Source of the DNA: Ideonella aquatica | GTDB lineage: Bacteria; Pseudomonadota; Gammaproteobacteria; Burkholderiales; Burkholderiaceae_C | DNA: 64,000 nucleotides | Direction: 5' to 3' | Assembly (NCBI RefSeq): GCF_018069755.1 | Contig: NZ_JAGQDE010000010.1 | Coordinates: 1 to 64,000 of the forward strand | Shown: positions 1-64,000 of the stretch, piece after piece | Layout of the letters: each line of letters opens with the position of its first letter | Position numbering within the stretch: the first letter of the stretch is position 1 | Program-made: the position numbers and the translations under genes | The notes under the pieces: model-generated | The model's database searches: none | What the model saw: only the letters and a program-made list of their open reading frames with translations | Told to the model about the DNA's origin: nothing

Positions 1-749
1 CCTTCGCCCAAGCTTCCGCGCCGGAAGGCGCGTCCGCACCGGTGGCCGAGGCCGCCGCGCCCGCCATCACCCCTGAGGTCAAGAAGGAAGCCGTCGAGAA
101 CCCCTACGGCCTGGAAGCCATGTGGCGCGACGGTGACTTCGTCACCAAAGGCACGGCCGTGATCATGGTCATCATGTCGATGGGCAGCTGGTACATCCTG
201 ATCACCAAGCTGGTCGAGCAGCACAAGATGCTCAAGAGCGCCCAGGCCGCCGCCGACACCTTCTGGAAGGCCGGCTCGATCCGCAAGGGCGCTGAAACCC
301 TGGCCGAAGGCACCGCCTTCCGCTACATCGCCGAGCAGGGCCTCAAGGCCAGTGAACACCACGAGGGCACGCTGGTCGAGAACATCGACCTGAACACCTG
401 GATCGGCATGAGCGTGCAGCGCGCCAGCGACAACATCAACAGCCGCCTGCAGGACGGCCTGGCCTTCCTGGCCACGGTGGGCTCCACCGCGCCGTTCGTG
501 GGTCTGTTCGGTACCGTCTGGGGCATCTACCACGCGCTGACCGCCATCGGCATCGCCGGCCAGGCCTCGATCGACAAGGTCGCCGGCCCGGTGGGCGAGG
601 CGCTGATCATGACCGCCTTCGGCCTGGCCGTGGCCGTGCCCGCGGTGATGGGCTACAACTGGCTGATCCGCCGCAACAAGAGCGTGATGGAAAAGGTCCG
701 CGCCTTCTCGGGCGACCTGCACAACGTGCTGCTGTCGGGCAAGCGCTGA
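1..749 (+). CDS. exbB: ExbB-type proton channel subunit (5' partial)
   Basis: MotA/TolQ/ExbB family inner-membrane channel protein that, with ExbD, uses the proton gradient to energise TonB and outer-membrane receptors. The frame is open from the first bases; a GTG at 42 is possible, but in-frame residues before it (FAQASAPEGASAPV) look like the end of a signal peptide plus an Ala/Pro linker, as in long ExbB proteins, so the true start probably lies before the window. Visible hydrophobic segments are near the N-terminus (TAVIMVIMSMGSWYILI), in the middle (ATVGSTAPFVGLFGTVWGIY, the conserved TolQ/ExbB core) and near the C-terminus (GEALIMTAFGLAVAVPAVMG). Two exbD genes follow within about 15 bp of each other, indicating an operon. 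Confidence 0.92.
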   Translation, partial: FAQASAPEGASAPVAEAAAPAITPEVKKEAVENPYGLEAMWRDGDFVTKGTAVIMVIMSMGSWYILITKLVEQHKMLKSAQAAADTFWKAGSIRKGAETLAEGTAFRYIAEQGLKASEHHEGTLVENIDLNTWIGMSVQRASDNINSRLQDGLAFLATVGSTAPFVGLFGTVWGIYHALTAIGIAGQASIDKVAGPVGEALIMTAFGLAVAVPAVMGYNWLIRRNKSVMEKVRAFSGDLHNVLLSGKR

Positions 750-759
750 GGTCACTGCC

Positions 760-1191
760 ATGGCCATGAGCGTTGGCTCCGCCGAAGACGGCGAAGAGCA
801 AATGAACTCCAGCATCAACACCACGCCGCTGGTGGACGTGATGCTGGTGCTGTTGATCATCTTCCTGATCACCGTGCCGGCGATCACCCAGTCGATCCAG
901 TTGTCGCTGCCCAAGGAGCGCAACGTGGTGACCGTGACCAAGCCGGAGAACATCCTGCTGGGCGTGTCCAGGGACGGCGACGTCTACTGGAACACCAAGC
1001 TGATGCCCGACAACCAGGCGCTGGTCGAGGCGCTGAAGAAAGAGTCGGTCAAGGAGCCGCAGCCCGAGGTCCACATCCGCGGCGACGAAGGGGTGCGCTA
1101 CGAATCGATCGGCAAGCTGATCGTGGCCTGCCAGCGCGCCGGCATCGCCAAGGTGGCCTTCGTCACCGAGCCGCCGCCCAACGGATCCTGA
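760..1191 (+). CDS. exbD: ExbD-type biopolymer transport protein, copy 1
   Basis: A 143-residue protein with a short cytoplasmic N-terminus, one transmembrane helix (about residues 25-45) and a periplasmic domain. The helix starts with NTTPLVDVMLVLL; Asp26 aligns with the proton-carrying Asp25 of E. coli ExbD. It starts 10 bp after exbB and is followed 12 bp later by a second exbD, so the three genes form one unit. The two ExbD copies share the opening MAMSVGS and the NTTPL(V/I)DVMLVLLI block but differ in the periplasmic part, suggesting an old duplication rather than a recent one. Confidence 0.93.
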   Translation: MAMSVGSAEDGEEQMNSSINTTPLVDVMLVLLIIFLITVPAITQSIQLSLPKERNVVTVTKPENILLGVSRDGDVYWNTKLMPDNQALVEALKKESVKEPQPEVHIRGDEGVRYESIGKLIVACQRAGIAKVAFVTEPPPNGS

Positions 1192-1203
1192 GGAGACACG
1201 CCC

Positions 1204-1623
1204 ATGGCCATGAGTGTGGGGTCGTCCGACGACGACATGATGGTGGACATGAACACCACGCCGCTAATCGACGTGATGCTGGTGCTGCTGATCATGTTCA
1301 TCATCACCATCCCGGTGCAGACGCACGCGGTGAAGATGAACATGCCGGTCAACAGCCAGAGCGCGCCGCCGCCCACGCCGCCGGAGATCATCCGCATCGA
1401 CGTGGACTTCGACGGCACGATCACCTGGAACGGCGAGACGGTGCCGGGTCGCGGCGAGCTGCAGGCCAAGCTCTACCGCATCGCCCAGCTGCCCGACCAG
1501 CCCGAGGTGCACCTGCGTCCGAACAAGCTGGTGACCTACAAGCATGTCGCGATGGTGATGGCCGAGGCGCAGCGCCTGGGCGTCACCAAGATCGGCATCG
1601 TCGGCAACGAACAGTTCATGTGA
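1204..1623 (+). CDS. exbD: ExbD-type biopolymer transport protein, copy 2
   Basis: A 139-residue ExbD paralogue. The transmembrane helix (about residues 22-41) carries the conserved Asp23 in NTTPLIDVMLVLL. An RBS-like GAGGA lies just before its ATG. Tandem exbD genes behind one exbB are known from bacteria with many TonB-dependent receptors, where they support carbohydrate or iron uptake. The copies may form mixed ExbB-ExbD complexes; which receptor they serve cannot be read from sequence, but the TonB receptor 3 kb downstream is the obvious candidate. Confidence 0.92.
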   Translation: MAMSVGSSDDDMMVDMNTTPLIDVMLVLLIMFIITIPVQTHAVKMNMPVNSQSAPPPTPPEIIRIDVDFDGTITWNGETVPGRGELQAKLYRIAQLPDQPEVHLRPNKLVTYKHVAMVMAEAQRLGVTKIGIVGNEQFM

Positions 1624-1631
1624 GGACGCGC

Positions 1632-2840
1632 ATGACCAGCCCGATGCTTCGCGCCGCCACGCTGGCGGCCTTGCTCGTCTGCAGCAACGCGCACGCGCAG
1701 GACAAGGAGGTGCTGCGCCCCGAGGTGGCCAAGCCGCTGCAGGCCGCGCAGGACGCGATCAAGGCCGGCAAGTCCGCCGACGCGCTGGCCCGCGTCAAGG
1801 AGGCCGAGGCCGTGCCCGGCCGCACCCCCTACGAGGTCTTCATCACCGACCGCATGAAGGGCTCGGCCGCGCTGCAGGCCGGCGACTCGCCGCTGGCCCA
1901 GCAAGCCTTCGAGGCCGCCGTGACCAGTGGCCGACTGGCCGGTGCCGACCTGCTGGCGGTGCTGAAGACGCTGTCGGCCCTGGCCGTGCGCAACCAGCAG
2001 CCGCAGGCCGCGGTGACCTGGGCGCGCCGCTACTTCGCCGAGGGCGGCACCGAGCCCGCGGTGCGCGTGGCCCTGGTCCAGGCGCTGTACGCCAGCAACG
2101 ACCTGGCCGCCACCGCGCGCGAGGTGCTGCCGCTGATCAGCGCCGACGAGGCCGCCGGCCGCACCCCCAGCGAGGAGCAGCTCAAGCTGCTGGCCTTCAG
2201 CCTGATGAAGACCGGCGACGAGGCCGGCTACACCCAGGCGCTGGAGCGCTTGGTCACCCACCACCCGCGCACCGAGTACTGGGCGGATCTGGTCTCGCGC
2301 ATCTCGCGCAGAACAGGATTTGCTGACCGCCTGCAGGTCGATGCGCTGCGCCTGGCACGCCGCGTGGGCGCGCTGGAAGACGCCAGCGAATACCTGGACC
2401 TGGCCCAGCTGGCGCTGCAGGCCGGTGTGCCCGGCGAGGCGCAGGCGGTGGTCGACGAAGGCTATGCCAAGGGCGTGCTCGGCAAGGGCGCGCAGGCCGA
2501 GCGTCACCAGCGCCTGAAGACCGGCGCCGACAAGGCGGTGGCCGACGACAAGTCGGCCCTGGCCGCCTCGGAAGACTCCGCCCGCAAGGCGCGCGACGGC
2601 GCCCCGCTGGTGGCCATGGGCCAGGCCCTGCTGACCTATGGCCAGGCCGACAAAGGCCTGGCGCTGATGGCCGAAGGCCTGGCCAAGGGCGTGCAGAAGC
2701 ACCCCGACGACGCGCGCCTGCGCTACGGCGCGGCGCTGCTGGCCGCTGGCCAGCGCCCGGCTGCCGAATCCCAGTTCAAGGCCATCACCACCACCGACGG
2801 CGCCGCCGACCTGGCCCGGCTGTGGCTGCTGGTTCGCTGA
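1632..2840 (+). CDS. Exported TPR-like helical repeat protein
   Basis: A 402-residue protein, predicted periplasmic: the first 23 residues (ending SNAHAQ) form a signal peptide. The rest is Ala/Leu-rich helical repeats of TPR character (for example ADALARVKEAEAVPG and a C-terminal DDARLRYGAALLAAGQRPAAE). The ATG at 1632 is chosen over an overlapping GTG at 1620 because it has GAGGA 6-10 bases upstream and gives a clean signal peptide. It follows the second exbD by 8 bp, so it belongs to the Exb operon; such TPR proteins often accompany ExbB-ExbD-ExbD sets. No enzymatic motif is visible. It may scaffold the TonB complex, which is inference. Confidence 0.75.
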   Translation: MTSPMLRAATLAALLVCSNAHAQDKEVLRPEVAKPLQAAQDAIKAGKSADALARVKEAEAVPGRTPYEVFITDRMKGSAALQAGDSPLAQQAFEAAVTSGRLAGADLLAVLKTLSALAVRNQQPQAAVTWARRYFAEGGTEPAVRVALVQALYASNDLAATAREVLPLISADEAAGRTPSEEQLKLLAFSLMKTGDEAGYTQALERLVTHHPRTEYWADLVSRISRRTGFADRLQVDALRLARRVGALEDASEYLDLAQLALQAGVPGEAQAVVDEGYAKGVLGKGAQAERHQRLKTGADKAVADDKSALAASEDSARKARDGAPLVAMGQALLTYGQADKGLALMAEGLAKGVQKHPDDARLRYGAALLAAGQRPAAESQFKAITTTDGAADLARLWLLVR

Positions 2841-2859
2841 CCCACCACCCCTTCCACGC

Positions 2860-4320
2860 ATGAAAAACCAGGTTCAGCTCATCACCTATGTCGACCGCCT
2901 CGGCGGCGGCGACGTGCGCACGCTGCAGCAACTGCTGCGCGGCCCGCTGCAGGGGCTGTTCGGCGGCGTGCACCTGCTGCCCTTCTACTTCCCGATCGAC
3001 GGCTCGGACGCCGGCTTCGACCCGATCGACCACACGCGGGTGGATCCGCGCCTGGGCGCCTGGTCGGACATCGCCGACCTGACCGGCGACGTCGAGGTGA
3101 TGGCGGACGTCATCGTCAACCACATGTCTTCGGACTCGCCGCAGTTCAAGGACTTCTCGGCCCACGGCAGCGCCTCGACATACGACGGCCTGTTCCTGAC
3201 CCTGGACCGCGTGTTCCCGCAGGGCGCCACCGAAGAGGCACTGCTCAAGGTCTACCGCCCGCGCCCCGGCCTGCCGCTGACCTATGCGGTACTGGCCAAC
3301 GGCGAGAAGCGCATCCTGTGGACCACCTTCACGTCCAAGCAGGTCGACATCGACGTCACCCACCCGCTGGGCCAGGACTACCTCAGCGGCATCCTGCGCT
3401 CGCTGTCCGAGGCCGGCATCCGCATGGTGCGGCTCGATGCGGTGGGCTACGCGATCAAAAAGGCCGGCGACAGCTGCTTCATGATGCCCGAGACCTTCGC
3501 CTTCATCGACCGCTTCGCGGCTGAGGCCAAGGCGCTGGGCATCGAGGTGCTGGTCGAGATCCACAGCTACTACCGCAAGCAGATCGAGATTGCTGCGCGG
3601 GTGGACTGGGTCTATGACTTCGCGCTGCCGCCGCTGGCGCTGCATGCGCTGATGACCGGCCGCAGCGACGCCTTGAAGCAGTGGATCGCGGTGCGCCCCA
3701 CCAACGCGCTGACGGTGCTGGACACCCACGACGGCATCGGCATCATCGACATCGGTGCCGACGCCGCCGACCGCGCCGGCAGCCCCGGCCTGGTGCCGCC
3801 GGCCGAGCTGGACGCGCTGGTCGAGTGGATGCACGACAACAGCGCCGGCCAGAGCCGCCAGGCCACCGGCGCCGCCGCGTCGAACCTGGACCTCTACCAG
3901 GTCAACTGCACTTTCTACGACGCGCTGGGCCGCGACGACGAGGCCTACCTGGCCGCGCGCGCGCTGCAGTTCTTCCTGCCCGGCGTGCCCCAGGTCTACT
4001 ACGTCGGCCTGCTGGCCGGCCACAACGACATGGCGCTGCTCGCGCGCAGCGGCGTGGGCCGCGACATCAACCGCCATCACTACACCGAGGCCGAGATCGA
4101 CGCCCAGCTGCAGCGCCCGGTGGTGCAGCGCCTGTGCGAGCTGATCCGCCTGCGCAACAGCCACCCGGCGTTCAACGGCCGCTTCGAGCTGCTGACCGGC
4201 GAGGCCCACGAGCTGAAGCTGCGCTGGAGCGACGGCGAGCACTGGGCCGAGCTGCACCTGGATCTGCGCGCGCGGGAGCATCGCATCGCCCACAGTGAGG
4301 CCGAATTGGCAGCAGCGTGA
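2860..4320 (+). CDS. sucP: Sucrose phosphorylase (GH13 subfamily 18)
   Basis: Cytoplasmic enzyme converting sucrose and phosphate to alpha-glucose 1-phosphate and fructose. The 486 residues closely follow the known sucrose phosphorylase pattern from the first line (MKNQVQLITYVDRLGGG, GFDPIDHT) to ATGAAASNLDLYQVN and LPGVPQVYYVG. Catalytic residues are visible: nucleophile Asp193 in MVRLDAVGY, acid/base Glu233 in VLVEIHSYY and transition-state Asp291 in VLDTHDGIG. The length matches the family (about 490-505). No signal peptide. It lies 19 bp after the TPR gene, and the TonB receptor follows after a 215-bp regulatory gap. Sucrose 6'-phosphate phosphorylase is a possible alternative, but the absence of a PTS transporter here favours free sucrose. 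Confidence 0.93.
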   Translation: MKNQVQLITYVDRLGGGDVRTLQQLLRGPLQGLFGGVHLLPFYFPIDGSDAGFDPIDHTRVDPRLGAWSDIADLTGDVEVMADVIVNHMSSDSPQFKDFSAHGSASTYDGLFLTLDRVFPQGATEEALLKVYRPRPGLPLTYAVLANGEKRILWTTFTSKQVDIDVTHPLGQDYLSGILRSLSEAGIRMVRLDAVGYAIKKAGDSCFMMPETFAFIDRFAAEAKALGIEVLVEIHSYYRKQIEIAARVDWVYDFALPPLALHALMTGRSDALKQWIAVRPTNALTVLDTHDGIGIIDIGADAADRAGSPGLVPPAELDALVEWMHDNSAGQSRQATGAAASNLDLYQVNCTFYDALGRDDEAYLAARALQFFLPGVPQVYYVGLLAGHNDMALLARSGVGRDINRHHYTEAEIDAQLQRPVVQRLCELIRLRNSHPAFNGRFELLTGEAHELKLRWSDGEHWAELHLDLRAREHRIAHSEAELAAA

Positions 4321-4419
4321 ACGCGACTGCGCATCGATTGCACAGACGATTGCCCGACATCCCACACGAGACACCAGCCGGCGTTGCATATCTGACGCAT
4401 TTTTCGGGTTTTCCCTGTG

Positions 4420-4435
4420 TTGCAATCGATTGCTA
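4420..4435. promoter_or_regulatory. Candidate LacI-family operator (TonB receptor copy)
   Basis: TTGCAATCGATTGCTA, matching 15 of 16 positions of the perfect palindrome TTGCAATCGATTGCAA with a central CG, as LacI/GalR operators typically have. It sits 100 bp upstream of the TonB receptor ATG in an AT-richer gap. A nearly identical element lies upstream of the MFS transporter at 23387-23402. A weaker half-site (GATTGCAC, 4336-4343) is centred 92 bp upstream. The LacI regulator encoded at 24540-25601 is the likely ligand; this is inference. Confidence 0.6.
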
Positions 4436-4535
4436 ATTATTTGCAAACCCTCTAGATTTCCGACCAAGCCGGCCAGTTGAGCACCCGAGCCGGCTCCTTT
4501 CCACCGCCACTGCCCCTTTCCCGCGAGGAGACCTC

Positions 4536-7076
4536 ATGAAAAAGCACCCCCAGGCCCCGCGCCTGAACCAGATCGCCGCGCTGTTGGCCACCTCGTCCTT
4601 CGCGGCGATGCTGGCCCTGCCGGCCCATGCTCAGGACGCCAAGCCGGCGGACGCCGTCAGCGCTGACGCCAAGGCCGACGCGGTCGGCCTGGACCGCGTG
4701 GTCGTGACCGGCACGTCCCAGGCCAAGTCCAAGATGCGCAGCTCGGTCTCGGTGACCGACGTTGACCAGGAACAGGTGACCAACCTGGGCGCACGCTCCG
4801 AAGCCGAAGTCCTGAAGCTGATTCCCGGCATCCGCGCCGAAAGCTCGGCCGGTCCCGGCGGCAACTCCAACATCGCGGTGCGCGGTCTGCCGATCGCCTC
4901 CGGCGGCGCCAAGTTCGTGCAGTTCCAGGAGGACGGTCTGCCGGTCGTCGAGTTCGGCGACATGAACTTCGGCAACAACGACTACTTCATCCGTTTCGAC
5001 AACAACGTCGACCGCATCCAGACCCTGCGCGGCGGCTCGGCCGCCACGCTGGCATCGCAGGCCCCGGGCGCCGTCATCAACTACATCAGCAAGACCGGCA
5101 ATGAGCCCGGCGGCTCGGTGGCCCTGACCCGTGGCCTGAACTACAACGAGACGCGCGTCGACGCCGACTACGGTGGCCGTCTGGCCAGCGACCTGACCTA
5201 CCACATCGGCGGCTACTTCCGCGATGGCGAAGGTCCGCGCAAGTCCGACACCAGCTCGCTGCACGGCTACCAGCTCAAGGGCAACATCACCAAGACCTTC
5301 AACGGTGGCAAGGGCTATGTCCGCGGCTACTTCAAGGTGCTGGACGAGAACGCCCCGACCTACACCGGCATGCCGGCCGTCGCCAGCGTGAGCGGCACCT
5401 CGGTGTCCGGCATGAGCGCGCTGAAGAACTTCGACATCCGCACCGAATCGCAGCTGTCGATCTACAACCAGACCATGCCCACCGCCGACCTGTTCACCGG
5501 TCGTGCCGGTGTGGCCAACATCTCGAACGGCATCACCGTCAGCTCCAAGGCCGTCGGGCTGGAGTTCAAGAACGAGGTGGGCGGCTGGACGGTGGAGGAC
5601 CGCTTCAAGATCAGCAGCACCTCCAGCTCGTTCCAGACCCAGTTCTGGAGCACCAACACCCTGGCCGGTGTGCTCGGCAACCTCGGTGGCGCCTCGGCCA
5701 AGTACTTCAACGGCGCGCTGGCCGGCCAAACCGTGACCACCGCCAACCTGAAGACCGGACTGGTCTCGCAAGGCGCGGCGATCAACCAGCAGTCGCCCGA
5801 CATGGGCCACTTCGCGAATGACCTGAGTGTCAGCCGCAACTTCGACCTCTCGGGCAGCAAGCTCAACGCCAAGGCCGGTCTGTACATGTCCAAGCAGGAC
5901 ATCGTGCAGCAGTGGCAGATCAGCGAGCGTGTGATGGAGATTGGCCATAACGGTGCGCTGATCGACATCTACGATGGTGCCGGCAATGCGCTGACCACCG
6001 CAGGCCTGACCGGCTACAACAACCAGTGGGGCGGCTGCTGCGCCCGCGACATCGACGCGCACTACTCCAACACCGCGCCCTACCTGGCGCTGAACCTGGA
6101 GTCGGGTGACTTCGACTTCGAAGGCGCGCTGCGCCGCGACAACTTCAAGGCCCGCGGCAGCTACGCCGGCGGCAAGCAGGTCACTGGCGGCTTCGACGTC
6201 GACGGCAATGGCACGATCAGTGGCGCCGAGAAGAACGTCTACCTGGTGGACAACGTCAACCGCAGCCCGATCAACTACGACACCAGCTACACCTCGTACT
6301 CGCTGGGTGCCAACTACCGCGCCACCAAGGACCTGAGCGTGTTCGCCCGCGTCAGCAAGGGTGGCCGCGCGATCGCCGACCGTCTGCTGTTCTCGCCTTT
6401 CGTCGACGCCAAGACCGGCGCGCTGACCGCCGGACTTGAGCAGTACGCCGTGGCGACGGTCAAGCAGAAGGAGCTGGGCGTCAAGTACCGCGGCAAGTTC
6501 GACGGCGGCAACTTCGGCCTGTTCGCCACGCTGTTCCAGACCACCACCGAAGAGTACGACTACGACCAGACGCGCACCGTCGGTCCGAAGCTCAATGTCA
6601 AGGGCTTCAAGGCCAATGGCCTGGAGTTGGAGTCGGCGCTGAGCTGGGGCAATTTCGGCCTGAACGCCAACGCTGTGTACACAGACCAGACCGTGACCAA
6701 GGACCTGGTGGGCGACGCCACCGGCAACAGCACGGTGGGCAAGACCCCGGGTGGCCAGCCGAAGTGGATCTACAGCCTGTCGCCGCGCTACACCTTTGGG
6801 CAGCTCACCGTGGGCGGCACGATGTGGGGCCAGACCGCAGTGTGGAACAACGACTTCGACACCGCCCAGGTCGCTGGCCGCGCGATCTTCAACGCCTTCG
6901 CCAGCTACCAGCTGAGCGACAACACGTCGATCAACCTGAACGTCAGCAACCTGTTCAACAAGGTGGCCTCGTCGGGCGGCGTCGGCGGCCCGAGCAACCT
7001 CAACGGTCAGCAGATCGTCGAGCTGCGTCCCGAGGCCGGTCGCACCGCCAGCGTGACGCTGCGCTACGCCTTCTGA
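4536..7076 (+). CDS. TonB-dependent outer-membrane receptor, probably sugar-specific
   Basis: An 846-residue receptor: signal peptide to about residue 33 (LALPAHAQ), a TonB-box-like VVVTG stretch near residue 55, a plug domain to about residue 185 ([35 protein letters not shown]), then a beta-barrel ending in a terminal aromatic residue (SVTLRYAF). GAGGAG precedes the ATG. Its position between sucrose phosphorylase and GH32, under a candidate LacI operator, points to oligosaccharide rather than siderophore uptake. The substrate is inferred from context only; sucrose or a fructosyl/galactosyl sucrose is most likely. Confidence 0.9.
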
Positions 7077-7105
7077 CGGCGCTGCGCCGGCAGCGTTGCA
7101 GCGCA

Positions 7106-7189
7106 GGACAGTGGGCTTCGGCCCCTGTCCGGCCCGCAGCGCCGCCGGCCTGTCGCGAGCGCCCCGGTGGGCTTTCGCGACAGGCCGGC
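7106..7189. repeat. Two strong hairpins in the receptor-halogenase gap
   Basis: Hairpin 1 (7106-7130) pairs GGACAG with CTGTCC and GGGC with GCCC across a TTCG tetraloop, with one bulged T. Hairpin 2 has 15-bp perfect arms at 7144-7158 and 7175-7189 (GCCGGCCTGTCGCGA and its complement) around a 16-nt loop. Neither is followed by a T-run, so they are not classical intrinsic terminators; they may protect the receptor mRNA 3' end or lower expression of the next gene, whose ATG is 42 bp downstream. Confidence 0.6.
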
Positions 7190-7230
7190 CACGATACAGA
7201 ATCGGACCCCCGCACATTCCCTGTCCAGCC

Positions 7231-8757
7231 ATGAACGACCTCCAGAACCCCCAGGCGCTGCGAGACATCGTGATCGTCGGCGGCGGCTCGGCCGGCTGGA
7301 TGGCCGCCGCCGCCCTGTCCAAGGCGGTCGACACCCGGCGCTGCCGCATCACGCTGGTCGAGTCCGACGAGATCGGCACGGTCGGCGTGGGCGAGGCCAC
7401 GATCCCGCCGATCCGCACCTTCAATCAGGTGCTGGGCATCGACGAGGCCGAGTTCATGCGGCGCACCCAGGGCAGCTACAAGCTGGGCATCCAGTTTGTC
7501 GACTGGGGGCGCAGCGGACACAGCTACTTCCACCCCTTCGGACCGCACGGCCTGGCGTTTGATCTGGCGCCTCTGCACCAGTACTGGCTGCGCTCGCGCC
7601 AGCGCCTGCAGCTGCCGCCGATCGACGAATACTCGATGGCCTGGGCCATTGCGCGGCGCAACCGCTTCGCCCGCCCGGTGGGCGACCCGCGCTCAGTGAT
7701 GTCGAGCTTCGACTACGCCTACCACTTTGACGCTGGCCTGTATGCGCGCTACCTGCGTGAGCTGTCCGAGGCGCGCGGCGTGCGGCGGGTCGAGGGCAAG
7801 ATCGAGCAGGTCACGCTGCAGCCCGAGAACGGCCATGTGGCCTCGGTGCAGCTGGTCGATGGCCAGGTGCTGGCTGGCGACCTGTTCATCGACTGCTCGG
7901 GCTTCCGCGGACTGCTGATCGAAGAGGCGCTGCACACCGGCTACGAGGACTGGACCCACTGGTTGCCCTGCGACCGCGCGCTGGCCGTGCCCTGCGCCTC
8001 GGTGCCAGGCGGCTTCACGCCCTATACCCGCTCGACTGCCCACGCCGCCGGCTGGCAGTGGCGCATCCCGCTGCAGCACCGCACCGGCAACGGTCATGTC
8101 TACTGCAGCCGGTTCATCTCCGACGACGAGGCTGCCGCCACGCTGATGTCCCGGCTCGACGGCCAGGCGCTGGCGGAGCCGCGCTTGTTGCGCTTCACCA
8201 CCGGTCGGCGGAGCCTGTTCTGGAACCGCAATGTCGTGGCCCTCGGCCTGGCCAGCGGTTTCATGGAGCCGCTCGAGTCGACCAGCCTGCACCTGATCCA
8301 GTCAGGCATCTCGCGCCTGCTGGCGCTGTTCCCCGACCGGCGGATGGACGCCCTCACGCGCGACGAGTTCAACCGCATCGGCATCGAAGAGTTCGAGCGC
8401 ATCCGCGATTTCATCATCCTGCACTACAAGCTCAACGACCGCCCCGAGCCGATGTGGCGTGCCTGCCGCGAGATGGCCGTGCCCGAGTCGCTGCAATGGA
8501 AGATCGATCACTTCCGCCGCAGCGGTCGGCTGGTCAGCCGGGGCAATGACCTGTTCGGCCCGCAGAGCTGGCTGGCCGTACACATGGGCCAGTTCAACGA
8601 ACCCGAGGGCCACGACCCGCTGGTTGATCTGCGCACGGTCGATGCCGACGCCATGCTGGAGCGCCAGCGTCAGGCCATGGCCCAGACCGCCGAGTCCCTG
8701 CCAGGTCACGATCACTTCGTGGCCGAGCACTGCGCTGCGCGGCCCGTCAACGTTTGA
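7231..8757 (+). CDS. Tryptophan-halogenase-family flavoprotein
   Basis: A 508-residue PF04820-type flavin-dependent halogenase homologue. Visible features: N-terminal FAD motif [13 protein letters not shown], the GVGEATIPP segment, Lys84 in GSYKLGIQF at the place of the catalytic lysine of PrnA, and the halogenase motif W275-Q-W-R-I-P280. The ATG at 7231 puts the FAD motif at the usual distance from the start. Family members of this kind often sit next to TonB receptors in carbohydrate loci of Caulobacter- and Xanthomonas-like bacteria, where their substrate is unknown. Here it lies between the receptor and GH32, so a role in indole halogenation is doubtful; reduced flavin would have to come from elsewhere. 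Confidence 0.88.
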
Positions 8758-8781
8758 TGCCTCTCTTGCGACGAGAGTTCT

Positions 8782-8809
8782 GGGGAGCGATACGCTCCCC
8801 GCTTTTTTT
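8782..8809 (+). terminator. Rho-independent terminator after the halogenase gene
   Basis: GGGGAGCG-ATA-CGCTCCCC stem (8782-8800) followed by GC and seven T. It ends only 18 bp before the GH32 ATG, so it also lies in the immediate leader of that gene and should limit read-through from the receptor/halogenase transcript. Confidence 0.85.
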
Positions 8810-8827
8810 GGGCTCGCCCTGACCGCC

Positions 8828-10303
8828 ATGTACAGCTTTGCCCAAGCGCCCGCGGCCACGCTGCAATGGCGCCCCGCCTTCCACTACACGCCGCGGGCGA
8901 TGTGGATGAATGATCCCAACGGTCTGGTCTTCCACCAGGGCGTGTACCACCTGTTCTACCAGTACCACCCGCACAGCGCCGTGTGGGGGCCGATGCACTG
9001 GGGCCACGCCACCAGCACCGACCTGCTACGCTGGCAGGAGCAGCCGGTGGCGCTGGCGCCCGATGAACTGGGCATGGTCTTCTCGGGCAGCGCGGTGGTC
9101 GACGCCGACAACCGCAGCGGCCTCGGCCCGGCTGGCAGTCAGCCGCTGGTGGCCGCCTTCACCCACCATGCGATGGACGCCGACCGCGCCGGCGGCATCA
9201 CCCACGAACGGCAGAGCCTGGCCTTCAGCCTCGACGGCGGCCTGAACTGGACCCCCTACGCCGGCAACCCGGTGCTGCCCAACCCAGGCCGCAAGGACTT
9301 CCGCGACCCCAAGCTGCGCTGGCTGCCTGAACGGCAGCGCTGGCTGATGGCGCTGGCCTGTGGCGACCGCATCTGCTTCTACAGCGCTGACGATCTCAGG
9401 CACTGGACTCTGGAGAGCGAGTTCGGCGCCGGTCTCGGGGCCCATGGCGGCGTCTGGGAATGCCCGGACATGTTTCCGCTTCCCGGACCCGACGGCCGCA
9501 CGCGCTGGGTGCTTCTGGTCAGTCTGACACCGGGCGGTCCCAACGGGGGCTCGGCCACCCAGTATTTCATCGGCCAGTTCGATGGCCACCGCTTCACACC
9601 GGACGACACCCAGGTGCGCTGGCTGGACTTCGGGCCCGACAACTACGCGGGCGTCACCTGGTCGGGTGTCGATGACCGAGCGCTGTTTATCGGCTGGATG
9701 AGCAACTGGCAGTACGCCACCCAGGTGCCCACCGCGCCCTGGCGCGGCGCGATGACGCTGCCGCGCGAGCTGGTGCTGCGCAGCGGCGCAGGCGGACAGC
9801 TGCTGCTGGCGTCGCAGCCGGCGCGCGAGCTGCTGGCCCTGGTGCAGGCCCCGGTGCTGGAGCTGGGCGCACAGCGGCTGGACGCGCCGCTGGACCTGTC
9901 GGCCGCGCTGGCAGACACCGACGGCTGCTTCCTGCTGACCTTGTCGACCTCGGCCCTGCAGGGCTTCACGCTGAGCCTGGGCAACGGGCTGGGCGATCGC
10001 CTGCACCTGGGCTACGACGCCCGGGCGCAGCGCTGGTGGATCGACCGCCGCGCCAGCGGCGAGGTGGATTTCCACCCCAGCTTCGCCACCCGCCACAGCG
10101 CCCCGCGCCTGGTCGATGGCGGCGCCAGCCACGTGGCACTGTGGTTCGACCGCGGTGTGGCGGAACTCTTCGCCGACGACGGCCTGAGCGTGATGACCAG
10201 CCTGCATTTCAACCGTCAGCCCTGGCAGCTGGCGCAGCTTCAGGTCGATGCGCCGATGGCGCTGGACGGCCTGCGACTGCAAGCGCTGCGCGACCCGCGC
10301 TGA
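8828..10303 (+). CDS. GH32 beta-fructosidase (sucrose/fructan hydrolase)
   Basis: A 491-residue glycoside hydrolase family 32 enzyme releasing fructose from sucrose, kestoses or levan-type chains. The three family motifs are present: WMNDPNG with nucleophile Asp29, FRDPK with transition-state Asp160, and WECPDMF with acid/base Glu211. The five-blade propeller is followed by a C-terminal beta-sandwich (about residue 340 on). No convincing signal peptide begins at this ATG; an in-frame hydrophobic stretch upstream (TLPAFFGLALTA) is encoded by terminator DNA and lacks a good start. It may therefore act in the cytoplasm or periplasm. The gene converges on the ABC binding-protein gene with a 1-bp gap. 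Confidence 0.92.
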   Translation: MYSFAQAPAATLQWRPAFHYTPRAMWMNDPNGLVFHQGVYHLFYQYHPHSAVWGPMHWGHATSTDLLRWQEQPVALAPDELGMVFSGSAVVDADNRSGLGPAGSQPLVAAFTHHAMDADRAGGITHERQSLAFSLDGGLNWTPYAGNPVLPNPGRKDFRDPKLRWLPERQRWLMALACGDRICFYSADDLRHWTLESEFGAGLGAHGGVWECPDMFPLPGPDGRTRWVLLVSLTPGGPNGGSATQYFIGQFDGHRFTPDDTQVRWLDFGPDNYAGVTWSGVDDRALFIGWMSNWQYATQVPTAPWRGAMTLPRELVLRSGAGGQLLLASQPARELLALVQAPVLELGAQRLDAPLDLSAALADTDGCFLLTLSTSALQGFTLSLGNGLGDRLHLGYDARAQRWWIDRRASGEVDFHPSFATRHSAPRLVDGGASHVALWFDRGVAELFADDGLSVMTSLHFNRQPWQLAQLQVDAPMALDGLRLQALRDPR

Positions 10304-10304
10304 G

Positions 10305-11627
10305 TCAGCGTGCCGCCAGCGCCCGCGCCTGGCGGTTGGCCTCGCGCAGCAGCGGGCCGGCGGGCTCGCCGCTGAAGAGGATGCGCTGCATCGCCGAGTC
10401 CAGCACCTCGTTGATCTCGGCTGCGTTGGCGACGATCGGCGGGGCGAAGGTTTTGCCTTGCGCGGTGGCCAGAAAGACCCGCGCGTCGGCACCCAGGCGA
10501 CTCTGCGCCTGCAGCGCCACCTCGGCCAGGCCGCGAATCGCCGGGTAGACGACGCCGGCCTGCGCCACCACCTGCTGGCAAGCGGGTGAGCCCAGGTAGC
10601 GCACCCACTGCCAGGCCTGCTCAGGATGACGGGTGCCCTTCCAGATGACGTGGCCGATGCCGCCCATCATGCTGGTGCGCTGCCCGCCGGGACCGACCGG
10701 CAGCGGCACCCAGGCGTGGGGGAACTTCAGCTGGCGGGCCATCTGCCCGGTCATCCAGGCGCCGATGGGCACCACGGCCACGCGGCCCATCGTGAACAGG
10801 GTCTCGGCGCCGAGGCGACCGAGCTGCTGCGGTGTGGCCGAGACGCCGCGCCGAGGCAGTGCGGCCAGCCAGTCCAGCGTTTCGGCCAGTCGCGGGTCAT
10901 CGTAGTGCAGGACCTGCGACCAGGGCGCATCCTGGAAGCGCCAGCCATTGGAGACGGCGAAATGGCTCCACTCGGTCTGGCCCATCATGCCGCCGGCCGC
11001 CGGTGTCTGGTAGCCGAAGACCTTGACGCGGCGCTTGTCGAAGGCGGGGTCCAGTGCGTCGCGATCGGCCTCGTCGCGGGTCAGGCGGGCGATCAGGCGG
11101 CCGAAGCTGCCGCCATCGCGGGGGTTCCAGTCCAGCCGCTGCAGGGCCTCATCGGCGATGCCAGCGCGGCGTGTCATGTCCAGGTTGACCAGCAGCGCCA
11201 CGGTATCCCAATCGGCCGGCAGCGCGTACTGTCGACCCTGGCGCGACCAGTTGTCGTACAGGCCTGGCAGGTACGCGGCAGGATCGACGCGGTCACGCTG
11301 TGCCAGCGGCGCAATGTCGAGCAGCACGCCGTTGTCGACCTGCTCGGGAAACTTGCTCAGGTGGTTGGCGAAGACGTCGGGCGCGGTGTTGGCAATGAAG
11401 CCGGTGGACAGGCTGCTCCAGTAGTCGTCCCAACCTTGCTGCTGCACCCGCACCTGCACACCGGGATGCAGGCGCTCGAAGTCGCGCGCGCACTGCTGGT
11501 ACATCGGGCGCTGGCTGGCGTCCCACAGCAGGTGGCGCAACTGCACCGGCGCCGCGGCGGCGTGGCTGGCCCCGGCCGCGAGCAGCGCAGCGGCCAGTGC
11601 GGCCAAGGTCTTGCTTGCGCGCATCAT
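10305..11627 (-). CDS. Sugar ABC transporter substrate-binding protein (MalE-like)
   Basis: A 440-residue solute-binding protein of the extracellular family 1 type, acting in the periplasm. The signal peptide (MMRASKTLAALAAALLAAG to SHAAAA) and the ATG at 11627, preceded by GGTGAGGA, decide the start. Typical elements are FERLHPGVQVRV, TAPDVFANHLSKF, QYALPADWDTVALLVN and MGRVAVVPIGAWM. It is the last gene of a minus-strand permease-permease-binding protein operon overlapping or abutting the permease stop. With the ATPase gene on the opposite strand it completes a CUT1-type importer. Next to alpha-galactosidase and gal genes the likely cargo is raffinose, melibiose or another galactoside. Confidence 0.88.
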   Translation of the reverse strand: MMRASKTLAALAAALLAAGASHAAAAPVQLRHLLWDASQRPMYQQCARDFERLHPGVQVRVQQQGWDDYWSSLSTGFIANTAPDVFANHLSKFPEQVDNGVLLDIAPLAQRDRVDPAAYLPGLYDNWSRQGRQYALPADWDTVALLVNLDMTRRAGIADEALQRLDWNPRDGGSFGRLIARLTRDEADRDALDPAFDKRRVKVFGYQTPAAGGMMGQTEWSHFAVSNGWRFQDAPWSQVLHYDDPRLAETLDWLAALPRRGVSATPQQLGRLGAETLFTMGRVAVVPIGAWMTGQMARQLKFPHAWVPLPVGPGGQRTSMMGGIGHVIWKGTRHPEQAWQWVRYLGSPACQQVVAQAGVVYPAIRGLAEVALQAQSRLGADARVFLATAQGKTFAPPIVANAAEINEVLDSAMQRILFSGEPAGPLLREANRQARALAAR

Positions 11628-11634
11628 CACGTCC

Positions 11635-12531
11635 TCACCGGCCACCACTGAACTGCACCGACTCGACCACCCGCCGCCCGAAGACCATCAGCAGCAGCAA
11701 CGTCGGCAGCACGGTGATCGTGCTGGCGGCCATCAGGCCGGACCAGTCGATCTGGCCCTGCGGGGTCTGTGACTTGAAGGCCTGCAGCGCCACCGGCAGC
11801 ACCTGCATGTCCTCGCCCGGCGACACCACAAAGGGCCAGAAGAACTCGTTCCAGGCGCCGATGCCGGTGAGCATGGCGATGGTGGCCAGCGGGGTGGTGG
11901 ACAGCGGCAGCACGATGCGGCGGAAGATGTAGAAGTGCGAGGCCCCATCCAGCAGGGCCGCCTCCTCCAGGTCACGCGGCACCGACAGGAAGAACTGCCG
12001 CAGAAAGAAGATCGAGAAGCCTGACATCAGCGCGAAGGGCGCCACCATGCCGGCCATTGTCCCCAGCCAGCCCAGGTCGCGGATCAGGATGAAGTTGGGG
12101 ATGAACAGCACCACGCCGGGCAGCATCATCGAGCCGATGAAGGCGCCGAAGATCAGACGGCGTCCGGGGAACTCCAGCCGTGCGAAGGCATAGGCCGCCA
12201 TTGCACTGTTGGTGGTCTGCAGGATCACCACCAGCGCCGTGAACAGCAGCGAGTTCAGCAGGGCGCGGACAAAGTTGACCTCGGCACCTGAGCCGCCCAG
12301 CGCCAGGCTCTGCTCGGCATCCAGGCCGCCGGCGACGCGCACGAAGTTGACCCCCGTCGGCTCACTGGGCCACCAGTCGGCCGCATGCGCGTACAGCGCC
12401 TGCGGATGCTCGACAGCGGTCTTGAGCATCACCAGCAGCGGCGCCACGGTCAGCACCAGCATGGCAGCCAGCGCAGCCCAGGCCAGCAGGCGGCCAAGGC
12501 CGGGCGGCGGGTTCGGGGAGGCGTGGTCCAT
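11635..12531 (-). CDS. Sugar ABC transporter permease (MalG-like)
   Basis: A 298-residue inner-membrane permease with about six transmembrane helices. The EAA loop that docks on the ATPase is visible as EEAALLDGASHFYIFRRIVLPLS in pieces (EAALLDG and IVLPLS). The opening (LAWAALAAMLVLTVAPLLVML) is the first helix, followed by a long periplasmic loop typical of MalG proteins. Its start is 3 bp downstream of the MalF-like gene, so the two are translationally coupled and form the membrane pore of the importer. Confidence 0.9.
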   Translation of the reverse strand: MDHASPNPPPGLGRLLAWAALAAMLVLTVAPLLVMLKTAVEHPQALYAHAADWWPSEPTGVNFVRVAGGLDAEQSLALGGSGAEVNFVRALLNSLLFTALVVILQTTNSAMAAYAFARLEFPGRRLIFGAFIGSMMLPGVVLFIPNFILIRDLGWLGTMAGMVAPFALMSGFSIFFLRQFFLSVPRDLEEAALLDGASHFYIFRRIVLPLSTTPLATIAMLTGIGAWNEFFWPFVVSPGEDMQVLPVALQAFKSQTPQGQIDWSGLMAASTITVLPTLLLLMVFGRRVVESVQFSGGR

Positions 12532-12534
12532 GGT

Positions 12535-13449
12535 TCAGGCCAGGTCGTTCTGGTCGGCGCGCATCAGGCGCATCTGCAGCACCGTGTAGAGCAGCATCAC
12601 CGCGCACAGCACCATCGACATCGCCGAGGCATAGCCCATCTTCAGGAAGCCGAAGGCGTTCTGGACGATGTAGTGCACGATGACCCGCGTGGCATCCTGT
12701 GGACCGCCCTTGGTGGTCACGGCCACGGTGTCGAAGATCTGCAGCGAGCCGGTCACGCTGGTCACCAGCACAAAGACCATCACCGGCCGCAGCAGCGGCA
12801 GCGTGATGCGGCGGAACATCTGCCACTCGCTGGCGCCCTCCATCGCCGCGGCCTCGTAGAGCGTGCGCGGAATGTTCTGCAGCCCGGCCAGAAAGAGCAT
12901 CGCCACCAGGCCCATGTGGCGCCAGACGTTGACCGCCGCCACTGTGGCCAGGGCCTGGTCGGCCCCCGAGAAGAAGGGCTGGCGCTCGCCACCCAGCTGC
13001 TCGATCAGCGCGTTGACCGCGCCCAGCGCCGGGTCCAGCATCCACAGCCAGACCAGCGCCACCAGCACGTTGCTGAGCAGGTAGGGCAGCAGCACCACAG
13101 ACTTGACGAACAGCGAGCGCGTGAGCCGGTCCATCGCCACGGCCAGGCCCAGGCCCAGCATAGTTTGCAGCGGGATGTTCATCAGCGCGTAGCCCAGCGA
13201 GAGCTTCATGCCCTGCCAGAAGCGTTCGTCGTGCCACAGGCGCTGGTAATTGGCCCAGCCCACGTCACGTGGCGGACGCAGCAGGTTCCAGTCGGTGAAG
13301 CTGATTTCCACCGCGCGCAGCGCCGGCAGCGCGTAGAACAGCACAAAGCCCAGCAGCGCGGGCGCAATCATGGCCCAGGCCGTCCAGGCTTCGCGACCGG
13401 GCAGCGCGGTGCGCCAGGCCGCTTGGGCGGGGGCTTCATGGTCCGTCAT
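12535..13449 (-). CDS. Sugar ABC transporter permease (MalF-like)
   Basis: A CUT1 permease of about 304 residues with six predicted helices (first: AMIAPALLGFVLFYALPAL) and the EAA motif EAAAMEGASEW-...-ITLPLLRPV. The ATG at 13449 (MTDHEAPAQ) is preferred because upstream in-frame codons overlap an inverted repeat that looks regulatory; an ATG at 13494 would add 15 residues. Neither has a strong ribosome-binding site, so the start is uncertain. First gene of the minus-strand importer operon, divergent from the ATPase gene. Confidence 0.87.
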   Translation of the reverse strand: MTDHEAPAQAAWRTALPGREAWTAWAMIAPALLGFVLFYALPALRAVEISFTDWNLLRPPRDVGWANYQRLWHDERFWQGMKLSLGYALMNIPLQTMLGLGLAVAMDRLTRSLFVKSVVLLPYLLSNVLVALVWLWMLDPALGAVNALIEQLGGERQPFFSGADQALATVAAVNVWRHMGLVAMLFLAGLQNIPRTLYEAAAMEGASEWQMFRRITLPLLRPVMVFVLVTSVTGSLQIFDTVAVTTKGGPQDATRVIVHYIVQNAFGFLKMGYASAMSMVLCAVMLLYTVLQMRLMRADQNDLA

Positions 13450-13452
13450 GGC

Positions 13453-13467
13453 GCTAATGTTATTAGC
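13453..13467. promoter_or_regulatory. Inverted repeat at the MalF-like start
   Basis: GCTAAT-GTT-ATTAGC, perfect 6-bp arms with a 3-nt spacer, immediately upstream of the preferred ATG of the minus-strand permease. It is much AT-richer than its surroundings and could be a regulator site for the divergent importer genes; it is about 110 bp from the stronger palindrome at 13565. Confidence 0.4.
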
Positions 13468-13564
13468 ATTCACTTCAGCAATCATGAGGGACAACCCGCA
13501 GCGAACCCGCTCTATGCCCTATCGGGTGCGTGAGCGCGCGACGGCTGCGGGTTATCACCAGTGA

Positions 13565-13580
13565 TTGATAATATTATCAA
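13565..13580. promoter_or_regulatory. Perfect 16-bp palindrome between divergent ABC genes
   Basis: TTGATAATATTATCAA, a perfect palindrome in GC-rich DNA, 39 bp before the ATPase ATG and about 115 bp before the MalF-like gene. Its position and symmetry suggest an operator controlling both directions. The LacI regulator at 20247-21317, at the end of the same gene cluster, is the likely partner (inference). It differs from the TTGCAATCGATTGCAA type seen elsewhere in the window. Confidence 0.6.
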
Positions 13581-13619
13581 CGCGACAATCCGGTCCCGTT
13601 CCCAGCCCTCCACCTCCCC

Positions 13620-14771
<1,152 letters not shown>

Positions 14772-14796
14772 GTCCCTCACGCCAAAGACCCCCGCC

Positions 14797-16968
14797 ATGA
14801 CCTACACCGCCCTGCCCAACAGCCCGGCCGAGTTCCTCGTCCTGCATGGCCGCGACAGCTCCCTGGTGATTGAGCACCACACCGACGAAGGTCCTTTGTG
14901 GCGCTACTGGGGGCCGCGCCTGGCCGACGGCAGCACGCCCGGCTTGCCCCTGCGCGAGAGCCGACCACTGCCGTCCTTCATGCTCGACCATGACCAGCCG
15001 CTCACCGTGATGCCGGGTTTCGGCGTAGGCTGGTTCGGCCAGAGCGCGCTGCTGGCGCACCGCGACGGGCGCGATTTCTCGCTGGCCTTCCAGCGAGCTG
15101 AGGTGCACTGGCGCGAGCCGAGCCGCGCGCTGGAGCTGCTGCTGCACGACGACACCGCGCGCCTGCAGGCGCGGCTGACGCTGTCGCTCGATGCGCACGA
15201 CGTGCTGCGCGTGCAGACCACGCTGAGCAACCTGGGTGATGCACCCCTGGAGATTCAGTGGCTGGCCGCCGCCACGCTGCCCCTGCCGGCCGAGGCGAAT
15301 GCGGTGCGCAGCTTCGCCGGCCAGCACAACCACGAGTTCCTGCTGCAAGCGGATGCGCTGTCGCGCAGCACCTGGCGTCGCGAGAGCCGGCGCGGCCGCA
15401 CCAGCCACGACAACTGGCCAGGCGCGGTGGTCACCACCCCCGGCGCCACCGAGCACCAGGGCCTGGTCTTCGGCGCCCACCTGGCCTGGTCGGGCAACCA
15501 CCAGCAGAGCATCGAGTGGCTGCACGACGGCAGCTACCAGTGGCAGCTGGGCGAGTGGTTGGCGCCCGGTGAGGTGCTCCTCGCCCCCGGCGCGTCGCTG
15601 AGCACGCCCGAGGTGGTGGCCAGCCTGTCCACCGCCGGCCTGAATGGCCTGGCCGCCAATTTCCACGCCGAACTGCGCCGCCGCCTGCCCTGGAAGGGCG
15701 GGCGCATGAAGCCGCGGCCGGTGCACCTCAACACCTGGGAGGGCCTGTACTTCAACCACCAGCTGCCGGACCTGATGGCGCTGGCCGATGCCGCTGCGGA
15801 GGTAGGCGTCGAGCGCTTCGTGCTGGACGACGGCTGGTTCCTCGGCCGCCACCACGACCGCGCCGGCCTGGGCGACTGGTGGGCCGACCCCAGCAAGTAC
15901 CCCGACGGCCTGGCGCCGCTGGCGCACCATGTCGTGGCGCGCGGCATGGCCTTCGGCCTGTGGTTCGAGCCCGAGATGGTCAACCCAGACAGCGAGCTGC
16001 ACCGGGCCCACCCCGACTGGGCGCTGCAGCTTCACGGCCGTCCCATGCTCACCGCGCGCCACCAGCTGGTGCTCGACATCTCGCGGCCCGAGGTGTCGCA
16101 GTACCTGTTCGAGAAGATCGACGCGCTGCTGTCCACGCTGCCGATCAGCTACATCAAGTGGGACCACAACCGCGACCTGGCCGCGGCCGGTCTGGCCGAT
16201 GGCCGGCCCGGCTGGCATGTGCAGGTGGATGCCGCCTACGCACTGATGCAGCGCCTGCTGGACCAGCACCCGGCGCTGGAGATCGAGAGCTGCTCCGGCG
16301 GCGGCGGCCGCATCGACTTCGGCGTGCTGCGCCACACCCACCGCGTCTGGACCAGCGACTGCATCGATGCCGGCTCGCGGGTGTCGATCCAGCGCCACTT
16401 CCTGCAGTTCTTCCCGCCCGAGGTGATGGGCGCCCACATCGGCACCGCGCCGGCGCACTCCACCGGCCGCAGCCAGGCCATGGCCTACCGCGGCGCTGTG
16501 GCCCTCAGCGGCCACCTGGGCGTGGAGCTGGACGTGCGCCACCTGGACGCCGACACCCGCCAGCAGCTGTGCGGCTGGATCGCGCTGTACAAGCAGTGGC
16601 GCGACCACATCCATGCCAGCCGCACCTGGCTGGGCGAAGCCGGCGACCATGTGGTCTGGCAGGTCCACGGCCAACCCGGGGGCGACGACTTCCTCTTCAT
16701 CAGCCTGCGCACGGCGCCCAGCGGCCACCGCTATCAGCGCACGGCCAAGCTGTCGATGCTGGAGGCCGGCGCGCGCTACCGACTGCGCGTGGTCACGCCC
16801 GACGGCCTGCCCGAGGGCCAGCTCTACTGCGGCAGCGCGCCCTTCTTCGACACCCTGCGCACGCCCGAAGGCGTGGTGCTGGACGGCGACTGGCTGCGGC
16901 ACGGTGGCCTGCCCTTGCCGCGCAGCTTGGCCGAGACCGGCTTCATCGTCCACCTGCACAAGCTCTGA
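14797..16968 (+). CDS. GH36 alpha-galactosidase
   Basis: A 723-residue alpha-galactosidase of bacterial GH36 (family length about 700-740), removing alpha-1,6-galactose from melibiose, raffinose or stachyose. It has an N-terminal beta-sandwich, a TIM barrel from about residue 310 (HLNTWEGLYF, VLDDGWF) and a C-terminal beta domain. Nucleophile Asp456 lies in YIKWDHNRD, the substrate loop is CSGGGGRIDFG and acid/base Asp521 lies in WTSDCID. No signal peptide, so it should act on imported sugar. It lies between the ABC ATPase and galT (3-bp gap), which makes the released galactose the direct input of the Leloir genes. Confidence 0.95.
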   Translation: MTYTALPNSPAEFLVLHGRDSSLVIEHHTDEGPLWRYWGPRLADGSTPGLPLRESRPLPSFMLDHDQPLTVMPGFGVGWFGQSALLAHRDGRDFSLAFQRAEVHWREPSRALELLLHDDTARLQARLTLSLDAHDVLRVQTTLSNLGDAPLEIQWLAAATLPLPAEANAVRSFAGQHNHEFLLQADALSRSTWRRESRRGRTSHDNWPGAVVTTPGATEHQGLVFGAHLAWSGNHQQSIEWLHDGSYQWQLGEWLAPGEVLLAPGASLSTPEVVASLSTAGLNGLAANFHAELRRRLPWKGGRMKPRPVHLNTWEGLYFNHQLPDLMALADAAAEVGVERFVLDDGWFLGRHHDRAGLGDWWADPSKYPDGLAPLAHHVVARGMAFGLWFEPEMVNPDSELHRAHPDWALQLHGRPMLTARHQLVLDISRPEVSQYLFEKIDALLSTLPISYIKWDHNRDLAAAGLADGRPGWHVQVDAAYALMQRLLDQHPALEIESCSGGGGRIDFGVLRHTHRVWTSDCIDAGSRVSIQRHFLQFFPPEVMGAHIGTAPAHSTGRSQAMAYRGAVALSGHLGVELDVRHLDADTRQQLCGWIALYKQWRDHIHASRTWLGEAGDHVVWQVHGQPGGDDFLFISLRTAPSGHRYQRTAKLSMLEAGARYRLRVVTPDGLPEGQLYCGSAPFFDTLRTPEGVVLDGDWLRHGGLPLPRSLAETGFIVHLHKL

Positions 16969-16971
16969 GCC

Positions 16972-18021
16972 ATGTCCGAGGCCTTTGATCCCGCCGAGCA
17001 CTCGCACCGGCGCCGCAACCCGCTGACCGGCCAGTGGGTGCTGGTGTCGCCGCACCGCGCCAAGCGCCCCTGGCAGGGCGCCCAGGAGGCCGCCGACGAG
17101 CGCCGCGCGCCCGCCCACGACCCCGGCTGCTACCTGTGCGCCGGCAACGCCCGTGTCACCGGCGAGCGCAACCCCGACTACCGCGGCCCCTTCGTCTTCA
17201 CCAATGACTTTGCCGCGATGATGGCCGACGCCCCGGACGCCCCCGAGGCGGCCGATCCACTGTTCAGCACCCAGGTGGCGCGCGGCACCAGCCGGGTCAT
17301 CTGCTTCTCGCCCGACCACGGCCGCACGCTGCCCGAGCTGGCGCACGCCGAGGTGCGCGCGGTGGTCGACACCTGGTGCGCACAGAGCGCCGAGCTGGGC
17401 CAGCGCTGGCGCTGGGTGCAGGTGTTCGAGAACAAGGGCGCGGCCATGGGCTGCTCCAACCCGCATCCGCATGGCCAGGTCTGGGCCTGCGACTTCCTGC
17501 CCAACGAGGCCGCCACCGAGGACCGCGAACAGCTCGCCTACCGCGCCGCCCACGGCCGCCCGCTGCTGCTGGACGTGGCGCTGCGCGAGGCGGGCGGTGA
17601 GCGCGTGGTGGTCAGCAACGCCCACTGGCTGGCCATCGTGCCCTACTGGGCCACCTGGCCCTTCGAAACCCTGCTGCTGCCGCGCTTCGCGGTGCAGCGC
17701 CTGCCGGATCTGACCGATCTGCAGCGCGAGGACCTGGCCGCCGCCGTGCGCGAACTGACTGCCCGCTACGACAACCTGTTCCAGTGCAGCTTCCCGTACT
17801 CGATGGGCTGGCACGGTGCGCCCTTCGGCGACGGCGACACAGCCCACTGGCAGCTGCACGCGCACTTCTACCCGCCGCTGCTGCGTTCGGCCACGGTGCG
17901 CAAGTTCATGGTCGGCTTCGAGATGCTGGCCGAGGCACAGCGCGACCTGACGCCCGAGCAGGCCGCCGCCCGACTGCGCGCCCTGCCCGCCACCCACTAC
18001 CGCGAGCGCGAGCAGTCATGA
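16972..18021 (+). CDS. galT: Galactose-1-phosphate uridylyltransferase
   Basis: A 349-residue class I GalT exchanging UMP between UDP-glucose and galactose 1-phosphate. Zinc-site cysteines are in CYLCAGN; the active-site triad is H165-P-H167 in [10 protein letters not shown], with His167 the uridylylated nucleophile. [16 protein letters not shown]-like sequence near the N-terminus and GWHGAP plus [11 protein letters not shown] near the C-terminus are family hallmarks. It begins 3 bp after the alpha-galactosidase stop and its stop overlaps the galK start (ATGA). Confidence 0.96.
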
Positions 18022-19184
18022 GCAGTCCCCTGATCCAGCGCGCCATCGCCAGCTACATCGGCGCTTTCGATGCCCCGCCCCAGACCCTGGTGCAGGCCCC
18101 CGGCCGCGTCAACCTGATCGGCGAGCACACCGACTACAACGACGGCTTCGTGCTGCCCTGCGCGATCGACTTCCACACCGTGGTCGCCATCGGCCCGCGC
18201 CGCGACGGCCGGGTGCGCGTCATTGCCGCCGACCTGAACCATGCCGGCGACGAGTTCACGCTCGGTGAGACCATTGCCCATGCCGGTCCCCGCTCGGCCT
18301 GGGCCGACTACGTCCGCGGTGCGGTACAGATGGCCGTGCGGGAAGGCCTGCCGCTGGCCGGCGCCAACCTGGCCATCGCCGGCGACGTGCCGCAGGGCGC
18401 CGGGCTGTCCTCCTCGGCGGCGCTGGAAGTGGCGGTGCTGCAGGCGCTCAAGTCGCTGCTGGACTCGCCCGTGCCCTCGCCCACGCGGCTGGCGCAGCTG
18501 GCACAGGCCGCCGAGAACGACTACGTCGGCTGCCAGTGCGGCATCATGGACCAGCTGATCTCGGCCTGCGGCCGCGCCGACCACGCGCTGCTGATCGACT
18601 GCCGCAGCCTGGAGGCCCGCCCAGCTCCGCTGCCCGACGATATGGCGGTGATGATCGTGCACTCACGCGTCCGCCGCGGCCTGGTCGAGAGTGCCTACAA
18701 CGAACGTCGGCAGCAGTGCGAACAAGCCGCACGGCATCTGGGCGTCAGCCACCTGCGGGACGCTTCCCTGACCCAGCTGGTGGCCGCTGGGTGGCACTTG
18801 GATGATGTCGTGTTCCGGCGCGCCCGCCATGTGATCACAGAAAACGCACGCACGCTGGCCGCCCATGAGGCGCTGACCCGCGGCGACCTGGTGACCATGG
18901 GACGTCTGATGGCCGAATCGCATGTGTCGATGCGAGATGATTTCGAGATCACGGTACCCGCCATCGATGACCTGGTGACCTTGCTTCAGGCCGAGATCGG
19001 GCCGCAGGGCGGCGCACGCATGACAGGCGGTGGCTTTGGCGGCTGCTGCGTCGCCCTGATGCCGACCGACCAGACCGAGCGTGTGGCTGCCGCCGTCGAG
19101 GCAGGCTACCGCAGCCCTGACGGCGATCCGCCTCGCATCTGGGTCACCCGCGCCGTAGATGGCGCCGGCCCGCTGCCCCGCTGA
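18018..19184 (+). CDS. galK: Galactokinase
   Basis: A 388-residue GHMP kinase phosphorylating galactose at C1 with ATP. Motif 1 is [16 protein letters not shown] (galactokinase signature), motif 2 the ATP loop GAGLSSSAA and motif 3 GGGFGG. The ATG at 18018 overlaps the galT stop by the sequence ATGA, a translational coupling arrangement; a longer upstream frame through galT is only a shadow. galE starts 9 bp downstream, giving a complete Leloir segment behind the alpha-galactosidase. Confidence 0.96.
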
Positions 19185-19193
19185 GCCCGGACC

Positions 19194-20213
19194 ATGCCAC
19201 GCGTCCTGCTCACCGGTGCCACCGGCTACATCGCCTCCCACACCTGGCTCGCCCTGTGGTCCGCCGGCTTCGAGGTGGTGGGGCTGGATGACTTCTCCAA
19301 CAGCTCACCCGAGGTGCTGCGTCGGCTCGCCGAACTGGGCGGACAGGCGCCGGTCTTCGTGCAGGCCAGCGTGACCGATGGCGCCGCGCTGGACCGGGTC
19401 TTCGCCGCACAGGCGATCGACGCGGTGGTGCACTTCGCCGCCTTCAAGGCGGTGGGTGAATCGACCGCCGAGCCGCTGAAGTACTACGCCAACAACCTGG
19501 GCGGCCTAATCACCACCTGCCAGGCCATGGGCCGCGCGGGCGTCAAGACCATCGTCTTCAGCTCCAGCGCCACCGTCTACGGCACGCCGCAGTTTCTGCC
19601 CTACACCGAGGCGCATCCGCTGGACGCGATGAATGTGTATGGCCGCACCAAGCTGATGGGCGAGCAGATCCTGCGCGATCTGGAAGCTGCCGATCCTGCT
19701 TGGAACATCGCCTGGCTGCGCTACTTCAACCCGGTGGGCGCGCACGAGAGCGGCCGCATCGGCGAGGACCCGCGCGGCGTGCCCAACAACCTGATGCCCT
19801 ATGTGCAGCAGGTGGCGGTGGGCCGGCGGCCCTTTCTGTCGGTCTTTGGCGGCGACTACGACACGCCCGACGGCACCGGTGTGCGCGACTACCTGCATGT
19901 GATGGACCTGGCCGAAGGCCATGTGGCCGCGCTGCGCTACCTGCTGGAGCAAGGCCGGTCGGTCACCGTCAACCTGGGCACCGGCGTGGGCTACAGCGTG
20001 CTCGACCTGGTGCGGGCCTTCGAGAAAGCCGCCGGCAAGCCCATCCCGTACAGAACAGTGGACCGCCGCCCCGGCGACTTGCCCAGCTACTACGCCGACG
20101 CCACCCTTGCGCGCGAGCTGCTGGGCTGGCGGGCCACGCGCAGCCTGGATCAGATGTGCGCCGACGCCTGGCGCTGGCAGAGCGGCAATCCCCACGGCTA
20201 TTTGTCACCCTGA
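19194..20213 (+). CDS. galE: UDP-glucose 4-epimerase
   Basis: A 339-residue extended short-chain dehydrogenase interconverting UDP-galactose and UDP-glucose with bound NAD. The Rossmann motif reads TGATGYIASH, with Ala where most GalE have the third Gly. The catalytic Ser/Thr region is SSSATVYG and the YxxxK motif is YGRTK. RYFNPVGAHESGRIGEDP and GTGVRDYLHVMDLAEGH are GalE hallmarks. Third Leloir gene of the operon; a LacI gene follows 33 bp later in the same direction. Confidence 0.96.
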   Translation: MPRVLLTGATGYIASHTWLALWSAGFEVVGLDDFSNSSPEVLRRLAELGGQAPVFVQASVTDGAALDRVFAAQAIDAVVHFAAFKAVGESTAEPLKYYANNLGGLITTCQAMGRAGVKTIVFSSSATVYGTPQFLPYTEAHPLDAMNVYGRTKLMGEQILRDLEAADPAWNIAWLRYFNPVGAHESGRIGEDPRGVPNNLMPYVQQVAVGRRPFLSVFGGDYDTPDGTGVRDYLHVMDLAEGHVAALRYLLEQGRSVTVNLGTGVGYSVLDLVRAFEKAAGKPIPYRTVDRRPGDLPSYYADATLARELLGWRATRSLDQMCADAWRWQSGNPHGYLSP

Positions 20214-20246
20214 GACAATCGCGCTGTCCCCCGCCGCCTGTCTGTC

Positions 20247-21317
20247 ATGAACTCCAGCCGCCTGTCCAAACCGAAGACACGACGACCGACCATGACGGAT
20301 GTCGCCAAGGCTGCAGGCGTCTCGCAGTCCACGGTGTCCATGGTGCTCAACAACGCGACGGGCGCTCGGCTGTCGGCGGATACGCGCGCCCGAGTGCTTC
20401 AGGAGGCGATGGCGCTGGGCTACCGGTTGCCGCACCGTGATCCCAGTGTGATCGCGGTCCAAGCCAAACAGCAGGCGGTGATCGGCTATCTGGTCGACGA
20501 AATCTCGACCAGCCCCCATCCGGTGGTGAGCCTGGATGGGGCGCGCGATGCCGCCTGGGAGCAAGGGTATGTGCTCCAGGTCGCGGTGACACGCAATAAC
20601 GCCGAGCAGGAGAACGCGACCATCACCGCGCTGCTCAGTCAGCCTGGGCTGTTGGGCGTTGTCTATTCCACCATCTTCACCCGCCAGGTCGAGGTGCCGG
20701 AGGCATTGCTGACGCGACCACTGGTACTCCTGAACTGCCATGACGACCAACGTCGCCTTCCTGCCGTGCTGCCCAGCGAAGTGGCAGGTGGGCATGCCGC
20801 CACCGAGCACCTGATCGCCCAGGGCCACACGCGGATCGCCTTCATCAACGGTGAGCCCTGGATGGAGGCGGCGCAGGACCGCCTCAAGGGCTACCGCCGC
20901 GCGCTGGCCACGGCCGACCTGCCCTTCGAACCGCAACTGGTTCGAGAAGGCGACTGGATGTCGGGCAGTGGCTATGAGCACACGTTGGCATTGATGGCCC
21001 TTCCGCGCCCGCCCAGTGCCATCTTCTGTGCCAATGACCTGATGGCCCTGGGTGCGCTTGAAGCCCTGAAGCACCTCGGGCTGCGCGTACCCGCGCAGGT
21101 GTCCGTGATCGGCTACGACGACCAGGAAATCTCCCGCCACACCCACCCGCCGCTCACGACCCTGGTGCTGCCCAATGAGGAAATGGGGCGCACGGCTGTC
21201 GAGCTGCTGTTGTCGTTGGCCGCCGGCGAGCGGCCTCCGCGCGCGGTGACCAAGATTGGCGGACCGGTGGTGGTCCGGGAATCCGTCGGACCGCGTGCAG
21301 ATGAGACGCGCGCCTGA
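20247..21317 (+). CDS. LacI-family transcriptional regulator
   Basis: A 356-residue repressor-type protein: HTH at residues 16-36 ([21 protein letters not shown]) followed by a periplasmic-binding-protein-like effector domain ([40 protein letters not shown]). As the last gene of the alpha-galactosidase/gal cluster it probably senses a galactoside and controls the ABC/galactosidase operon, perhaps through the palindrome at 13565-13580. The link between protein and site is inference. Confidence 0.92.
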
Positions 21318-21365
21318 GCGCTACCTGACCCGCTTGACGCTGCAGGCATCGCCGATACTGCCGCC

Positions 21366-22001
21366 ATGCCCGACACCCACACCCTGCTGCTCTTCATCGG
21401 GGCCGGCTGGCTGCTGAACCTGACGCCCGGCCCCGACGTGCTGTGCATCGTCAGCCACGCGCTGCGCGGCGGCCGGCGGGTGGGCGTGGCGGCGGCGCTG
21501 GGCGTGGTGGCCGGCTGCTTCGTCCATGTGCTGGGCGCGGCGCTGGGCCTGGGCGTGCTGCTGGCCGGCTCGGCGCTGGCCTTTGGCGTGCTGAAGTGGG
21601 CGGGCGCGGCCTACCTGTTCTGGATGGGCGCCCGGGCGCTGCTGCAGCGCGGCGGCCAGGCGACGCCACTGGCGGGCGCTGCGGTGTCCGCAGACCTGGC
21701 CGGCGCCTTCCGCCGCGGCTTCACCACCAACGTGCTCAACCCGAAGGTGGTGATCTTCTTCCTGGCCTTCCTGCCGCAGTTCATCGCACCCGATGCCGCC
21801 AACAAGACGGCGGTGTTCCTGGCGCTGGGCGTGATCTTCAACCTGGGCAGCCTGCCGGTGAACCTGGGCTGGGCCTGGGCCGCGGCCTGGATGGCGGGTC
21901 ACCCCGCGGTGCAGCGCCGCCTGCACTGGTTGGACCGCGTGGCCGGGCTGCTCTTCATCGGCTTCGGCGTGAAGCTGCTGATGAGCGAGCGCGCTGTCTG
22001 A
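21366..22001 (+). CDS. LysE/RhtB-family exporter
   Basis: A 211-residue inner-membrane protein with about six helices. Family signature near the N-terminus (NLTPGPDVLCIVSHALRGGRR) and the NVLNPKVVIFFLAFLPQF block identify the RhtB/LysE amino-acid exporter family. It stands 48 bp downstream of the LacI gene and converges on the MFS transporter, which stops at the next base. No direct link to the sugar genes is visible; substrate unknown. Confidence 0.88.
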   Translation: MPDTHTLLLFIGAGWLLNLTPGPDVLCIVSHALRGGRRVGVAAALGVVAGCFVHVLGAALGLGVLLAGSALAFGVLKWAGAAYLFWMGARALLQRGGQATPLAGAAVSADLAGAFRRGFTTNVLNPKVVIFFLAFLPQFIAPDAANKTAVFLALGVIFNLGSLPVNLGWAWAAAWMAGHPAVQRRLHWLDRVAGLLFIGFGVKLLMSERAV

Positions 22002-23318
22002 TCAGCGCGCCGGCACCTCGCGCGGCACGCGCACGAACAGCGTGGCCACGGCCGCGCACAGCAGCAGCGCACCGCCCAGCATCACCACGTTGCGCGGATC
22101 GCCGCCCAGCCAGCTGCGGTAGATGAAGGGCAGGGTGGCGCTCTGGATCAGCATGGGGATCACGATCATCATGTTGAAGATGCCCATGTAGACCCCGGTG
22201 CGCTGCGGCGGGATGCTGCTGGCCAGCATCACGTACGGATTGCCCATGATGCTGCCCCAGGCCAGGCCCACGCCGATCATCGGCAGGAAGATCATCCAGC
22301 GGTCGTGCAGGCCCGGCAGCAGCAGCATGCCCACACCGCCGGCGGCCAGGCAGAAGGCGTGCACCTTGCCGGCGCCCAGGCGGCGCGTGAACGGCACCAT
22401 CGCAAAGGCCGCCACGCAGGCGATCAGGTTGTAGAACGCACCGGCCTGGCCGTAGGCCAGCGAGGCCTCGCGGAAGGCGGCGCTGTTGGGGTCGGTGGTG
22501 TCGAACACCGAGCGCGCCACCGCGTGGATCACGTACTGCCAGTAGCAGACCATGGCGTACCACTGGAACAGCTTCATCACCGCCAGCTGGCGCATCGCGG
22601 TGGGCATGTCGCGGATCGCGTCCCAGATCTCGCGCAGCGTGGCGCCCAGGCCGGTCTTCAGTGCGGCGATCTCGGCGCGTTGGTCGTCGGTCAGGGGCAG
22701 TTCAGGGACGCGGCGGATGCTGTACCAGATGGTCACGAAGGACAGCACGGCGCCGATCAGGAAGGACAGCTTGGTGATCACCGGGATGCCATTGGCGTCC
22801 AGCGCGTCGCGGTTCATGCCCAGCCAGACCAGGATCGAGGGTGACAGGTAGCTCAAGGTTTGAGCCAGCCCGGTGAAGGCGCTCTGGGTGAGGAAGCCCT
22901 GGGCGTGCTGCGAGGGGTCGAGCCGGTCGCTGACGTAGGCGCGGTAGGGCTCCATCGTGATGTTGTTGGCCGCGTCCAGGATCCACAGCAGCGCCGCCGC
23001 CATCCACAGCGCCGAGCTGTAGGGCATGGCGAACAGGCTCAGCGAGCACAGGATCGCGCCGATCAGGAAATAGGGCGTGCGCCGGCCGCGCGGCGACAGC
23101 GTGCGGTCGCTCATCGCACCGACGATGGGCTGCACCAGCAGGCCGGTGACCGGCCCGGCCAGGTACAGCAGCGGCAGCGCCGATTCGTCGGCCCCGAGGA
23201 TGCCGTAGATCGGGCTCATGTTGCCCTGCTGCAGGCCAAAGCTGAACTGCAGGCCCAGGAAGCCCACGTTCATCTGGACGATCTGGCGGGGCGAGAGGAT
23301 GGGCTTGGCGGCGCTCAT
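22002..23318 (-). CDS. MFS sugar transporter (GPH/SLC45-like, probably sucrose)
   Basis: A 438-residue, 12-helix transporter. The opening MNVGFLGLQFSFGLQQGNMSPIY and the loop PIVGAMSDRTLSPRGRRTPYF are typical of proton-coupled sucrose/maltose carriers of the GPH/SLC45 type. It probably moves the sugar across the inner membrane for the cytoplasmic sucrose phosphorylase. The start at 23318 lies 68 bp downstream of a candidate operator (23387-23402) that matches the one upstream of the TonB receptor, so outer- and inner-membrane uptake steps appear co-regulated. Specificity for sucrose is inferred from context. Confidence 0.85.
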   Translation of the reverse strand: MSAAKPILSPRQIVQMNVGFLGLQFSFGLQQGNMSPIYGILGADESALPLLYLAGPVTGLLVQPIVGAMSDRTLSPRGRRTPYFLIGAILCSLSLFAMPYSSALWMAAALLWILDAANNITMEPYRAYVSDRLDPSQHAQGFLTQSAFTGLAQTLSYLSPSILVWLGMNRDALDANGIPVITKLSFLIGAVLSFVTIWYSIRRVPELPLTDDQRAEIAALKTGLGATLREIWDAIRDMPTAMRQLAVMKLFQWYAMVCYWQYVIHAVARSVFDTTDPNSAAFREASLAYGQAGAFYNLIACVAAFAMVPFTRRLGAGKVHAFCLAAGGVGMLLLPGLHDRWMIFLPMIGVGLAWGSIMGNPYVMLASSIPPQRTGVYMGIFNMMIVIPMLIQSATLPFIYRSWLGGDPRNVVMLGGALLLCAAVATLFVRVPREVPAR

Positions 23319-23386
23319 GGTGGCGGTGGCGTCGGGCGGCCTGCGGCCCCCGGGTGTCGATGCGATGCCGCGATCGTCGCATCGCA

Positions 23387-23402
23387 TCGCAATCGATTGC
23401 AA
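23387..23402. promoter_or_regulatory. Candidate LacI-family operator (MFS copy)
   Basis: TCGCAATCGATTGCAA, 15 of 16 positions of the palindrome TTGCAATCGATTGCAA. It shares the 12-bp core GCAATCGATTGC with the site at 4420-4435. It lies 68 bp before the MFS start codon and 26 bp after the end of the diguanylate cyclase gene, where a promoter for the transporter is expected. Confidence 0.6.
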
Positions 23403-23428
23403 TGCCGGTTTTCCCGGAGGGACGGGCG

Positions 23429-24424
23429 CTACGACGCCACGAGCCCGCGCCGCTGCCGCTTGGCCTCGTACATGCGGCGGTCCGCCGCCTGCAGCAGGGT
23501 GGCGGCGTCGAGACCGTCCTCGGGCGTTGCCGCACCGCCGATGCTGCCACCCAGCCACAGCGGTACCCCGCGCGCCAGGACGTCGCCGTCCAGCCGGGCC
23601 TGCAGGCGTTGGATGGTGGCCGACAGGCTGCCGGGTTCGCTGGCGCCGCACAGGATCACACCGAACTCGTCGCCGCCCAGCCGGGCCACGGTGTCGGCCT
23701 CGCGCGCGGCGGCTTGCAGGCGGCGGCCGAACTCCACCAGCGCCGCGTCGCCCACCAGGTGGCCATGGGTGTCGTTGATCGGCTTGAGGCCATCCACGTC
23801 GATGGCCAGCACCGCCACCGGCGGCGCCTCGCGGCGGCCCTGGGCCAGCAGCACCCGCAGGCGGTCGAAGAACAGCCAGCGGTTGGCCAGGCCGGTCAGG
23901 TCGTCGTGGGTGGCGCGGTGGTACAGGCGGTCGCTGCCGTAGCGACCGGCCCAGTACATCGCGCCACCGACCACCTCGCTGAGCAGCTCCAGCGTGCGGC
24001 CGTCGGCGATCTCAAAGGCGCGTGTGCGGCGCGACATGACTTTCAGCACGCCCACCACGCCATCGCCGTGGCGCAGCGGCACCACCAGCATCGAGCGCAA
24101 ACCGACCCGGGTGCAGGCGGCGCGGTCCACCCGATCGTCGCGGTCGGTGTCGTGCGACAGCAGCACGCGCTGCTCGGCCATGCAGCGGCCCGACAGGCTC
24201 TGATGCGCGCTCACCGGCATGCCCAACTGGCTCTCGGCCAGGCCGGTCACGGCGCGGTAGACCAGTTGCGGGCCGTCGAGCAACTCGATCGCTGCGCCGT
24301 CGGCGCCGACCAGCTCGGCCGAGCGCTGGACCACCAGGACCATCAGCGCGTCCAGGTCCAGACCCAGCTGCGCCACGGCGCTGTGCAGGTGGATGACTTC
24401 GAGCAGCGTGGACCGCGATGGCAT
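23429..24424 (-). CDS. GAF-GGDEF diguanylate cyclase
   Basis: A 331-residue predicted cytoplasmic signalling enzyme making cyclic di-GMP from GTP. A GAF sensor domain occupies about residues 10-150 (for example SLSGRCMAEQRVL, SMLVVPLRHGDGVVGVLKV). The GGDEF domain begins near residue 165 (HDDLTGLANRWLFFDRL) with the active-site motif RLGGDEFGVIL; an inhibitory I-site RxxD (READ) lies five residues before it. All catalytic positions look intact. It lies between the second LacI gene and the MFS gene on the same strand, but with gaps on both sides, so membership in the sugar regulon is uncertain. Confidence 0.93.
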   Translation of the reverse strand: MPSRSTLLEVIHLHSAVAQLGLDLDALMVLVVQRSAELVGADGAAIELLDGPQLVYRAVTGLAESQLGMPVSAHQSLSGRCMAEQRVLLSHDTDRDDRVDRAACTRVGLRSMLVVPLRHGDGVVGVLKVMSRRTRAFEIADGRTLELLSEVVGGAMYWAGRYGSDRLYHRATHDDLTGLANRWLFFDRLRVLLAQGRREAPPVAVLAIDVDGLKPINDTHGHLVGDAALVEFGRRLQAAAREADTVARLGGDEFGVILCGASEPGSLSATIQRLQARLDGDVLARGVPLWLGGSIGGAATPEDGLDAATLLQAADRRMYEAKRQRRGLVAS

Positions 24425-24539
24425 GGTCCGTCCCTCCCTGGCTTGGACCGGTGAACTCGGCGCGGCTCAGGGGCGCCCGCCGACGCCGTCGATTATTCAG
24501 GGCCAGGCCGACGGCGGCAACCGCCGGGGCCGCTGACGC

Positions 24540-25601
24540 TCAGGCGCTGCTGTCGCGCAACACCAGCTCGGTCAGCAGCTGGCGCGAGGCCGGCCGGGCG
24601 CCTTCCAGCTGCTCCAGCAGCGCGGCCACCAGCTGTTCGCCGGCCGCCTCGATCGGCTGGCGCACCGTGGTCAGGCTGGGGTGGTAGTGGGCGGCCAGCG
24701 CGATGTCGTCGTAGCCGCCCACGCGCACCTGCTGCGGCACGCGCCGGCCCAAGCGCTGCAGCGCTCCGATCGCGGTCATGGCCATCAGGTCCGAGGCGCA
24801 GAACAGGGCGTCAAAGTCGGTGCCGTCGGAGAGCAGCGTCTCCACCGCTTGCTCGATGGCCGCCGCTTCGAATGGCACCTCGCGGGTCAGCCGGGCATCC
24901 GCGGTGCGACCCGCTTCGGCCAGGGCCTGCAGGTAGCCGCGGTGGCGCTGGCCGATTTCCTCCAGCGCGGTGTCGCCCATGAAGACGATGCGCTGCGCCC
25001 CGCGCTCGATCAGGTGGCGCGTCAACTGCTGGCCGCCGGCCACGTTGTCGCTGCCCACGGTGGCATAGGCCTGCCCGGGCAGCTGCGCGCCCCACACCAC
25101 CAGCGGCACACCGCGCACCGCCAGCTCGTTGAGCTGTGCATGGTGGTGCCATTGGCCGATCAGCACGATGCCGGCCGCCCGGCCTGCCTCGTAACTTTGT
25201 GCCGCCTGGTCCAGGCGGTGGACATCGACGCGCGACACCAGCATCTCGTAGCCGCGGTCGGTCAGCGCGTCGGCCAGGCTGCCGATCAGGCTCAGGAAGA
25301 ACGGGTCGGACAGATGTTGCCGCGTCGCCGGGTCATGCGGCACGACCACCGCGATCGTGCGGTTCTGCTTCAGGCGCAGGTTCTGCGCGCCCACGTTGAT
25401 CGTGTAGTTCAGCGAACGCGCCAGCTCGGCCACGCGCAGGCGGGTGGCCTCGTTGACCAGCGTGCTGCCGGCCAGGGCGCGCGACACGGTGGACACCGAC
25501 ACCCCGGCCAGGCGGGCGATGTCGGCCATTTGCAGGCGGGAGGCCTTGCCGGCGGCAGGGGGCGCGGCAGGCGAGGACGGTGCGGACTTGGAACGCGGCA
25601 T
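24540..25601 (-). CDS. LacI-family transcriptional regulator
   Basis: A 353-residue LacI/GalR protein. HTH: MADIARLAGVSVSTVSRALAG, then the hinge and a sugar-binding domain (AVVVPHDPATRQHLSDPFF, CASDLMAMTAIGALQRLGRRVP, VGGYDDIALAAHYHPSLTTV). The ATG at 25601 gives a normal 24-residue lead before the HTH; an ATG at 25634 would add 11 residues. It is the nearest regulator to the MFS gene and the best candidate to bind the two GCAATCGATTGC operators; that pairing is inference from position and from the central CG of the sites. Confidence 0.92.
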   Translation of the reverse strand: MPRSKSAPSSPAAPPAAGKASRLQMADIARLAGVSVSTVSRALAGSTLVNEATRLRVAELARSLNYTINVGAQNLRLKQNRTIAVVVPHDPATRQHLSDPFFLSLIGSLADALTDRGYEMLVSRVDVHRLDQAAQSYEAGRAAGIVLIGQWHHHAQLNELAVRGVPLVVWGAQLPGQAYATVGSDNVAGGQQLTRHLIERGAQRIVFMGDTALEEIGQRHRGYLQALAEAGRTADARLTREVPFEAAAIEQAVETLLSDGTDFDALFCASDLMAMTAIGALQRLGRRVPQQVRVGGYDDIALAAHYHPSLTTVRQPIEAAGEQLVAALLEQLEGARPASRQLLTELVLRDSSA

Positions 25602-25708
25602 GGATGACGGCGAAGACACCGCCACCCGCGTCATGGGCGGGCGGCGCTGCCGTGCATGGTAATCGCACCCAAGCAATCATCGTCACCCGGTTTCACCGGG
25701 CGGGCGCC

Positions 25709-27232
<1,524 letters not shown>

Positions 27233-27359
27233 GGGGGTCTCCGTCGGGCAGGCCTTGCGATGCGCGCCAGTCTAGGCAACTGAGCCCTTGCGCAGAAGAC
27301 CGGCACGCTGGATTCATTGTTCGCCATAGTGAACAATCAAGGCCACCACACTCGCACCA

Positions 27360-28343
27360 ATGACCAGCACCGACAACGCCCCTCGCCACCCGCCCTGGGC
27401 CCACCTGCATGCGTTGACCGTGCTGGGCGAGGCCGGCAGCTTCACCGCCGCCGCGCAGCGCCTGGGCTGGTCCAAGGCCTTGATGAGCCAGCGCGTGGCC
27501 GAGCTGGAAGCCCAGGCCGGCGTGCCGCTGGTGCGCCGCACCACCCGCAGCGTGCGCCTGACCGAAGCCGGCCAGCAGCTGGTGGACCGCAGCCGCAGCG
27601 CCTTTGCCGAGATCGACGCCGCGCTGGCCAGCGTGCGCGACCTGGCCGGCGCGCCGCGCGGCCTGTTGCGGGTCACCGCACCGGTGGCCCTGGCCCGCCA
27701 GCAGCTGCTGCCGCGCCTGCCCGATTTCCTGCGCCGCTACCCCGAGCTGCGGCTGGAGCTGGACCTGGCCGACCGCCTGGCCTCGCTGGCACAGGAGGGC
27801 TTTGACCTGGCGATCCGCCACACCCACGCGCCGCCCGACACCCATGTGGCCTGGCCGCTGTGCGAGACCCGCTCGGTGCTGGTGGCCAGCCCCGCCTACC
27901 TGCGCGCGCGCGGCGCGCCCGCGCACCCGCTGGACCTGAGCGCGCATGACTGCCTGTACTACCCGCGCCCCGGCGCCACGCCGGTCTGGCAGCTCGAAGC
28001 GCGCCAGGGCGGCGCGCGCCACCGCGTGGCGGTGGGCGGGCCACTGGCCGCCAACAACTCCGAGGCGCTGCGCGAGGCGGCGCTGGGCGACCTGGGCATC
28101 GCGCTGCTGCCGGACTTCAGCGCCCAGGCGGCGCTCGCCGCTGGCCGGCTGCGGCCGGTGCTGCCCGGCTGGCGGCCGGTGGGCGCCTTTGCCGAGCGGC
28201 TGTGGGCGATCCGGCCGCACACCGCCCAGGTGCCGCGCGGCGTGCAGGTCCTGGTGGCCTGGCTGCGCGAGGTGCTGGCGCACGGCTTCGGCCCGGCGGC
28301 GGCGCCCCAGACCGGTGCGGCGCGGGCAAAAAAAACGACCTGA
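27360..28343 (+). CDS. LysR-family transcriptional regulator
   Basis: A 327-residue LTTR with an N-terminal winged HTH (HALTVLGEAGSFTAAAQRLGWSKALMSQRVAELE) and an effector domain (LLRVTAPVALARQQLLPRLPDFL, GFDLAIRHTH, PRPGATPVWQLEA, EALREAALGDLGIALLPDF). It resembles the AaeR/CrgA-type subgroup common in Burkholderiales. Divergent from mmsA, which it may regulate. The last codons run through an A-run and hairpin that form a terminator for the opposite strand. Confidence 0.9.
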   Translation: MTSTDNAPRHPPWAHLHALTVLGEAGSFTAAAQRLGWSKALMSQRVAELEAQAGVPLVRRTTRSVRLTEAGQQLVDRSRSAFAEIDAALASVRDLAGAPRGLLRVTAPVALARQQLLPRLPDFLRRYPELRLELDLADRLASLAQEGFDLAIRHTHAPPDTHVAWPLCETRSVLVASPAYLRARGAPAHPLDLSAHDCLYYPRPGATPVWQLEARQGGARHRVAVGGPLAANNSEALREAALGDLGIALLPDFSAQAALAAGRLRPVLPGWRPVGAFAERLWAIRPHTAQVPRGVQVLVAWLREVLAHGFGPAAAPQTGAARAKKTT

Positions 28344-28361
28344 CCCTTGCGGGCCAGGTCG
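28328..28361 (-). terminator. Minus-strand intrinsic terminator
   Basis: On the minus strand an 11-bp stem with one mismatch (arms 28336-28346 and 28351-28361, loop TTGC on the plus strand) is followed by eight T (complement of the A-run 28328-28335). No minus-strand protein gene ends here, so it would terminate a short transcript starting somewhere in the 28380-28540 gap. A second perfect hairpin, arms GTCCTCC/GGAGGAC, lies at 28366-28380. Confidence 0.65.
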
Positions 28362-28555
28362 GCAAGTCCTCCAGGAGGACGTCGTTGGGACCGGTGCGCA
28401 TGCACTGAAGCAGCGCTTGAAAACCAATGTAGCAGCCCTGCCGTGGTGCCAATCCCCCAACTTAAGGGACATGTGTCGCCGTTACCACGGCTTTGCGCGC
28501 TTGTGCCGGCTCTGAAAGTCGGCCCACTGACGGTCGCCGCGGCGACAATCCCGCC

Positions 28556-29248
28556 ATGTCCTCTCCCTTTGCCGATCCGCGCCCGCCCCTGACCGACGCC
28601 GAGATGGCCGAACTGGAGCGCCGCCTGGACGAGCTGCCCGACATCCTGGAGCCTCTGGACCTGGGCATGGCCGACGGCTACCTGGTCGGCGTGCTGCTGC
28701 AGCCCAGGCCGGTGGCCGAGCCCGACTGGCTGCGTTACGTGCTGGATGCTGACGGCCGGGTACCGCCCTGCGACATCGACCCCGAGCCGATCGCCGCACT
28801 GCTGCGCCGCCGCCACGCCGAGCTCAACCGCGCCATCCACCACCGCCAGTGGTTCGACCCCTGGGTCTTCGAGCTCGATGACGAGGCCGACCCGCTGGAG
28901 ACCGTGCTGCCCTGGGTGGCCGGCTTTGCCATCGCGATGGAGCATTTCCCGGCGCTCACCCGCATCGACAGCGCCGAGCTGCTGGAGCCGCTGGCCGTGC
29001 TGTACCGCAGCTTCGACCCCGAGGATCTGGAAGACGCCGACGAGCTGCTGGCGCTGATCGAGGAGCTGGAGCCGCCGGCCGATCTGGCCGATGCGGTGGA
29101 GGCGCTGGTCAGCTCCAGCCTGCTGATTGCCGACGTGAGCCGGCCGCAGCACGGCCAGAGCGCTGCGCGCGCTGGCGCGCGCACGCCGCGGCGACCGGGT
29201 GGCGGTGGCGGCAAGCCCCGCTCCGGCCCACCGCGCGGCCGTCGTTGA
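28556..29248 (+). CDS. UPF0149 (YgfB/YecA) family protein
   Basis: A 230-residue acidic protein. The first about 190 residues match the UPF0149 helical domain (LTDAEMAELERRLDEL, LDLGMADGYLVGVLL, LPWVAGFAIAMEHFPAL). The tail from about residue 195 is basic, Gly/Pro/Arg-rich and low-complexity. No SEC-C zinc motif is seen. Family members have no firmly established biochemical role. The ATG at 28556 gives the normal N-terminus; an upstream GTG would only add shadow sequence. It is followed after 22 bp by a convergent Hsp70-like gene. Confidence 0.85.
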   Translation: MSSPFADPRPPLTDAEMAELERRLDELPDILEPLDLGMADGYLVGVLLQPRPVAEPDWLRYVLDADGRVPPCDIDPEPIAALLRRRHAELNRAIHHRQWFDPWVFELDDEADPLETVLPWVAGFAIAMEHFPALTRIDSAELLEPLAVLYRSFDPEDLEDADELLALIEELEPPADLADAVEALVSSSLLIADVSRPQHGQSAARAGARTPRRPGGGGGKPRSGPPRGRR

Positions 29249-29270
29249 TCAGCCGCTGATCAGCCGCTGA

Positions 29271-30554
29271 TCAGCCAAATACCCGCGCCGCGTGCAGGCC
29301 CAGACCCTGGGCCACGCTGGCCAGCCGGTCGCCCCGCACGCAGCGGGCGCTCACATACGGTGCAGCGATGCGGGTGCTGAGCGGCGCCAGGCCGGTGGAG
29401 CCGCCGGTCAGGTAAACCGCCTCGATCGCCGCCGGCGCCACGCCCGCCCGGCGCACCGTCTCCAGCCCGGCCTGCACGATGCGCTCGAGGTCGGTTTCCA
29501 GCGCGTCCAGCGCCTGCGCCTCGTCCAGATGGCTGGCCAGGCCGGGCTCCACCGCATCCAGATCGATCGGCGCCGCCTGCCCCTCGGCCACCGCGATCTT
29601 GGCCGCCTCGGCCGCCGCCATCAGGCCGTGGCCCAGGCGCTGGTCGATGATGGCCATCAGCCGCGCATGCAGGCCCCAGTCGGCGTAGAAGGTCTTCATG
29701 CGGCGCAGCTCCATCACCCGCTGCGGCAGGTAGACGGTGTTGATCAGGTGCCAGGTGGCCAGGTCGAAGTAGACCTTGCTGGGCACCTCGCGCTCCACCG
29801 GCTTGGGGCCGCGCGCCTTGTAGCCGGCCAGCGGCAGGATGGCAGCCAGCTCCACATGGCGGTCGAAATCGGTGCCGGCCACGTGCACGCCGTGGCTGGC
29901 CAGGATGTCGTCGGCGCGCTCGGTGCGGCCGCGCCGCGCCGGCCCCACCCGCACCACCGAGAAGTCCGAGGTGCCGCCGCCGATGTCGGCCACCAGCACC
30001 AGCTGCTCATGGTCCACCGTGGCCTCGTAGTCCAGCGCGGCGGCGATGGGCTCGAACTGGAAGGCCACCTCGTCGAAGCCCACGCTGCGCGCCGCGGCCT
30101 CCAGCGCGGCCTGGGCCTGGGCGTCGCGCTCGGGGTCGTCGTCGACGAAGTAGACCGGCCGGCCCAGCACCGCACGGCGCAGCGGTGCGCCCACCTGCGC
30201 CTCGGCCAGCGACTTCAGGTGGCGCAGGTAGCCGCCGATCACGTCGGCATAACGCACCGCGCGGCCAGCGCCCACGTCGGTGGCCTGGTCCATCAGCGCC
30301 GAGCCCAGCACGCTCTTCATCGAGCGCATCAGCCGGCCTTCCTGGCCCTCCACATAGGCGGCCAGCGCGGCGCGGCCGAACAGGCGGCGCGGCTCCTCGT
30401 GGGCGGCCAGGCCCTCCAGCGCGTAGAACACCGCGGTGGGCATGGTCGGCTGGCCGTCTTCCACCGGCACCAAGCCCATGCGGCCGTCGGCGGCGGGCAC
30501 GGCGATGGCCGAGTTGGAGGTGCCGAAGTCGATCGCGCAGAAGGAATGCGTCAT
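29271..30554 (-). CDS. YegD-like Hsp70-family chaperone
   Basis: A 427-residue actin-fold ATPase of the short Hsp70 type lacking the substrate-binding and lid domains of DnaK. Phosphate 1 motif: AIDFGTSNSAIAV; phosphate 2: VADIGGGTSDFSVV; adenosine motif: YLTGGSTGLAPL. This is the layout of E. coli YegD (about 450 residues). The 3' end lies next to a short direct repeat (TGATCAGCCGC repeated at 29248-29276). Client proteins are unknown. Confidence 0.9.
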   Translation of the reverse strand: MTHSFCAIDFGTSNSAIAVPAADGRMGLVPVEDGQPTMPTAVFYALEGLAAHEEPRRLFGRAALAAYVEGQEGRLMRSMKSVLGSALMDQATDVGAGRAVRYADVIGGYLRHLKSLAEAQVGAPLRRAVLGRPVYFVDDDPERDAQAQAALEAAARSVGFDEVAFQFEPIAAALDYEATVDHEQLVLVADIGGGTSDFSVVRVGPARRGRTERADDILASHGVHVAGTDFDRHVELAAILPLAGYKARGPKPVEREVPSKVYFDLATWHLINTVYLPQRVMELRRMKTFYADWGLHARLMAIIDQRLGHGLMAAAEAAKIAVAEGQAAPIDLDAVEPGLASHLDEAQALDALETDLERIVQAGLETVRRAGVAPAAIEAVYLTGGSTGLAPLSTRIAAPYVSARCVRGDRLASVAQGLGLHAARVFG

Positions 30555-30615
30555 GCCGCGCCCGTCAGGAAAAGGGCGCGGATGATACGCGAGCCGCGCA
30601 GCGGCGGCAGCGGGC

Positions 30616-31947
30616 TCAGGCGGCGGCGGTGACCGGCGCGCGGCGGCCGGTCTCGACCGGACCGCAGAAGCCGAAGTCCAGCTGCGGCTGGCGGCCGGCG
30701 ATCAGCTCGGCCAGCGCGCGGCCCGAGCCGGCGCCGTGGGTCCAGCCCAGCGTGCCGTGGCCGGTGTTGAGCCACAGGTTGCCCCACTTGGGCGCGCGGC
30801 CGATGTAGGGAATGTTGGTCGGCGTGCTGGGGCGCAGGCCGGCCCAGAAGTTGGTTTCGGTGGTATCGGCCACGCCGGGGAACAGCTCCTCGTAGCGGGT
30901 CACCAGGGCCTGGCAGCGCACGCGGGCGGTGTGGCCGTCCAGGCTGGTGTCGTAGCCCGAGAGCTCGGCGGTGCCGGCGATGCGGATGGTGTCGCCCAGG
31001 CGCGAGATCGCCAGCTTGCGGGTGTCGTCCATCAGGCTGACCACGCTGGCGTCCTGCGGGCGCTTGAGCTTGAGCGTGGCCGAGTAGCCCTTGGCCGGGT
31101 AGATGTCCAGGCTGACGCCCAGGCGGCGCAGCAGCGGGGCGCTGTACGAGCCCATGGCCACCACCACCTGCTCGCCGTCGATCGTGCGGGCCAGGCCATT
31201 GGCCCGCTCGGCCACGCGCACGCCGCTGACCTGGCCGGCGGCGGTCTCGAAGCCCAGCACGTCGTGGCCCCACAGGAACTGCACGCCGCGCTCGGCGCAG
31301 CGGCGCGCCAGCTCCTGGGTGAAGACGCGGGCGTCGCCCGATTCATCGCTGGCGGTGAAGGTGCCGCCTTGGATGTTGGGGCCGAAGGTGGCCAGCGCGG
31401 GCTCGACCTTCAGCACCTCCTCGCGCGTCAGGATCTTGCGGTCCACGCCGTGGCGGCGCATCAGCTCGGCGGCGGCAAAGCCGGCCTCGGCGTCGGCGGC
31501 CGACGAGAAGAAGTGCAGGATGCCGCGCTCCAGCCGCTGGTAGGCGATGCCGGTCTCGGCCACCAGGGCCTTGAGCGACTCATGGCTGTAGGCGCCCAGC
31601 GCCACCAGCTGCTGCACGTTGCGGGCGAAGGCCGCGTCGGTGCACTGGGTCAGGAACTTCAGGCCCCAGCGCCACTGGTGCGGGTCCAGGCGGGGGCGGA
31701 ACAGCAGCGGCGAGTCCTCGCGCAGCAGCCACTTGGCCACCTTCAGCGGCGCGCCGGCATTGGCCCAGGGCTCGCAGAAGCTGACCGAGATTTGCGCGCC
31801 GTTGGCGAAGCTGGTTTCCAGCGCGGCGTCGTCCTGTCGGTCGACCACCGTGACGCGGTGGCCCTGGCGGGCCAGGTACCAGGCGGTGCTGATGCCGATG
31901 ATGCCGGCACCAAGGACGATCACATGCTGGTTCGACTGCGACTTCAT
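30616..31947 (-). CDS. dadA: D-amino-acid dehydrogenase small subunit
   Basis: A 443-residue FAD flavoprotein oxidising D-alanine and other D-amino acids, passing electrons to the respiratory chain at the inner membrane. N-terminal dinucleotide fold: VIVLGAGIIGISTAWYLARQG. DadA hallmarks include DRQDDAALETSFANGAQIS, YPAKGYSATL, and the C-terminal GHGTLGWTHGAGSGRALAELI. The ATG at 31947 has GAGGTGAG just upstream; a GTG at 31956 is less likely. No alanine racemase gene adjoins it. Confidence 0.94.
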   Translation of the reverse strand: MKSQSNQHVIVLGAGIIGISTAWYLARQGHRVTVVDRQDDAALETSFANGAQISVSFCEPWANAGAPLKVAKWLLREDSPLLFRPRLDPHQWRWGLKFLTQCTDAAFARNVQQLVALGAYSHESLKALVAETGIAYQRLERGILHFFSSAADAEAGFAAAELMRRHGVDRKILTREEVLKVEPALATFGPNIQGGTFTASDESGDARVFTQELARRCAERGVQFLWGHDVLGFETAAGQVSGVRVAERANGLARTIDGEQVVVAMGSYSAPLLRRLGVSLDIYPAKGYSATLKLKRPQDASVVSLMDDTRKLAISRLGDTIRIAGTAELSGYDTSLDGHTARVRCQALVTRYEELFPGVADTTETNFWAGLRPSTPTNIPYIGRAPKWGNLWLNTGHGTLGWTHGAGSGRALAELIAGRQPQLDFGFCGPVETGRRAPVTAAA

Positions 31948-32161
31948 GACGCTCACCTCGTGGGGGGTTGTGGACCTCCGCGACGGGGAGCGCGGGGCAG
32001 TGAGCGCATTCTCGGCAGCCGGGCCTAGTTCATGAAGGGAAATTCGCCAAAATCAATATTCATTAGGGCGACTAATAGATGTCCGGTGGCCGTGCCTCGG
32101 GCTTGATTTCGACCGCCGCCGGCCGAAGTCAAGGCCAAGAACCCAGCCCGCCGGAGACCCC

Positions 32162-32350
32162 ATGCCCGCCCCCGCCCGCCCCAGCCTGTGGAACCGCCTG
32201 TTCGCGCGCAGCACTGCACCGCGTGCCGAGGACGACGACGACGCAGCCGGCCTGGGCACTGCCTTTGGCCTGGACTATGTGCTGGACGAGGTGCCGGTGC
32301 CGATGCCCTGGCAGGTGGCCGACGAGGTGCAGGCCCCGCCGCGGGCGTGA
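32162..32350 (+). CDS. Small hypothetical protein
   Basis: A 62-residue ORF with GGAGA 6-10 bases before the ATG and a stop abutting the convergent universal stress protein gene. The sequence is Pro/Ala/Asp-rich (RAEDDDDAAGLG, GLDYVLDEVPVPMPWQ) without transmembrane segment or known motif. Good spacing and a ribosome-binding site favour a real gene, but no family is recognised. Confidence 0.45.
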   Translation: MPAPARPSLWNRLFARSTAPRAEDDDDAAGLGTAFGLDYVLDEVPVPMPWQVADEVQAPPRA

Positions 32351-32773
32351 TCAGCGCACCAGCAGGACCGGCGTCTTGCAGTGGGCCATCACCTTGGTGG
32401 CCACCGAGCCCATGACCAGGTTGCCCAGCGACGAGTGGCCGTGTGAGCCCATCACCAGCAGGTCGAAATCGCCCTTGTCGGCGGTGGCGGCGATGACCTC
32501 GGCCGCCGAGCCCACCTTGGAGACGTAGGTGGCCTCGATGCTCTGGCGCTTGAAGAAGGCGCGGATGGGCTTGAAGACCTTCTCGGCCTCGTCGTCGTAG
32601 TAGCCCTTGAGCAGGGCCTTGTCCAGCACGGCCGACGCGCGCGGCGGCACCGGGCTGACGGCATTCACGACGGTAAAGCTGTTGCCGCGCACCAGCCACT
32701 CGTCGTGGGCCGCCAGGTAGGCCAGCATGCGCTTGGTAAAGGAACTGCCATCGACGGCGACGAGGATCTTCAT
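32351..32773 (-). CDS. Universal stress protein (UspA family)
   Basis: A 140-residue single-domain Usp. It begins MKILVAVDGSSFTKRML, and the C-terminal ATP-binding pattern G-2X-G-9X-G-S is present as GSHGHSSLGNLVMGS, ending in PVLLVR. Proteins of this class are cytoplasmic, often dimeric, and induced under stress. Single-gene unit convergent with the small ORF at 32162. Confidence 0.93.
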   Translation of the reverse strand: MKILVAVDGSSFTKRMLAYLAAHDEWLVRGNSFTVVNAVSPVPPRASAVLDKALLKGYYDDEAEKVFKPIRAFFKRQSIEATYVSKVGSAAEVIAATADKGDFDLLVMGSHGHSSLGNLVMGSVATKVMAHCKTPVLLVR

Positions 32774-32873
32774 GGGGGGTACTCCGCGGTGGAATCGATG
32801 GGGTCAGTGTCGCACGCAGCCGCAGTGGAGCGCATGCGCAATTGCCACATGCTGAGCCTCGTCAGGGCGGTGC

Positions 32874-33650
32874 TCAGACCTCGATCAGGCGCAGCGCATC
32901 CCAGCCCTCGTCCTCGCCCTTGGACACCAGGCCGCGCGCCTGACAGACCACCCGCGCTGGCGCCCGGCCCGGCCGCGGCAGCGCATAGGCATGGCGGCAG
33001 TGCACATGGCCGTGCAGCCACAGGTCGGCGCGGGTGACCAGGTCCTCGTCGTCATTGCAGAAGCTGGCCGTGCCGGGCTGGCGGCCGTAGCGCGGGTCGG
33101 CGCTGCGCAGGCTGGGCGCGAAGTGGGTGATGACCAGGGTCGCGTCCCAGCGGCCCTGGGCCGGCTCGGCCAGCGCCTGCTCCAGCCAGTCGCGGCAGAC
33201 CTGGGCCTCGGCGCGCACCGCGGCGGCGTCGAAGATCTGGCCGGCGCGGGTGCTGCGCTGCACGCGCGCGAAGTACTCGCCGGCACGCATGGCGCGCTCG
33301 CGCTGTGCGGCGCCGAAGACATCGAAATCGCTCCAGCGCGTCGTGCCCAGCACGCGGATGCGGCGGCCATCGTCGCCCGTCAGCAGCAGCGACTCGCGCT
33401 CCAGCAACTGGATGCCCAGCGCCGCCGCCTGCGCGCGCAGCGCCGGCAGCGCTTCGTCCACGTCACGCCCGTCGTACTCGTGGTTGCCAGCCACCATCAG
33501 CACCGGCACCGGCCAGTCGGCAAAGCGTGACAGACCCTGCCAGGCGCTGTCGATGTCGCCCGCCAGCACCAGCAGCTCGGCGCCGGGGGCGGCCTGGGGC
33601 TCCCAGGGCTCGGTTTCCAGGTGCAGGTCAGATAGCAGTTGCAGGCGCAT
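32874..33650 (-). CDS. Calcineurin-like metallophosphoesterase
   Basis: A 258-residue two-metal phosphoesterase. Metal ligands are visible in order: SDLHLE, AGDIDS, AGNHEYDG, VITHFAPS and GHVHCRHAY. The ATG at 33650 places the first motif at residue 7, as usual; longer in-frame starts run through the neighbouring promoter. Substrate unknown (nucleotide, phosphodiester or protein phosphate). It is divergent from the gene at 33787 with a 136-bp gap. Confidence 0.88.
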   Translation of the reverse strand: MRLQLLSDLHLETEPWEPQAAPGAELLVLAGDIDSAWQGLSRFADWPVPVLMVAGNHEYDGRDVDEALPALRAQAAALGIQLLERESLLLTGDDGRRIRVLGTTRWSDFDVFGAAQRERAMRAGEYFARVQRSTRAGQIFDAAAVRAEAQVCRDWLEQALAEPAQGRWDATLVITHFAPSLRSADPRYGRQPGTASFCNDDEDLVTRADLWLHGHVHCRHAYALPRPGRAPARVVCQARGLVSKGEDEGWDALRLIEV

Positions 33651-33786
33651 CGCCAGATCATCGCAGAGCGCACAGCACGGCTCGCTTATGCGCTGCGCGA
33701 GCAAGCAATCGCGAAGGCCTTCGTTGTCCAGGGGCGGGGCGGCGCCGATCATTCCCCCACACCACCCCGCCAACGAGGTCCCCGTC

Positions 33787-34068
33787 ATGAGCATCACCGC
33801 ACATCACCTTGAACTGCCGTTCACCGGGCAGGCGCTGCGCCAGGCCGTCGAGGCCCGTGACATCCCCCGCCTGCACGCCATGGCGGCCCAGCTGCGCGTG
33901 GCCGGCTACCGCGGCGACACGCAGACCGTGGTCAACGAACTGCTCAGCAACGGCTGCGCCTGGATCACCGACGCCTTTGACCAGCGCGTGCCACTGCAGG
34001 TGCGCGTGCCGCCGGCCCTGCCACGCCAGCAGGTCGACCAGCGGGTCCCGTTCCGCATCGCCGACTGA
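33787..34068 (+). CDS. Hypothetical protein ahead of the molbindin gene
   Basis: A 93-residue soluble protein (HHLELPFTGQALRQAVEARD, AMAAQLRVAGYRGDTQTVVNELL, ending PRQQVDQRVPFRIAD). No signal peptide or metal motif. It lies 35 bp upstream of the Mop-domain gene and in line with the sulfate ABC operon, so it probably belongs to the same transcript. Family not recognised. Confidence 0.6.
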   Translation: MSITAHHLELPFTGQALRQAVEARDIPRLHAMAAQLRVAGYRGDTQTVVNELLSNGCAWITDAFDQRVPLQVRVPPALPRQQVDQRVPFRIAD

Positions 34069-34103
34069 TGTCCCCTCTGTCTCACCTCACACAGGTCACC
34101 CCA

Positions 34104-34322
34104 ATGAGCATCCTCGCCGTCAACGCACGCAACCAGTTCCGCGGCAAGGTCCGCGAAATCATCGAAGGCCCGGTCGTCTCCGAAGTCGACGTGGAAACGC
34201 CGTCCGGCCTGGTCGTCACCTCGGTCATCACCACCCGCTCGGTGCATGAGCTGGGCCTGCAGGTCGGCCGCGACGTGGTGGCCCTGGTCAAGTCCACCGA
34301 GGTCTCGATCGCCACCTTGTAA
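34104..34322 (+). CDS. Molbindin (Mop-domain molybdate-binding protein)
   Basis: A 72-residue single Mop/TOBE domain: [19 protein letters not shown] followed by [28 protein letters not shown], the classic oxyanion-binding fold that assembles into hexamers storing or buffering molybdate or tungstate in the cytoplasm. Located 10 bp before the sulfate-binding-protein gene, an unusual association of a molybdate binder with sulfate uptake. It may buffer molybdate that enters through the sulfate system; this is inference. Confidence 0.9.
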
Positions 34323-34332
34323 CAGGAACACC

Positions 34333-35355
34333 ATGCATCGCCTCCCCTTTCGCCTGGGCGCCATCAGCGCCATCGGCGCCGCCCTGCTGCTGAGCCTGGC
34401 CGGCGCCGCGCACGCCAAGGACATCACGCTGCTCAATGTCTCGTATGACCCGACGCGTGAGCTGTACCAGGACTTCAACAAGGCCTTCGCCGCCCAGTGG
34501 AAGGCCAAGACCGGTGACACCGTCACCATCAAGCAGTCGCACGGCGGCTCGGGCAAGCAGGCCCGCTCGGTGATCGACGGCCTGGAGGCCGACGTGGTCA
34601 CGCTGGCGCTGGCCTATGACATCGACGAGCTGGCCGACAAGGGCAAGCTGATCCCCGCCGACTGGCAAAAGCGCCTGGCGCACAACAGCAGCCCCTACAC
34701 CTCGACCATCGTGTTCCTGGTGCGCAAGGGCAACCCCAAGGGCATCAAGGACTGGGGCGACCTGGTCAAGCCGGGCATCTCGGTCATCACGCCCAACCCC
34801 AAGACCTCGGGCGGTGCGCGCTGGAACTACCTGGCCGCGTGGGGCTATGCCCTGAAGCAGCCGGGCGGCAATGAGGCCAAGGCCCGGGACTTCGTCACCG
34901 CCCTCTTCAAGAACGTGCCGGTGCTCGACAGCGGCGCGCGCGGCTCCACCACCACCTTCGTCGAGCGCGGCATCGGCGATGTCTTCATCTCGTGGGAGAA
35001 CGAGGCCTTCCTGGCGGTCAAGGAACTGGGTCCGGACAAGTTCGAGATCATCGTGCCCTCGCTCAGCATCCTGGCCGAGCCGCCGGTGACGGTGGTGGAC
35101 AAGGTGGTCGACAAGCGCGGCACCCGCGAGGTGGCCAAGGCCTACCTGGACTACCTCTACACGCCTGACGGCCAGCGCATTGCCGGCGAAAACTACTACC
35201 GACCGACCGACCCCAAGGTCGCCGAGAAGTTCGCCAAGCAGTTCCCGAAGATCAATCTCTTCACGATCGACGAGGTCTTCGGCGGCTGGGCCAAGGCGCA
35301 GAAGACGCACTTCGCCGACGGTGGCGTGTTCGACACGATCTACCTGCGCAAGTGA
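34333..35355 (+). CDS. Sulfate ABC transporter substrate-binding protein
   Basis: A 340-residue periplasmic Sbp/CysP-type protein with a signal peptide of about 28 residues (GAAHA cleavage region). Family blocks include [50 protein letters not shown] and [16 protein letters not shown], where backbone amides and Ser/Gly bind sulfate. First gene of the cysTWA-type operon. Thiosulfate may also be carried. Confidence 0.95.
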
Positions 35356-35362
35356 GTGCCCC

Positions 35363-36196
35363 GTGCTGCTGTCCCGCACCCTGCTCAAGCGCCACACCGT
35401 CTTGCCCGGTTTCGACCTGGCGCTGGGCTTCGCGCTGCTCTACCTCGGTCTGATCGTGCTGCTGCCGCTGTCGGCGGTGTTCCTGAAGACCTTCACCCTC
35501 AGCTGGGCCAGCTTCTGGGACACGGTCAGCTCGCCGCGGGTGGTGGCCTCGTACCAGCTGACCTTCGGCGCCTCGCTGGCGGCGGCCCTGATCAATGCGG
35601 TCTTCGGGCTGCTGGTGGCCTGGGTGCTGGTGCGCTACCACTTTCCGTTCAAGCGCGTGGTCGACGCGCTGGTCGACCTGCCCTTCGCGCTGCCAACGGC
35701 CGTGGCCGGCATCGCGCTGACGGCGCTGTATGCCGAGAACGGCTGGATCGGCAGTTGGCTGCCGTTCAAGGTGGCCTTCACGCCCACGGGTGTCTTCGTG
35801 GCGCTGACCTTCATCGGCCTGCCCTTCGTCGTGCGCACGGTGCAGCCGGTGCTCGAGGACCTGCAGAAGGAGCTGGAAGAAGCCGCCGCCACGCTGGGCG
35901 CCAGCCGTGGCCAGACCTTCCGCCTGGTGATCCTGCCCACGCTGACGCCGGCGCTGCTGACCGGCTTCGCGCTGGCCTTTGCCCGGGCGCTGGGCGAGTA
36001 CGGCTCGGTGATCTTCATCGCCGGCAACATGCCGATGGTCAGCGAGATCACGCCGCTGCTGATCATCACCAAGCTCGAGCAATACGACTACGCCGGCGCC
36101 ACCGCGATCGCGGTGGTGATGCTGACGATCGCCTTCGTGCTGCTGCTGGGCATCAACATGATTCAATCGTGGGCGCGTCAGCGCCAGGGCCGCTGA
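35363..36196 (+). CDS. cysT: Sulfate ABC transporter permease
   Basis: A 277-residue CysT (CysU) permease with about six helices and the EAA-type loop [23 protein letters not shown]. The start is a GTG at 35363, 7 bp after the binding-protein stop; the longer in-frame ORF overlaps the previous gene. [23 protein letters not shown] is typical of CysT. It overlaps closely with cysW (1-bp gap), consistent with a CysT-CysW heterodimer. Confidence 0.94.
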
Positions 36197-36197
36197 G

Positions 36198-37097
36198 ATG
36201 AACACCACCGTCCTTGCCTCACCGGGCGTGGTCGCCCCGCGCAGCCCGCTGTCCGCCACCAGCGAACCCGCCTGGGTGCGGATCGCGCTGATCCTCACCG
36301 CCCTGGCCTTCCTGTCCTTCTTCCTGTTCGTGCCGCTGTTCGCGGTGTTCCACGAAGCGCTGAAGAAAGGCTGGGAGGTCTACCTGGCGGCGATCGTCGA
36401 GCCCGACGCGCTGTCGGCGGTCAAGCTCACGCTGATCGCCGCCGGCATCTCGGTGCCGCTGAACCTGGTCTTCGGCATCGCCGCGGCCTGGGCCATCGCC
36501 AAGTTCGAGTTCCGCGGCAAGAACCTGCTGCTCACCCTGATCGACCTGCCCTTCTCGGTCAGCCCGGTGATCGCCGGCCTGATCTATGTGCTGGTCTTCG
36601 GCCTGCAGGGCTGGCTGGGCGAGTGGCTGCGCGACCACGACCTGAAGGTGATCTTCGCGGTGCCCGGCATCGTGCTGGCCACCGTCTTCGTGACCTTCCC
36701 GTTCATCGCCCGTGAGCTGATTCCGCTGATGCAGGCCCAGGGCCAGGAACAGGAAGAGGCCGCGCGGGTGCTGGGCGCCAGCGGCTGGCAGATCTTCTGG
36801 CGCGTCACGCTGCCCAACGTCAAATGGGCCCTGCTGTACGGGGTGATCCTGTGCAACGCGCGGGCGATGGGCGAGTTCGGCGCGGTCAGCGTGGTCTCAG
36901 GCCACATCCGCGGCCAGACCAACACCATGCCGCTGCACATCGAGATCCTCTACAACGAGTACCAGTTCGCGGCGGCCTTCGCCGTGGCCTCGCTGCTGGC
37001 CGGCCTCGCCCTGGTGACCCTGGTCCTGAAATACATCGTCGAACAACGCGTCAAGCAGGTCAAGCACGCCGCCCGCGCAGATCAAGAGAGCGAATAA
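36198..37097 (+). CDS. cysW: Sulfate ABC transporter permease
   Basis: A 299-residue CysW permease. Helices are evident ([46 protein letters not shown]) and the EAA loop reads [49 protein letters not shown] is a CysW signature. It pairs with CysT and is followed 3 bp later by cysA. Confidence 0.95.
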
Positions 37098-37100
37098 GCC

Positions 37101-38126
37101 ATGTCCATCGAAGTCAAGAACCTGGTCAAGCACTACGGCCCGCTGGCGGTGTGCAACCACCTGAACCTGACCATTCCTTCGGGTGAGCTGGTCGCGCTGC
37201 TGGGCCCGTCGGGCTCGGGCAAGACCACGCTGCTGCGCATGATCGCCGGCCTGGAGCAGCCCGACAGCGGCCAGGTGCTGTTCCACGGTGAGGACGCGAC
37301 CTTCTCGGATGTGCGCGAGCGCCATGTGGGCTTCGTCTTCCAGCACTACGCGCTGTTCGGCCACATGACGATCTTCGAAAACATCGCCTTCGGCCTGCGC
37401 GTGCGCCCCAAGGCGACGCGGCCCAGCGATGGCGCGATCCGCGCCAAGGTCAGCGAGCTGCTCAAGCTGGTGCAGCTCGACTGGCTGGCCGACCGCTACC
37501 CGCACCAGCTCTCCGGCGGCCAGCGCCAGCGCGTGGCCCTGGCGCGGGCACTGGCGGTGGAGCCCAAGGTGCTGCTGCTCGACGAGCCCTTCGGCGCGCT
37601 GGATGCCAAGGTGCGCAAGGAACTGCGCCGCTGGCTGCGCCGCCTGCACGACGAGGTGCATGTGACCAGCGTCTTCGTCACCCACGACCAGGAAGAGGCG
37701 ATGGAAGTGGCTGACCGCATCGTGGTGATGAACGAAGGCCGCATCGAGCAGGTCGGCAGCCCCGACGAGGTCTACGACCACCCGGCCACGCCCTTCGTGC
37801 TGAAGTTCCTGGGCGACGTCAACCTGTTCCACGGCCGCGCCCAGGACGACGTCAGCTACGTGCGCCCGCATGAGCTGGACATCGTGCCCGCGGCCGACGA
37901 CGGCACCTGGTCGGTGACCTTCTCGCAGGCGCTGACCGTGGGCCCGAACACGCGGGTCTAGTTCCTGCGCGACGACGGCGCCTATGTGGATGTCGAGCTG
38001 CCGCGCGAGCGCTGGCACGCGCTGCGCCAGCAGCACGCGCTGCAGGACGGCAGCCGGGTGCACCTGAAGCCGCGGCGCATCACGCGCTTTGGCGATCAGC
38101 CTGTCGATCCGGCCTCGGCCATCTGA
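37101..38126 (+). pseudogene. cysA: Sulfate ABC transporter ATPase, split by an in-frame amber stop
   Basis: The ATPase is intact over its nucleotide-binding domain: Walker [11 protein letters not shown]-loop [12 protein letters not shown], signature LSGGQRQR, Walker [13 protein letters not shown]-loop FVTHDQEEA. Translation stops at TAG 37959-37961 (286 residues), but the same frame continues for 54 codons after it (FLRDDGAYVDVELPRERWHA to PVDPASAI) to TGA at 38126, and that text is the normal C-terminal TOBE end of CysA. A full product would be about 341 residues. Either a recent nonsense mutation, a sequencing error, or read-through. The truncated protein retains all catalytic parts and might still work. 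Confidence 0.85.
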
Positions 38127-38146
38127 GAGGCTGGTCAACAGCGCGC

Positions 38147-38914
38147 TCAGCGCGCCGCGCCGTAGCGCACGCCCTTGAGGCTGGTCGTGTTGGCGCCCGG
38201 CACGTCGGTGGTCAGCGAGACGCGCGCACTGTCCAGCATGCGCAGTGTGTTCTCGGCGCAGAAGGTGTTGGATCCCAGGACGCGGAGCGCATCGACGTAG
38301 CCTCTGATTTCAACGTCCAGGGACAGCGTATCACCCACGACCGTCGTCTTCGTCAGTGACATGCGGTAGGTTCCGTTGAACGGCGCACTCGGGCTCCAGA
38401 TGGTGAAGGGACCCGACAGGTTGAGGTACGCGCGGAAAAAGGGCACGGAGTTGCAGCCGTTGCCCTCGCGCGGCATGTCGAGCGCGATGTCGACGTTGGC
38501 GGTGTAGGTCACTGGCGTGCCGGCCGGCAGATCGCCGGCCTTGACCTCGATGTCGTCCTTGAAGAAGACGATGCCTTCGGCGCTCGCCGCAGAGACACGG
38601 CAGTCGGGCGGGATCTCGGCGGCCAACGCCTTGAGGTTCATCCGCGGCAGGTGTCCCAGCGCGATGCCTCCCGACACCAGGGCCTGGCTGCCGCTGGGCG
38701 CCAGCGCGGCAAGCTTGAGTTTCTTTCGCTCGCCCTTGATCGGATCGAAGTCGAAGTCCTCGGGCTGGGTGTCGGCGACTCCGTCGCAGCCATAGGTCTG
38801 GGCGTTGCCGTATCGGTAGGTGGAGGGGTTGGCCTGCGCGGGCGCAGACAGGCCCATGAGGCAGCCCGCGGCCGAGGCGGCGGCCAGCAGGCGCAGACAA
38901 GAACGGTGGGACAT
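38147..38914 (-). CDS. Exported hypothetical protein
   Basis: A 255-residue predicted periplasmic or secreted protein with a signal peptide (RLLAAASAAGCLMGLSAPAQA). AGGAG lies before the ATG at 38914. The mature part has four scattered Cys (TYGCDG, DCRVSA, NGCNSV, FCAEN), which could form two disulfides, and a beta-rich composition (PVTYTANVDIALDMP, GTYRMSLTKTTVVGDTLSLDVEI). No family recognised. It converges on the sulfate operon. Confidence 0.75.
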   Translation of the reverse strand: MSHRSCLRLLAAASAAGCLMGLSAPAQANPSTYRYGNAQTYGCDGVADTQPEDFDFDPIKGERKKLKLAALAPSGSQALVSGGIALGHLPRMNLKALAAEIPPDCRVSAASAEGIVFFKDDIEVKAGDLPAGTPVTYTANVDIALDMPREGNGCNSVPFFRAYLNLSGPFTIWSPSAPFNGTYRMSLTKTTVVGDTLSLDVEIRGYVDALRVLGSNTFCAENTLRMLDSARVSLTTDVPGANTTSLKGVRYGAAR

Positions 38915-39073
38915 GCGTGAACTCCTGGTCAGATGCTGCTTCCCGCCGTGATCCAGCGAGATCCGGTCGGCAAGGAGCGCTGACAGGCTATCCAGGGGTC
39001 GCGCGGAGCGCATCCACAGATCGGTGGAGTTGCGGCCGGGCGGTCACACCCTTGTCACCGTGGCCGGCCAGGA

Positions 39074-39208
39074 TCAGCGGCTGCGCCGCGATTCCTGCAG
39101 GCGGCTGCGCGCCAGAGCCAGGCATTCCAGCGCGCCGACAGCCAGGGCCAGCAACCACCAGGCCAGGCTGGTACGAGGGGCGGCGCGGAGGTGGGTGAGA
39201 TCGTGCAT
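39074..39208 (-). CDS. Small single-helix membrane protein (candidate)
   Basis: A 44-residue ORF with one hydrophobic stretch (SLAWWLLALAVGALECLALA) and a basic tail (RSRLQESRRSR). It is divergent from the peptidase gene at 39242 and stands alone between genes. No clear ribosome-binding site is seen, so it remains a candidate. Confidence 0.35.
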   Translation of the reverse strand: MHDLTHLRAAPRTSLAWWLLALAVGALECLALARSRLQESRRSR

Positions 39209-39241
39209 GCGCCGAGTCTGGCGACAGGAGATGACGGATTG

Positions 39242-40267
39242 ATGGCAGGCCGCAGCGGCGCCTCGGTGCTCGACGAGATCGACGGCCTGGCCGCCCAGTG
39301 CCCGCCCGGGATGCAGGTGCAGACGCTGTGCGAGATCGATGCGCGCGGCCGGCGCTGTGCCGTGCTGAGCTTCAGCGCCGGCCCCAGCGACCCGGCGCTG
39401 CCGGCCTTCGGCGTGTTCGGCGGCGTGCATGGCCTGGAGCGCATTGGCGTCGAGGTGGTGCTGGCCTTCCTGCGTGCTGTGCTGGCGCGCTGGGCCTGGG
39501 ATGTCTCGCTGCACGACCTGCTGAGCCGCGTGCGGCTGGTGGTGGTGCCGCTGGTCAACCCGGGCGGCCTGCTGCACGGCACGCGCGCCAATCCGGCGGG
39601 CGTGGACCTGATGCGCAACGCGCCGGTGGACTGCCGCCACGGCGCGCCCTGGGGCGTGGGCGGCCAGCGCATGAGCGCCCGCCTGCCCTGGTACCGCGGC
39701 CCGGCCGACGCACCGATGCAGCCCGAGGCGCAGGCGCTGTGCAACGTGGTCGAGCGCGAGCTGATCGGCCGGCCGCTGGCGATCAGCATCGACTGCCACT
39801 CGGGCTTTGGGCTGGAGGATCGGCTGTGGTTTCCGCACGCCCACACGCCCACCCCCATCGAGCACCTGCCCGAGCTGCACGTGCTGTCGCAGCTGTTGGA
39901 CGGCGCGCTGCCGCACCACCGCTACCGCTGTGAGCCGCAAAGCCTGCAGTACCTGGCGCATGGTGACCTGTGGGACCACCTGTACCTGCGCGCGCAGCAG
40001 CAGGCCGGCACCACGCTGCTCCCGCTGACGCTGGAGATGGGCTCCTGGCTGTGGGTCAAGAAGAACCCGCGCCAGGCCTTCAGCCGCCACGGCATCTTCA
40101 ACCCGCTGATCGCCCACCGCCAGCAGCGCGTGCTGCGCCGCCATCTGGCGCTGCTCGATCACCTGATGCGCGCCGCCGCCAGCCAGCACCGCTGGCGGCC
40201 CGCAGCGCCGGCACGCGAGGCCGCCCGCGAGGCCGCGTGGCGGCATTGGTACGGGGCACGCCCATGA
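39242..40267 (+). CDS. M14-like zinc carboxypeptidase-family protein
   Basis: A 341-residue protein with the zinc-site pattern of M14 peptidases and related deacylases: HxxE in FGGVHGLERIGVEV and a later His in SIDCHSGFG. An Arg/Asn block (VVVPLVNPGGLLHGTRANPAGVDLMRNAP) matches the substrate-binding part of these enzymes. The ATG at 39242 is chosen; a GTG at 39191 would add 17 residues. No signal peptide, so a cytoplasmic peptide- or amide-processing role is likely. Its stop overlaps the next start (ATGA), suggesting coupled expression with a hydrolase. Confidence 0.75.
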   Translation: MAGRSGASVLDEIDGLAAQCPPGMQVQTLCEIDARGRRCAVLSFSAGPSDPALPAFGVFGGVHGLERIGVEVVLAFLRAVLARWAWDVSLHDLLSRVRLVVVPLVNPGGLLHGTRANPAGVDLMRNAPVDCRHGAPWGVGGQRMSARLPWYRGPADAPMQPEAQALCNVVERELIGRPLAISIDCHSGFGLEDRLWFPHAHTPTPIEHLPELHVLSQLLDGALPHHRYRCEPQSLQYLAHGDLWDHLYLRAQQQAGTTLLPLTLEMGSWLWVKKNPRQAFSRHGIFNPLIAHRQQRVLRRHLALLDHLMRAAASQHRWRPAAPAREAAREAAWRHWYGARP

Positions 40268-41025
40268 CGCCCGCGCCGCGCACCTGGGTGCTGTTGCGCG
40301 GTCTGACCCGCGAGGCCGCACACTGGGGCGATTTCGTGCCGGCCCTGCAGGCCGCGCTGCCGCACGCCCGCCTGCTGTGTGTGGATCTGCCGGGCGCCGG
40401 CACCGCGCACCGGCAGGCCTGTCCGCCCACGATCGCGGCGATCACCGCGCACTGCCGCGCCGCGGCCCAGGCCGCCGGCGCGACCGGGCCGCTGGGTCTG
40501 CTCGGGCTGTCGATGGGCGGCATGGTGGCCGCCGACTGGCTGCTGCGCCATCCGAGCGAGGTGCAGACGGCGGTGCTGGTCAACAGCAGCGTGGCGGGCC
40601 TGAGCCCGCTGCACCACCGTCTGCGCCCGGGCCACTGGCCGCGGCTGCCGGCGCTGGCCCTGGGCTGGGGCAGCGCGGCCGCTGAGGCGCAGGTGCTGGG
40701 CCTGAGCAGCGGTCGCCGCCCGCTGCCGCCCGAGTGGCTGGCCCACTGGACCGCGATCCAACGCCAGCGGCCTGTCAGCCGCGGCAACGCGCTGCGCCAG
40801 CTGTGGGCCGCGGCGCGCTACCGCCTGCCGCCCGGCCGACCGGCGATGCCGGTGCTGGTGCTGTGCAGCCTGGGCGATGCGATGGTCTCGCCCGCCTGCT
40901 CGGCCGCGCTGGCGCGGCATTGGGACTGCCCGCTGTGGGAGCACCCCCGCGCTGGCCACGACCTGGCGCTGGACGATCCGCAGTGGCTGGCGCAGGCGGT
41001 GGCGCGCTGGGCGGCCGGTGCCTGA
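40264..41025 (+). CDS. Alpha/beta hydrolase
   Basis: A 253-residue alpha/beta-hydrolase fold protein. The nucleophile elbow is GLSMGG with Ser83; a late Asp (CSLGDAMVSP) and His (RAGHDLALDD) complete the triad. The N-terminal VLLRGLTREAAHWGDFVPAL replaces the usual HG oxyanion motif with RGL. It overlaps the M14-like gene by ATGA. Substrate unknown. Confidence 0.82.
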   Translation: MTPAPRTWVLLRGLTREAAHWGDFVPALQAALPHARLLCVDLPGAGTAHRQACPPTIAAITAHCRAAAQAAGATGPLGLLGLSMGGMVAADWLLRHPSEVQTAVLVNSSVAGLSPLHHRLRPGHWPRLPALALGWGSAAAEAQVLGLSSGRRPLPPEWLAHWTAIQRQRPVSRGNALRQLWAAARYRLPPGRPAMPVLVLCSLGDAMVSPACSAALARHWDCPLWEHPRAGHDLALDDPQWLAQAVARWAAGA

Positions 41026-41874
41026 TCAGGCCAGAATGAAGCGCCGCAGGGCAGCGAAGGCGGCATCGGGTTCGTCGCGCCAGGCGCCGTGGCCGGAGCC
41101 CTCGAACACCGCCAGCTCGGCCAGGCCGGGTGGCAGCGCCGCGGCGATGTCCTGGCTGTCGGCCAGCGGGCACACCGGGTCCTGCGCGCCGGCCATCACC
41201 AGCACCGGGCACTGCGCGCGCGCCAGACCGGGCAGCAGGTCCATGCTCTGCTGCTCGCCGCTGGCCGAAGCGAACAGGATGGCCTCGTTGAAGACGATGC
41301 GGCGTGTCGCCTCGTCGCTGCGCGCGGGCGTGGTGTTGTACAGCGGCAGGCAGACCTGGCGGTAGGGCGCCCAGGTGGCCTCGGAGGGCTGGCGCCAGAA
41401 GGCCTCGGCCACCGCGCGCGCTGCCGCGCCGCCCAGGCGCTCGAACATCGCCAGCTTGCGCGCCAGCCCCAGGTGCGGCGAGGTGCTGGAGAGGATCACC
41501 TTGGCGGCATGGCCCGGGTGCCGCGCCAGATAGCGCTGGGCGACGAAGCCGCCAAAGCTCTGGCCCAGCACGAGGGGGCGGGTGAGGCCCAGCGCATCGC
41601 TCAGCCGCACCACGTCGTCGGCGAAGGTGTCCAGCGTCCACTCGTCGGCCGGCCGGCGGTCGCTGCGGCCGTGGCCGCGGTGGTCGTAGTAGACGATCTG
41701 CGCCACGTCGGCCAGGCGCGAAAAGGCCGGCTTGAAGCCGCTGTGGTCGTAGCCGGGGCCGCCGTGCAGCAGGATCAGCGTGGGCTTCTCGCGCATCGAC
41801 GGGCCATCAGGTACCAGGCCCGGGCCCTCGATGTCGACGAAGAGGCGGACGCCGGGTTCGATCTCGATGCGCAT
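41026..41874 (-). CDS. Proline iminopeptidase-like alpha/beta hydrolase
   Basis: A 282-residue hydrolase with the proline-iminopeptidase oxyanion motif HGGPG (residues 37-41), the segment YYDHRGHGRSDR and nucleophile elbow GQSFGG (Ser106). Late catalytic residues are in AGAQDPVCP (Asp) and EGSGHGAWRDEPD (His). Probably removes N-terminal residues from short peptides, though esterase activity is possible. Convergent with the hydrolase at 40264 (stops adjacent). Confidence 0.85.
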   Translation of the reverse strand: MRIEIEPGVRLFVDIEGPGLVPDGPSMREKPTLILLHGGPGYDHSGFKPAFSRLADVAQIVYYDHRGHGRSDRRPADEWTLDTFADDVVRLSDALGLTRPLVLGQSFGGFVAQRYLARHPGHAAKVILSSTSPHLGLARKLAMFERLGGAAARAVAEAFWRQPSEATWAPYRQVCLPLYNTTPARSDEATRRIVFNEAILFASASGEQQSMDLLPGLARAQCPVLVMAGAQDPVCPLADSQDIAAALPPGLAELAVFEGSGHGAWRDEPDAAFAALRRFILA

Positions 41875-41884
41875 GGCCGACCGC

Positions 41885-42469
41885 TCAGAAGGTCCAGCGG
41901 CCCTCGGCAGCGATGGCCGACAGCGGCAGGCGGTCGTTCGGCTCCTCGCGGGCCTTCAGGCCTTCGGGCAGGGCTTCCTTCGGGCCCCGCTTGCCGATGG
42001 CCACCACGGCGTGGATCTGTGCATCGTCGGGCAGGCCCAGCGCGGTGCTCAGCACGGCAGCATCAAAGCCGCCCATGCCGTGGGTGATGTAGCCCATCAG
42101 GTGGGCCTGCACCGCCAGGCTCATCCAGGCGGCGCCGGCATCAAAGGCGTGCCAGGGGTTGGGCTTGGCGTCGGTGGCGCCGGGGGCGACCGAGGTCTTC
42201 TTCGAGGCCACGACCAGCAGCACCGAGGCCTTGTTTGCCCAGCCCTGGTTGAAGGGCACCAGGCCGGCCAGGATGCCGGCGAAGGCGCCGCTGCCGGCGT
42301 GGCCGTAGACGAAGCGCCAGGGCTGGATGTTCGACGCCGACGGCGACCAGCGGGCGGCCTCCAGCAGCGTGTCCAGGTCGGCCTGGGGCATGGCCTCGCC
42401 GGTGAAGGAGCGCGGCGACCAGCGGGCGGTGAACAGTTCGGCGACGGGGTGGGCGGCTTGGCGGGGCAT
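41885..42469 (-). CDS. Nitroreductase-family protein
   Basis: A 194-residue FMN-dependent nitroreductase-fold protein: RWSPRSFTGEAM near the N-terminus, LLEAARWSPSASNIQPWRFVY for FMN and substrate contacts, and HGMGGFDAA plus VAIGKRG near the C-terminus. The ATG at 42469 gives the usual N-terminus; an upstream in-frame start at 42598 lies in the metY promoter region. It is 10 bp downstream of the iminopeptidase-like gene start on the same strand order, so the two may be co-transcribed. Confidence 0.88.
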   Translation of the reverse strand: MPRQAAHPVAELFTARWSPRSFTGEAMPQADLDTLLEAARWSPSASNIQPWRFVYGHAGSGAFAGILAGLVPFNQGWANKASVLLVVASKKTSVAPGATDAKPNPWHAFDAGAAWMSLAVQAHLMGYITHGMGGFDAAVLSTALGLPDDAQIHAVVAIGKRGPKEALPEGLKAREEPNDRLPLSAIAAEGRWTF

Positions 42470-42613
42470 GGGCGTGGGTGTGAGGTGGACGAGCGCGCCA
42501 TTGTGGCGGTGTTGCGGCGAGGATGCTGATGCAGGGATGTCGCTTGGCAGCGCCGCCCTGGCGGACCTATCCTTCGCGCCGTCCCATCCGAACATCACCG
42601 AGGAGACTCACGC

Positions 42614-43903
42614 ATGACCTGGCGCTTTGAGACCGTGTCCGTCCATGGCGGCTACTCGCCCGACCCCACCACCAAGTCGGTGGCGGTGCCCATCTACCAG
42701 ACCGTGGCCTATGCCTTTGACAGCGCCCAGCACGGCGCCGACCTGTTCGACCTGAAGGTGCCGGGCAACATCTACACCCGCATCATGAACCCGACCAACG
42801 ATGTGCTGGAGCAGCGCATCGCGGCCCTGGAAGGCGGCATCGCCGCGCTGGTGCTGGCCTCGGGTCAGGCGGCGGTGACCTACGCCATCCAGACCATCAC
42901 CGAGGCCGGCGACAACATCGTCGCCTCCAGTGCGCTGTACGGCGGCACCTACAACCTGCTGGCCCACACGCTGCCGCAGTTCGGGGTGGCCACGCGCTTT
43001 GCCAACTACCGCGACCCGGCCAGCTTCGAGGCGCTGATCGATGGCAAGACCAAGGCGGTCTTCGTCGAGTCGCTGGGCAACCCGCAGGGCAACATCACCG
43101 ACATCGGCCAGATCGCCGAGATCGCCCACCGCCACGGCGTGCCGCTGATCGTCGACAACACCGTGCCCAGCCCCTACCTGTGCCGGCCCTTCGAGCATGG
43201 CGCCGACATCGTGGTGCACTCGCTGACCAAGTACTGCGGTGGCCACGGCAACAGCCTGGCGGGCGCGATCGTCGACTCGGGCAAGTTCCCGTGGGCGCAG
43301 CACAAGGAGCGCTTCCCGCGCCTGAACACGCCGGATGTGAGCTACCACGGCGTGGTCTACACCGAGGCCCTGGGCCCGGCCGCCTACATCGGCCGCGCCC
43401 GTGTGGTGCCGCTGCGCAACACCGGTGCCGCGCTGTCACCGTTCAACGCCTTCCTGATCCTGCAGGGCCTGGAAACACTGGCGCTGCGCATGGACCGCAT
43501 CAGCGCCAACGCGCTGGCAGTGGCCAAGTTCCTGCAGCAGCACCCCAAGGTCGACTGGGTCAACTACGCCGGCCTGCCCGATCACCCCGACCACGCGCTG
43601 GTGCAAAAGTACCTGTCCGGCCAGGCCTCGGGCCTGCTGACCTTCGGCCTGAAGGGCCCGGCCGGCGGCGGCCGCGAGCGCGGTGCCCGCTTCCTGGACG
43701 CGCTGCAGCTGTTCACCCGCCTGGTCAACATCGGCGACGCCAAGTCGCTGGCCACCCACCCGGCCAGCACCACGCACCGCCAGCTGGGGCCGGAGGAACT
43801 GGTCAAGGCCGGGGTGAGCGAAGACACGGTGCGGCTGTCGATCGGCATCGAGCACATCGACGACCTGCTGGCCGATCTGGGCGAGGCGCTGGCCGCCGTC
43901 TGA
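42614..43903 (+). CDS. metY: O-acetylhomoserine sulfhydrylase
   Basis: A 429-residue PLP enzyme of the Cys/Met metabolism family, making homocysteine from O-acetylhomoserine and sulfide. The length (about 430) and motifs [44 protein letters not shown] and the PLP lysine Lys206 in [10 protein letters not shown] are those of MetY rather than the shorter MetB/MetC. GGAG precedes the ATG. It is followed 20 bp later by a persulfide-dioxygenase-like gene, a sulfur-handling pair. Confidence 0.94.
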
Positions 43904-43923
43904 CGCCACGGGACCCGACGACC

Positions 43924-44673
43924 ATGATCTTCCGCCAGCTCTTCGAGCCCCTGTCTTGCACCTACACCTACCTGCTCGGCTGCGAGCAGACCGGGCAGGC
44001 GCTGCTGATCGACCCGGTGGTCAATGCCATCGACCGTGACCTGGCACTGCTGCAGCAACTGGGGCTGCGGCTGGCCTGGACCGTCGAGACCCACATCCAT
44101 GCCGACCACATCACCGGTGCGCGCCACCTGAAGGAGCGGGTGGGCTCGCGCATCGCGGTGGCGGCGCTGGATGCGCTGCCCTGCGCCGACCTGGGCCTGC
44201 AGGACGGCGTGCCGCTGACCCTGGGTGAGCTGAGCCTGCTGCCCATCCACACCCCCGGCCACACCGCGCACCACCTGGCTTTTGCAGGCGCTGGGCGGCT
44301 GTTCACCGGTGACGCCCTGCTGATCGAAGGCTGCGGCCGCACCGATTTCCAGGGCGGCAGTGCGGCCGATCTGTACCGCAGCATCCACCAGCGCCTGTTC
44401 ACCCTGCCCGATGAGACCCTGGTCTACCCCGGCCACGATTACCAGGGCCGCCAGGTCTCGTCCATCGGCCAGGAAAAGGCGCGCAACCCGCGCCTGGGCC
44501 AGGGCCGCAGCGCGGCTGAGTTTGAGGCGCTGATGGCCGCGCTGAACCTGCCTTACCCGAAGTTCATCGACCACGCCGTGCCCGGCAACCGCGACTGCGG
44601 CCGCTGCCCCGATGACCTGCCCACCCAGCTGCAGGCCTACTGTGGCCGCATGACGGAGAGTCCGCAGGGCTGA
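43924..44673 (+). CDS. ETHE1-like persulfide dioxygenase (MBL fold)
   Basis: A 249-residue metallo-beta-lactamase-fold protein of the ETHE1 type that oxidises glutathione persulfide to sulfite. The iron-binding motif is H57-I-H59-A-D61-H62, followed by HTPGHT and FTGDALLIEGCGRTDFQGGS, the ETHE1 signature, then YPGHDYQGRQVSSIGQEK. Together with metY it would dispose of sulfide/persulfide sulfur. Two C-terminal Cys (RDCGRCPDD) are also seen in bacterial homologues. Confidence 0.9.
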   Translation: MIFRQLFEPLSCTYTYLLGCEQTGQALLIDPVVNAIDRDLALLQQLGLRLAWTVETHIHADHITGARHLKERVGSRIAVAALDALPCADLGLQDGVPLTLGELSLLPIHTPGHTAHHLAFAGAGRLFTGDALLIEGCGRTDFQGGSAADLYRSIHQRLFTLPDETLVYPGHDYQGRQVSSIGQEKARNPRLGQGRSAAEFEALMAALNLPYPKFIDHAVPGNRDCGRCPDDLPTQLQAYCGRMTESPQG

Positions 44674-44734
44674 GCGCTGGACAGCCGGGCGCTGTGCGTT
44701 AATAATGTGCGCCCTGCACATTTAAAGGACTGCC

Positions 44735-45430
44735 ATGCCCGCCCGCCACCCGACCCCCGCCCTCGCCCTGCTGCTGGGCGCCCTGCTGGCGGCGCCGCTC
44801 GCCGCGTCGGCTGGCACCCAGATCGGCGCCAGCGGCAAGACCTTTGCGTCCGATGCCTGGGCCTGCGCACTGCACCCCACGCGCGGCTACGCGCCGCAGG
44901 TGGTGGCTGGCCTGTACCAGCCCGCGCCCACCGCCAGCGCCAAGGTGCTGCTCAATGGCCAGCGGGTGGCGCGGGTGGATGCCGCCGCGCCGTCGGCCAC
45001 GGTGTGGCTGGCCAACGGCCTGAACAGCGTGGGCGTGAAGATCAACAAGAAGAACAACGACGCCTTTGCCTTTGACGCTGCGCTGACCTACCCCAACCAG
45101 CCCAACGCCTGCATTCCTGACACCAGCGCCAATGTCGTGGCCGGCAATGTTGAGACCGCTGCCTCGGGCAAGTCGTATGCGGTGGTGCAGCCGGGCTGCG
45201 CGCGCAACCCGCTCACCGGCCGCACCCAGGCGTTCGTCAACCTGTTTGACGCCGGCACCTGGCTGCTGAATGTGTCGGTCAACGGCGTGCCGCTCACCCA
45301 GCTCAACGGCACCACCCGCATCAGCGTGCCGGTGTTTCTGGAGACCGGGCTGAACCTGATCACCGCAGCCAACGGCACGCTGTCGGTGGACGCCTACGTG
45401 CGCGACGTGCCCGCCGGCTTCTGCCTCTGA
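44735..45430 (+). CDS. Exported hypothetical protein
   Basis: A 231-residue predicted secreted protein with a signal peptide (LALLLGALLAAPLAASAG). The mature protein is beta-rich with two similar halves, each opening with a GxSGKTFA/SGKSYA-like phrase and carrying a Cys (ASGKTFASDAWACAL; ASGKSYAVVQPGCAR), suggesting an internal duplication. AAAGGA precedes the ATG, and TTAATAAT lies upstream as a possible -10 element. Family unknown. Confidence 0.72.
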   Translation: MPARHPTPALALLLGALLAAPLAASAGTQIGASGKTFASDAWACALHPTRGYAPQVVAGLYQPAPTASAKVLLNGQRVARVDAAAPSATVWLANGLNSVGVKINKKNNDAFAFDAALTYPNQPNACIPDTSANVVAGNVETAASGKSYAVVQPGCARNPLTGRTQAFVNLFDAGTWLLNVSVNGVPLTQLNGTTRISVPVFLETGLNLITAANGTLSVDAYVRDVPAGFCL

Positions 45431-45436
45431 TCGGGC

Positions 45437-46381
45437 TCACAGCGGCGCCGGCGTGGCGCCCGCCGGCGCCGCCTGCGCCTGCTCCACCACCTCGCGCGTC
45501 AGGTGCGGCGCAAAGACGGTGATGAAGTCATAGGCGTAGCGGCGCAGCAGGCTGCCGCGGCGCACGCCCACCATCGTGGTGTTGATCGCGAACAGCTGGC
45601 GCGCGTCGATGGCGCGCAGGTGGGTGTCGCGCTGCTCATCAAACGCGATCGCGGCGATGATGCCCACGCCCAGGCCCAGCTCCACATAGGTCTTGATGAC
45701 GTCGGCGTCCATCGCGCTGAGCACCACCTGCGGCCGCAGACCGGCACGGGTGAAGGCGTCGTCGATGCTGCCGCGGCCGGTGTAGCCGGCCTCGTAGGTG
45801 ATCACCGGGTAGGCGGCCAGGCGCTCCAGCGTCAGCGGTGCGTCCAGCAGCGCGTGCCCCGGCGGCACCACCACCGCGTGGCTCCAGCGGTAGCAGGGCA
45901 GGGCCGCCAGCTCGGGCGCCTCGGCCAGGTAGTGCGACGCAATGCCGATGTCGGCCACGCCCGACAGCAGCATCTGCGCCACCTGGGCCGGCGAGCCCTG
46001 GTGCATCTGCAGCTGCACCTGCGGGTGGGTGGCGCGGAAATCATGCACCGCCGACGGCAGCGCAAAACGCGCCTGCGAGTGGGTGGCGGCAATGCTCAGC
46101 ACGCCGGCATCGCCCAGGCGGAAATCATCGCCCGCGCGCTGCAGGTTCTCGGCGTCCAGCAGCAGCTTCTCCACCCAGGGCAGCACGCGCTCGCCGGCGG
46201 CCGTCAGCCCGGTCAGGCGCTTGCCGGCGCGCACGAAGATCTCCACGCCCAGCTCGTCCTCCAGCTCGCGGATCTGCCGGCTCACCCCGGGCTGCGAGGT
46301 GTGCAGCGCAGCGGCCACATCGGTCAGGTTGAAGGCGCGGCGGTGGGCTTCACGCACGGAGCGCAGCTGCTGAAAGTTCAT
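45437..46381 (-). CDS. cysB: CysB-type LysR regulator of sulfur assimilation
   Basis: A 314-residue LTTR of the CysB/Cbl subgroup. It starts MNFQQLRSVREA, with HTH FNLTDVAAALHTSQPGVSRQIRELEDELGVEIFVR, followed by GKRLTGLT. The effector domain has IATHSQARFALP and ITYEAGYTGRGSIDDAF, which bind O-acetylserine or sulfate-type ligands in characterised members, and GLGVGIIAAIAFDE. It probably regulates the sulfate operon about 8 kb upstream. Convergent with the exported protein gene at 44735. Confidence 0.92.
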   Translation of the reverse strand: MNFQQLRSVREAHRRAFNLTDVAAALHTSQPGVSRQIRELEDELGVEIFVRAGKRLTGLTAAGERVLPWVEKLLLDAENLQRAGDDFRLGDAGVLSIAATHSQARFALPSAVHDFRATHPQVQLQMHQGSPAQVAQMLLSGVADIGIASHYLAEAPELAALPCYRWSHAVVVPPGHALLDAPLTLERLAAYPVITYEAGYTGRGSIDDAFTRAGLRPQVVLSAMDADVIKTYVELGLGVGIIAAIAFDEQRDTHLRAIDARQLFAINTTMVGVRRGSLLRRYAYDFITVFAPHLTREVVEQAQAAPAGATPAPL

Positions 46382-46591
46382 GCGGGCAAACGCCTGGACG
46401 GGGCGCGTTCATCGGAAAGCGCATTATCAAAAGCTCTGGCGCGCATCCCAACAACGAAATCAGCCTATCGCTATACCGTCAGCGCATAACCAGACACGCT
46501 CAGCGTCGCGGGTTCTAGGTGATGCATCGGCACGGGCCTTGTCCTAGCATCGTCGGCCGACCGGGCCACTGACCCGGCACAAGGGAGCCTC

Positions 46592-48778
46592 ATGACATGC
46601 ACTGCACTCTTCAGCCGCGCCGCGTGCTACACCCTGCTTCTGCTGGCCACCGGGAGCACCGTGGCTGACGCCCGCCCACCCGCCGCCCCCGTGCGCGACG
46701 TGGTGGACACCTACCACGGCGTGGCGGTGCACGACCCCTACCGCGACCTGGAGGATCTGAAGAACCCTGCCACCCAGGCCTGGCTGAAGGCGCAGAGCGA
46801 GTACGCCACCCAGACCCTGGCCGCCATCGCCGGCCGCGACGCCCTGGCCGCGCGCATCGCGGAGCTCACCCAGAGCGGCGGCGACGCCATCAGCGCCATG
46901 GTGCGTGTGCGCGGCGGCCGCGTGTTCTACCTCAAGCGCCCCGAGGGCAGCAGCCAGTTCAAGCTGATGGTGCGCGACCGCCTCAGCGGCGCCGAGCGCG
47001 TGCTGGTCGACCCCGACAGCATTGCCCGCCGCAAGGGCGGCGTGCCGCACGCCATCAACTACATGATGCCGTCCTGGGATGGCCGCCTGGTGGCCTACGG
47101 CCTGTCGGCCGCCGGCTCCGAGGACGCCTGGCTGCACGTCATCGACACCGACACCGCCCGCGAGCGCATCCGCCCGGTGCCGCGCGTACAAGAGGCCCTG
47201 GTCCACTGGACCCCCGACAGCCGCGCCCTCACCTACAACCAGCTGCGCCGCCTGCCGCCCTCTGCCGACCCCACCGAGTTCTACCTGGACAGCACGGTCT
47301 ACCTGCAGCGCCTGGGCGAGGCCAAGCCGCAGCCCATCTTCGGCCGCCTGCTGCGCCACGACCTGGGCATCGACCGGCTGGACGTGGCCGGCGTGCAGTT
47401 CCAGGCCGGCAGCCGTTTCATGGTGGCCCGCACCACCGACACCACGGTGCCCGAGGGCCGCATCTTCGTGGCCCCGCTGTCCGACCTGGGCCGCCCGCGC
47501 GCGCGCTGGCGCGCCCTGGTCACCGCCGCTGACCAGGTCACCGACCTGGCGCTGGACGGCGACCGGCTCTACCTGCGCACCCGCAAGAACGCCCCGCGCG
47601 GCCGCTGGCTGGCGCTCGATCTGGCGCGCGGCGACACCCTGGCCGACGCCCGCACCGCCGTCACCGCGCCGGACCAGGGCGTGCTCCAGCGCCTGCTGCC
47701 GCGCCCCGACGGCCTGCTGGTGACCGTGAGCCAAGGCTTCTCGCAGCAACTGATGCGCGTGGGCGCCGACGGCACCGTGGCCGCACCCCTCACGCCCGGC
47801 CTGAGCGGCTACCACGAGGCCGTGACCGACCTGGGCCGCGCCGACGACATCTGGCTGCGCACCAGCGAATGGACCGCGCCGCCGCGCATCCTGCGCACCC
47901 AGGCCGACGGCCCGCCGCTGGACACCGGCCTGCTGCCCGCGCGCCTGCCCAAGGGCGCGCCCGCCCTGGTGGCGCGCGAGGTGATGGTGCCCAGCCACGA
48001 CGGCGTGCAAGTGCCGCTGGCCATCGTCCACCGCGCCGACCTGGCCCTGGACGGCCAGCGCCCCACGCTGCTGGAGGGCTACGCCGCCTACGGCTTCTCC
48101 ATCGAAGCCCACTACGGCCGCCGCAACCTGGCCTGGCTGGAAAAGGGCGGCGTGCTGGCCTTCGTCAACGCGCGCGGCAGCGGCGCCTTTGGCGACACCT
48201 GGCACCGCGCCGGCTTCAAGACCACCAAGCCCAACACCTGGAAGGACGGCATCGCCGCGGCGAAGTACCTGATCGGTCAGGGCATCACCCGCCCCGCCAA
48301 GCTGGCCATCAGCGGGGGCAGCGCCGGTGGCATCTTTGTGGGCCGCGCCACCACAGAGGCGCCCGAGCTGTTCGCGGCCGCCGTCTACGAGGTGGGCAGC
48401 CTTGACAACGTGCGCGCCGAGTTCACCGCCAACGGCATCACCAACATCTCGGAGTTCGGCACCGTCAAGGACCCGGCCGAGTTCAAGGCCCTGCTCGAGA
48501 TGAGCACCTACCACCAGATCCGGGACGGCGTGGCCTACCCCGCGGTGCTGCTGATCCACGGCCTGAACGACCCGCGCGTGGAGGTGTGGAACAGCAGCAA
48601 GACCGCCGCCCGCCTGCAGGCCGCCAATCCGAACGGCAAGCCGGTGCTGCTGCGCCTGGACGCCCAGGCCGGCCACGGCATCGGCAGCACCGCCAACCAG
48701 TTCGACCAGCAGGTGGCCGACATGTTCAGCTTTCTGTGGTGGCAGATGGGCGAGGTGCAGGGGCCCGTGCTGCGCTGA
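46592..48778 (+). CDS. Prolyl oligopeptidase family serine peptidase (S9)
   Basis: A 728-residue protein: possible signal peptide (ACYTLLLLATGSTVADA), seven-bladed propeller to about residue 450, then the alpha/beta hydrolase domain. Catalytic triad by position: Ser577 in GGSAGG, Asp660 in HGLNDPRVE and His695 in AGHGIGST. DPYRDLEDLKNPATQAWLKAQ is the usual N-terminal family sequence. Cleaves short Pro-containing peptides, probably in the periplasm. Confidence 0.92.
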   Translation: MTCTALFSRAACYTLLLLATGSTVADARPPAAPVRDVVDTYHGVAVHDPYRDLEDLKNPATQAWLKAQSEYATQTLAAIAGRDALAARIAELTQSGGDAISAMVRVRGGRVFYLKRPEGSSQFKLMVRDRLSGAERVLVDPDSIARRKGGVPHAINYMMPSWDGRLVAYGLSAAGSEDAWLHVIDTDTARERIRPVPRVQEALVHWTPDSRALTYNQLRRLPPSADPTEFYLDSTVYLQRLGEAKPQPIFGRLLRHDLGIDRLDVAGVQFQAGSRFMVARTTDTTVPEGRIFVAPLSDLGRPRARWRALVTAADQVTDLALDGDRLYLRTRKNAPRGRWLALDLARGDTLADARTAVTAPDQGVLQRLLPRPDGLLVTVSQGFSQQLMRVGADGTVAAPLTPGLSGYHEAVTDLGRADDIWLRTSEWTAPPRILRTQADGPPLDTGLLPARLPKGAPALVAREVMVPSHDGVQVPLAIVHRADLALDGQRPTLLEGYAAYGFSIEAHYGRRNLAWLEKGGVLAFVNARGSGAFGDTWHRAGFKTTKPNTWKDGIAAAKYLIGQGITRPAKLAISGGSAGGIFVGRATTEAPELFAAAVYEVGSLDNVRAEFTANGITNISEFGTVKDPAEFKALLEMSTYHQIRDGVAYPAVLLIHGLNDPRVEVWNSSKTAARLQAANPNGKPVLLRLDAQAGHGIGSTANQFDQQVADMFSFLWWQMGEVQGPVLR

Positions 48779-48823
48779 CCCCACCCCGCATTGAGACCCA
48801 GAGCCACCGCTGGAGAAGAACCG

Positions 48824-49588
48824 ATGAAGTGGATGCGCGCCCGCCTGAACGGCCAGGAGCTATTTGGCACGCTCGATGGTGATGCCCTGCTGGTGTTTGA
48901 GGGCGAGCTGTTCGGCGAGCACCGCCCCACCGGCCAGCGCCTGCCGCTGACGGATCTGCAGTGGCTCACGCCCTGCCGGCCCGGCAAGATGCTGGCGCTG
49001 TGGAACAACTTCCGTGCGGCGGCCGAGAAGAACGGCTGGGCGGTGCCCGCCGAGCCGCTGTACTTTGTGAAGACGCCCAACAGCTATGCGGCGCATGGCC
49101 AGGCGATTGCTGCGCCGCCGCCCGAGGTGGGGCGCGTGGCCTATGAGGGCGAACTGGCGGTGGTGATCGGGCGCCGGGCGCGCGGCGTCACGGCGGAGCA
49201 GGCGCGCGAGCACATCTTCGGCTACGCCTGCGCCAATGACCTGACGGCGATCGAGCTGCTGCACCGCGACCCGGCCTTTGCGCAGTGGACGCGGGCCAAG
49301 GGCTTTGATGGCTTTGGGGTGTTCGGGCCGGTGATCGAGACCGACTTCGACGCTGCCAGCGCGTCGGTGCGCACGCTGGTGGGCGGGCGCGAGCGGCAGA
49401 ACTACCCGCTGGCCGACATGATTTTTCCGCCGCACGAGCTGGTGGCCCGGCTGTCGCAGGACATGACGCTGGAGCCGGGCGACGTGATCCTGTGCGGCAC
49501 CTCGCTGGGCGTGCTGCCGATGAAGCCGGGCACCGAGGTGGCGGTGGAGATCGACGGCATCGGCCGCCTGGTCAACACCTTTGGCTGA
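48824..49588 (+). CDS. Fumarylacetoacetate hydrolase family protein
   Basis: A 254-residue FAH-fold enzyme (isomerase/hydrolase or decarboxylase of 2-oxo acids). Metal and substrate residues are in YEGELAVVIG, GYACANDLTAIELLHRD and KGFDGFGVFGP, with GTSLGVLPMKPG near the end. TGGAGAAGAA precedes the ATG at 48824. It lies head-to-tail before the convergent KPR-type reductase of the carboxylate cluster, so a catabolic role in that pathway is plausible. Confidence 0.9.
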   Translation: MKWMRARLNGQELFGTLDGDALLVFEGELFGEHRPTGQRLPLTDLQWLTPCRPGKMLALWNNFRAAAEKNGWAVPAEPLYFVKTPNSYAAHGQAIAAPPPEVGRVAYEGELAVVIGRRARGVTAEQAREHIFGYACANDLTAIELLHRDPAFAQWTRAKGFDGFGVFGPVIETDFDAASASVRTLVGGRERQNYPLADMIFPPHELVARLSQDMTLEPGDVILCGTSLGVLPMKPGTEVAVEIDGIGRLVNTFG

Positions 49589-50599
49589 TCAGCCCAGCGG
49601 CTGCAGCTGCAGGCGGCCACGCTGCGTGGCCAGCGACTGCGCCAGGAGGCGCGTGGTGGCGTAGATGGCCTCGATCGTGGGCGTGGGCGTGCCGGTGATG
49701 CGGCCCAGCTCCACCACCGAGCCCACCAGCGCCTCCAGCTCGAGCGCGCGGCCCTGCTCCACGTCTTGCAGCATCGAGGTCTTGTGTGCGCCCACCGCCT
49801 CGGCGCCGGCAATGCGCTGCTCCAACGAGATCTTGAAGCGCACGCCCAGCGCCTCGGCCACGGTTTGCGCCTCGCGCATCATCGCGGCGGCCAGCGCGCG
49901 CGTGGGCTCGAAGCGGCAGATCTGCTCCAGCGTGGCGTGGGTCAGCGCCGAGATCGGGTTGAAGCTCAGGTTGCCCCACAGCTTGATCCACAGCTCCGAG
50001 CGGATGTCGCGGCTGACCGGCGCCTTGAAGCCGGCGCGCATCAGCGCCTGCGACAGCGCCTCGATGCGCGGCGTGCGCTCGCCATCGAGCTCGCCCAGCG
50101 TGAAGCGGTTGCCCTCGATCACCCGCACCACGCCGGGCTCGACCAACTCGCTGGCCGGGTAGACCACGCTGCCGATCAGGCGCTCGCGCTCGATGTGGGT
50201 GTCGATCAGGCCGCCCGGATCCACACTCTCCAGCTGCCGGCCTTCATAGGCGCCACCCAGCTTGTGGAAGTACCACCAGGGGATGCCGTTGATCATCGTG
50301 ACCACCATGGTCTGCGGACCGAACAGCGCGCGCAGATCGGGCAGCACGTCGCGCACCTGGTGGGCCTTGAGCGTCAGCAGCACCGCGTCCTGCGGGCCGG
50401 CCTCGGCCATCGATTGCACGGCCTTGGCGGTGGGGGCGTGTTCCTCGGTGCCGTCTTCCAGGATCAGGCGAAAGCCATTCGCGCGGATCGCCTCGAGGTT
50501 GCGGTTGCGGGCGATGAAGGTGACGTCCTCGCCGGCCATGGCCAGCTTGGCGCCCAGGTAGCCGCCGATCGCACCGGCGCCGACAACAGCGATCTTCAT
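49589..50599 (-). CDS. 2-dehydropantoate 2-reductase (ApbA/PanE) family protein
   Basis: A 336-residue NADP-dependent reductase: Rossmann motif VVGAGAIGGYLGAKLA, then TLKAHQV, and the C-terminal helical domain containing KLWGNLSFNPISALTHATLEQ and SMLQDVEQGRALELEAL. The length and motifs fit the KPR superfamily; many paralogues outside pantothenate loci reduce other 2-oxo acids. It lies 10 bp from tctA on the same strand and is probably part of that operon, so it may not be the biosynthetic PanE. Confidence 0.88.
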   Translation of the reverse strand: MKIAVVGAGAIGGYLGAKLAMAGEDVTFIARNRNLEAIRANGFRLILEDGTEEHAPTAKAVQSMAEAGPQDAVLLTLKAHQVRDVLPDLRALFGPQTMVVTMINGIPWWYFHKLGGAYEGRQLESVDPGGLIDTHIERERLIGSVVYPASELVEPGVVRVIEGNRFTLGELDGERTPRIEALSQALMRAGFKAPVSRDIRSELWIKLWGNLSFNPISALTHATLEQICRFEPTRALAAAMMREAQTVAEALGVRFKISLEQRIAGAEAVGAHKTSMLQDVEQGRALELEALVGSVVELGRITGTPTPTIEAIYATTRLLAQSLATQRGRLQLQPLG

Positions 50600-50609
50600 C
50601 TCAGGGTCC

Positions 50610-52121
50610 TCATGCCGCGGGGCGCAATTCTCGCCGCCGCAGCGTCTGCCGCGCAAAGCTCAGCAGCGGCCACACCAGCATCGCCAGCGCCAGCGCCACG
50701 ATCGAGCCCACCAGGCCGTTGGACCAGAAGATGCCGAGGCTGCCCTGCGACAGCAGCATCGCCTGGCGAAAGCTGGCCTCGGCCATGTCGCCCAGCACCA
50801 GCGCCAGCACCAGCGGCGCCAGCGGGTACTTCAGCTTCTTGAAGAAGTAGCCCAGCACGCCAAACACCAGCATCAGCACCACGTCGAACATCGAGCTGTG
50901 CACGGTGTAGGCGCCGATGGCGCAGATCACGATGATCACCGGCGCGATCACCGAGAACGGAATGCGCAGCAGCGCCGCCCACCAGGGCACGGTGGTCAGC
51001 ACCACCAGCAGGCCCACCAGGTTGCCCAGGTACATGCTGGCGATCAGGCCCCAGACAAAGTCCTTTTGCTCGACGAACAGCATCGGCCCGGGCTGCAGGC
51101 CCCAGATCAGCAGACCGCCCAGCAGCACCGCGGCGGTGGGCGAGCCGGGGATGCCCAGCGTCAGCATCGGCAGCAGCGCCGAGGTGCCGGCAGCGTGCGC
51201 GGCGGTCTCGGGCGCCACCACGCCCTCGATTGCGCCCTTGCCGAACTGCTGCGGGTTCTTAGAGAAGCGCTGCGCCACGCCATAGCCCATGAAGGACGCG
51301 GGTGTGGCGCCGCCCGGCGTGATGCCCATCCAGCAGCCGATGGCGGTGGAGCGCAGGAAGACCTTCCAGTGCTTGGCGATCTCGGCCCAGGTCTGCCACA
51401 CCACCTTGGGGCTGATGCGCGCGCTCTTGCCCTTGAAGGCCAGGCCTTCTTCCATGGTCAGCAGGATCTCGCCAATGCCGAACAGGCCGATCACCGCGAT
51501 CAGGAAGTCAAAGCCCTTGAGCAGCTCGGGCACGCCAAAGGTCATGCGCAGCTGGCCGGTCACCGTGTCCATGCCCACCGCGGCCAGCGCGAAGCCCAGC
51601 ATCATCGCGGCGATGGTCTTCATCGGGGGCTCCTTGCTCATGCCCACGAAGCTGCAGAAGGTGAGCAACTGCACCGCAAAGAACTCGGCCGGTCCGAACT
51701 TCAGCGCAAACTTGGCCAGCCAGGGCGCCAGGAAGGTGATCAGCAGCACCGCAAAGAAGGCGCCCACAAAGGACGAGGTGAAGGCCGCGGTGAGCGCCTG
51801 CGCGGCGCGGCCCTGCTGGGCCATCGGGAAGCCATCAAAGGTGGTGGCCACCGACCAGGGCTCGCCCGGGATGTTGAACAGGATCGAGGTGATCGCCCCG
51901 CCGAACAGCGCACCCCAGTAGATGCAGCTCAGCATGATGATCGCCGAGGTCGGGTTCATGCTGAAGGTCAGCGGCAGCAGGATGGCCACGCCATTGGCGC
52001 CGCCCAGCCCCGGCAGCACGCCGATCAGCACGCCCAGCAGAATGCCCACCAGCATGTACAGCAGGTTGGGCCCGGTCATGGCGACCGCAAAGCCGCCCAT
52101 CAGGTTGCTGAAGTCGTCCAT
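50610..52121 (-). CDS. Tripartite tricarboxylate transporter, large membrane subunit (TctA)
   Basis: A 503-residue TctA-family protein with 11-12 helices. Signature GVLIGVLPGLGGANGVAILLPLTF near the N-terminus and the internal repeat GIPGSPTAAVLLGGLLIWGLQPGP are typical. It works with the small subunit and a periplasmic TctC-type protein, both encoded immediately upstream on the same strand, to import a carboxylate using an ion gradient. Confidence 0.93.
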   Translation of the reverse strand: MDDFSNLMGGFAVAMTGPNLLYMLVGILLGVLIGVLPGLGGANGVAILLPLTFSMNPTSAIIMLSCIYWGALFGGAITSILFNIPGEPWSVATTFDGFPMAQQGRAAQALTAAFTSSFVGAFFAVLLITFLAPWLAKFALKFGPAEFFAVQLLTFCSFVGMSKEPPMKTIAAMMLGFALAAVGMDTVTGQLRMTFGVPELLKGFDFLIAVIGLFGIGEILLTMEEGLAFKGKSARISPKVVWQTWAEIAKHWKVFLRSTAIGCWMGITPGGATPASFMGYGVAQRFSKNPQQFGKGAIEGVVAPETAAHAAGTSALLPMLTLGIPGSPTAAVLLGGLLIWGLQPGPMLFVEQKDFVWGLIASMYLGNLVGLLVVLTTVPWWAALLRIPFSVIAPVIIVICAIGAYTVHSSMFDVVLMLVFGVLGYFFKKLKYPLAPLVLALVLGDMAEASFRQAMLLSQGSLGIFWSNGLVGSIVALALAMLVWPLLSFARQTLRRRELRPAA

Positions 52122-52130
52122 GGCCGTGCC

Positions 52131-52640
52131 TCAGAAACCCAGCGCCGCCTCGAGCGGGCCCTTGGGCAGCAGCACGAGGAACCAGCGCTCGAAGAGCAGG
52201 AAGAAGGCGACAGGCACGCCGGCCGCCACCGCCACCGTGAGCGCCCAGCCGTAGCCGCCATGGCGCTTCATGAAGTAGGCGATCAGCAGCAACGAGGCCA
52301 CATAGATGCCCAGCACCGCGATCAGCCCCACGTACAGCGCCATGGGCAGCAGCACCGCCAGCACCTGGCCCAGCTCGGTGCGGCGGGCGAACACCGGCTT
52401 GAGCGGGCTCCTGCCCATCAAGCCGCGCAGCATGGTCCAGGCGCTGGCGCCCATCAGCAGCAGGCCCACGTAGAACGGGAAGTAGCCTGAGCGCGGACCA
52501 TCGTCGGCCCAGCCAATGCCCACGCGCAGGCTGTCGGTCACCACCAGCGCGCCCACGGCGAACAGGAGCGCGGCCACGCCGACCTCCGGCCCGCGGACGC
52601 CGACGACGCGTTCGCCGTCGGACTCCGTTGCGTCCGTCAT
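52131..52640 (-). CDS. Tripartite tricarboxylate transporter, small membrane subunit (TctB)
   Basis: A 169-residue membrane protein with four predicted helices (VAALLFAVGALVVTDSL, YFPFYVGLLLMGASAWTML, VLAVLLPMALYVGLIAVLGIYVASLLLIAYF, ALTVAVAAGVPVAFFLLFERWF). Size, topology and position between tctC- and tctA-like genes (9 bp from tctA) identify the weakly conserved TctB subunit. Confidence 0.9.
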   Translation of the reverse strand: MTDATESDGERVVGVRGPEVGVAALLFAVGALVVTDSLRVGIGWADDGPRSGYFPFYVGLLLMGASAWTMLRGLMGRSPLKPVFARRTELGQVLAVLLPMALYVGLIAVLGIYVASLLLIAYFMKRHGGYGWALTVAVAAGVPVAFFLLFERWFLVLLPKGPLEAALGF

Positions 52641-52680
52641 CTTGTCTCCTCGGCCCGGCGCAGTGCCGGGCGGCTGGGGA

Positions 52681-53691
52681 TCACTGGGCCAGGAAGCCCG
52701 CTTCCTTCATCAGCACCCGGTGCATCTGCTCGTTCTGGCCCAGCCAGTCGAAGAAGGCCTGGCCGCTGAGCGCGGTCTGGCGGAAGGCGCCCTTGTTCAT
52801 GAACTCCTTCCACTCGGGCAGCGCACGCACCTTGGCAAACAGGTCCAGGTAGTACTTGGTCTGCTCGGGGGTGACGCCCGGCGGCATGAAGATGCCGCGC
52901 AGCATCACGTACTCCACCGGGATGCCGGCGCTGGCGCAGGGTGGCAGGTCGCCCCAGGACTGGGTGGCGGTGACCTTGTCGTTGTAGGGCAGCTTGTCCT
53001 TGTCGAACACGCACAGCGCGCGCAGCTTGCCGGCGCGCCAGTGCGACTCGGCCTCAATCGGGTTGTTCACCGTGGAGTCGATGTGCTTGCCCACCAGCTG
53101 CACCGCCACGTCGCCGCCGCCCTTGAAGGGCACGTAGGTCATCTTCTTGCCGGCGGCCTTTTCCATCATCACGGTGATGATCTGGTCTTCCTGCTTCGAG
53201 CCGGTGCCGCCCATCTTGAACTGGTTGGGCGTGCCAGCCTTGAGCGCGTCGAAGTAGGCCTTGGCGGTCTTGTGCGGCGACTCCTCGTTGACCCACAGCA
53301 CGAACTGGTCGAGGGCCAGCATCTGCACCGGCGTCAGGTCGCGCCAGTTGAAGGGCACGCCGGTGGCCAGCGGGGTGGTGAACAGGTTGGACAGCGTGAT
53401 GACGATCTTGTGCGGGTTGCCCTTGTCGTTCTTCACATCCAGAAAGCCCTCGGCGCCCGCGCCGCCGGACTTGTTGACGACCACGATGGGCTGCGTGGTG
53501 AGCTTGTTCTTGGCGGCCACGCCCTGGATGAAGCGCGCCATCTGGTCGGCGCCGCCCCCGGTGCCCGCCGGCACCACGAACTCAATCGGCTTGCTGGGCT
53601 CCCAGGCGGACGCCGCCAGGCTGATGCACGCACCCGCCAGCGCCACCGCGCCGGCCTGCCACCGCTTCAAGGTCTGTCGTGTCGTCTTCAT
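52681..53691 (-). CDS. Bug/TctC-family periplasmic binding protein
   Basis: A 336-residue tripartite tricarboxylate receptor with a signal peptide (AGAVALAGACISLAASAW). Family landmarks: KPIEFVVPAGTGGGADQMARFI (first ligand-binding strand), VVNKSGGAGAEGFLDVKN, NQFKMGGTGSKQEDQII and PFKGGGDVAVQLVGKHI. It captures the carboxylate for the TctA/TctB pair downstream. First gene of the transporter set; 40 bp from the TctB gene. Confidence 0.93.
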   Translation of the reverse strand: MKTTRQTLKRWQAGAVALAGACISLAASAWEPSKPIEFVVPAGTGGGADQMARFIQGVAAKNKLTTQPIVVVNKSGGAGAEGFLDVKNDKGNPHKIVITLSNLFTTPLATGVPFNWRDLTPVQMLALDQFVLWVNEESPHKTAKAYFDALKAGTPNQFKMGGTGSKQEDQIITVMMEKAAGKKMTYVPFKGGGDVAVQLVGKHIDSTVNNPIEAESHWRAGKLRALCVFDKDKLPYNDKVTATQSWGDLPPCASAGIPVEYVMLRGIFMPPGVTPEQTKYYLDLFAKVRALPEWKEFMNKGAFRQTALSGQAFFDWLGQNEQMHRVLMKEAGFLAQ

Positions 53692-53738
53692 GGAACCTCT
53701 CTCAAGTAGGAGAACGAATCCGGGGGAAGCAAGAGCGC

Positions 53739-55262
53739 TCAGCCCAGGCCAAGCTTGGCGGCCAGGCCGATGCGTTGCAGCTTGCCGGTGGCGCCCTTGG
53801 GGATCTCGGCCATGAACAGCACCTTCTTGGGCACCTTGAAATCGGCCGCGCGGCTGGCCACGAAGGCCTGCAAGTCACGCTCGGTGGCTTCGTGGCCCTC
53901 GCGCAGCACCACCACCGCGGCCACCTCTTCGCCCAGCTTGGGGTGCGGCATGCCAAAGCACACCACCTGCGCCACGGCGGGGTGGTCCATCAGGATCTCG
54001 TCCACCTCGCGCGGGCTGATCTTCTCGCCGCCGCGGTTGATGATTTCCTTCAGCCGGCCGGTGATCGACACATAGCCGTCGGCGTCCATCACGCCCTGGT
54101 CGCCGGTGCGGAACCAGCCGCCCACAAAGGCCTCGGCATTGGCGGTGGGGTTGCTCTCGTAGCCGGCAGTGACGTTGGGGCCGCGGATGACGATCTCGCC
54201 GGTCTGGCCGGCGGCCAGCAGCGTGCCGTCCTGGGCCATGATGGCCACCTCGGGGCCGCCCGCCGGGCCCACTGTGCCCGGCTTGCGCACTGCGGGCGGC
54301 AGCGGGTTGGAGCACATCTGGTGGGTGGCCTCGGTCATGCCGTAGGCCTCGATCAGCGGCGCCTTGAACACGTCTTCCAGCTCGCGGATCACCTGCGGCG
54401 GGATCGACGACGAGGACGAGCGCAGGAAGCGCAGCGGATGCCGCGCGATCACGTCGGCGTTCTTCGACGCGCGGCCCAGGATGGCCTGGTGCATCGTGGG
54501 CACGGCGGTGTACCAGGTGGGCTTGGCCTCGTCCATCCAGCCAAAGAACTTAAGCGCATTGAAGCCCGGCGTGCAGAACACCTGCGAGCCCGCCGACAGC
54601 GGCGCCAGCACGCCGGCGATCAGGCCGTGGATGTGGAACAGCGGCATGATGTTCAGGCCGCAGTCCTGCGCCGTGAACTGCAGCGTGCGCGCGATGTGCA
54701 CCGCCGACGCCGCCAGGTTGCCCTGCGACAGCGGCACGATCTTGGGCCGCGAGGTGGTGCCCGAGGTGTGCAGCACCATCGAGATGTCCTCGGGCTGGGC
54801 ATAGCCGCCGTTGGCGCTGGCTGCGGCGGCGCGGGCCTCGCGCGGCTCCAGTGTGAACAGGCCCGCGGGCTGGGCGGGGTCGCTGATCATGTCCAGCACC
54901 GGCACGCCCAGCTTGACGGCCACCTCCACCGCGGGCGAGGTGCTGCCGCGCGCCACGATCAGCGCCTTGGCGTTCAGGTCGGACAGGTAGAACTCGAACT
55001 CGTCGGCGCGGTAGGCCGGGTTCAGCGGCGCGCTGGCCACGCCGCTGGCGCAGGCGATGAAGCACGTAGCCATCTCCGGGCCGTTGTCCAGCACGATGGC
55101 CACGCGGTCATTGCGGCCCAAGCCCAGTGCGTTCAGACGCGCCAGCGTGGCATCAATCAGACGGCGCAGGCCGCCATGGCTCAGCGCGGGGCGCCCGGGC
55201 GCGGACACCGCGGTGGCAGTTTCGGCGCCTTGCGCCAGCAGGTCCTTCAGCGTGCGGGACAT
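53739..55262 (-). CDS. AMP-forming acyl-CoA synthetase (oxalate-CoA ligase-like)
   Basis: A 507-residue ANL-superfamily ligase activating a carboxylate with ATP and CoA. Motifs: P-loop TSGTTSRPKIV (Ser where Gly is usual), IEAYGMTEATHQM, GEIVIRGPNV, GWFRTGDQGVMDADGYVSITGRLKEIINRGGEKISP, and C-terminal Lys in PKGATGKLQRI. Overall pattern (HIHGLIAGVLAPL, SSSIPPQV) resembles oxalyl-CoA synthetases of the AAE3/PCS60 group. Upstream of and in line with the TctC-B-A genes, it probably activates the imported acid; the substrate is not proven by sequence. Confidence 0.87.
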   Translation of the reverse strand: MSRTLKDLLAQGAETATAVSAPGRPALSHGGLRRLIDATLARLNALGLGRNDRVAIVLDNGPEMATCFIACASGVASAPLNPAYRADEFEFYLSDLNAKALIVARGSTSPAVEVAVKLGVPVLDMISDPAQPAGLFTLEPREARAAAASANGGYAQPEDISMVLHTSGTTSRPKIVPLSQGNLAASAVHIARTLQFTAQDCGLNIMPLFHIHGLIAGVLAPLSAGSQVFCTPGFNALKFFGWMDEAKPTWYTAVPTMHQAILGRASKNADVIARHPLRFLRSSSSSIPPQVIRELEDVFKAPLIEAYGMTEATHQMCSNPLPPAVRKPGTVGPAGGPEVAIMAQDGTLLAAGQTGEIVIRGPNVTAGYESNPTANAEAFVGGWFRTGDQGVMDADGYVSITGRLKEIINRGGEKISPREVDEILMDHPAVAQVVCFGMPHPKLGEEVAAVVVLREGHEATERDLQAFVASRAADFKVPKKVLFMAEIPKGATGKLQRIGLAAKLGLG

Positions 55263-55821
55263 GGGACTCCTCGAATCACGACAAGCCACCCCTCGCCGGC
55301 AACGCGCGTCGGCCACGGAAAGAGAAGCGGGGGTGCAGGGGGGACGCCGGCAGCCCTGCCCGGCTGATGGCCGGGCCGACAGGCGGGTCCTGATGCAGAC
55401 CCAGACCGCAGGCGAATTCTTTATAAGGGCAAGAGGGGGGTGTCACAAATCAGGGTCTTTCCCCGGAGACGACGGCATCCCCCCTGATCGAGTTTCCGTT
55501 ACTTACGGCTGGGGTTGTTATTTGCGGCCTGACACCAGGCCAGGGGATTTCACCTGGAGCCACGGAACGCAGTGGCTCAGGCAGGCAAAGTGCGGCCAGG
55601 AAAGTCGCGGGGAAGTTGGGACTGTTGTCCAGCGACAGCAGAATTGGCCGACTACCGGCCGGCGTTTGGTGGCCGACGGTGGACTCGGTCCAGCAGCTGG
55701 CACACGCCTTCGGCCAAGGGTCTTGTGTCTGGGAGTGGTGCGACCAGAGCATGGGGCGTGGCGGCGTCTGGCATGAGTGGCCACAGTGGCGCATTCGATG
55801 GACACCTGTTTGAGGACCGTC
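55263..55821. other. 559-bp gap with no recognisable gene
   Basis: The first part should hold the promoter of the minus-strand ligase gene. Only short frames occur on either strand and none gives a familiar protein. One small inverted repeat is seen at 55526-55541 (GGCCTG/CAGGCC around ACAC). Composition is less GC-rich than the genes to the left. It might contain debris of an older insertion, but nothing identifies it. Confidence 0.5.
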
Positions 55822-56105
55822 ATGGACTATGTGACCGCGCGCGAACGCGCGCGCAATCAGCCGATATCTGGCAGCGGCTGGAAGCGGGTGAGGAGTTCGT
55901 GATCACGCGCAACGGCAAGCCGTTCGCGCTGCTGCTTCACACCGAACCGGAGGCCTTGGAAAAGCAGTTGCGGGCAATACGCCTGAGCCGCATGGGCGAC
56001 CAGGTGAGGGCGATCCAGGCTAGCGCCGCAGCCAGCGGAGCCAGCCAACTGACCGAAGAGGAAATCCAGGCCGAGATCGATGAGGTTAGGCGGGAACGCC
56101 GCTAG
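55822..56105 (+). pseudogene. Phd/YefM-type antitoxin, frameshifted
   Basis: A good start (TGAGGA, then ATG at 55822) opens MDYVTARERAR, the usual Phd/YefM N-terminus, but this frame stops soon after (tga near 55900). The rest of the antitoxin is in the -1 frame: SADIWQRLEAGEEFVITRNG, KPFALLLHTEP and a C-terminal tail ending EIDEVRRERR, stop at 56105. Adding one base near 55852-55857, inside an alternating CG run, would restore a normal antitoxin of about 94 residues, with 16 residues between TARE and EEF as expected in the family. A real mutation or a sequencing slip in the GC run are both possible. Confidence 0.7.
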
Positions 56106-56145
56106 AACACGGCGCCGGTGATTGATGTGACGCCTGCGCGCTGAG

Positions 56146-56217
56146 GTGACGCGCGCAGTCGCTGATACCAACGAGCTGGTGTCCGGAAGATTGGTTCGGT
56201 CCGGCCTCCGCGGCCAG
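56146..56217 (+). pseudogene. N-terminal remnant of a PIN-domain toxin
   Basis: From a GTG at 56146 about 24 codons read MTRAVADTNELVSGRLVRSG, which matches the start of PIN toxins (VxDTNxLVSG, first catalytic Asp). After SGLRGQ the similarity ends and the frame runs into the CRISPR array. Its place 41 bp after an antitoxin gene is right for the toxin partner, so a type II toxin-antitoxin pair appears to have lost most of its toxin. Confidence 0.5.
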
Positions 56218-56283
56218 TCATGGTTATCGTGGCGATCATCCGGCTGTGCCTGGCGCTGTGCCTGGGCGAGAAATGCGCGAAGC

Positions 56284-56311
56284 TTTATGAGATGCCTGTG
56301 CGGCAGTGGAC
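56284..56311 (-). repeat. Degenerate trailer-end repeat
   Basis: Differs from consensus at two places (plus strand TTTATGAGATGCC instead of TTTCTGAGCTGCC). One change removes the base pair at the foot of the Cas6f hairpin. Degeneration at the leader-distal end is expected and fixes the array polarity. Confidence 0.95.
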
Positions 56312-56944
56312 GAGCCGAAACCGCCGGGCAGCTACTGGGCGATTTTCTGAGCTGCCTGTGCGGCAGTGGACATGGCGGCTGACGCCATGGGCACCTTCCT
56401 GCATTTCTGAGCTGCCTGTGCGGCAGTGGACGTGATCTCGCGGCCGTTCAGCGTGATGCGGTATTTCTGAGCTGCCTGTGCGGCAGTGGACTATCAGCGC
56501 TGGCGCATGGCGCTGGGCCTGGTTTTCTGAGCTGCCTGTGCGGCAGTGGACAAAAGCGGCGTCCTGCCGCGCGATAAGTTCTATTTCTGAGCTGCCTGTG
56601 CGGCAGTGGACGCGGTCGAGCACACATGCCCAGCGCGGTCGGTTTTCTGAGCTGCCTGTGCGGCAGTGGACCACGCGCATCACGCAGGTGCGCATGGCGT
56701 TCATTTCTGAGCTGCCTGTGCGGCAGTGGACATGGCTGCCGCGCAGTTCCAACTGCTGCAAGATTTCTGAGCTGCCTGTGCGGCAGTGGACGGTGGCGAC
56801 GGATCGCAGTTGGGCGGTGGTCATTTTCTGAGCTGCCTGTGCGGCAGTGGACTAGGTCGTCCCATGATGCCTTCCCCCGGCGACTTTCTGAGCTGCCTGT
56901 GCGGCAGTGGACTTGCGCGCCAGCTTCTCGGGGTCGTCGTCGCC

Positions 56945-56972
56945 TTTCTGGGCTGCCTGTGCGGCAGTGGAC
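56945..56972 (-). repeat. Repeat variant in the 5' handle
   Basis: Plus-strand TTTCTGGGCTG instead of TTTCTGAGCTG; in RNA the handle becomes CCCAGAAA. Stem intact. Confidence 0.95.
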
Positions 56973-57305
56973 TCGGTGGGGCGGCTCATGCTGCGGCCCC
57001 TTGCGTTTCTGAGCTGCCTGTGCGGCAGTGGACCGGGCAACCTGCAGCGCCTGCTGGACGGCGAGTTTCTGAGCTGCCTGTGCGGCAGTGGACGCCGCGT
57101 TGGTCGGCGGTGCGCTGCGCTGCCTTTTCTGAGCTGCCTGTGCGGCAGTGGACAACTTGCGATACAGGAACATCGCGCCCCAGACTTTCTGAGCTGCCTG
57201 TGCGGCAGTGGACGCGATCGATGCCACGATCACCCCGCGCAGCATTTTCTGAGCTGCCTGTGCGGCAGTGGACGGCTCTCTGGCCTCGTTTCGTCGTGTG
57301 CTCAA

Positions 57306-57333
57306 TTTCTGAACTGCCTGTGCGGCAGTGGAC
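57306..57333 (-). repeat. Repeat variant at the cleavage-side base
   Basis: Plus-strand TTTCTGAACTG instead of TTTCTGAGCTG; the first handle base after the stem changes from C to U. Stem intact. Confidence 0.95.
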
Positions 57334-60300
57334 GCGATGCGCGACGTGCCGAGAGGAGGGGAAAATTTCTGAGCTGCCTGTGCGGCAGTGGACGGCTGGA
57401 CCTTGCCCCGCATGTCGGTCGGGATTTTCTGAGCTGCCTGTGCGGCAGTGGACATCGTCGTGCGTGATGCCGTGGTTCGCTTCACTTTCTGAGCTGCCTG
57501 TGCGGCAGTGGACGACACCACCGCCCGCGGCGACAAGCGCGCCGATTTCTGAGCTGCCTGTGCGGCAGTGGACGCGCTACCCGAGCCCGAGCGTGCCGCC
57601 CTGCTTTTCTGAGCTGCCTGTGCGGCAGTGGACGCCGGCGCCCTGCAAGGCTCCATCACCGGCATTTTCTGAGCTGCCTGTGCGGCAGTGGACGGTGTCG
57701 GTGACCCAGCTGTAGGTGGACCACATTTCTGAGCTGCCTGTGCGGCAGTGGACGAGGTTGGATCGGGCGAGCAGATCGCGGAGCTTTTCTGAGCTGCCTG
57801 TGCGGCAGTGGACGCCCAGATCAGCCAGACCAATGCGCAGCTGCTTTTCTGAGCTGCCTGTGCGGCAGTGGACGACAGCGCTTGGCGGTCCGGTGATCTT
57901 CTCTTTTTCTGAGCTGCCTGTGCGGCAGTGGACTTCAGCGCACTGGGTGGGGTGGCAGGCGGCATTTTCTGAGCTGCCTGTGCGGCAGTGGACATGCCGT
58001 TGACCACCGTGGGGCTGGTGTAGATTTTCTGAGCTGCCTGTGCGGCAGTGGACCCCAGGCGGCCCAGCTCGCCCTCCTGGCCCACTTTCTGAGCTGCCTG
58101 TGCGGCAGTGGACGGCCGCACCCCGAACCACCACACAAAGCCGGTTTTCTGAGCTGCCTGTGCGGCAGTGGACGAGGGCTACCACGTCAACCCCGAGACG
58201 GGCGATTTCTGAGCTGCCTGTGCGGCAGTGGACAAGGGCTTCTTCCAGGCCTTCCGAGACACGCTTTTCTGAGCTGCCTGTGCGGCAGTGGACCTGGCCG
58301 ATGAAGATGCGGCCATCGGCCATGTTTTCTGAGCTGCCTGTGCGGCAGTGGACGCGCCAAGATGGCCACCGCGATCATCATGCACTTTCTGAGCTGCCTG
58401 TGCGGCAGTGGACAGCTGGCCATCAAAACCGGCCGCATGCCGCCTTTTCTGAGCTGCCTGTGCGGCAGTGGACGAGAAATCCAAGGCGGGCACTGCGACT
58501 GGGGATTTCTGAGCTGCCTGTGCGGCAGTGGACTGGGCGTGCAGGCGTATCTGAACGGTCGCCACTTTCTGAGCTGCCTGTGCGGCAGTGGACGGCCTGG
58601 CGCACATGGTCAACCTGGACACGCTTTTCTGAGCTGCCTGTGCGGCAGTGGACCCAGCAACGTCAATGGGCTGAGGGCACGCAGCTTTCTGAGCTGCCTG
58701 TGCGGCAGTGGACGTTTGCCGCAGGGTGCGCGCATGTACGGCGTTTTTCTGAGCTGCCTGTGCGGCAGTGGACCCGGGGCTGATCAGGGCGCACTGCTCG
58801 CCCACTTTCTGAGCTGCCTGTGCGGCAGTGGACTTCTGGGCGGGCAGGATGCGGCCGGCCTTCACTTTCTGAGCTGCCTGTGCGGCAGTGGACGACCCTG
58901 CCGGCGCCGGCCGGCGCGCGCCGATTTTCTGAGCTGCCTGTGCGGCAGTGGACCGCTCGAAGCGCCGTACTGCCAGATCGTCCTCTTTCTGAGCTGCCTG
59001 TGCGGCAGTGGACTGCTTTCCTTTGCTCGTGAGAGCGTTTCGCTATTTCTGAGCTGCCTGTGCGGCAGTGGACATCACCAGACAGACCTCCCCCTACCCC
59101 ATGTATTTCTGAGCTGCCTGTGCGGCAGTGGACTCGACCGTTGCCCACACGATCAGCACCGCGGCTTTCTGAGCTGCCTGTGCGGCAGTGGACTGACATT
59201 GGGGGCGACCACCTGCCAGGGATTTTTTCTGAGCTGCCTGTGCGGCAGTGGACGTGGTCACGCAGACTGCCACGGTTTCGGGCGATTTCTGAGCTGCCTG
59301 TGCGGCAGTGGACGGGCCGCCTTACCTCGGGCGCGCCATTGCTTTTTTCTGAGCTGCCTGTGCGGCAGTGGACACCGACTACGTGGGCGTGCGCGACCTG
59401 GTGCATTTCTGAGCTGCCTGTGCGGCAGTGGACGAGGTGAACCAAAAGTTTGCCGACACCGGCGATTTCTGAGCTGCCTGTGCGGCAGTGGACGCCGCGT
59501 TGACGGCGCGGTAGGCGTCCCAGTATTTCTGAGCTGCCTGTGCGGCAGTGGACGACCCCAGGCGCTTGCCGGCCCTGCGTTGATCTTTCTGAGCTGCCTG
59601 TGCGGCAGTGGACACACCAAGCGTCTGACCGAAGCACCCCACAGATTTCTGAGCTGCCTGTGCGGCAGTGGACCAGGTAGCGCGGGGGCAGCTCGGTGCT
59701 GATGTTTTCTGAGCTGCCTGTGCGGCAGTGGACGTGATTTACCGGACGCTTTGCGCAGTTCATCTTTTCTGAGCTGCCTGTGCGGCAGTGGACGCGGGAT
59801 TGGGGCCCATGGGGCGGCCTCCAGATTTCTGAGCTGCCTGTGCGGCAGTGGACATCCATCGGAAGGGCATCGACGGTTTCTCGCTTTTCTGAGCTGCCTG
59901 TGCGGCAGTGGACTTCCGTGTGCAGGCCTTCCTGGCCGCGGGCCATTTCTGAGCTGCCTGTGCGGCAGTGGACGGCACACCGGCGTAGCCGACTTCCATG
60001 CGCTTTTTCTGAGCTGCCTGTGCGGCAGTGGACGTGGTCGTCGTGGCCGTTTCAACGCGGGTGGATTTTCTGAGCTGCCTGTGCGGCAGTGGACGACGTG
60101 CTGCGGATGTGGCAGGGCCGGAAGATTTTCTGAGCTGCCTGTGCGGCAGTGGACGGCACGATCGAACAAGGTCTTCTGCTGCCCAATTTCTGAGCTGCCT
60201 GTGCGGCAGTGGACGTGCCGTTGTTGCTCGTGTGCTGGTCGCGCTCTTTCTGAGCTGCCTGTGCGGCAGTGGACGCGTATGGCCTCCAGCGCCACCACAA

Positions 60301-60366
60301 AGGTGTTTTCTGAGCTGCCTGTGCGGCAGTGGACTGAGCGAGCAAAACCTACAAGGCGTCTACCGA

Positions 60367-60394
60367 TTTCTGAGCTGCCTGTGCGGTAGTGGAC
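60367..60394 (-). repeat. Repeat variant with a hairpin mismatch
   Basis: Plus-strand GCGGTAGTGG instead of GCGGCAGTGG. In crRNA sense the stem becomes CTACC/GGCAG, putting an A-C mismatch in the centre of the 5-bp stem that Cas6f recognises. Confidence 0.95.
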
Positions 60395-62734
60395 ATTTTC
60401 AGTTGGCAGAAACGCGCGCTTGACCTTTTCTGAGCTGCCTGTGCGGCAGTGGACCTCAACCGCCTTGTTGTCGCGCCACTCTTCAGTTTCTGAGCTGCCT
60501 GTGCGGCAGTGGACACGGACCATTCGGGAAACGCCGCGGCCCGGTATTTCTGAGCTGCCTGTGCGGCAGTGGACAGCGTGTCAGCCTGGGCCTTCTCCCC
60601 TCGGGCTTTCTGAGCTGCCTGTGCGGCAGTGGACGGAGCGCGATGATAGGCGTTATTGCGTCATATTTTCTGAGCTGCCTGTGCGGCAGTGGACTTGACC
60701 GGTGACCTGCTCAGCCGCATCCTGCATTTCTGAGCTGCCTGTGCGGCAGTGGACATCTGCTGGGCAGTGGGGCCCCACAGCTCGCTTTTCTGAGCTGCCT
60801 GTGCGGCAGTGGACGGGCTGGCGTTCTATGTGCTGCGCGCCGCGTTTTTCTGAGCTGCCTGTGCGGCAGTGGACCTGCTGGCGCAGCGGCTCCGCTGGCA
60901 CCATGTTTTCTGAGCTGCCTGTGCGGCAGTGGACTTCGTAGATGCGACATCGAATCCCCTAGTGCTTTTCTGAGCTGCCTGTGCGGCAGTGGACTGGCAG
61001 GCCCTTCTTCAGCCAGTACGAGACGTTTTCTGAGCTGCCTGTGCGGCAGTGGACCGTGAGGCCACCAACCGCGAGCGTCCCAGTGATTTCTGAGCTGCCT
61101 GTGCGGCAGTGGACGCCAGGGTGAACGACAGGCCACCGGCCGAGAATTTCTGAGCTGCCTGTGCGGCAGTGGACTACGACACGGATGAGAAGGAAGCGCT
61201 GGACAATTTCTGAGCTGCCTGTGCGGCAGTGGACGCTGAAGGAGGCCCAGGCCACCGCGGCCGAGTTTTCTGAGCTGCCTGTGCGGCAGTGGACTTTTCA
61301 AGGCCGCCCTACAGGCCAAGCAGCACTTTCTGAGCTGCCTGTGCGGCAGTGGACGCTGCGTGGCTCCTATGCGCCAGCACTGAGCATTTCTGAGCTGCCT
61401 GTGCGGCAGTGGACACTCGATCCCGGAAGCTGATTGGACTTACACCTTTCTGAGCTGCCTGTGCGGCAGTGGACTTCGTCCTCTTCAACGACGGCAACGC
61501 CTACCTTTTCTGAGCTGCCTGTGCGGCAGTGGACGTTCTTGACGATCAGGTAGCCGCCGTCGGTCATTTCTGAGCTGCCTGTGCGGCAGTGGACCGTGTT
61601 CTACCTGGCCACCACCGGCTTTGTGTTTTCTGAGCTGCCTGTGCGGCAGTGGACGAGGTGGTCGCCGGCGTCGGCGTAGGCGTTGATTTCTGAGCTGCCT
61701 GTGCGGCAGTGGACTTGGTCGCCGGTCGCGCTGGCCGCGCCTTGGTTTTCTGAGCTGCCTGTGCGGCAGTGGACTCGGCCGGGGTGGCTGGCGCGCTGGG
61801 CACGGTTTTCTGAGCTGCCTGTGCGGCAGTGGACTTGATGTATCGCGAGGGGTGCAGGCCGTCACTTTTCTGAGCTGCCTGTGCGGCAGTGGACGAGAAC
61901 ATCGAGCGCCGCGACGCGGCTTGATATTTCTGAGCTGCCTGTGCGGCAGTGGACGCGCGGTCGGCGTTGGCCGTGTTGGTGCGGCTTTTCTGAGCTGCCT
62001 GTGCGGCAGTGGACGCTGCACGTTGTCCCGTCTCGGGATCGCATGTTTTCTGAGCTGCCTGTGCGGCAGTGGACCCGGAACAGGCCCGCCAGCATGTTGC
62101 GCTTGATTTCTGAGCTGCCTGTGCGGCAGTGGACACGGTGAGCGCGTCACGCACGCCAGCCCCGCTTTTCTGAGCTGCCTGTGCGGCAGTGGACATGGCT
62201 AGCCGGGTGATGGCTAGCCGGGTGATTTTCTGAGCTGCCTGTGCGGCAGTGGACGGGAAAAAGAATCCACTCCGACTAGTCCAGGTTTTCTGAGCTGCCT
62301 GTGCGGCAGTGGACGTCACGCTCATCATCCACCCGGATGACAGCAATTTCTGAGCTGCCTGTGCGGCAGTGGACAGCACCGTGCGCTACTCCGTGGGCCC
62401 CGACCTTTTCTGAGCTGCCTGTGCGGCAGTGGACTTCTCGGCCTGCTGGGTGTGGTGCTCCCGGCTTTTCTGAGCTGCCTGTGCGGCAGTGGACGGTTGC
62501 GTTGATTTTCTCGGCCTGCTGGGTGTTTTCTGAGCTGCCTGTGCGGCAGTGGACTCCTGGCAGGGCTTGGGGGCAGCGTTGGGCATTTTCTGAGCTGCCT
62601 GTGCGGCAGTGGACACGAACTGTTCGGCGACTTTCGGAGCCTCAACTTTCTGAGCTGCCTGTGCGGCAGTGGACTTACCCGCGTACCAACCAGTAACCAC
62701 GCCGTTTTTCTGAGCTGCCTGTGCGGCAGTGGAC

Positions 62735-62863
62735 TAGGCGTCTGAGGCGCCAAGCACCTGTCAGTGCTCACGTTTCCTGGCGGACAGGCTCGCACACCAA
62801 AGACTGGGATCCTTGCGCAAGTGCTTGTTTCCCAAGCACTTGCCAGGCAACGCGTAAAAAGGG
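62735..62863 (-). promoter_or_regulatory. CRISPR leader between cas6f and the first repeat
   Basis: About 129 bp from the cas6f stop to the newest repeat, less GC-rich than the chromosome part of the window. This is where the array promoter and the adaptation-guiding sites should lie. It contains a perfect inverted repeat at 62818-62842. No clear IHF consensus was found by eye. Confidence 0.75.
62818..62842. repeat. Perfect inverted repeat in the leader
   Basis: CAAGTGCTT - 7 nt - AAGCACTTG. It lies 21 bp from the cas6f stop and 83 bp from the first repeat. No T-run follows on either strand, so it is more likely an operator or RNA hairpin than a terminator. Confidence 0.7.
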
Positions 62864-63424
62864 TCAAAACCAAGGGACGGTCGCAGTGGTGCTCAACCCG
62901 TAGGCATTGAACTCGCCGCTAGCCTGCGGGCAAGGCGCACCCAGCCGAAGGAAGAACTTGAACCGTTGTCCTGTACTGGCACTGGACAAGCGCAAGTAGG
63001 GGAGTTTCAAGGTCTCAGCACAGCTGTCGGGCACCCGCTGCAGTGCCTCTTCATGGCTCAGGTTGTGTCGTCGCATTTGACGTCGCCGAAGCCGCTCAGC
63101 ACTGCTTTTGGCCTGGACTCGGCGCAGTGTGCGTTGAACAGCTTCCGCGGGCACCGGGGCCATGCCTCGCACGTCGGCATGGTCACGCATGCCTTTGAGC
63201 CAATCGTGCTCCATGAGCCGCGTCAATTCGACGGCAGGCCCCAGAAGCCGCAGGGTTGGTCCCAGGGTGACAGGGGACTCCGAGTAGCCGGGGAAGCTCA
63301 CGGCAATCTGCCGGCTCTGCACCAGTGCCAGCCAGCGGTGCAGCTTGGTAAAGAGAGCGGCCATCAACTGATGCTCTGCGAATTCTGGGTCCGGCCGCAG
63401 ATGTATGTCGATGTAGTGATGCAT
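62864..63424 (-). CDS. cas6f: Cas6f (Csy4) crRNA-processing endoribonuclease
   Basis: A 186-residue protein nearly the same length as Pseudomonas Csy4 (187) and alignable throughout: MHHYIDIHLRPDPEF, VQAKSSAERLRRRQMRRHNLS, ASTGQRFKFF, ending VPWF. Catalytic residues are in place: His29, Ser150 (in SASTG) and Tyr175 (in NAYGLS). The Arg-rich helix (about residues 111-119) grips the repeat hairpin. The enzyme cuts each repeat at the 3' foot of the stem and stays bound to the crRNA. AAGGAG at the end of csy3 serves as its ribosome-binding site; 7 bp separate the genes. The array lies directly downstream. Confidence 0.97.
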   Translation of the reverse strand: MHHYIDIHLRPDPEFAEHQLMAALFTKLHRWLALVQSRQIAVSFPGYSESPVTLGPTLRLLGPAVELTRLMEHDWLKGMRDHADVRGMAPVPAEAVQRTLRRVQAKSSAERLRRRQMRRHNLSHEEALQRVPDSCAETLKLPYLRLSSASTGQRFKFFLRLGAPCPQASGEFNAYGLSTTATVPWF

Positions 63425-63431
63425 TGTCGAC

Positions 63432-64000
63432 TCACTCCTTGCTTGCGTCGCCGAATACGCCGCCGCGAATCAGCGTGGCCATGACGAAATGCTGCTGTTC
63501 CACTGATGGCACTTTGTCCTTGAGAAGCCAGCTGTCCAACAGGTTGTAGAAGTCCAGCTTGTCGGTCGGCTTTCGACAGGCCTTGCCTAGCGTGGTCACC
63601 GAGCCGTAGGGCTCTACGGCAATGGGTCCCAACTCGGCCACATCGGGGTGCCAGGTGTCGATGGTGCGCAGGGCGTTGCCGAGCTTTTGAGAGTGGATGC
63701 CTGCCACGCCCTGGACGTGGTAAAGCGTCTTGCTCTTCTTGCTGTTGCCCTTGTCCAGAATGAGTTCCTGCGAGGGATAGACTTCCTGCGCAGCACCAAC
63801 TCGGGCATAGGCCGTGATTTGCAGCAGCACGTGGCTGCTGCCGGCCAGGCCTTGAGCGATCAGCGCAGCCAAGGCGCCCAGTTCCGATTCTGTGGTTGCC
63901 GGCGCCGAGAAATCGCGCAGTGGCAGGCTCAGAGCGTCGAACACCCAGGTTCGGGCCGCTTGGCCTTGCGCCAGGTGAACAACGTGAACCTCTACCTGCT
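63432..64000 (-). CDS. cas7f: Cas7f (Csy3) backbone subunit (5' part beyond window)
   Basis: The C-terminal 189 residues of Csy3, the protein that polymerises along the spacer part of the crRNA in the type I-F Cascade. The frame is open to the window edge (VEVHVVHLAQGQAARTWVFDAL...), so an internal GTG at 63944 is not the start; the whole protein would be about 335-340 residues. Recognisable family parts are ITAYARVGAAQEVYPSQEL, VAGIHSQKLGNALRTIDTWH and the end HFVMATLIRGGVFGDASKE. csy1, csy2, cas2-3 and cas1 should lie beyond 64 kb. Confidence 0.95.
   Translation of the reverse strand, partial: QVEVHVVHLAQGQAARTWVFDALSLPLRDFSAPATTESELGALAALIAQGLAGSSHVLLQITAYARVGAAQEVYPSQELILDKGNSKKSKTLYHVQGVAGIHSQKLGNALRTIDTWHPDVAELGPIAVEPYGSVTTLGKACRKPTDKLDFYNLLDSWLLKDKVPSVEQQHFVMATLIRGGVFGDASKE

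Follow-up and report, generated by a model that had tools for sequence, protein, structure and literature searches.

Neighbouring spacers of a type I-F1 CRISPR array in Ideonella aquatica overlap by 19 nt and expose a CC PAM

Two overlapping spacers at the leader end

Two neighbouring spacers in the CRISPR array of Ideonella aquatica most probably record two captures by a type I-F1 system from overlapping sites in one invader, or in nearly identical invaders. We put the probability of this reading at about 0.88, a figure that excludes any linkage between the two captures. The array lies on the minus strand of the window, the 64,000-nt stretch of contig NZ_JAGQDE010000010.1 analysed here, to which the coordinates below refer. 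Counted from the leader, the older member of the pair is spacer #5 (62435..62466, minus strand) and the newer is spacer #4 (62495..62526, minus strand). The original prediction described an exact overlap of 19 nt on the same strand with an offset of 13 nt, and this is what the array contains: the shared bases form the 3' part of spacer #5 (62435..62453) and the 5' part of spacer #4 (62508..62526), both on the minus strand, and the overlap extends to both spacer ends. The dinucleotide CC, predicted immediately before the second protospacer, is present within spacer #5 (62454..62455, minus strand) directly 5' of the start of protospacer #4, and is the visible PAM of that spacer. The PAM position of #5 itself falls outside both spacers and is hence out of view.

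The overlap is not due to chance. When all pairs of the 107 spacers were compared on both strands, the longest string shared by any other pair was 13 nt. Simulated arrays of 107 spacers each, drawn from a second-order Markov model with the composition of the real array, reached an end overlap of at least 13 nt in 2 cases out of 2000, and mononucleotide shuffles (n = 100) yielded 0.02 overlaps of 11 nt per array, with nothing above that length. Coincidental similarity, or an artefact of copying within the array, is an extremely improbable source of the pair, since 0 of the 2000 simulated arrays attained 19 nt. Repeat slippage was rejected because whole repeat-spacer units would not yield a 13-nt offset. 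Five of the 31 dinucleotides in spacer #5 are CC, and about one in six random offsets would accordingly show it. Taken alone, the CC before #4 is thus weak evidence; it is strong once joined with the other exact overlap pairs described below.

The 45-nt merge of the two spacers and its frame-0 translation are as predicted. The named frame is open and is favoured by its third positions, 13 of 15 being G or C, but one reverse frame has 12 of 14. Five of the six frames of the 45-mer are open, which makes openness weak evidence, and it was rejected as proof of coding.

The array and its cas genes

The locus is a complete, ordinary type I-F1 CRISPR-Cas system. In the array (56284..62734, minus strand), 108 repeats, each 28 nt long, alternate with 107 spacers; of the spacers, 104 are 32 nt long and three 33 nt. 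The repeat consensus in the crRNA sense is GTCCACTGCCGCACAGGCAGCTCAGAAA, to which 104/108 repeats are identical. The model RF01317 scored above its cut-off at 106/108 repeats; the remaining two (56284 and 60367) are variants and were recovered by pattern. The repeat folds into a hairpin with a 5-bp stem (-8.6 kcal/mol), and 17/200 shuffles fold equally well (z -1.39). Searched at up to three mismatches across the 5.17-Mb, 58-contig assembly, the repeat occurs at 108 places, the number in the array.

The leader end was taken as the high-coordinate end. The repeat direction and the location of the cas operon point to this, as does the final repeat, which is degenerate and forms the leader-distal terminus (56284..56311, minus strand). 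By its position and the direction of the repeats, the interval between cas6f and the first repeat (62735..62863, minus strand) is the probable leader region. The cas6f (csy4) gene follows at 62864..63424 on the minus strand (TIGR02563, 175.4 bits against a cut-off of 36.25), and the 3' part of cas7f (csy3) occupies 63432..64000 on the same strand, the gene continuing beyond the window. On the same contig beyond the window lie the rest of csy3 and then csy2, csy1, cas2-3 and cas1. Type I-F1 systems are marked by cas1, a cas2-3 fusion, csy1, csy2, csy3 and cas6f in one operon. All six genes are present here in order on the minus strand, each above its NCBIfam cut-off, together with a 28-nt hairpin repeat, spacers of 32 or 33 nt and a 5' CC PAM (crRNA sense, read from arrays alone).

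The first base of the spacers is strongly skewed. In this array (n = 107) spacers begin with A in 53 cases, T in 33, G in 18 and C in 3, C making up 33% of bases overall. Across the 20 array stretches introduced below (n = 1156) the counts are A 472, T 401, G 174 and C 109, with C at 31% overall, so that A or T comes first in 873/1156 spacers, this array included. Spacers #4, #5, #19 and #77 each begin with A. In this preference for A or T over C the array thus conforms to typical I-F behaviour. A first-base preference for A or T in type I-F is already described in PMC5059440, and we rejected the bias as a new finding.

CC at visible PAM places in this and related arrays

Overlaps were compared over 20 array stretches, this one and 19 from genomes of the genus or family, with 1156 spacers in all; some of these derive from the same locus or are truncated by contig ends. 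Of 120 family genomes, 13 are listed with a match; three of these, G043, G075 and G093, contributed no array to the comparison. With a floor of 10 nt, the exact offset end overlaps within arrays measured 23, 19, 19, 18, 13 and 11 nt and were confined to 2/20 stretches, this array and a long array of a congener (L056). The 18-nt overlap is tail-to-tail and so exposes no PAM. The four exact offset overlaps of at least 13 nt that expose PAM places show CC at 6/6 of them, including 3/3 within this array. The background frequency of CC is 8.0% over all spacers of the 20 stretches and 9.7% in this array. In a score-cut analysis, which excludes #19/#77, exact overlaps showed CC at 4/4 places (binomial p 4e-5). 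The claim that the array supplies its PAM without outside data is borne out by the three places here and, with the relatives, by all six; those six places and the complete type I-F cas set likewise back the identification of CC as the type I-F PAM.

Adding imperfect overlaps (z at least 5.9, a cut-off that excludes #19/#77) gave CC at 9/11 within-array places. One of the two others is CG; here CC stands one position farther from the protospacer, a pattern resembling published slipping. The other is CA in a tandem-repeat pair that also supplies one of the nine CC; without this pair the count is 8/9. The sole imperfect cross-array pair that exposes PAM places has CG and GA (0/2 CC). A within-array overlap of 11 nt shows TC, and a looser list (10 stretches, 721 spacers) holds a cross-array overlap matching at 15/17 bases with AT and two cross-array 11-nt pairs with GC. 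These TC, GC, GC and AT overlaps were counted as chance. Within the present array, the overlaps shorter than 13 nt comprise a single 9-nt case (GC, GC), two 8-nt cases (CC, TC) and a 7-nt case (CT); they occur near shuffle rates and look like chance.

A second pair, spacers #19 and #77

A further overlapping pair, absent from the original prediction, joins spacers #19 (61595..61626, minus strand) and #77 (58114..58145, minus strand). Lying on opposite strands, they meet head-to-head with their 5' ends in an overlap of 13 nt, and CC precedes each spacer inside the other: the plus-strand CC at 61612-61613 in #19 is the visible PAM of #77, and the plus-strand CC at 58131-58132 in #77 is that of #19. 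In a frame with G or C at 15/16 third positions, the 51-mer merged from the pair reads VFYLATTGFVWWFGVR; a stop-bearing reverse frame has G or C at 16/17. The two spacers stand 58 positions apart in the array, with 57 spacers between them. A target was sought in the I. aquatica genome (with a 40-nt part), in viral contigs (three degenerate patterns) and in genome contigs (one pattern), and none was found in these searches.

The strand and side of #19 relative to #77 (displaced strand, 5') are those expected from priming by #77, but the two are far apart in the array. Some overlap pairs in long I-F arrays could be recall events. In this case old #77 would have met a related invader much later and directed uptake of #19 from a site on the displaced strand, directly 5' of the #77 target. 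We consider this unlikely; if true, it would make priming history readable from an array without any invader genome.

Spacers #3 and #63 of a related array (L092) and spacer #19 of the window have a common start, ACACAAAGCC. Compared by eye, the reverse frames (VFGVMRTGFV and VFYLATTGFV) resemble one protein family, and it looks as though one such family was targeted at the same place in two genera.

Searches for the invader

The merged 45-nt sequence had been proposed as a query, and it found no target in the phage, plasmid, IMG/VR and genome collections searched. With blastn against phages, none of the best 20 of 25 records covered 80% of the query, and the best E was 3. Against plasmids (best 20 of 54 records), two records covered at least 80% at 78% identity (E 8), and the best E among the matches listed was 0.7. 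The phage and plasmid matches were rejected as being at chance level. IMG/VR held no match for an exact 18-mer or for three degenerate back-translations of the peptide; 17-mer matches in five contigs were rejected, the best agreeing with the 45-mer at 27/45 bases. One degenerate pattern for this target had no match in genome contigs.

The shared 19-mer occurs at 21 places in the I. aquatica genome at up to three mismatches, and the only two exact ones are the spacers themselves. At the same tolerance, spacer #5 was found only in this array among 200 family genomes, and spacer #4 only in this array among 399. Compared as a whole with 16 genus genomes (18 candidates scored per genome), the array gave no match confined to #4 or #5; the array-to-array alignments run across both.

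The whole array matched 50 phage records, 48 of them Mycobacterium phages with a lysin A or endolysin gene resembling spacer #18 (window 61655-61686) at 94% or 88% over 34 nt. The two bases before the match are GA, not CC, in Mycobacterium phage Hanako, the one record opened, and the match was set aside as a target in favour of gene homology or chance. The whole array also matched 31 plasmid records, several of which, from the spread of the matching pieces, look like other arrays.

How the two spacers may have been captured

Cas1:Cas2-3 would have taken two spacers from sites that overlap in one invader sequence, or in two that are nearly identical. Spacer #5 would have been stored first, and #4 would be the next surviving spacer. 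Protospacer #4 would start 13 nt further 3' on the strand of protospacer #5, and #4 would have been cut directly behind a CC PAM, both spacers beginning with A. New spacers insert at the leader end of an array; #4 is therefore the newer, as originally proposed. We infer from this insertion the order of capture, and we likewise take CC to precede protospacer #5 and the invader to be the same.

A single locus was also part of the original prediction. The exact join and the CC support a common target locus, and an origin of #4 and #5 in one invader locus is likely; because the collections searched held no target, the case for a single invader is drawn from the exact join. Two related invaders with the same 19 nt would give the same picture. 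Whether the captures were linked by a continuing attack at the locus stands at about even odds.

The captures may have been independent, perhaps made in different infections by the same or related invaders that carried a conserved stretch with good sites, CC followed by A; we would give this slightly less than an even chance. In its favour, distant pairs also overlap or repeat, such as #19/#77 here and #57/#120 in L056, and exact duplicates lie far apart in other arrays (#80/#120 in L048 and #3/#63 in L092). Against this, none of the other exact offset pairs consists of adjacent spacers, as #4 and #5 do.

Primed adaptation requires a pre-existing matching spacer plus interference proteins, and it yields new spacers near the primed protospacer with a bias to the displaced strand. 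A Csy complex guided by #5 might thus have recruited Cas1:Cas2-3, so that a neighbouring protospacer was taken as #4 (primed or targeted acquisition), a possibility that we hold tentatively. Spacers #4 and #5 are neighbours, as expected for 1.9% of random pairs, and their protospacers lie 13 nt apart; in published I-F priming, new spacers gather close to the primed protospacer (PMC4117759, PMC7056967). Spacer #4 shares the strand of #5 and lies PAM-distal to it, whereas new I-F spacers favour the other strand. In Legionella about 75% of the new spacers lie there (PMC7056967). In one Pectobacterium set the division is 58% on the other strand against 42% on the priming strand, in a report whose title calls it strand-independent (PMC4117759). 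In the deep Pectobacterium data of PMC5059440, new spacers on the displaced strand initially favour the 5' side of the target and those on the primed strand are spread more uniformly, with strand totals about equal. The original prediction had found the pair consistent with repeated or primed sampling; as to priming, the strand lends this no support, as the I-F priming data place most new spacers on the other strand. The shared strand argues mildly against priming, and adjacency in the array favours linked uptake.

Relation to known systems

Two captures from overlapping sites are normal type I-F behaviour and ordinary biology, and the view of type I-F biology is unchanged. Overlapping spacers in Sulfolobus are the subject of a study reportedly by Erdmann and Garrett in 2012. 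In the Sulfolobus work (PMC3468723), overlapping new spacers were likewise assembled into contigs with a CCN PAM beside them; it differs in the archaeal array types and in the many spacers newly gained in culture. Overlapping spacers, and PAM reading from them, are thus already in print for archaea. Assembly of viral contigs by spacer tiling (PMC6858448) also merges overlapping spacers into target sequence, from spacer sequencing at community scale.

The closest parallel is I-F adaptation in Pectobacterium atrosepticum (Staals 2016, PMC5059440; Richter 2014, PMC4117759). It shares with our array 32/33-nt spacers, an A or T first base and a PAM that is CC in the crRNA sense and GG on the complementary strand; within G-stretches the PAM base is avoided at the end of the spacer, and new spacers are clustered. 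There the invader was known and acquisition was watched, whereas here the array is the sole record of either. Among the literature matches listed, none of the I-F papers reads its PAM off a single natural array, and a search for literature on overlapping protospacers in type I-F returned none. The present pairs mean that some long natural I-F arrays contain overlap pairs with readable PAMs, and, for a lineage with no invader found in the collections searched, they confirm the PAM from the array alone.

Repeated and tandem spacers

Other forms of repetition were seen in the arrays. Spacer #9 (window 62195-62226) consists, by eye, of the 15-nt unit ATCACCCGGCTAGCC in tandem, twice plus AT, and the sequence it targets is probably a tandem repeat too. 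Tandem-repeat spacers also occur in L056 (#22, #42 and #54). Nine pairs of exact duplicate spacers within one array were found in the 20 stretches (L048, L050, L090, L092 and L094). Besides the two far-apart pairs named above, they include adjacent duplicates at L048 #140/#141, L050 #67/#68 and L090 #88/#89. L092 (array at 7903, minus strand) also carries near-copies in the same register, #21/#37 agreeing at 30/32 bases, #40/#51 at 28/32 and #37/#40 at 24/32, as though related invader loci of one family had been sampled repeatedly at the same site. The 129-repeat array L056 lies in a congener on a contig of 282640 bases (G181 contig C2) that agrees in length and match coordinates with Vitreoscilla filiformis plasmid NZ_CP022424.1; there, this very long I-F array is apparently carried on a plasmid.
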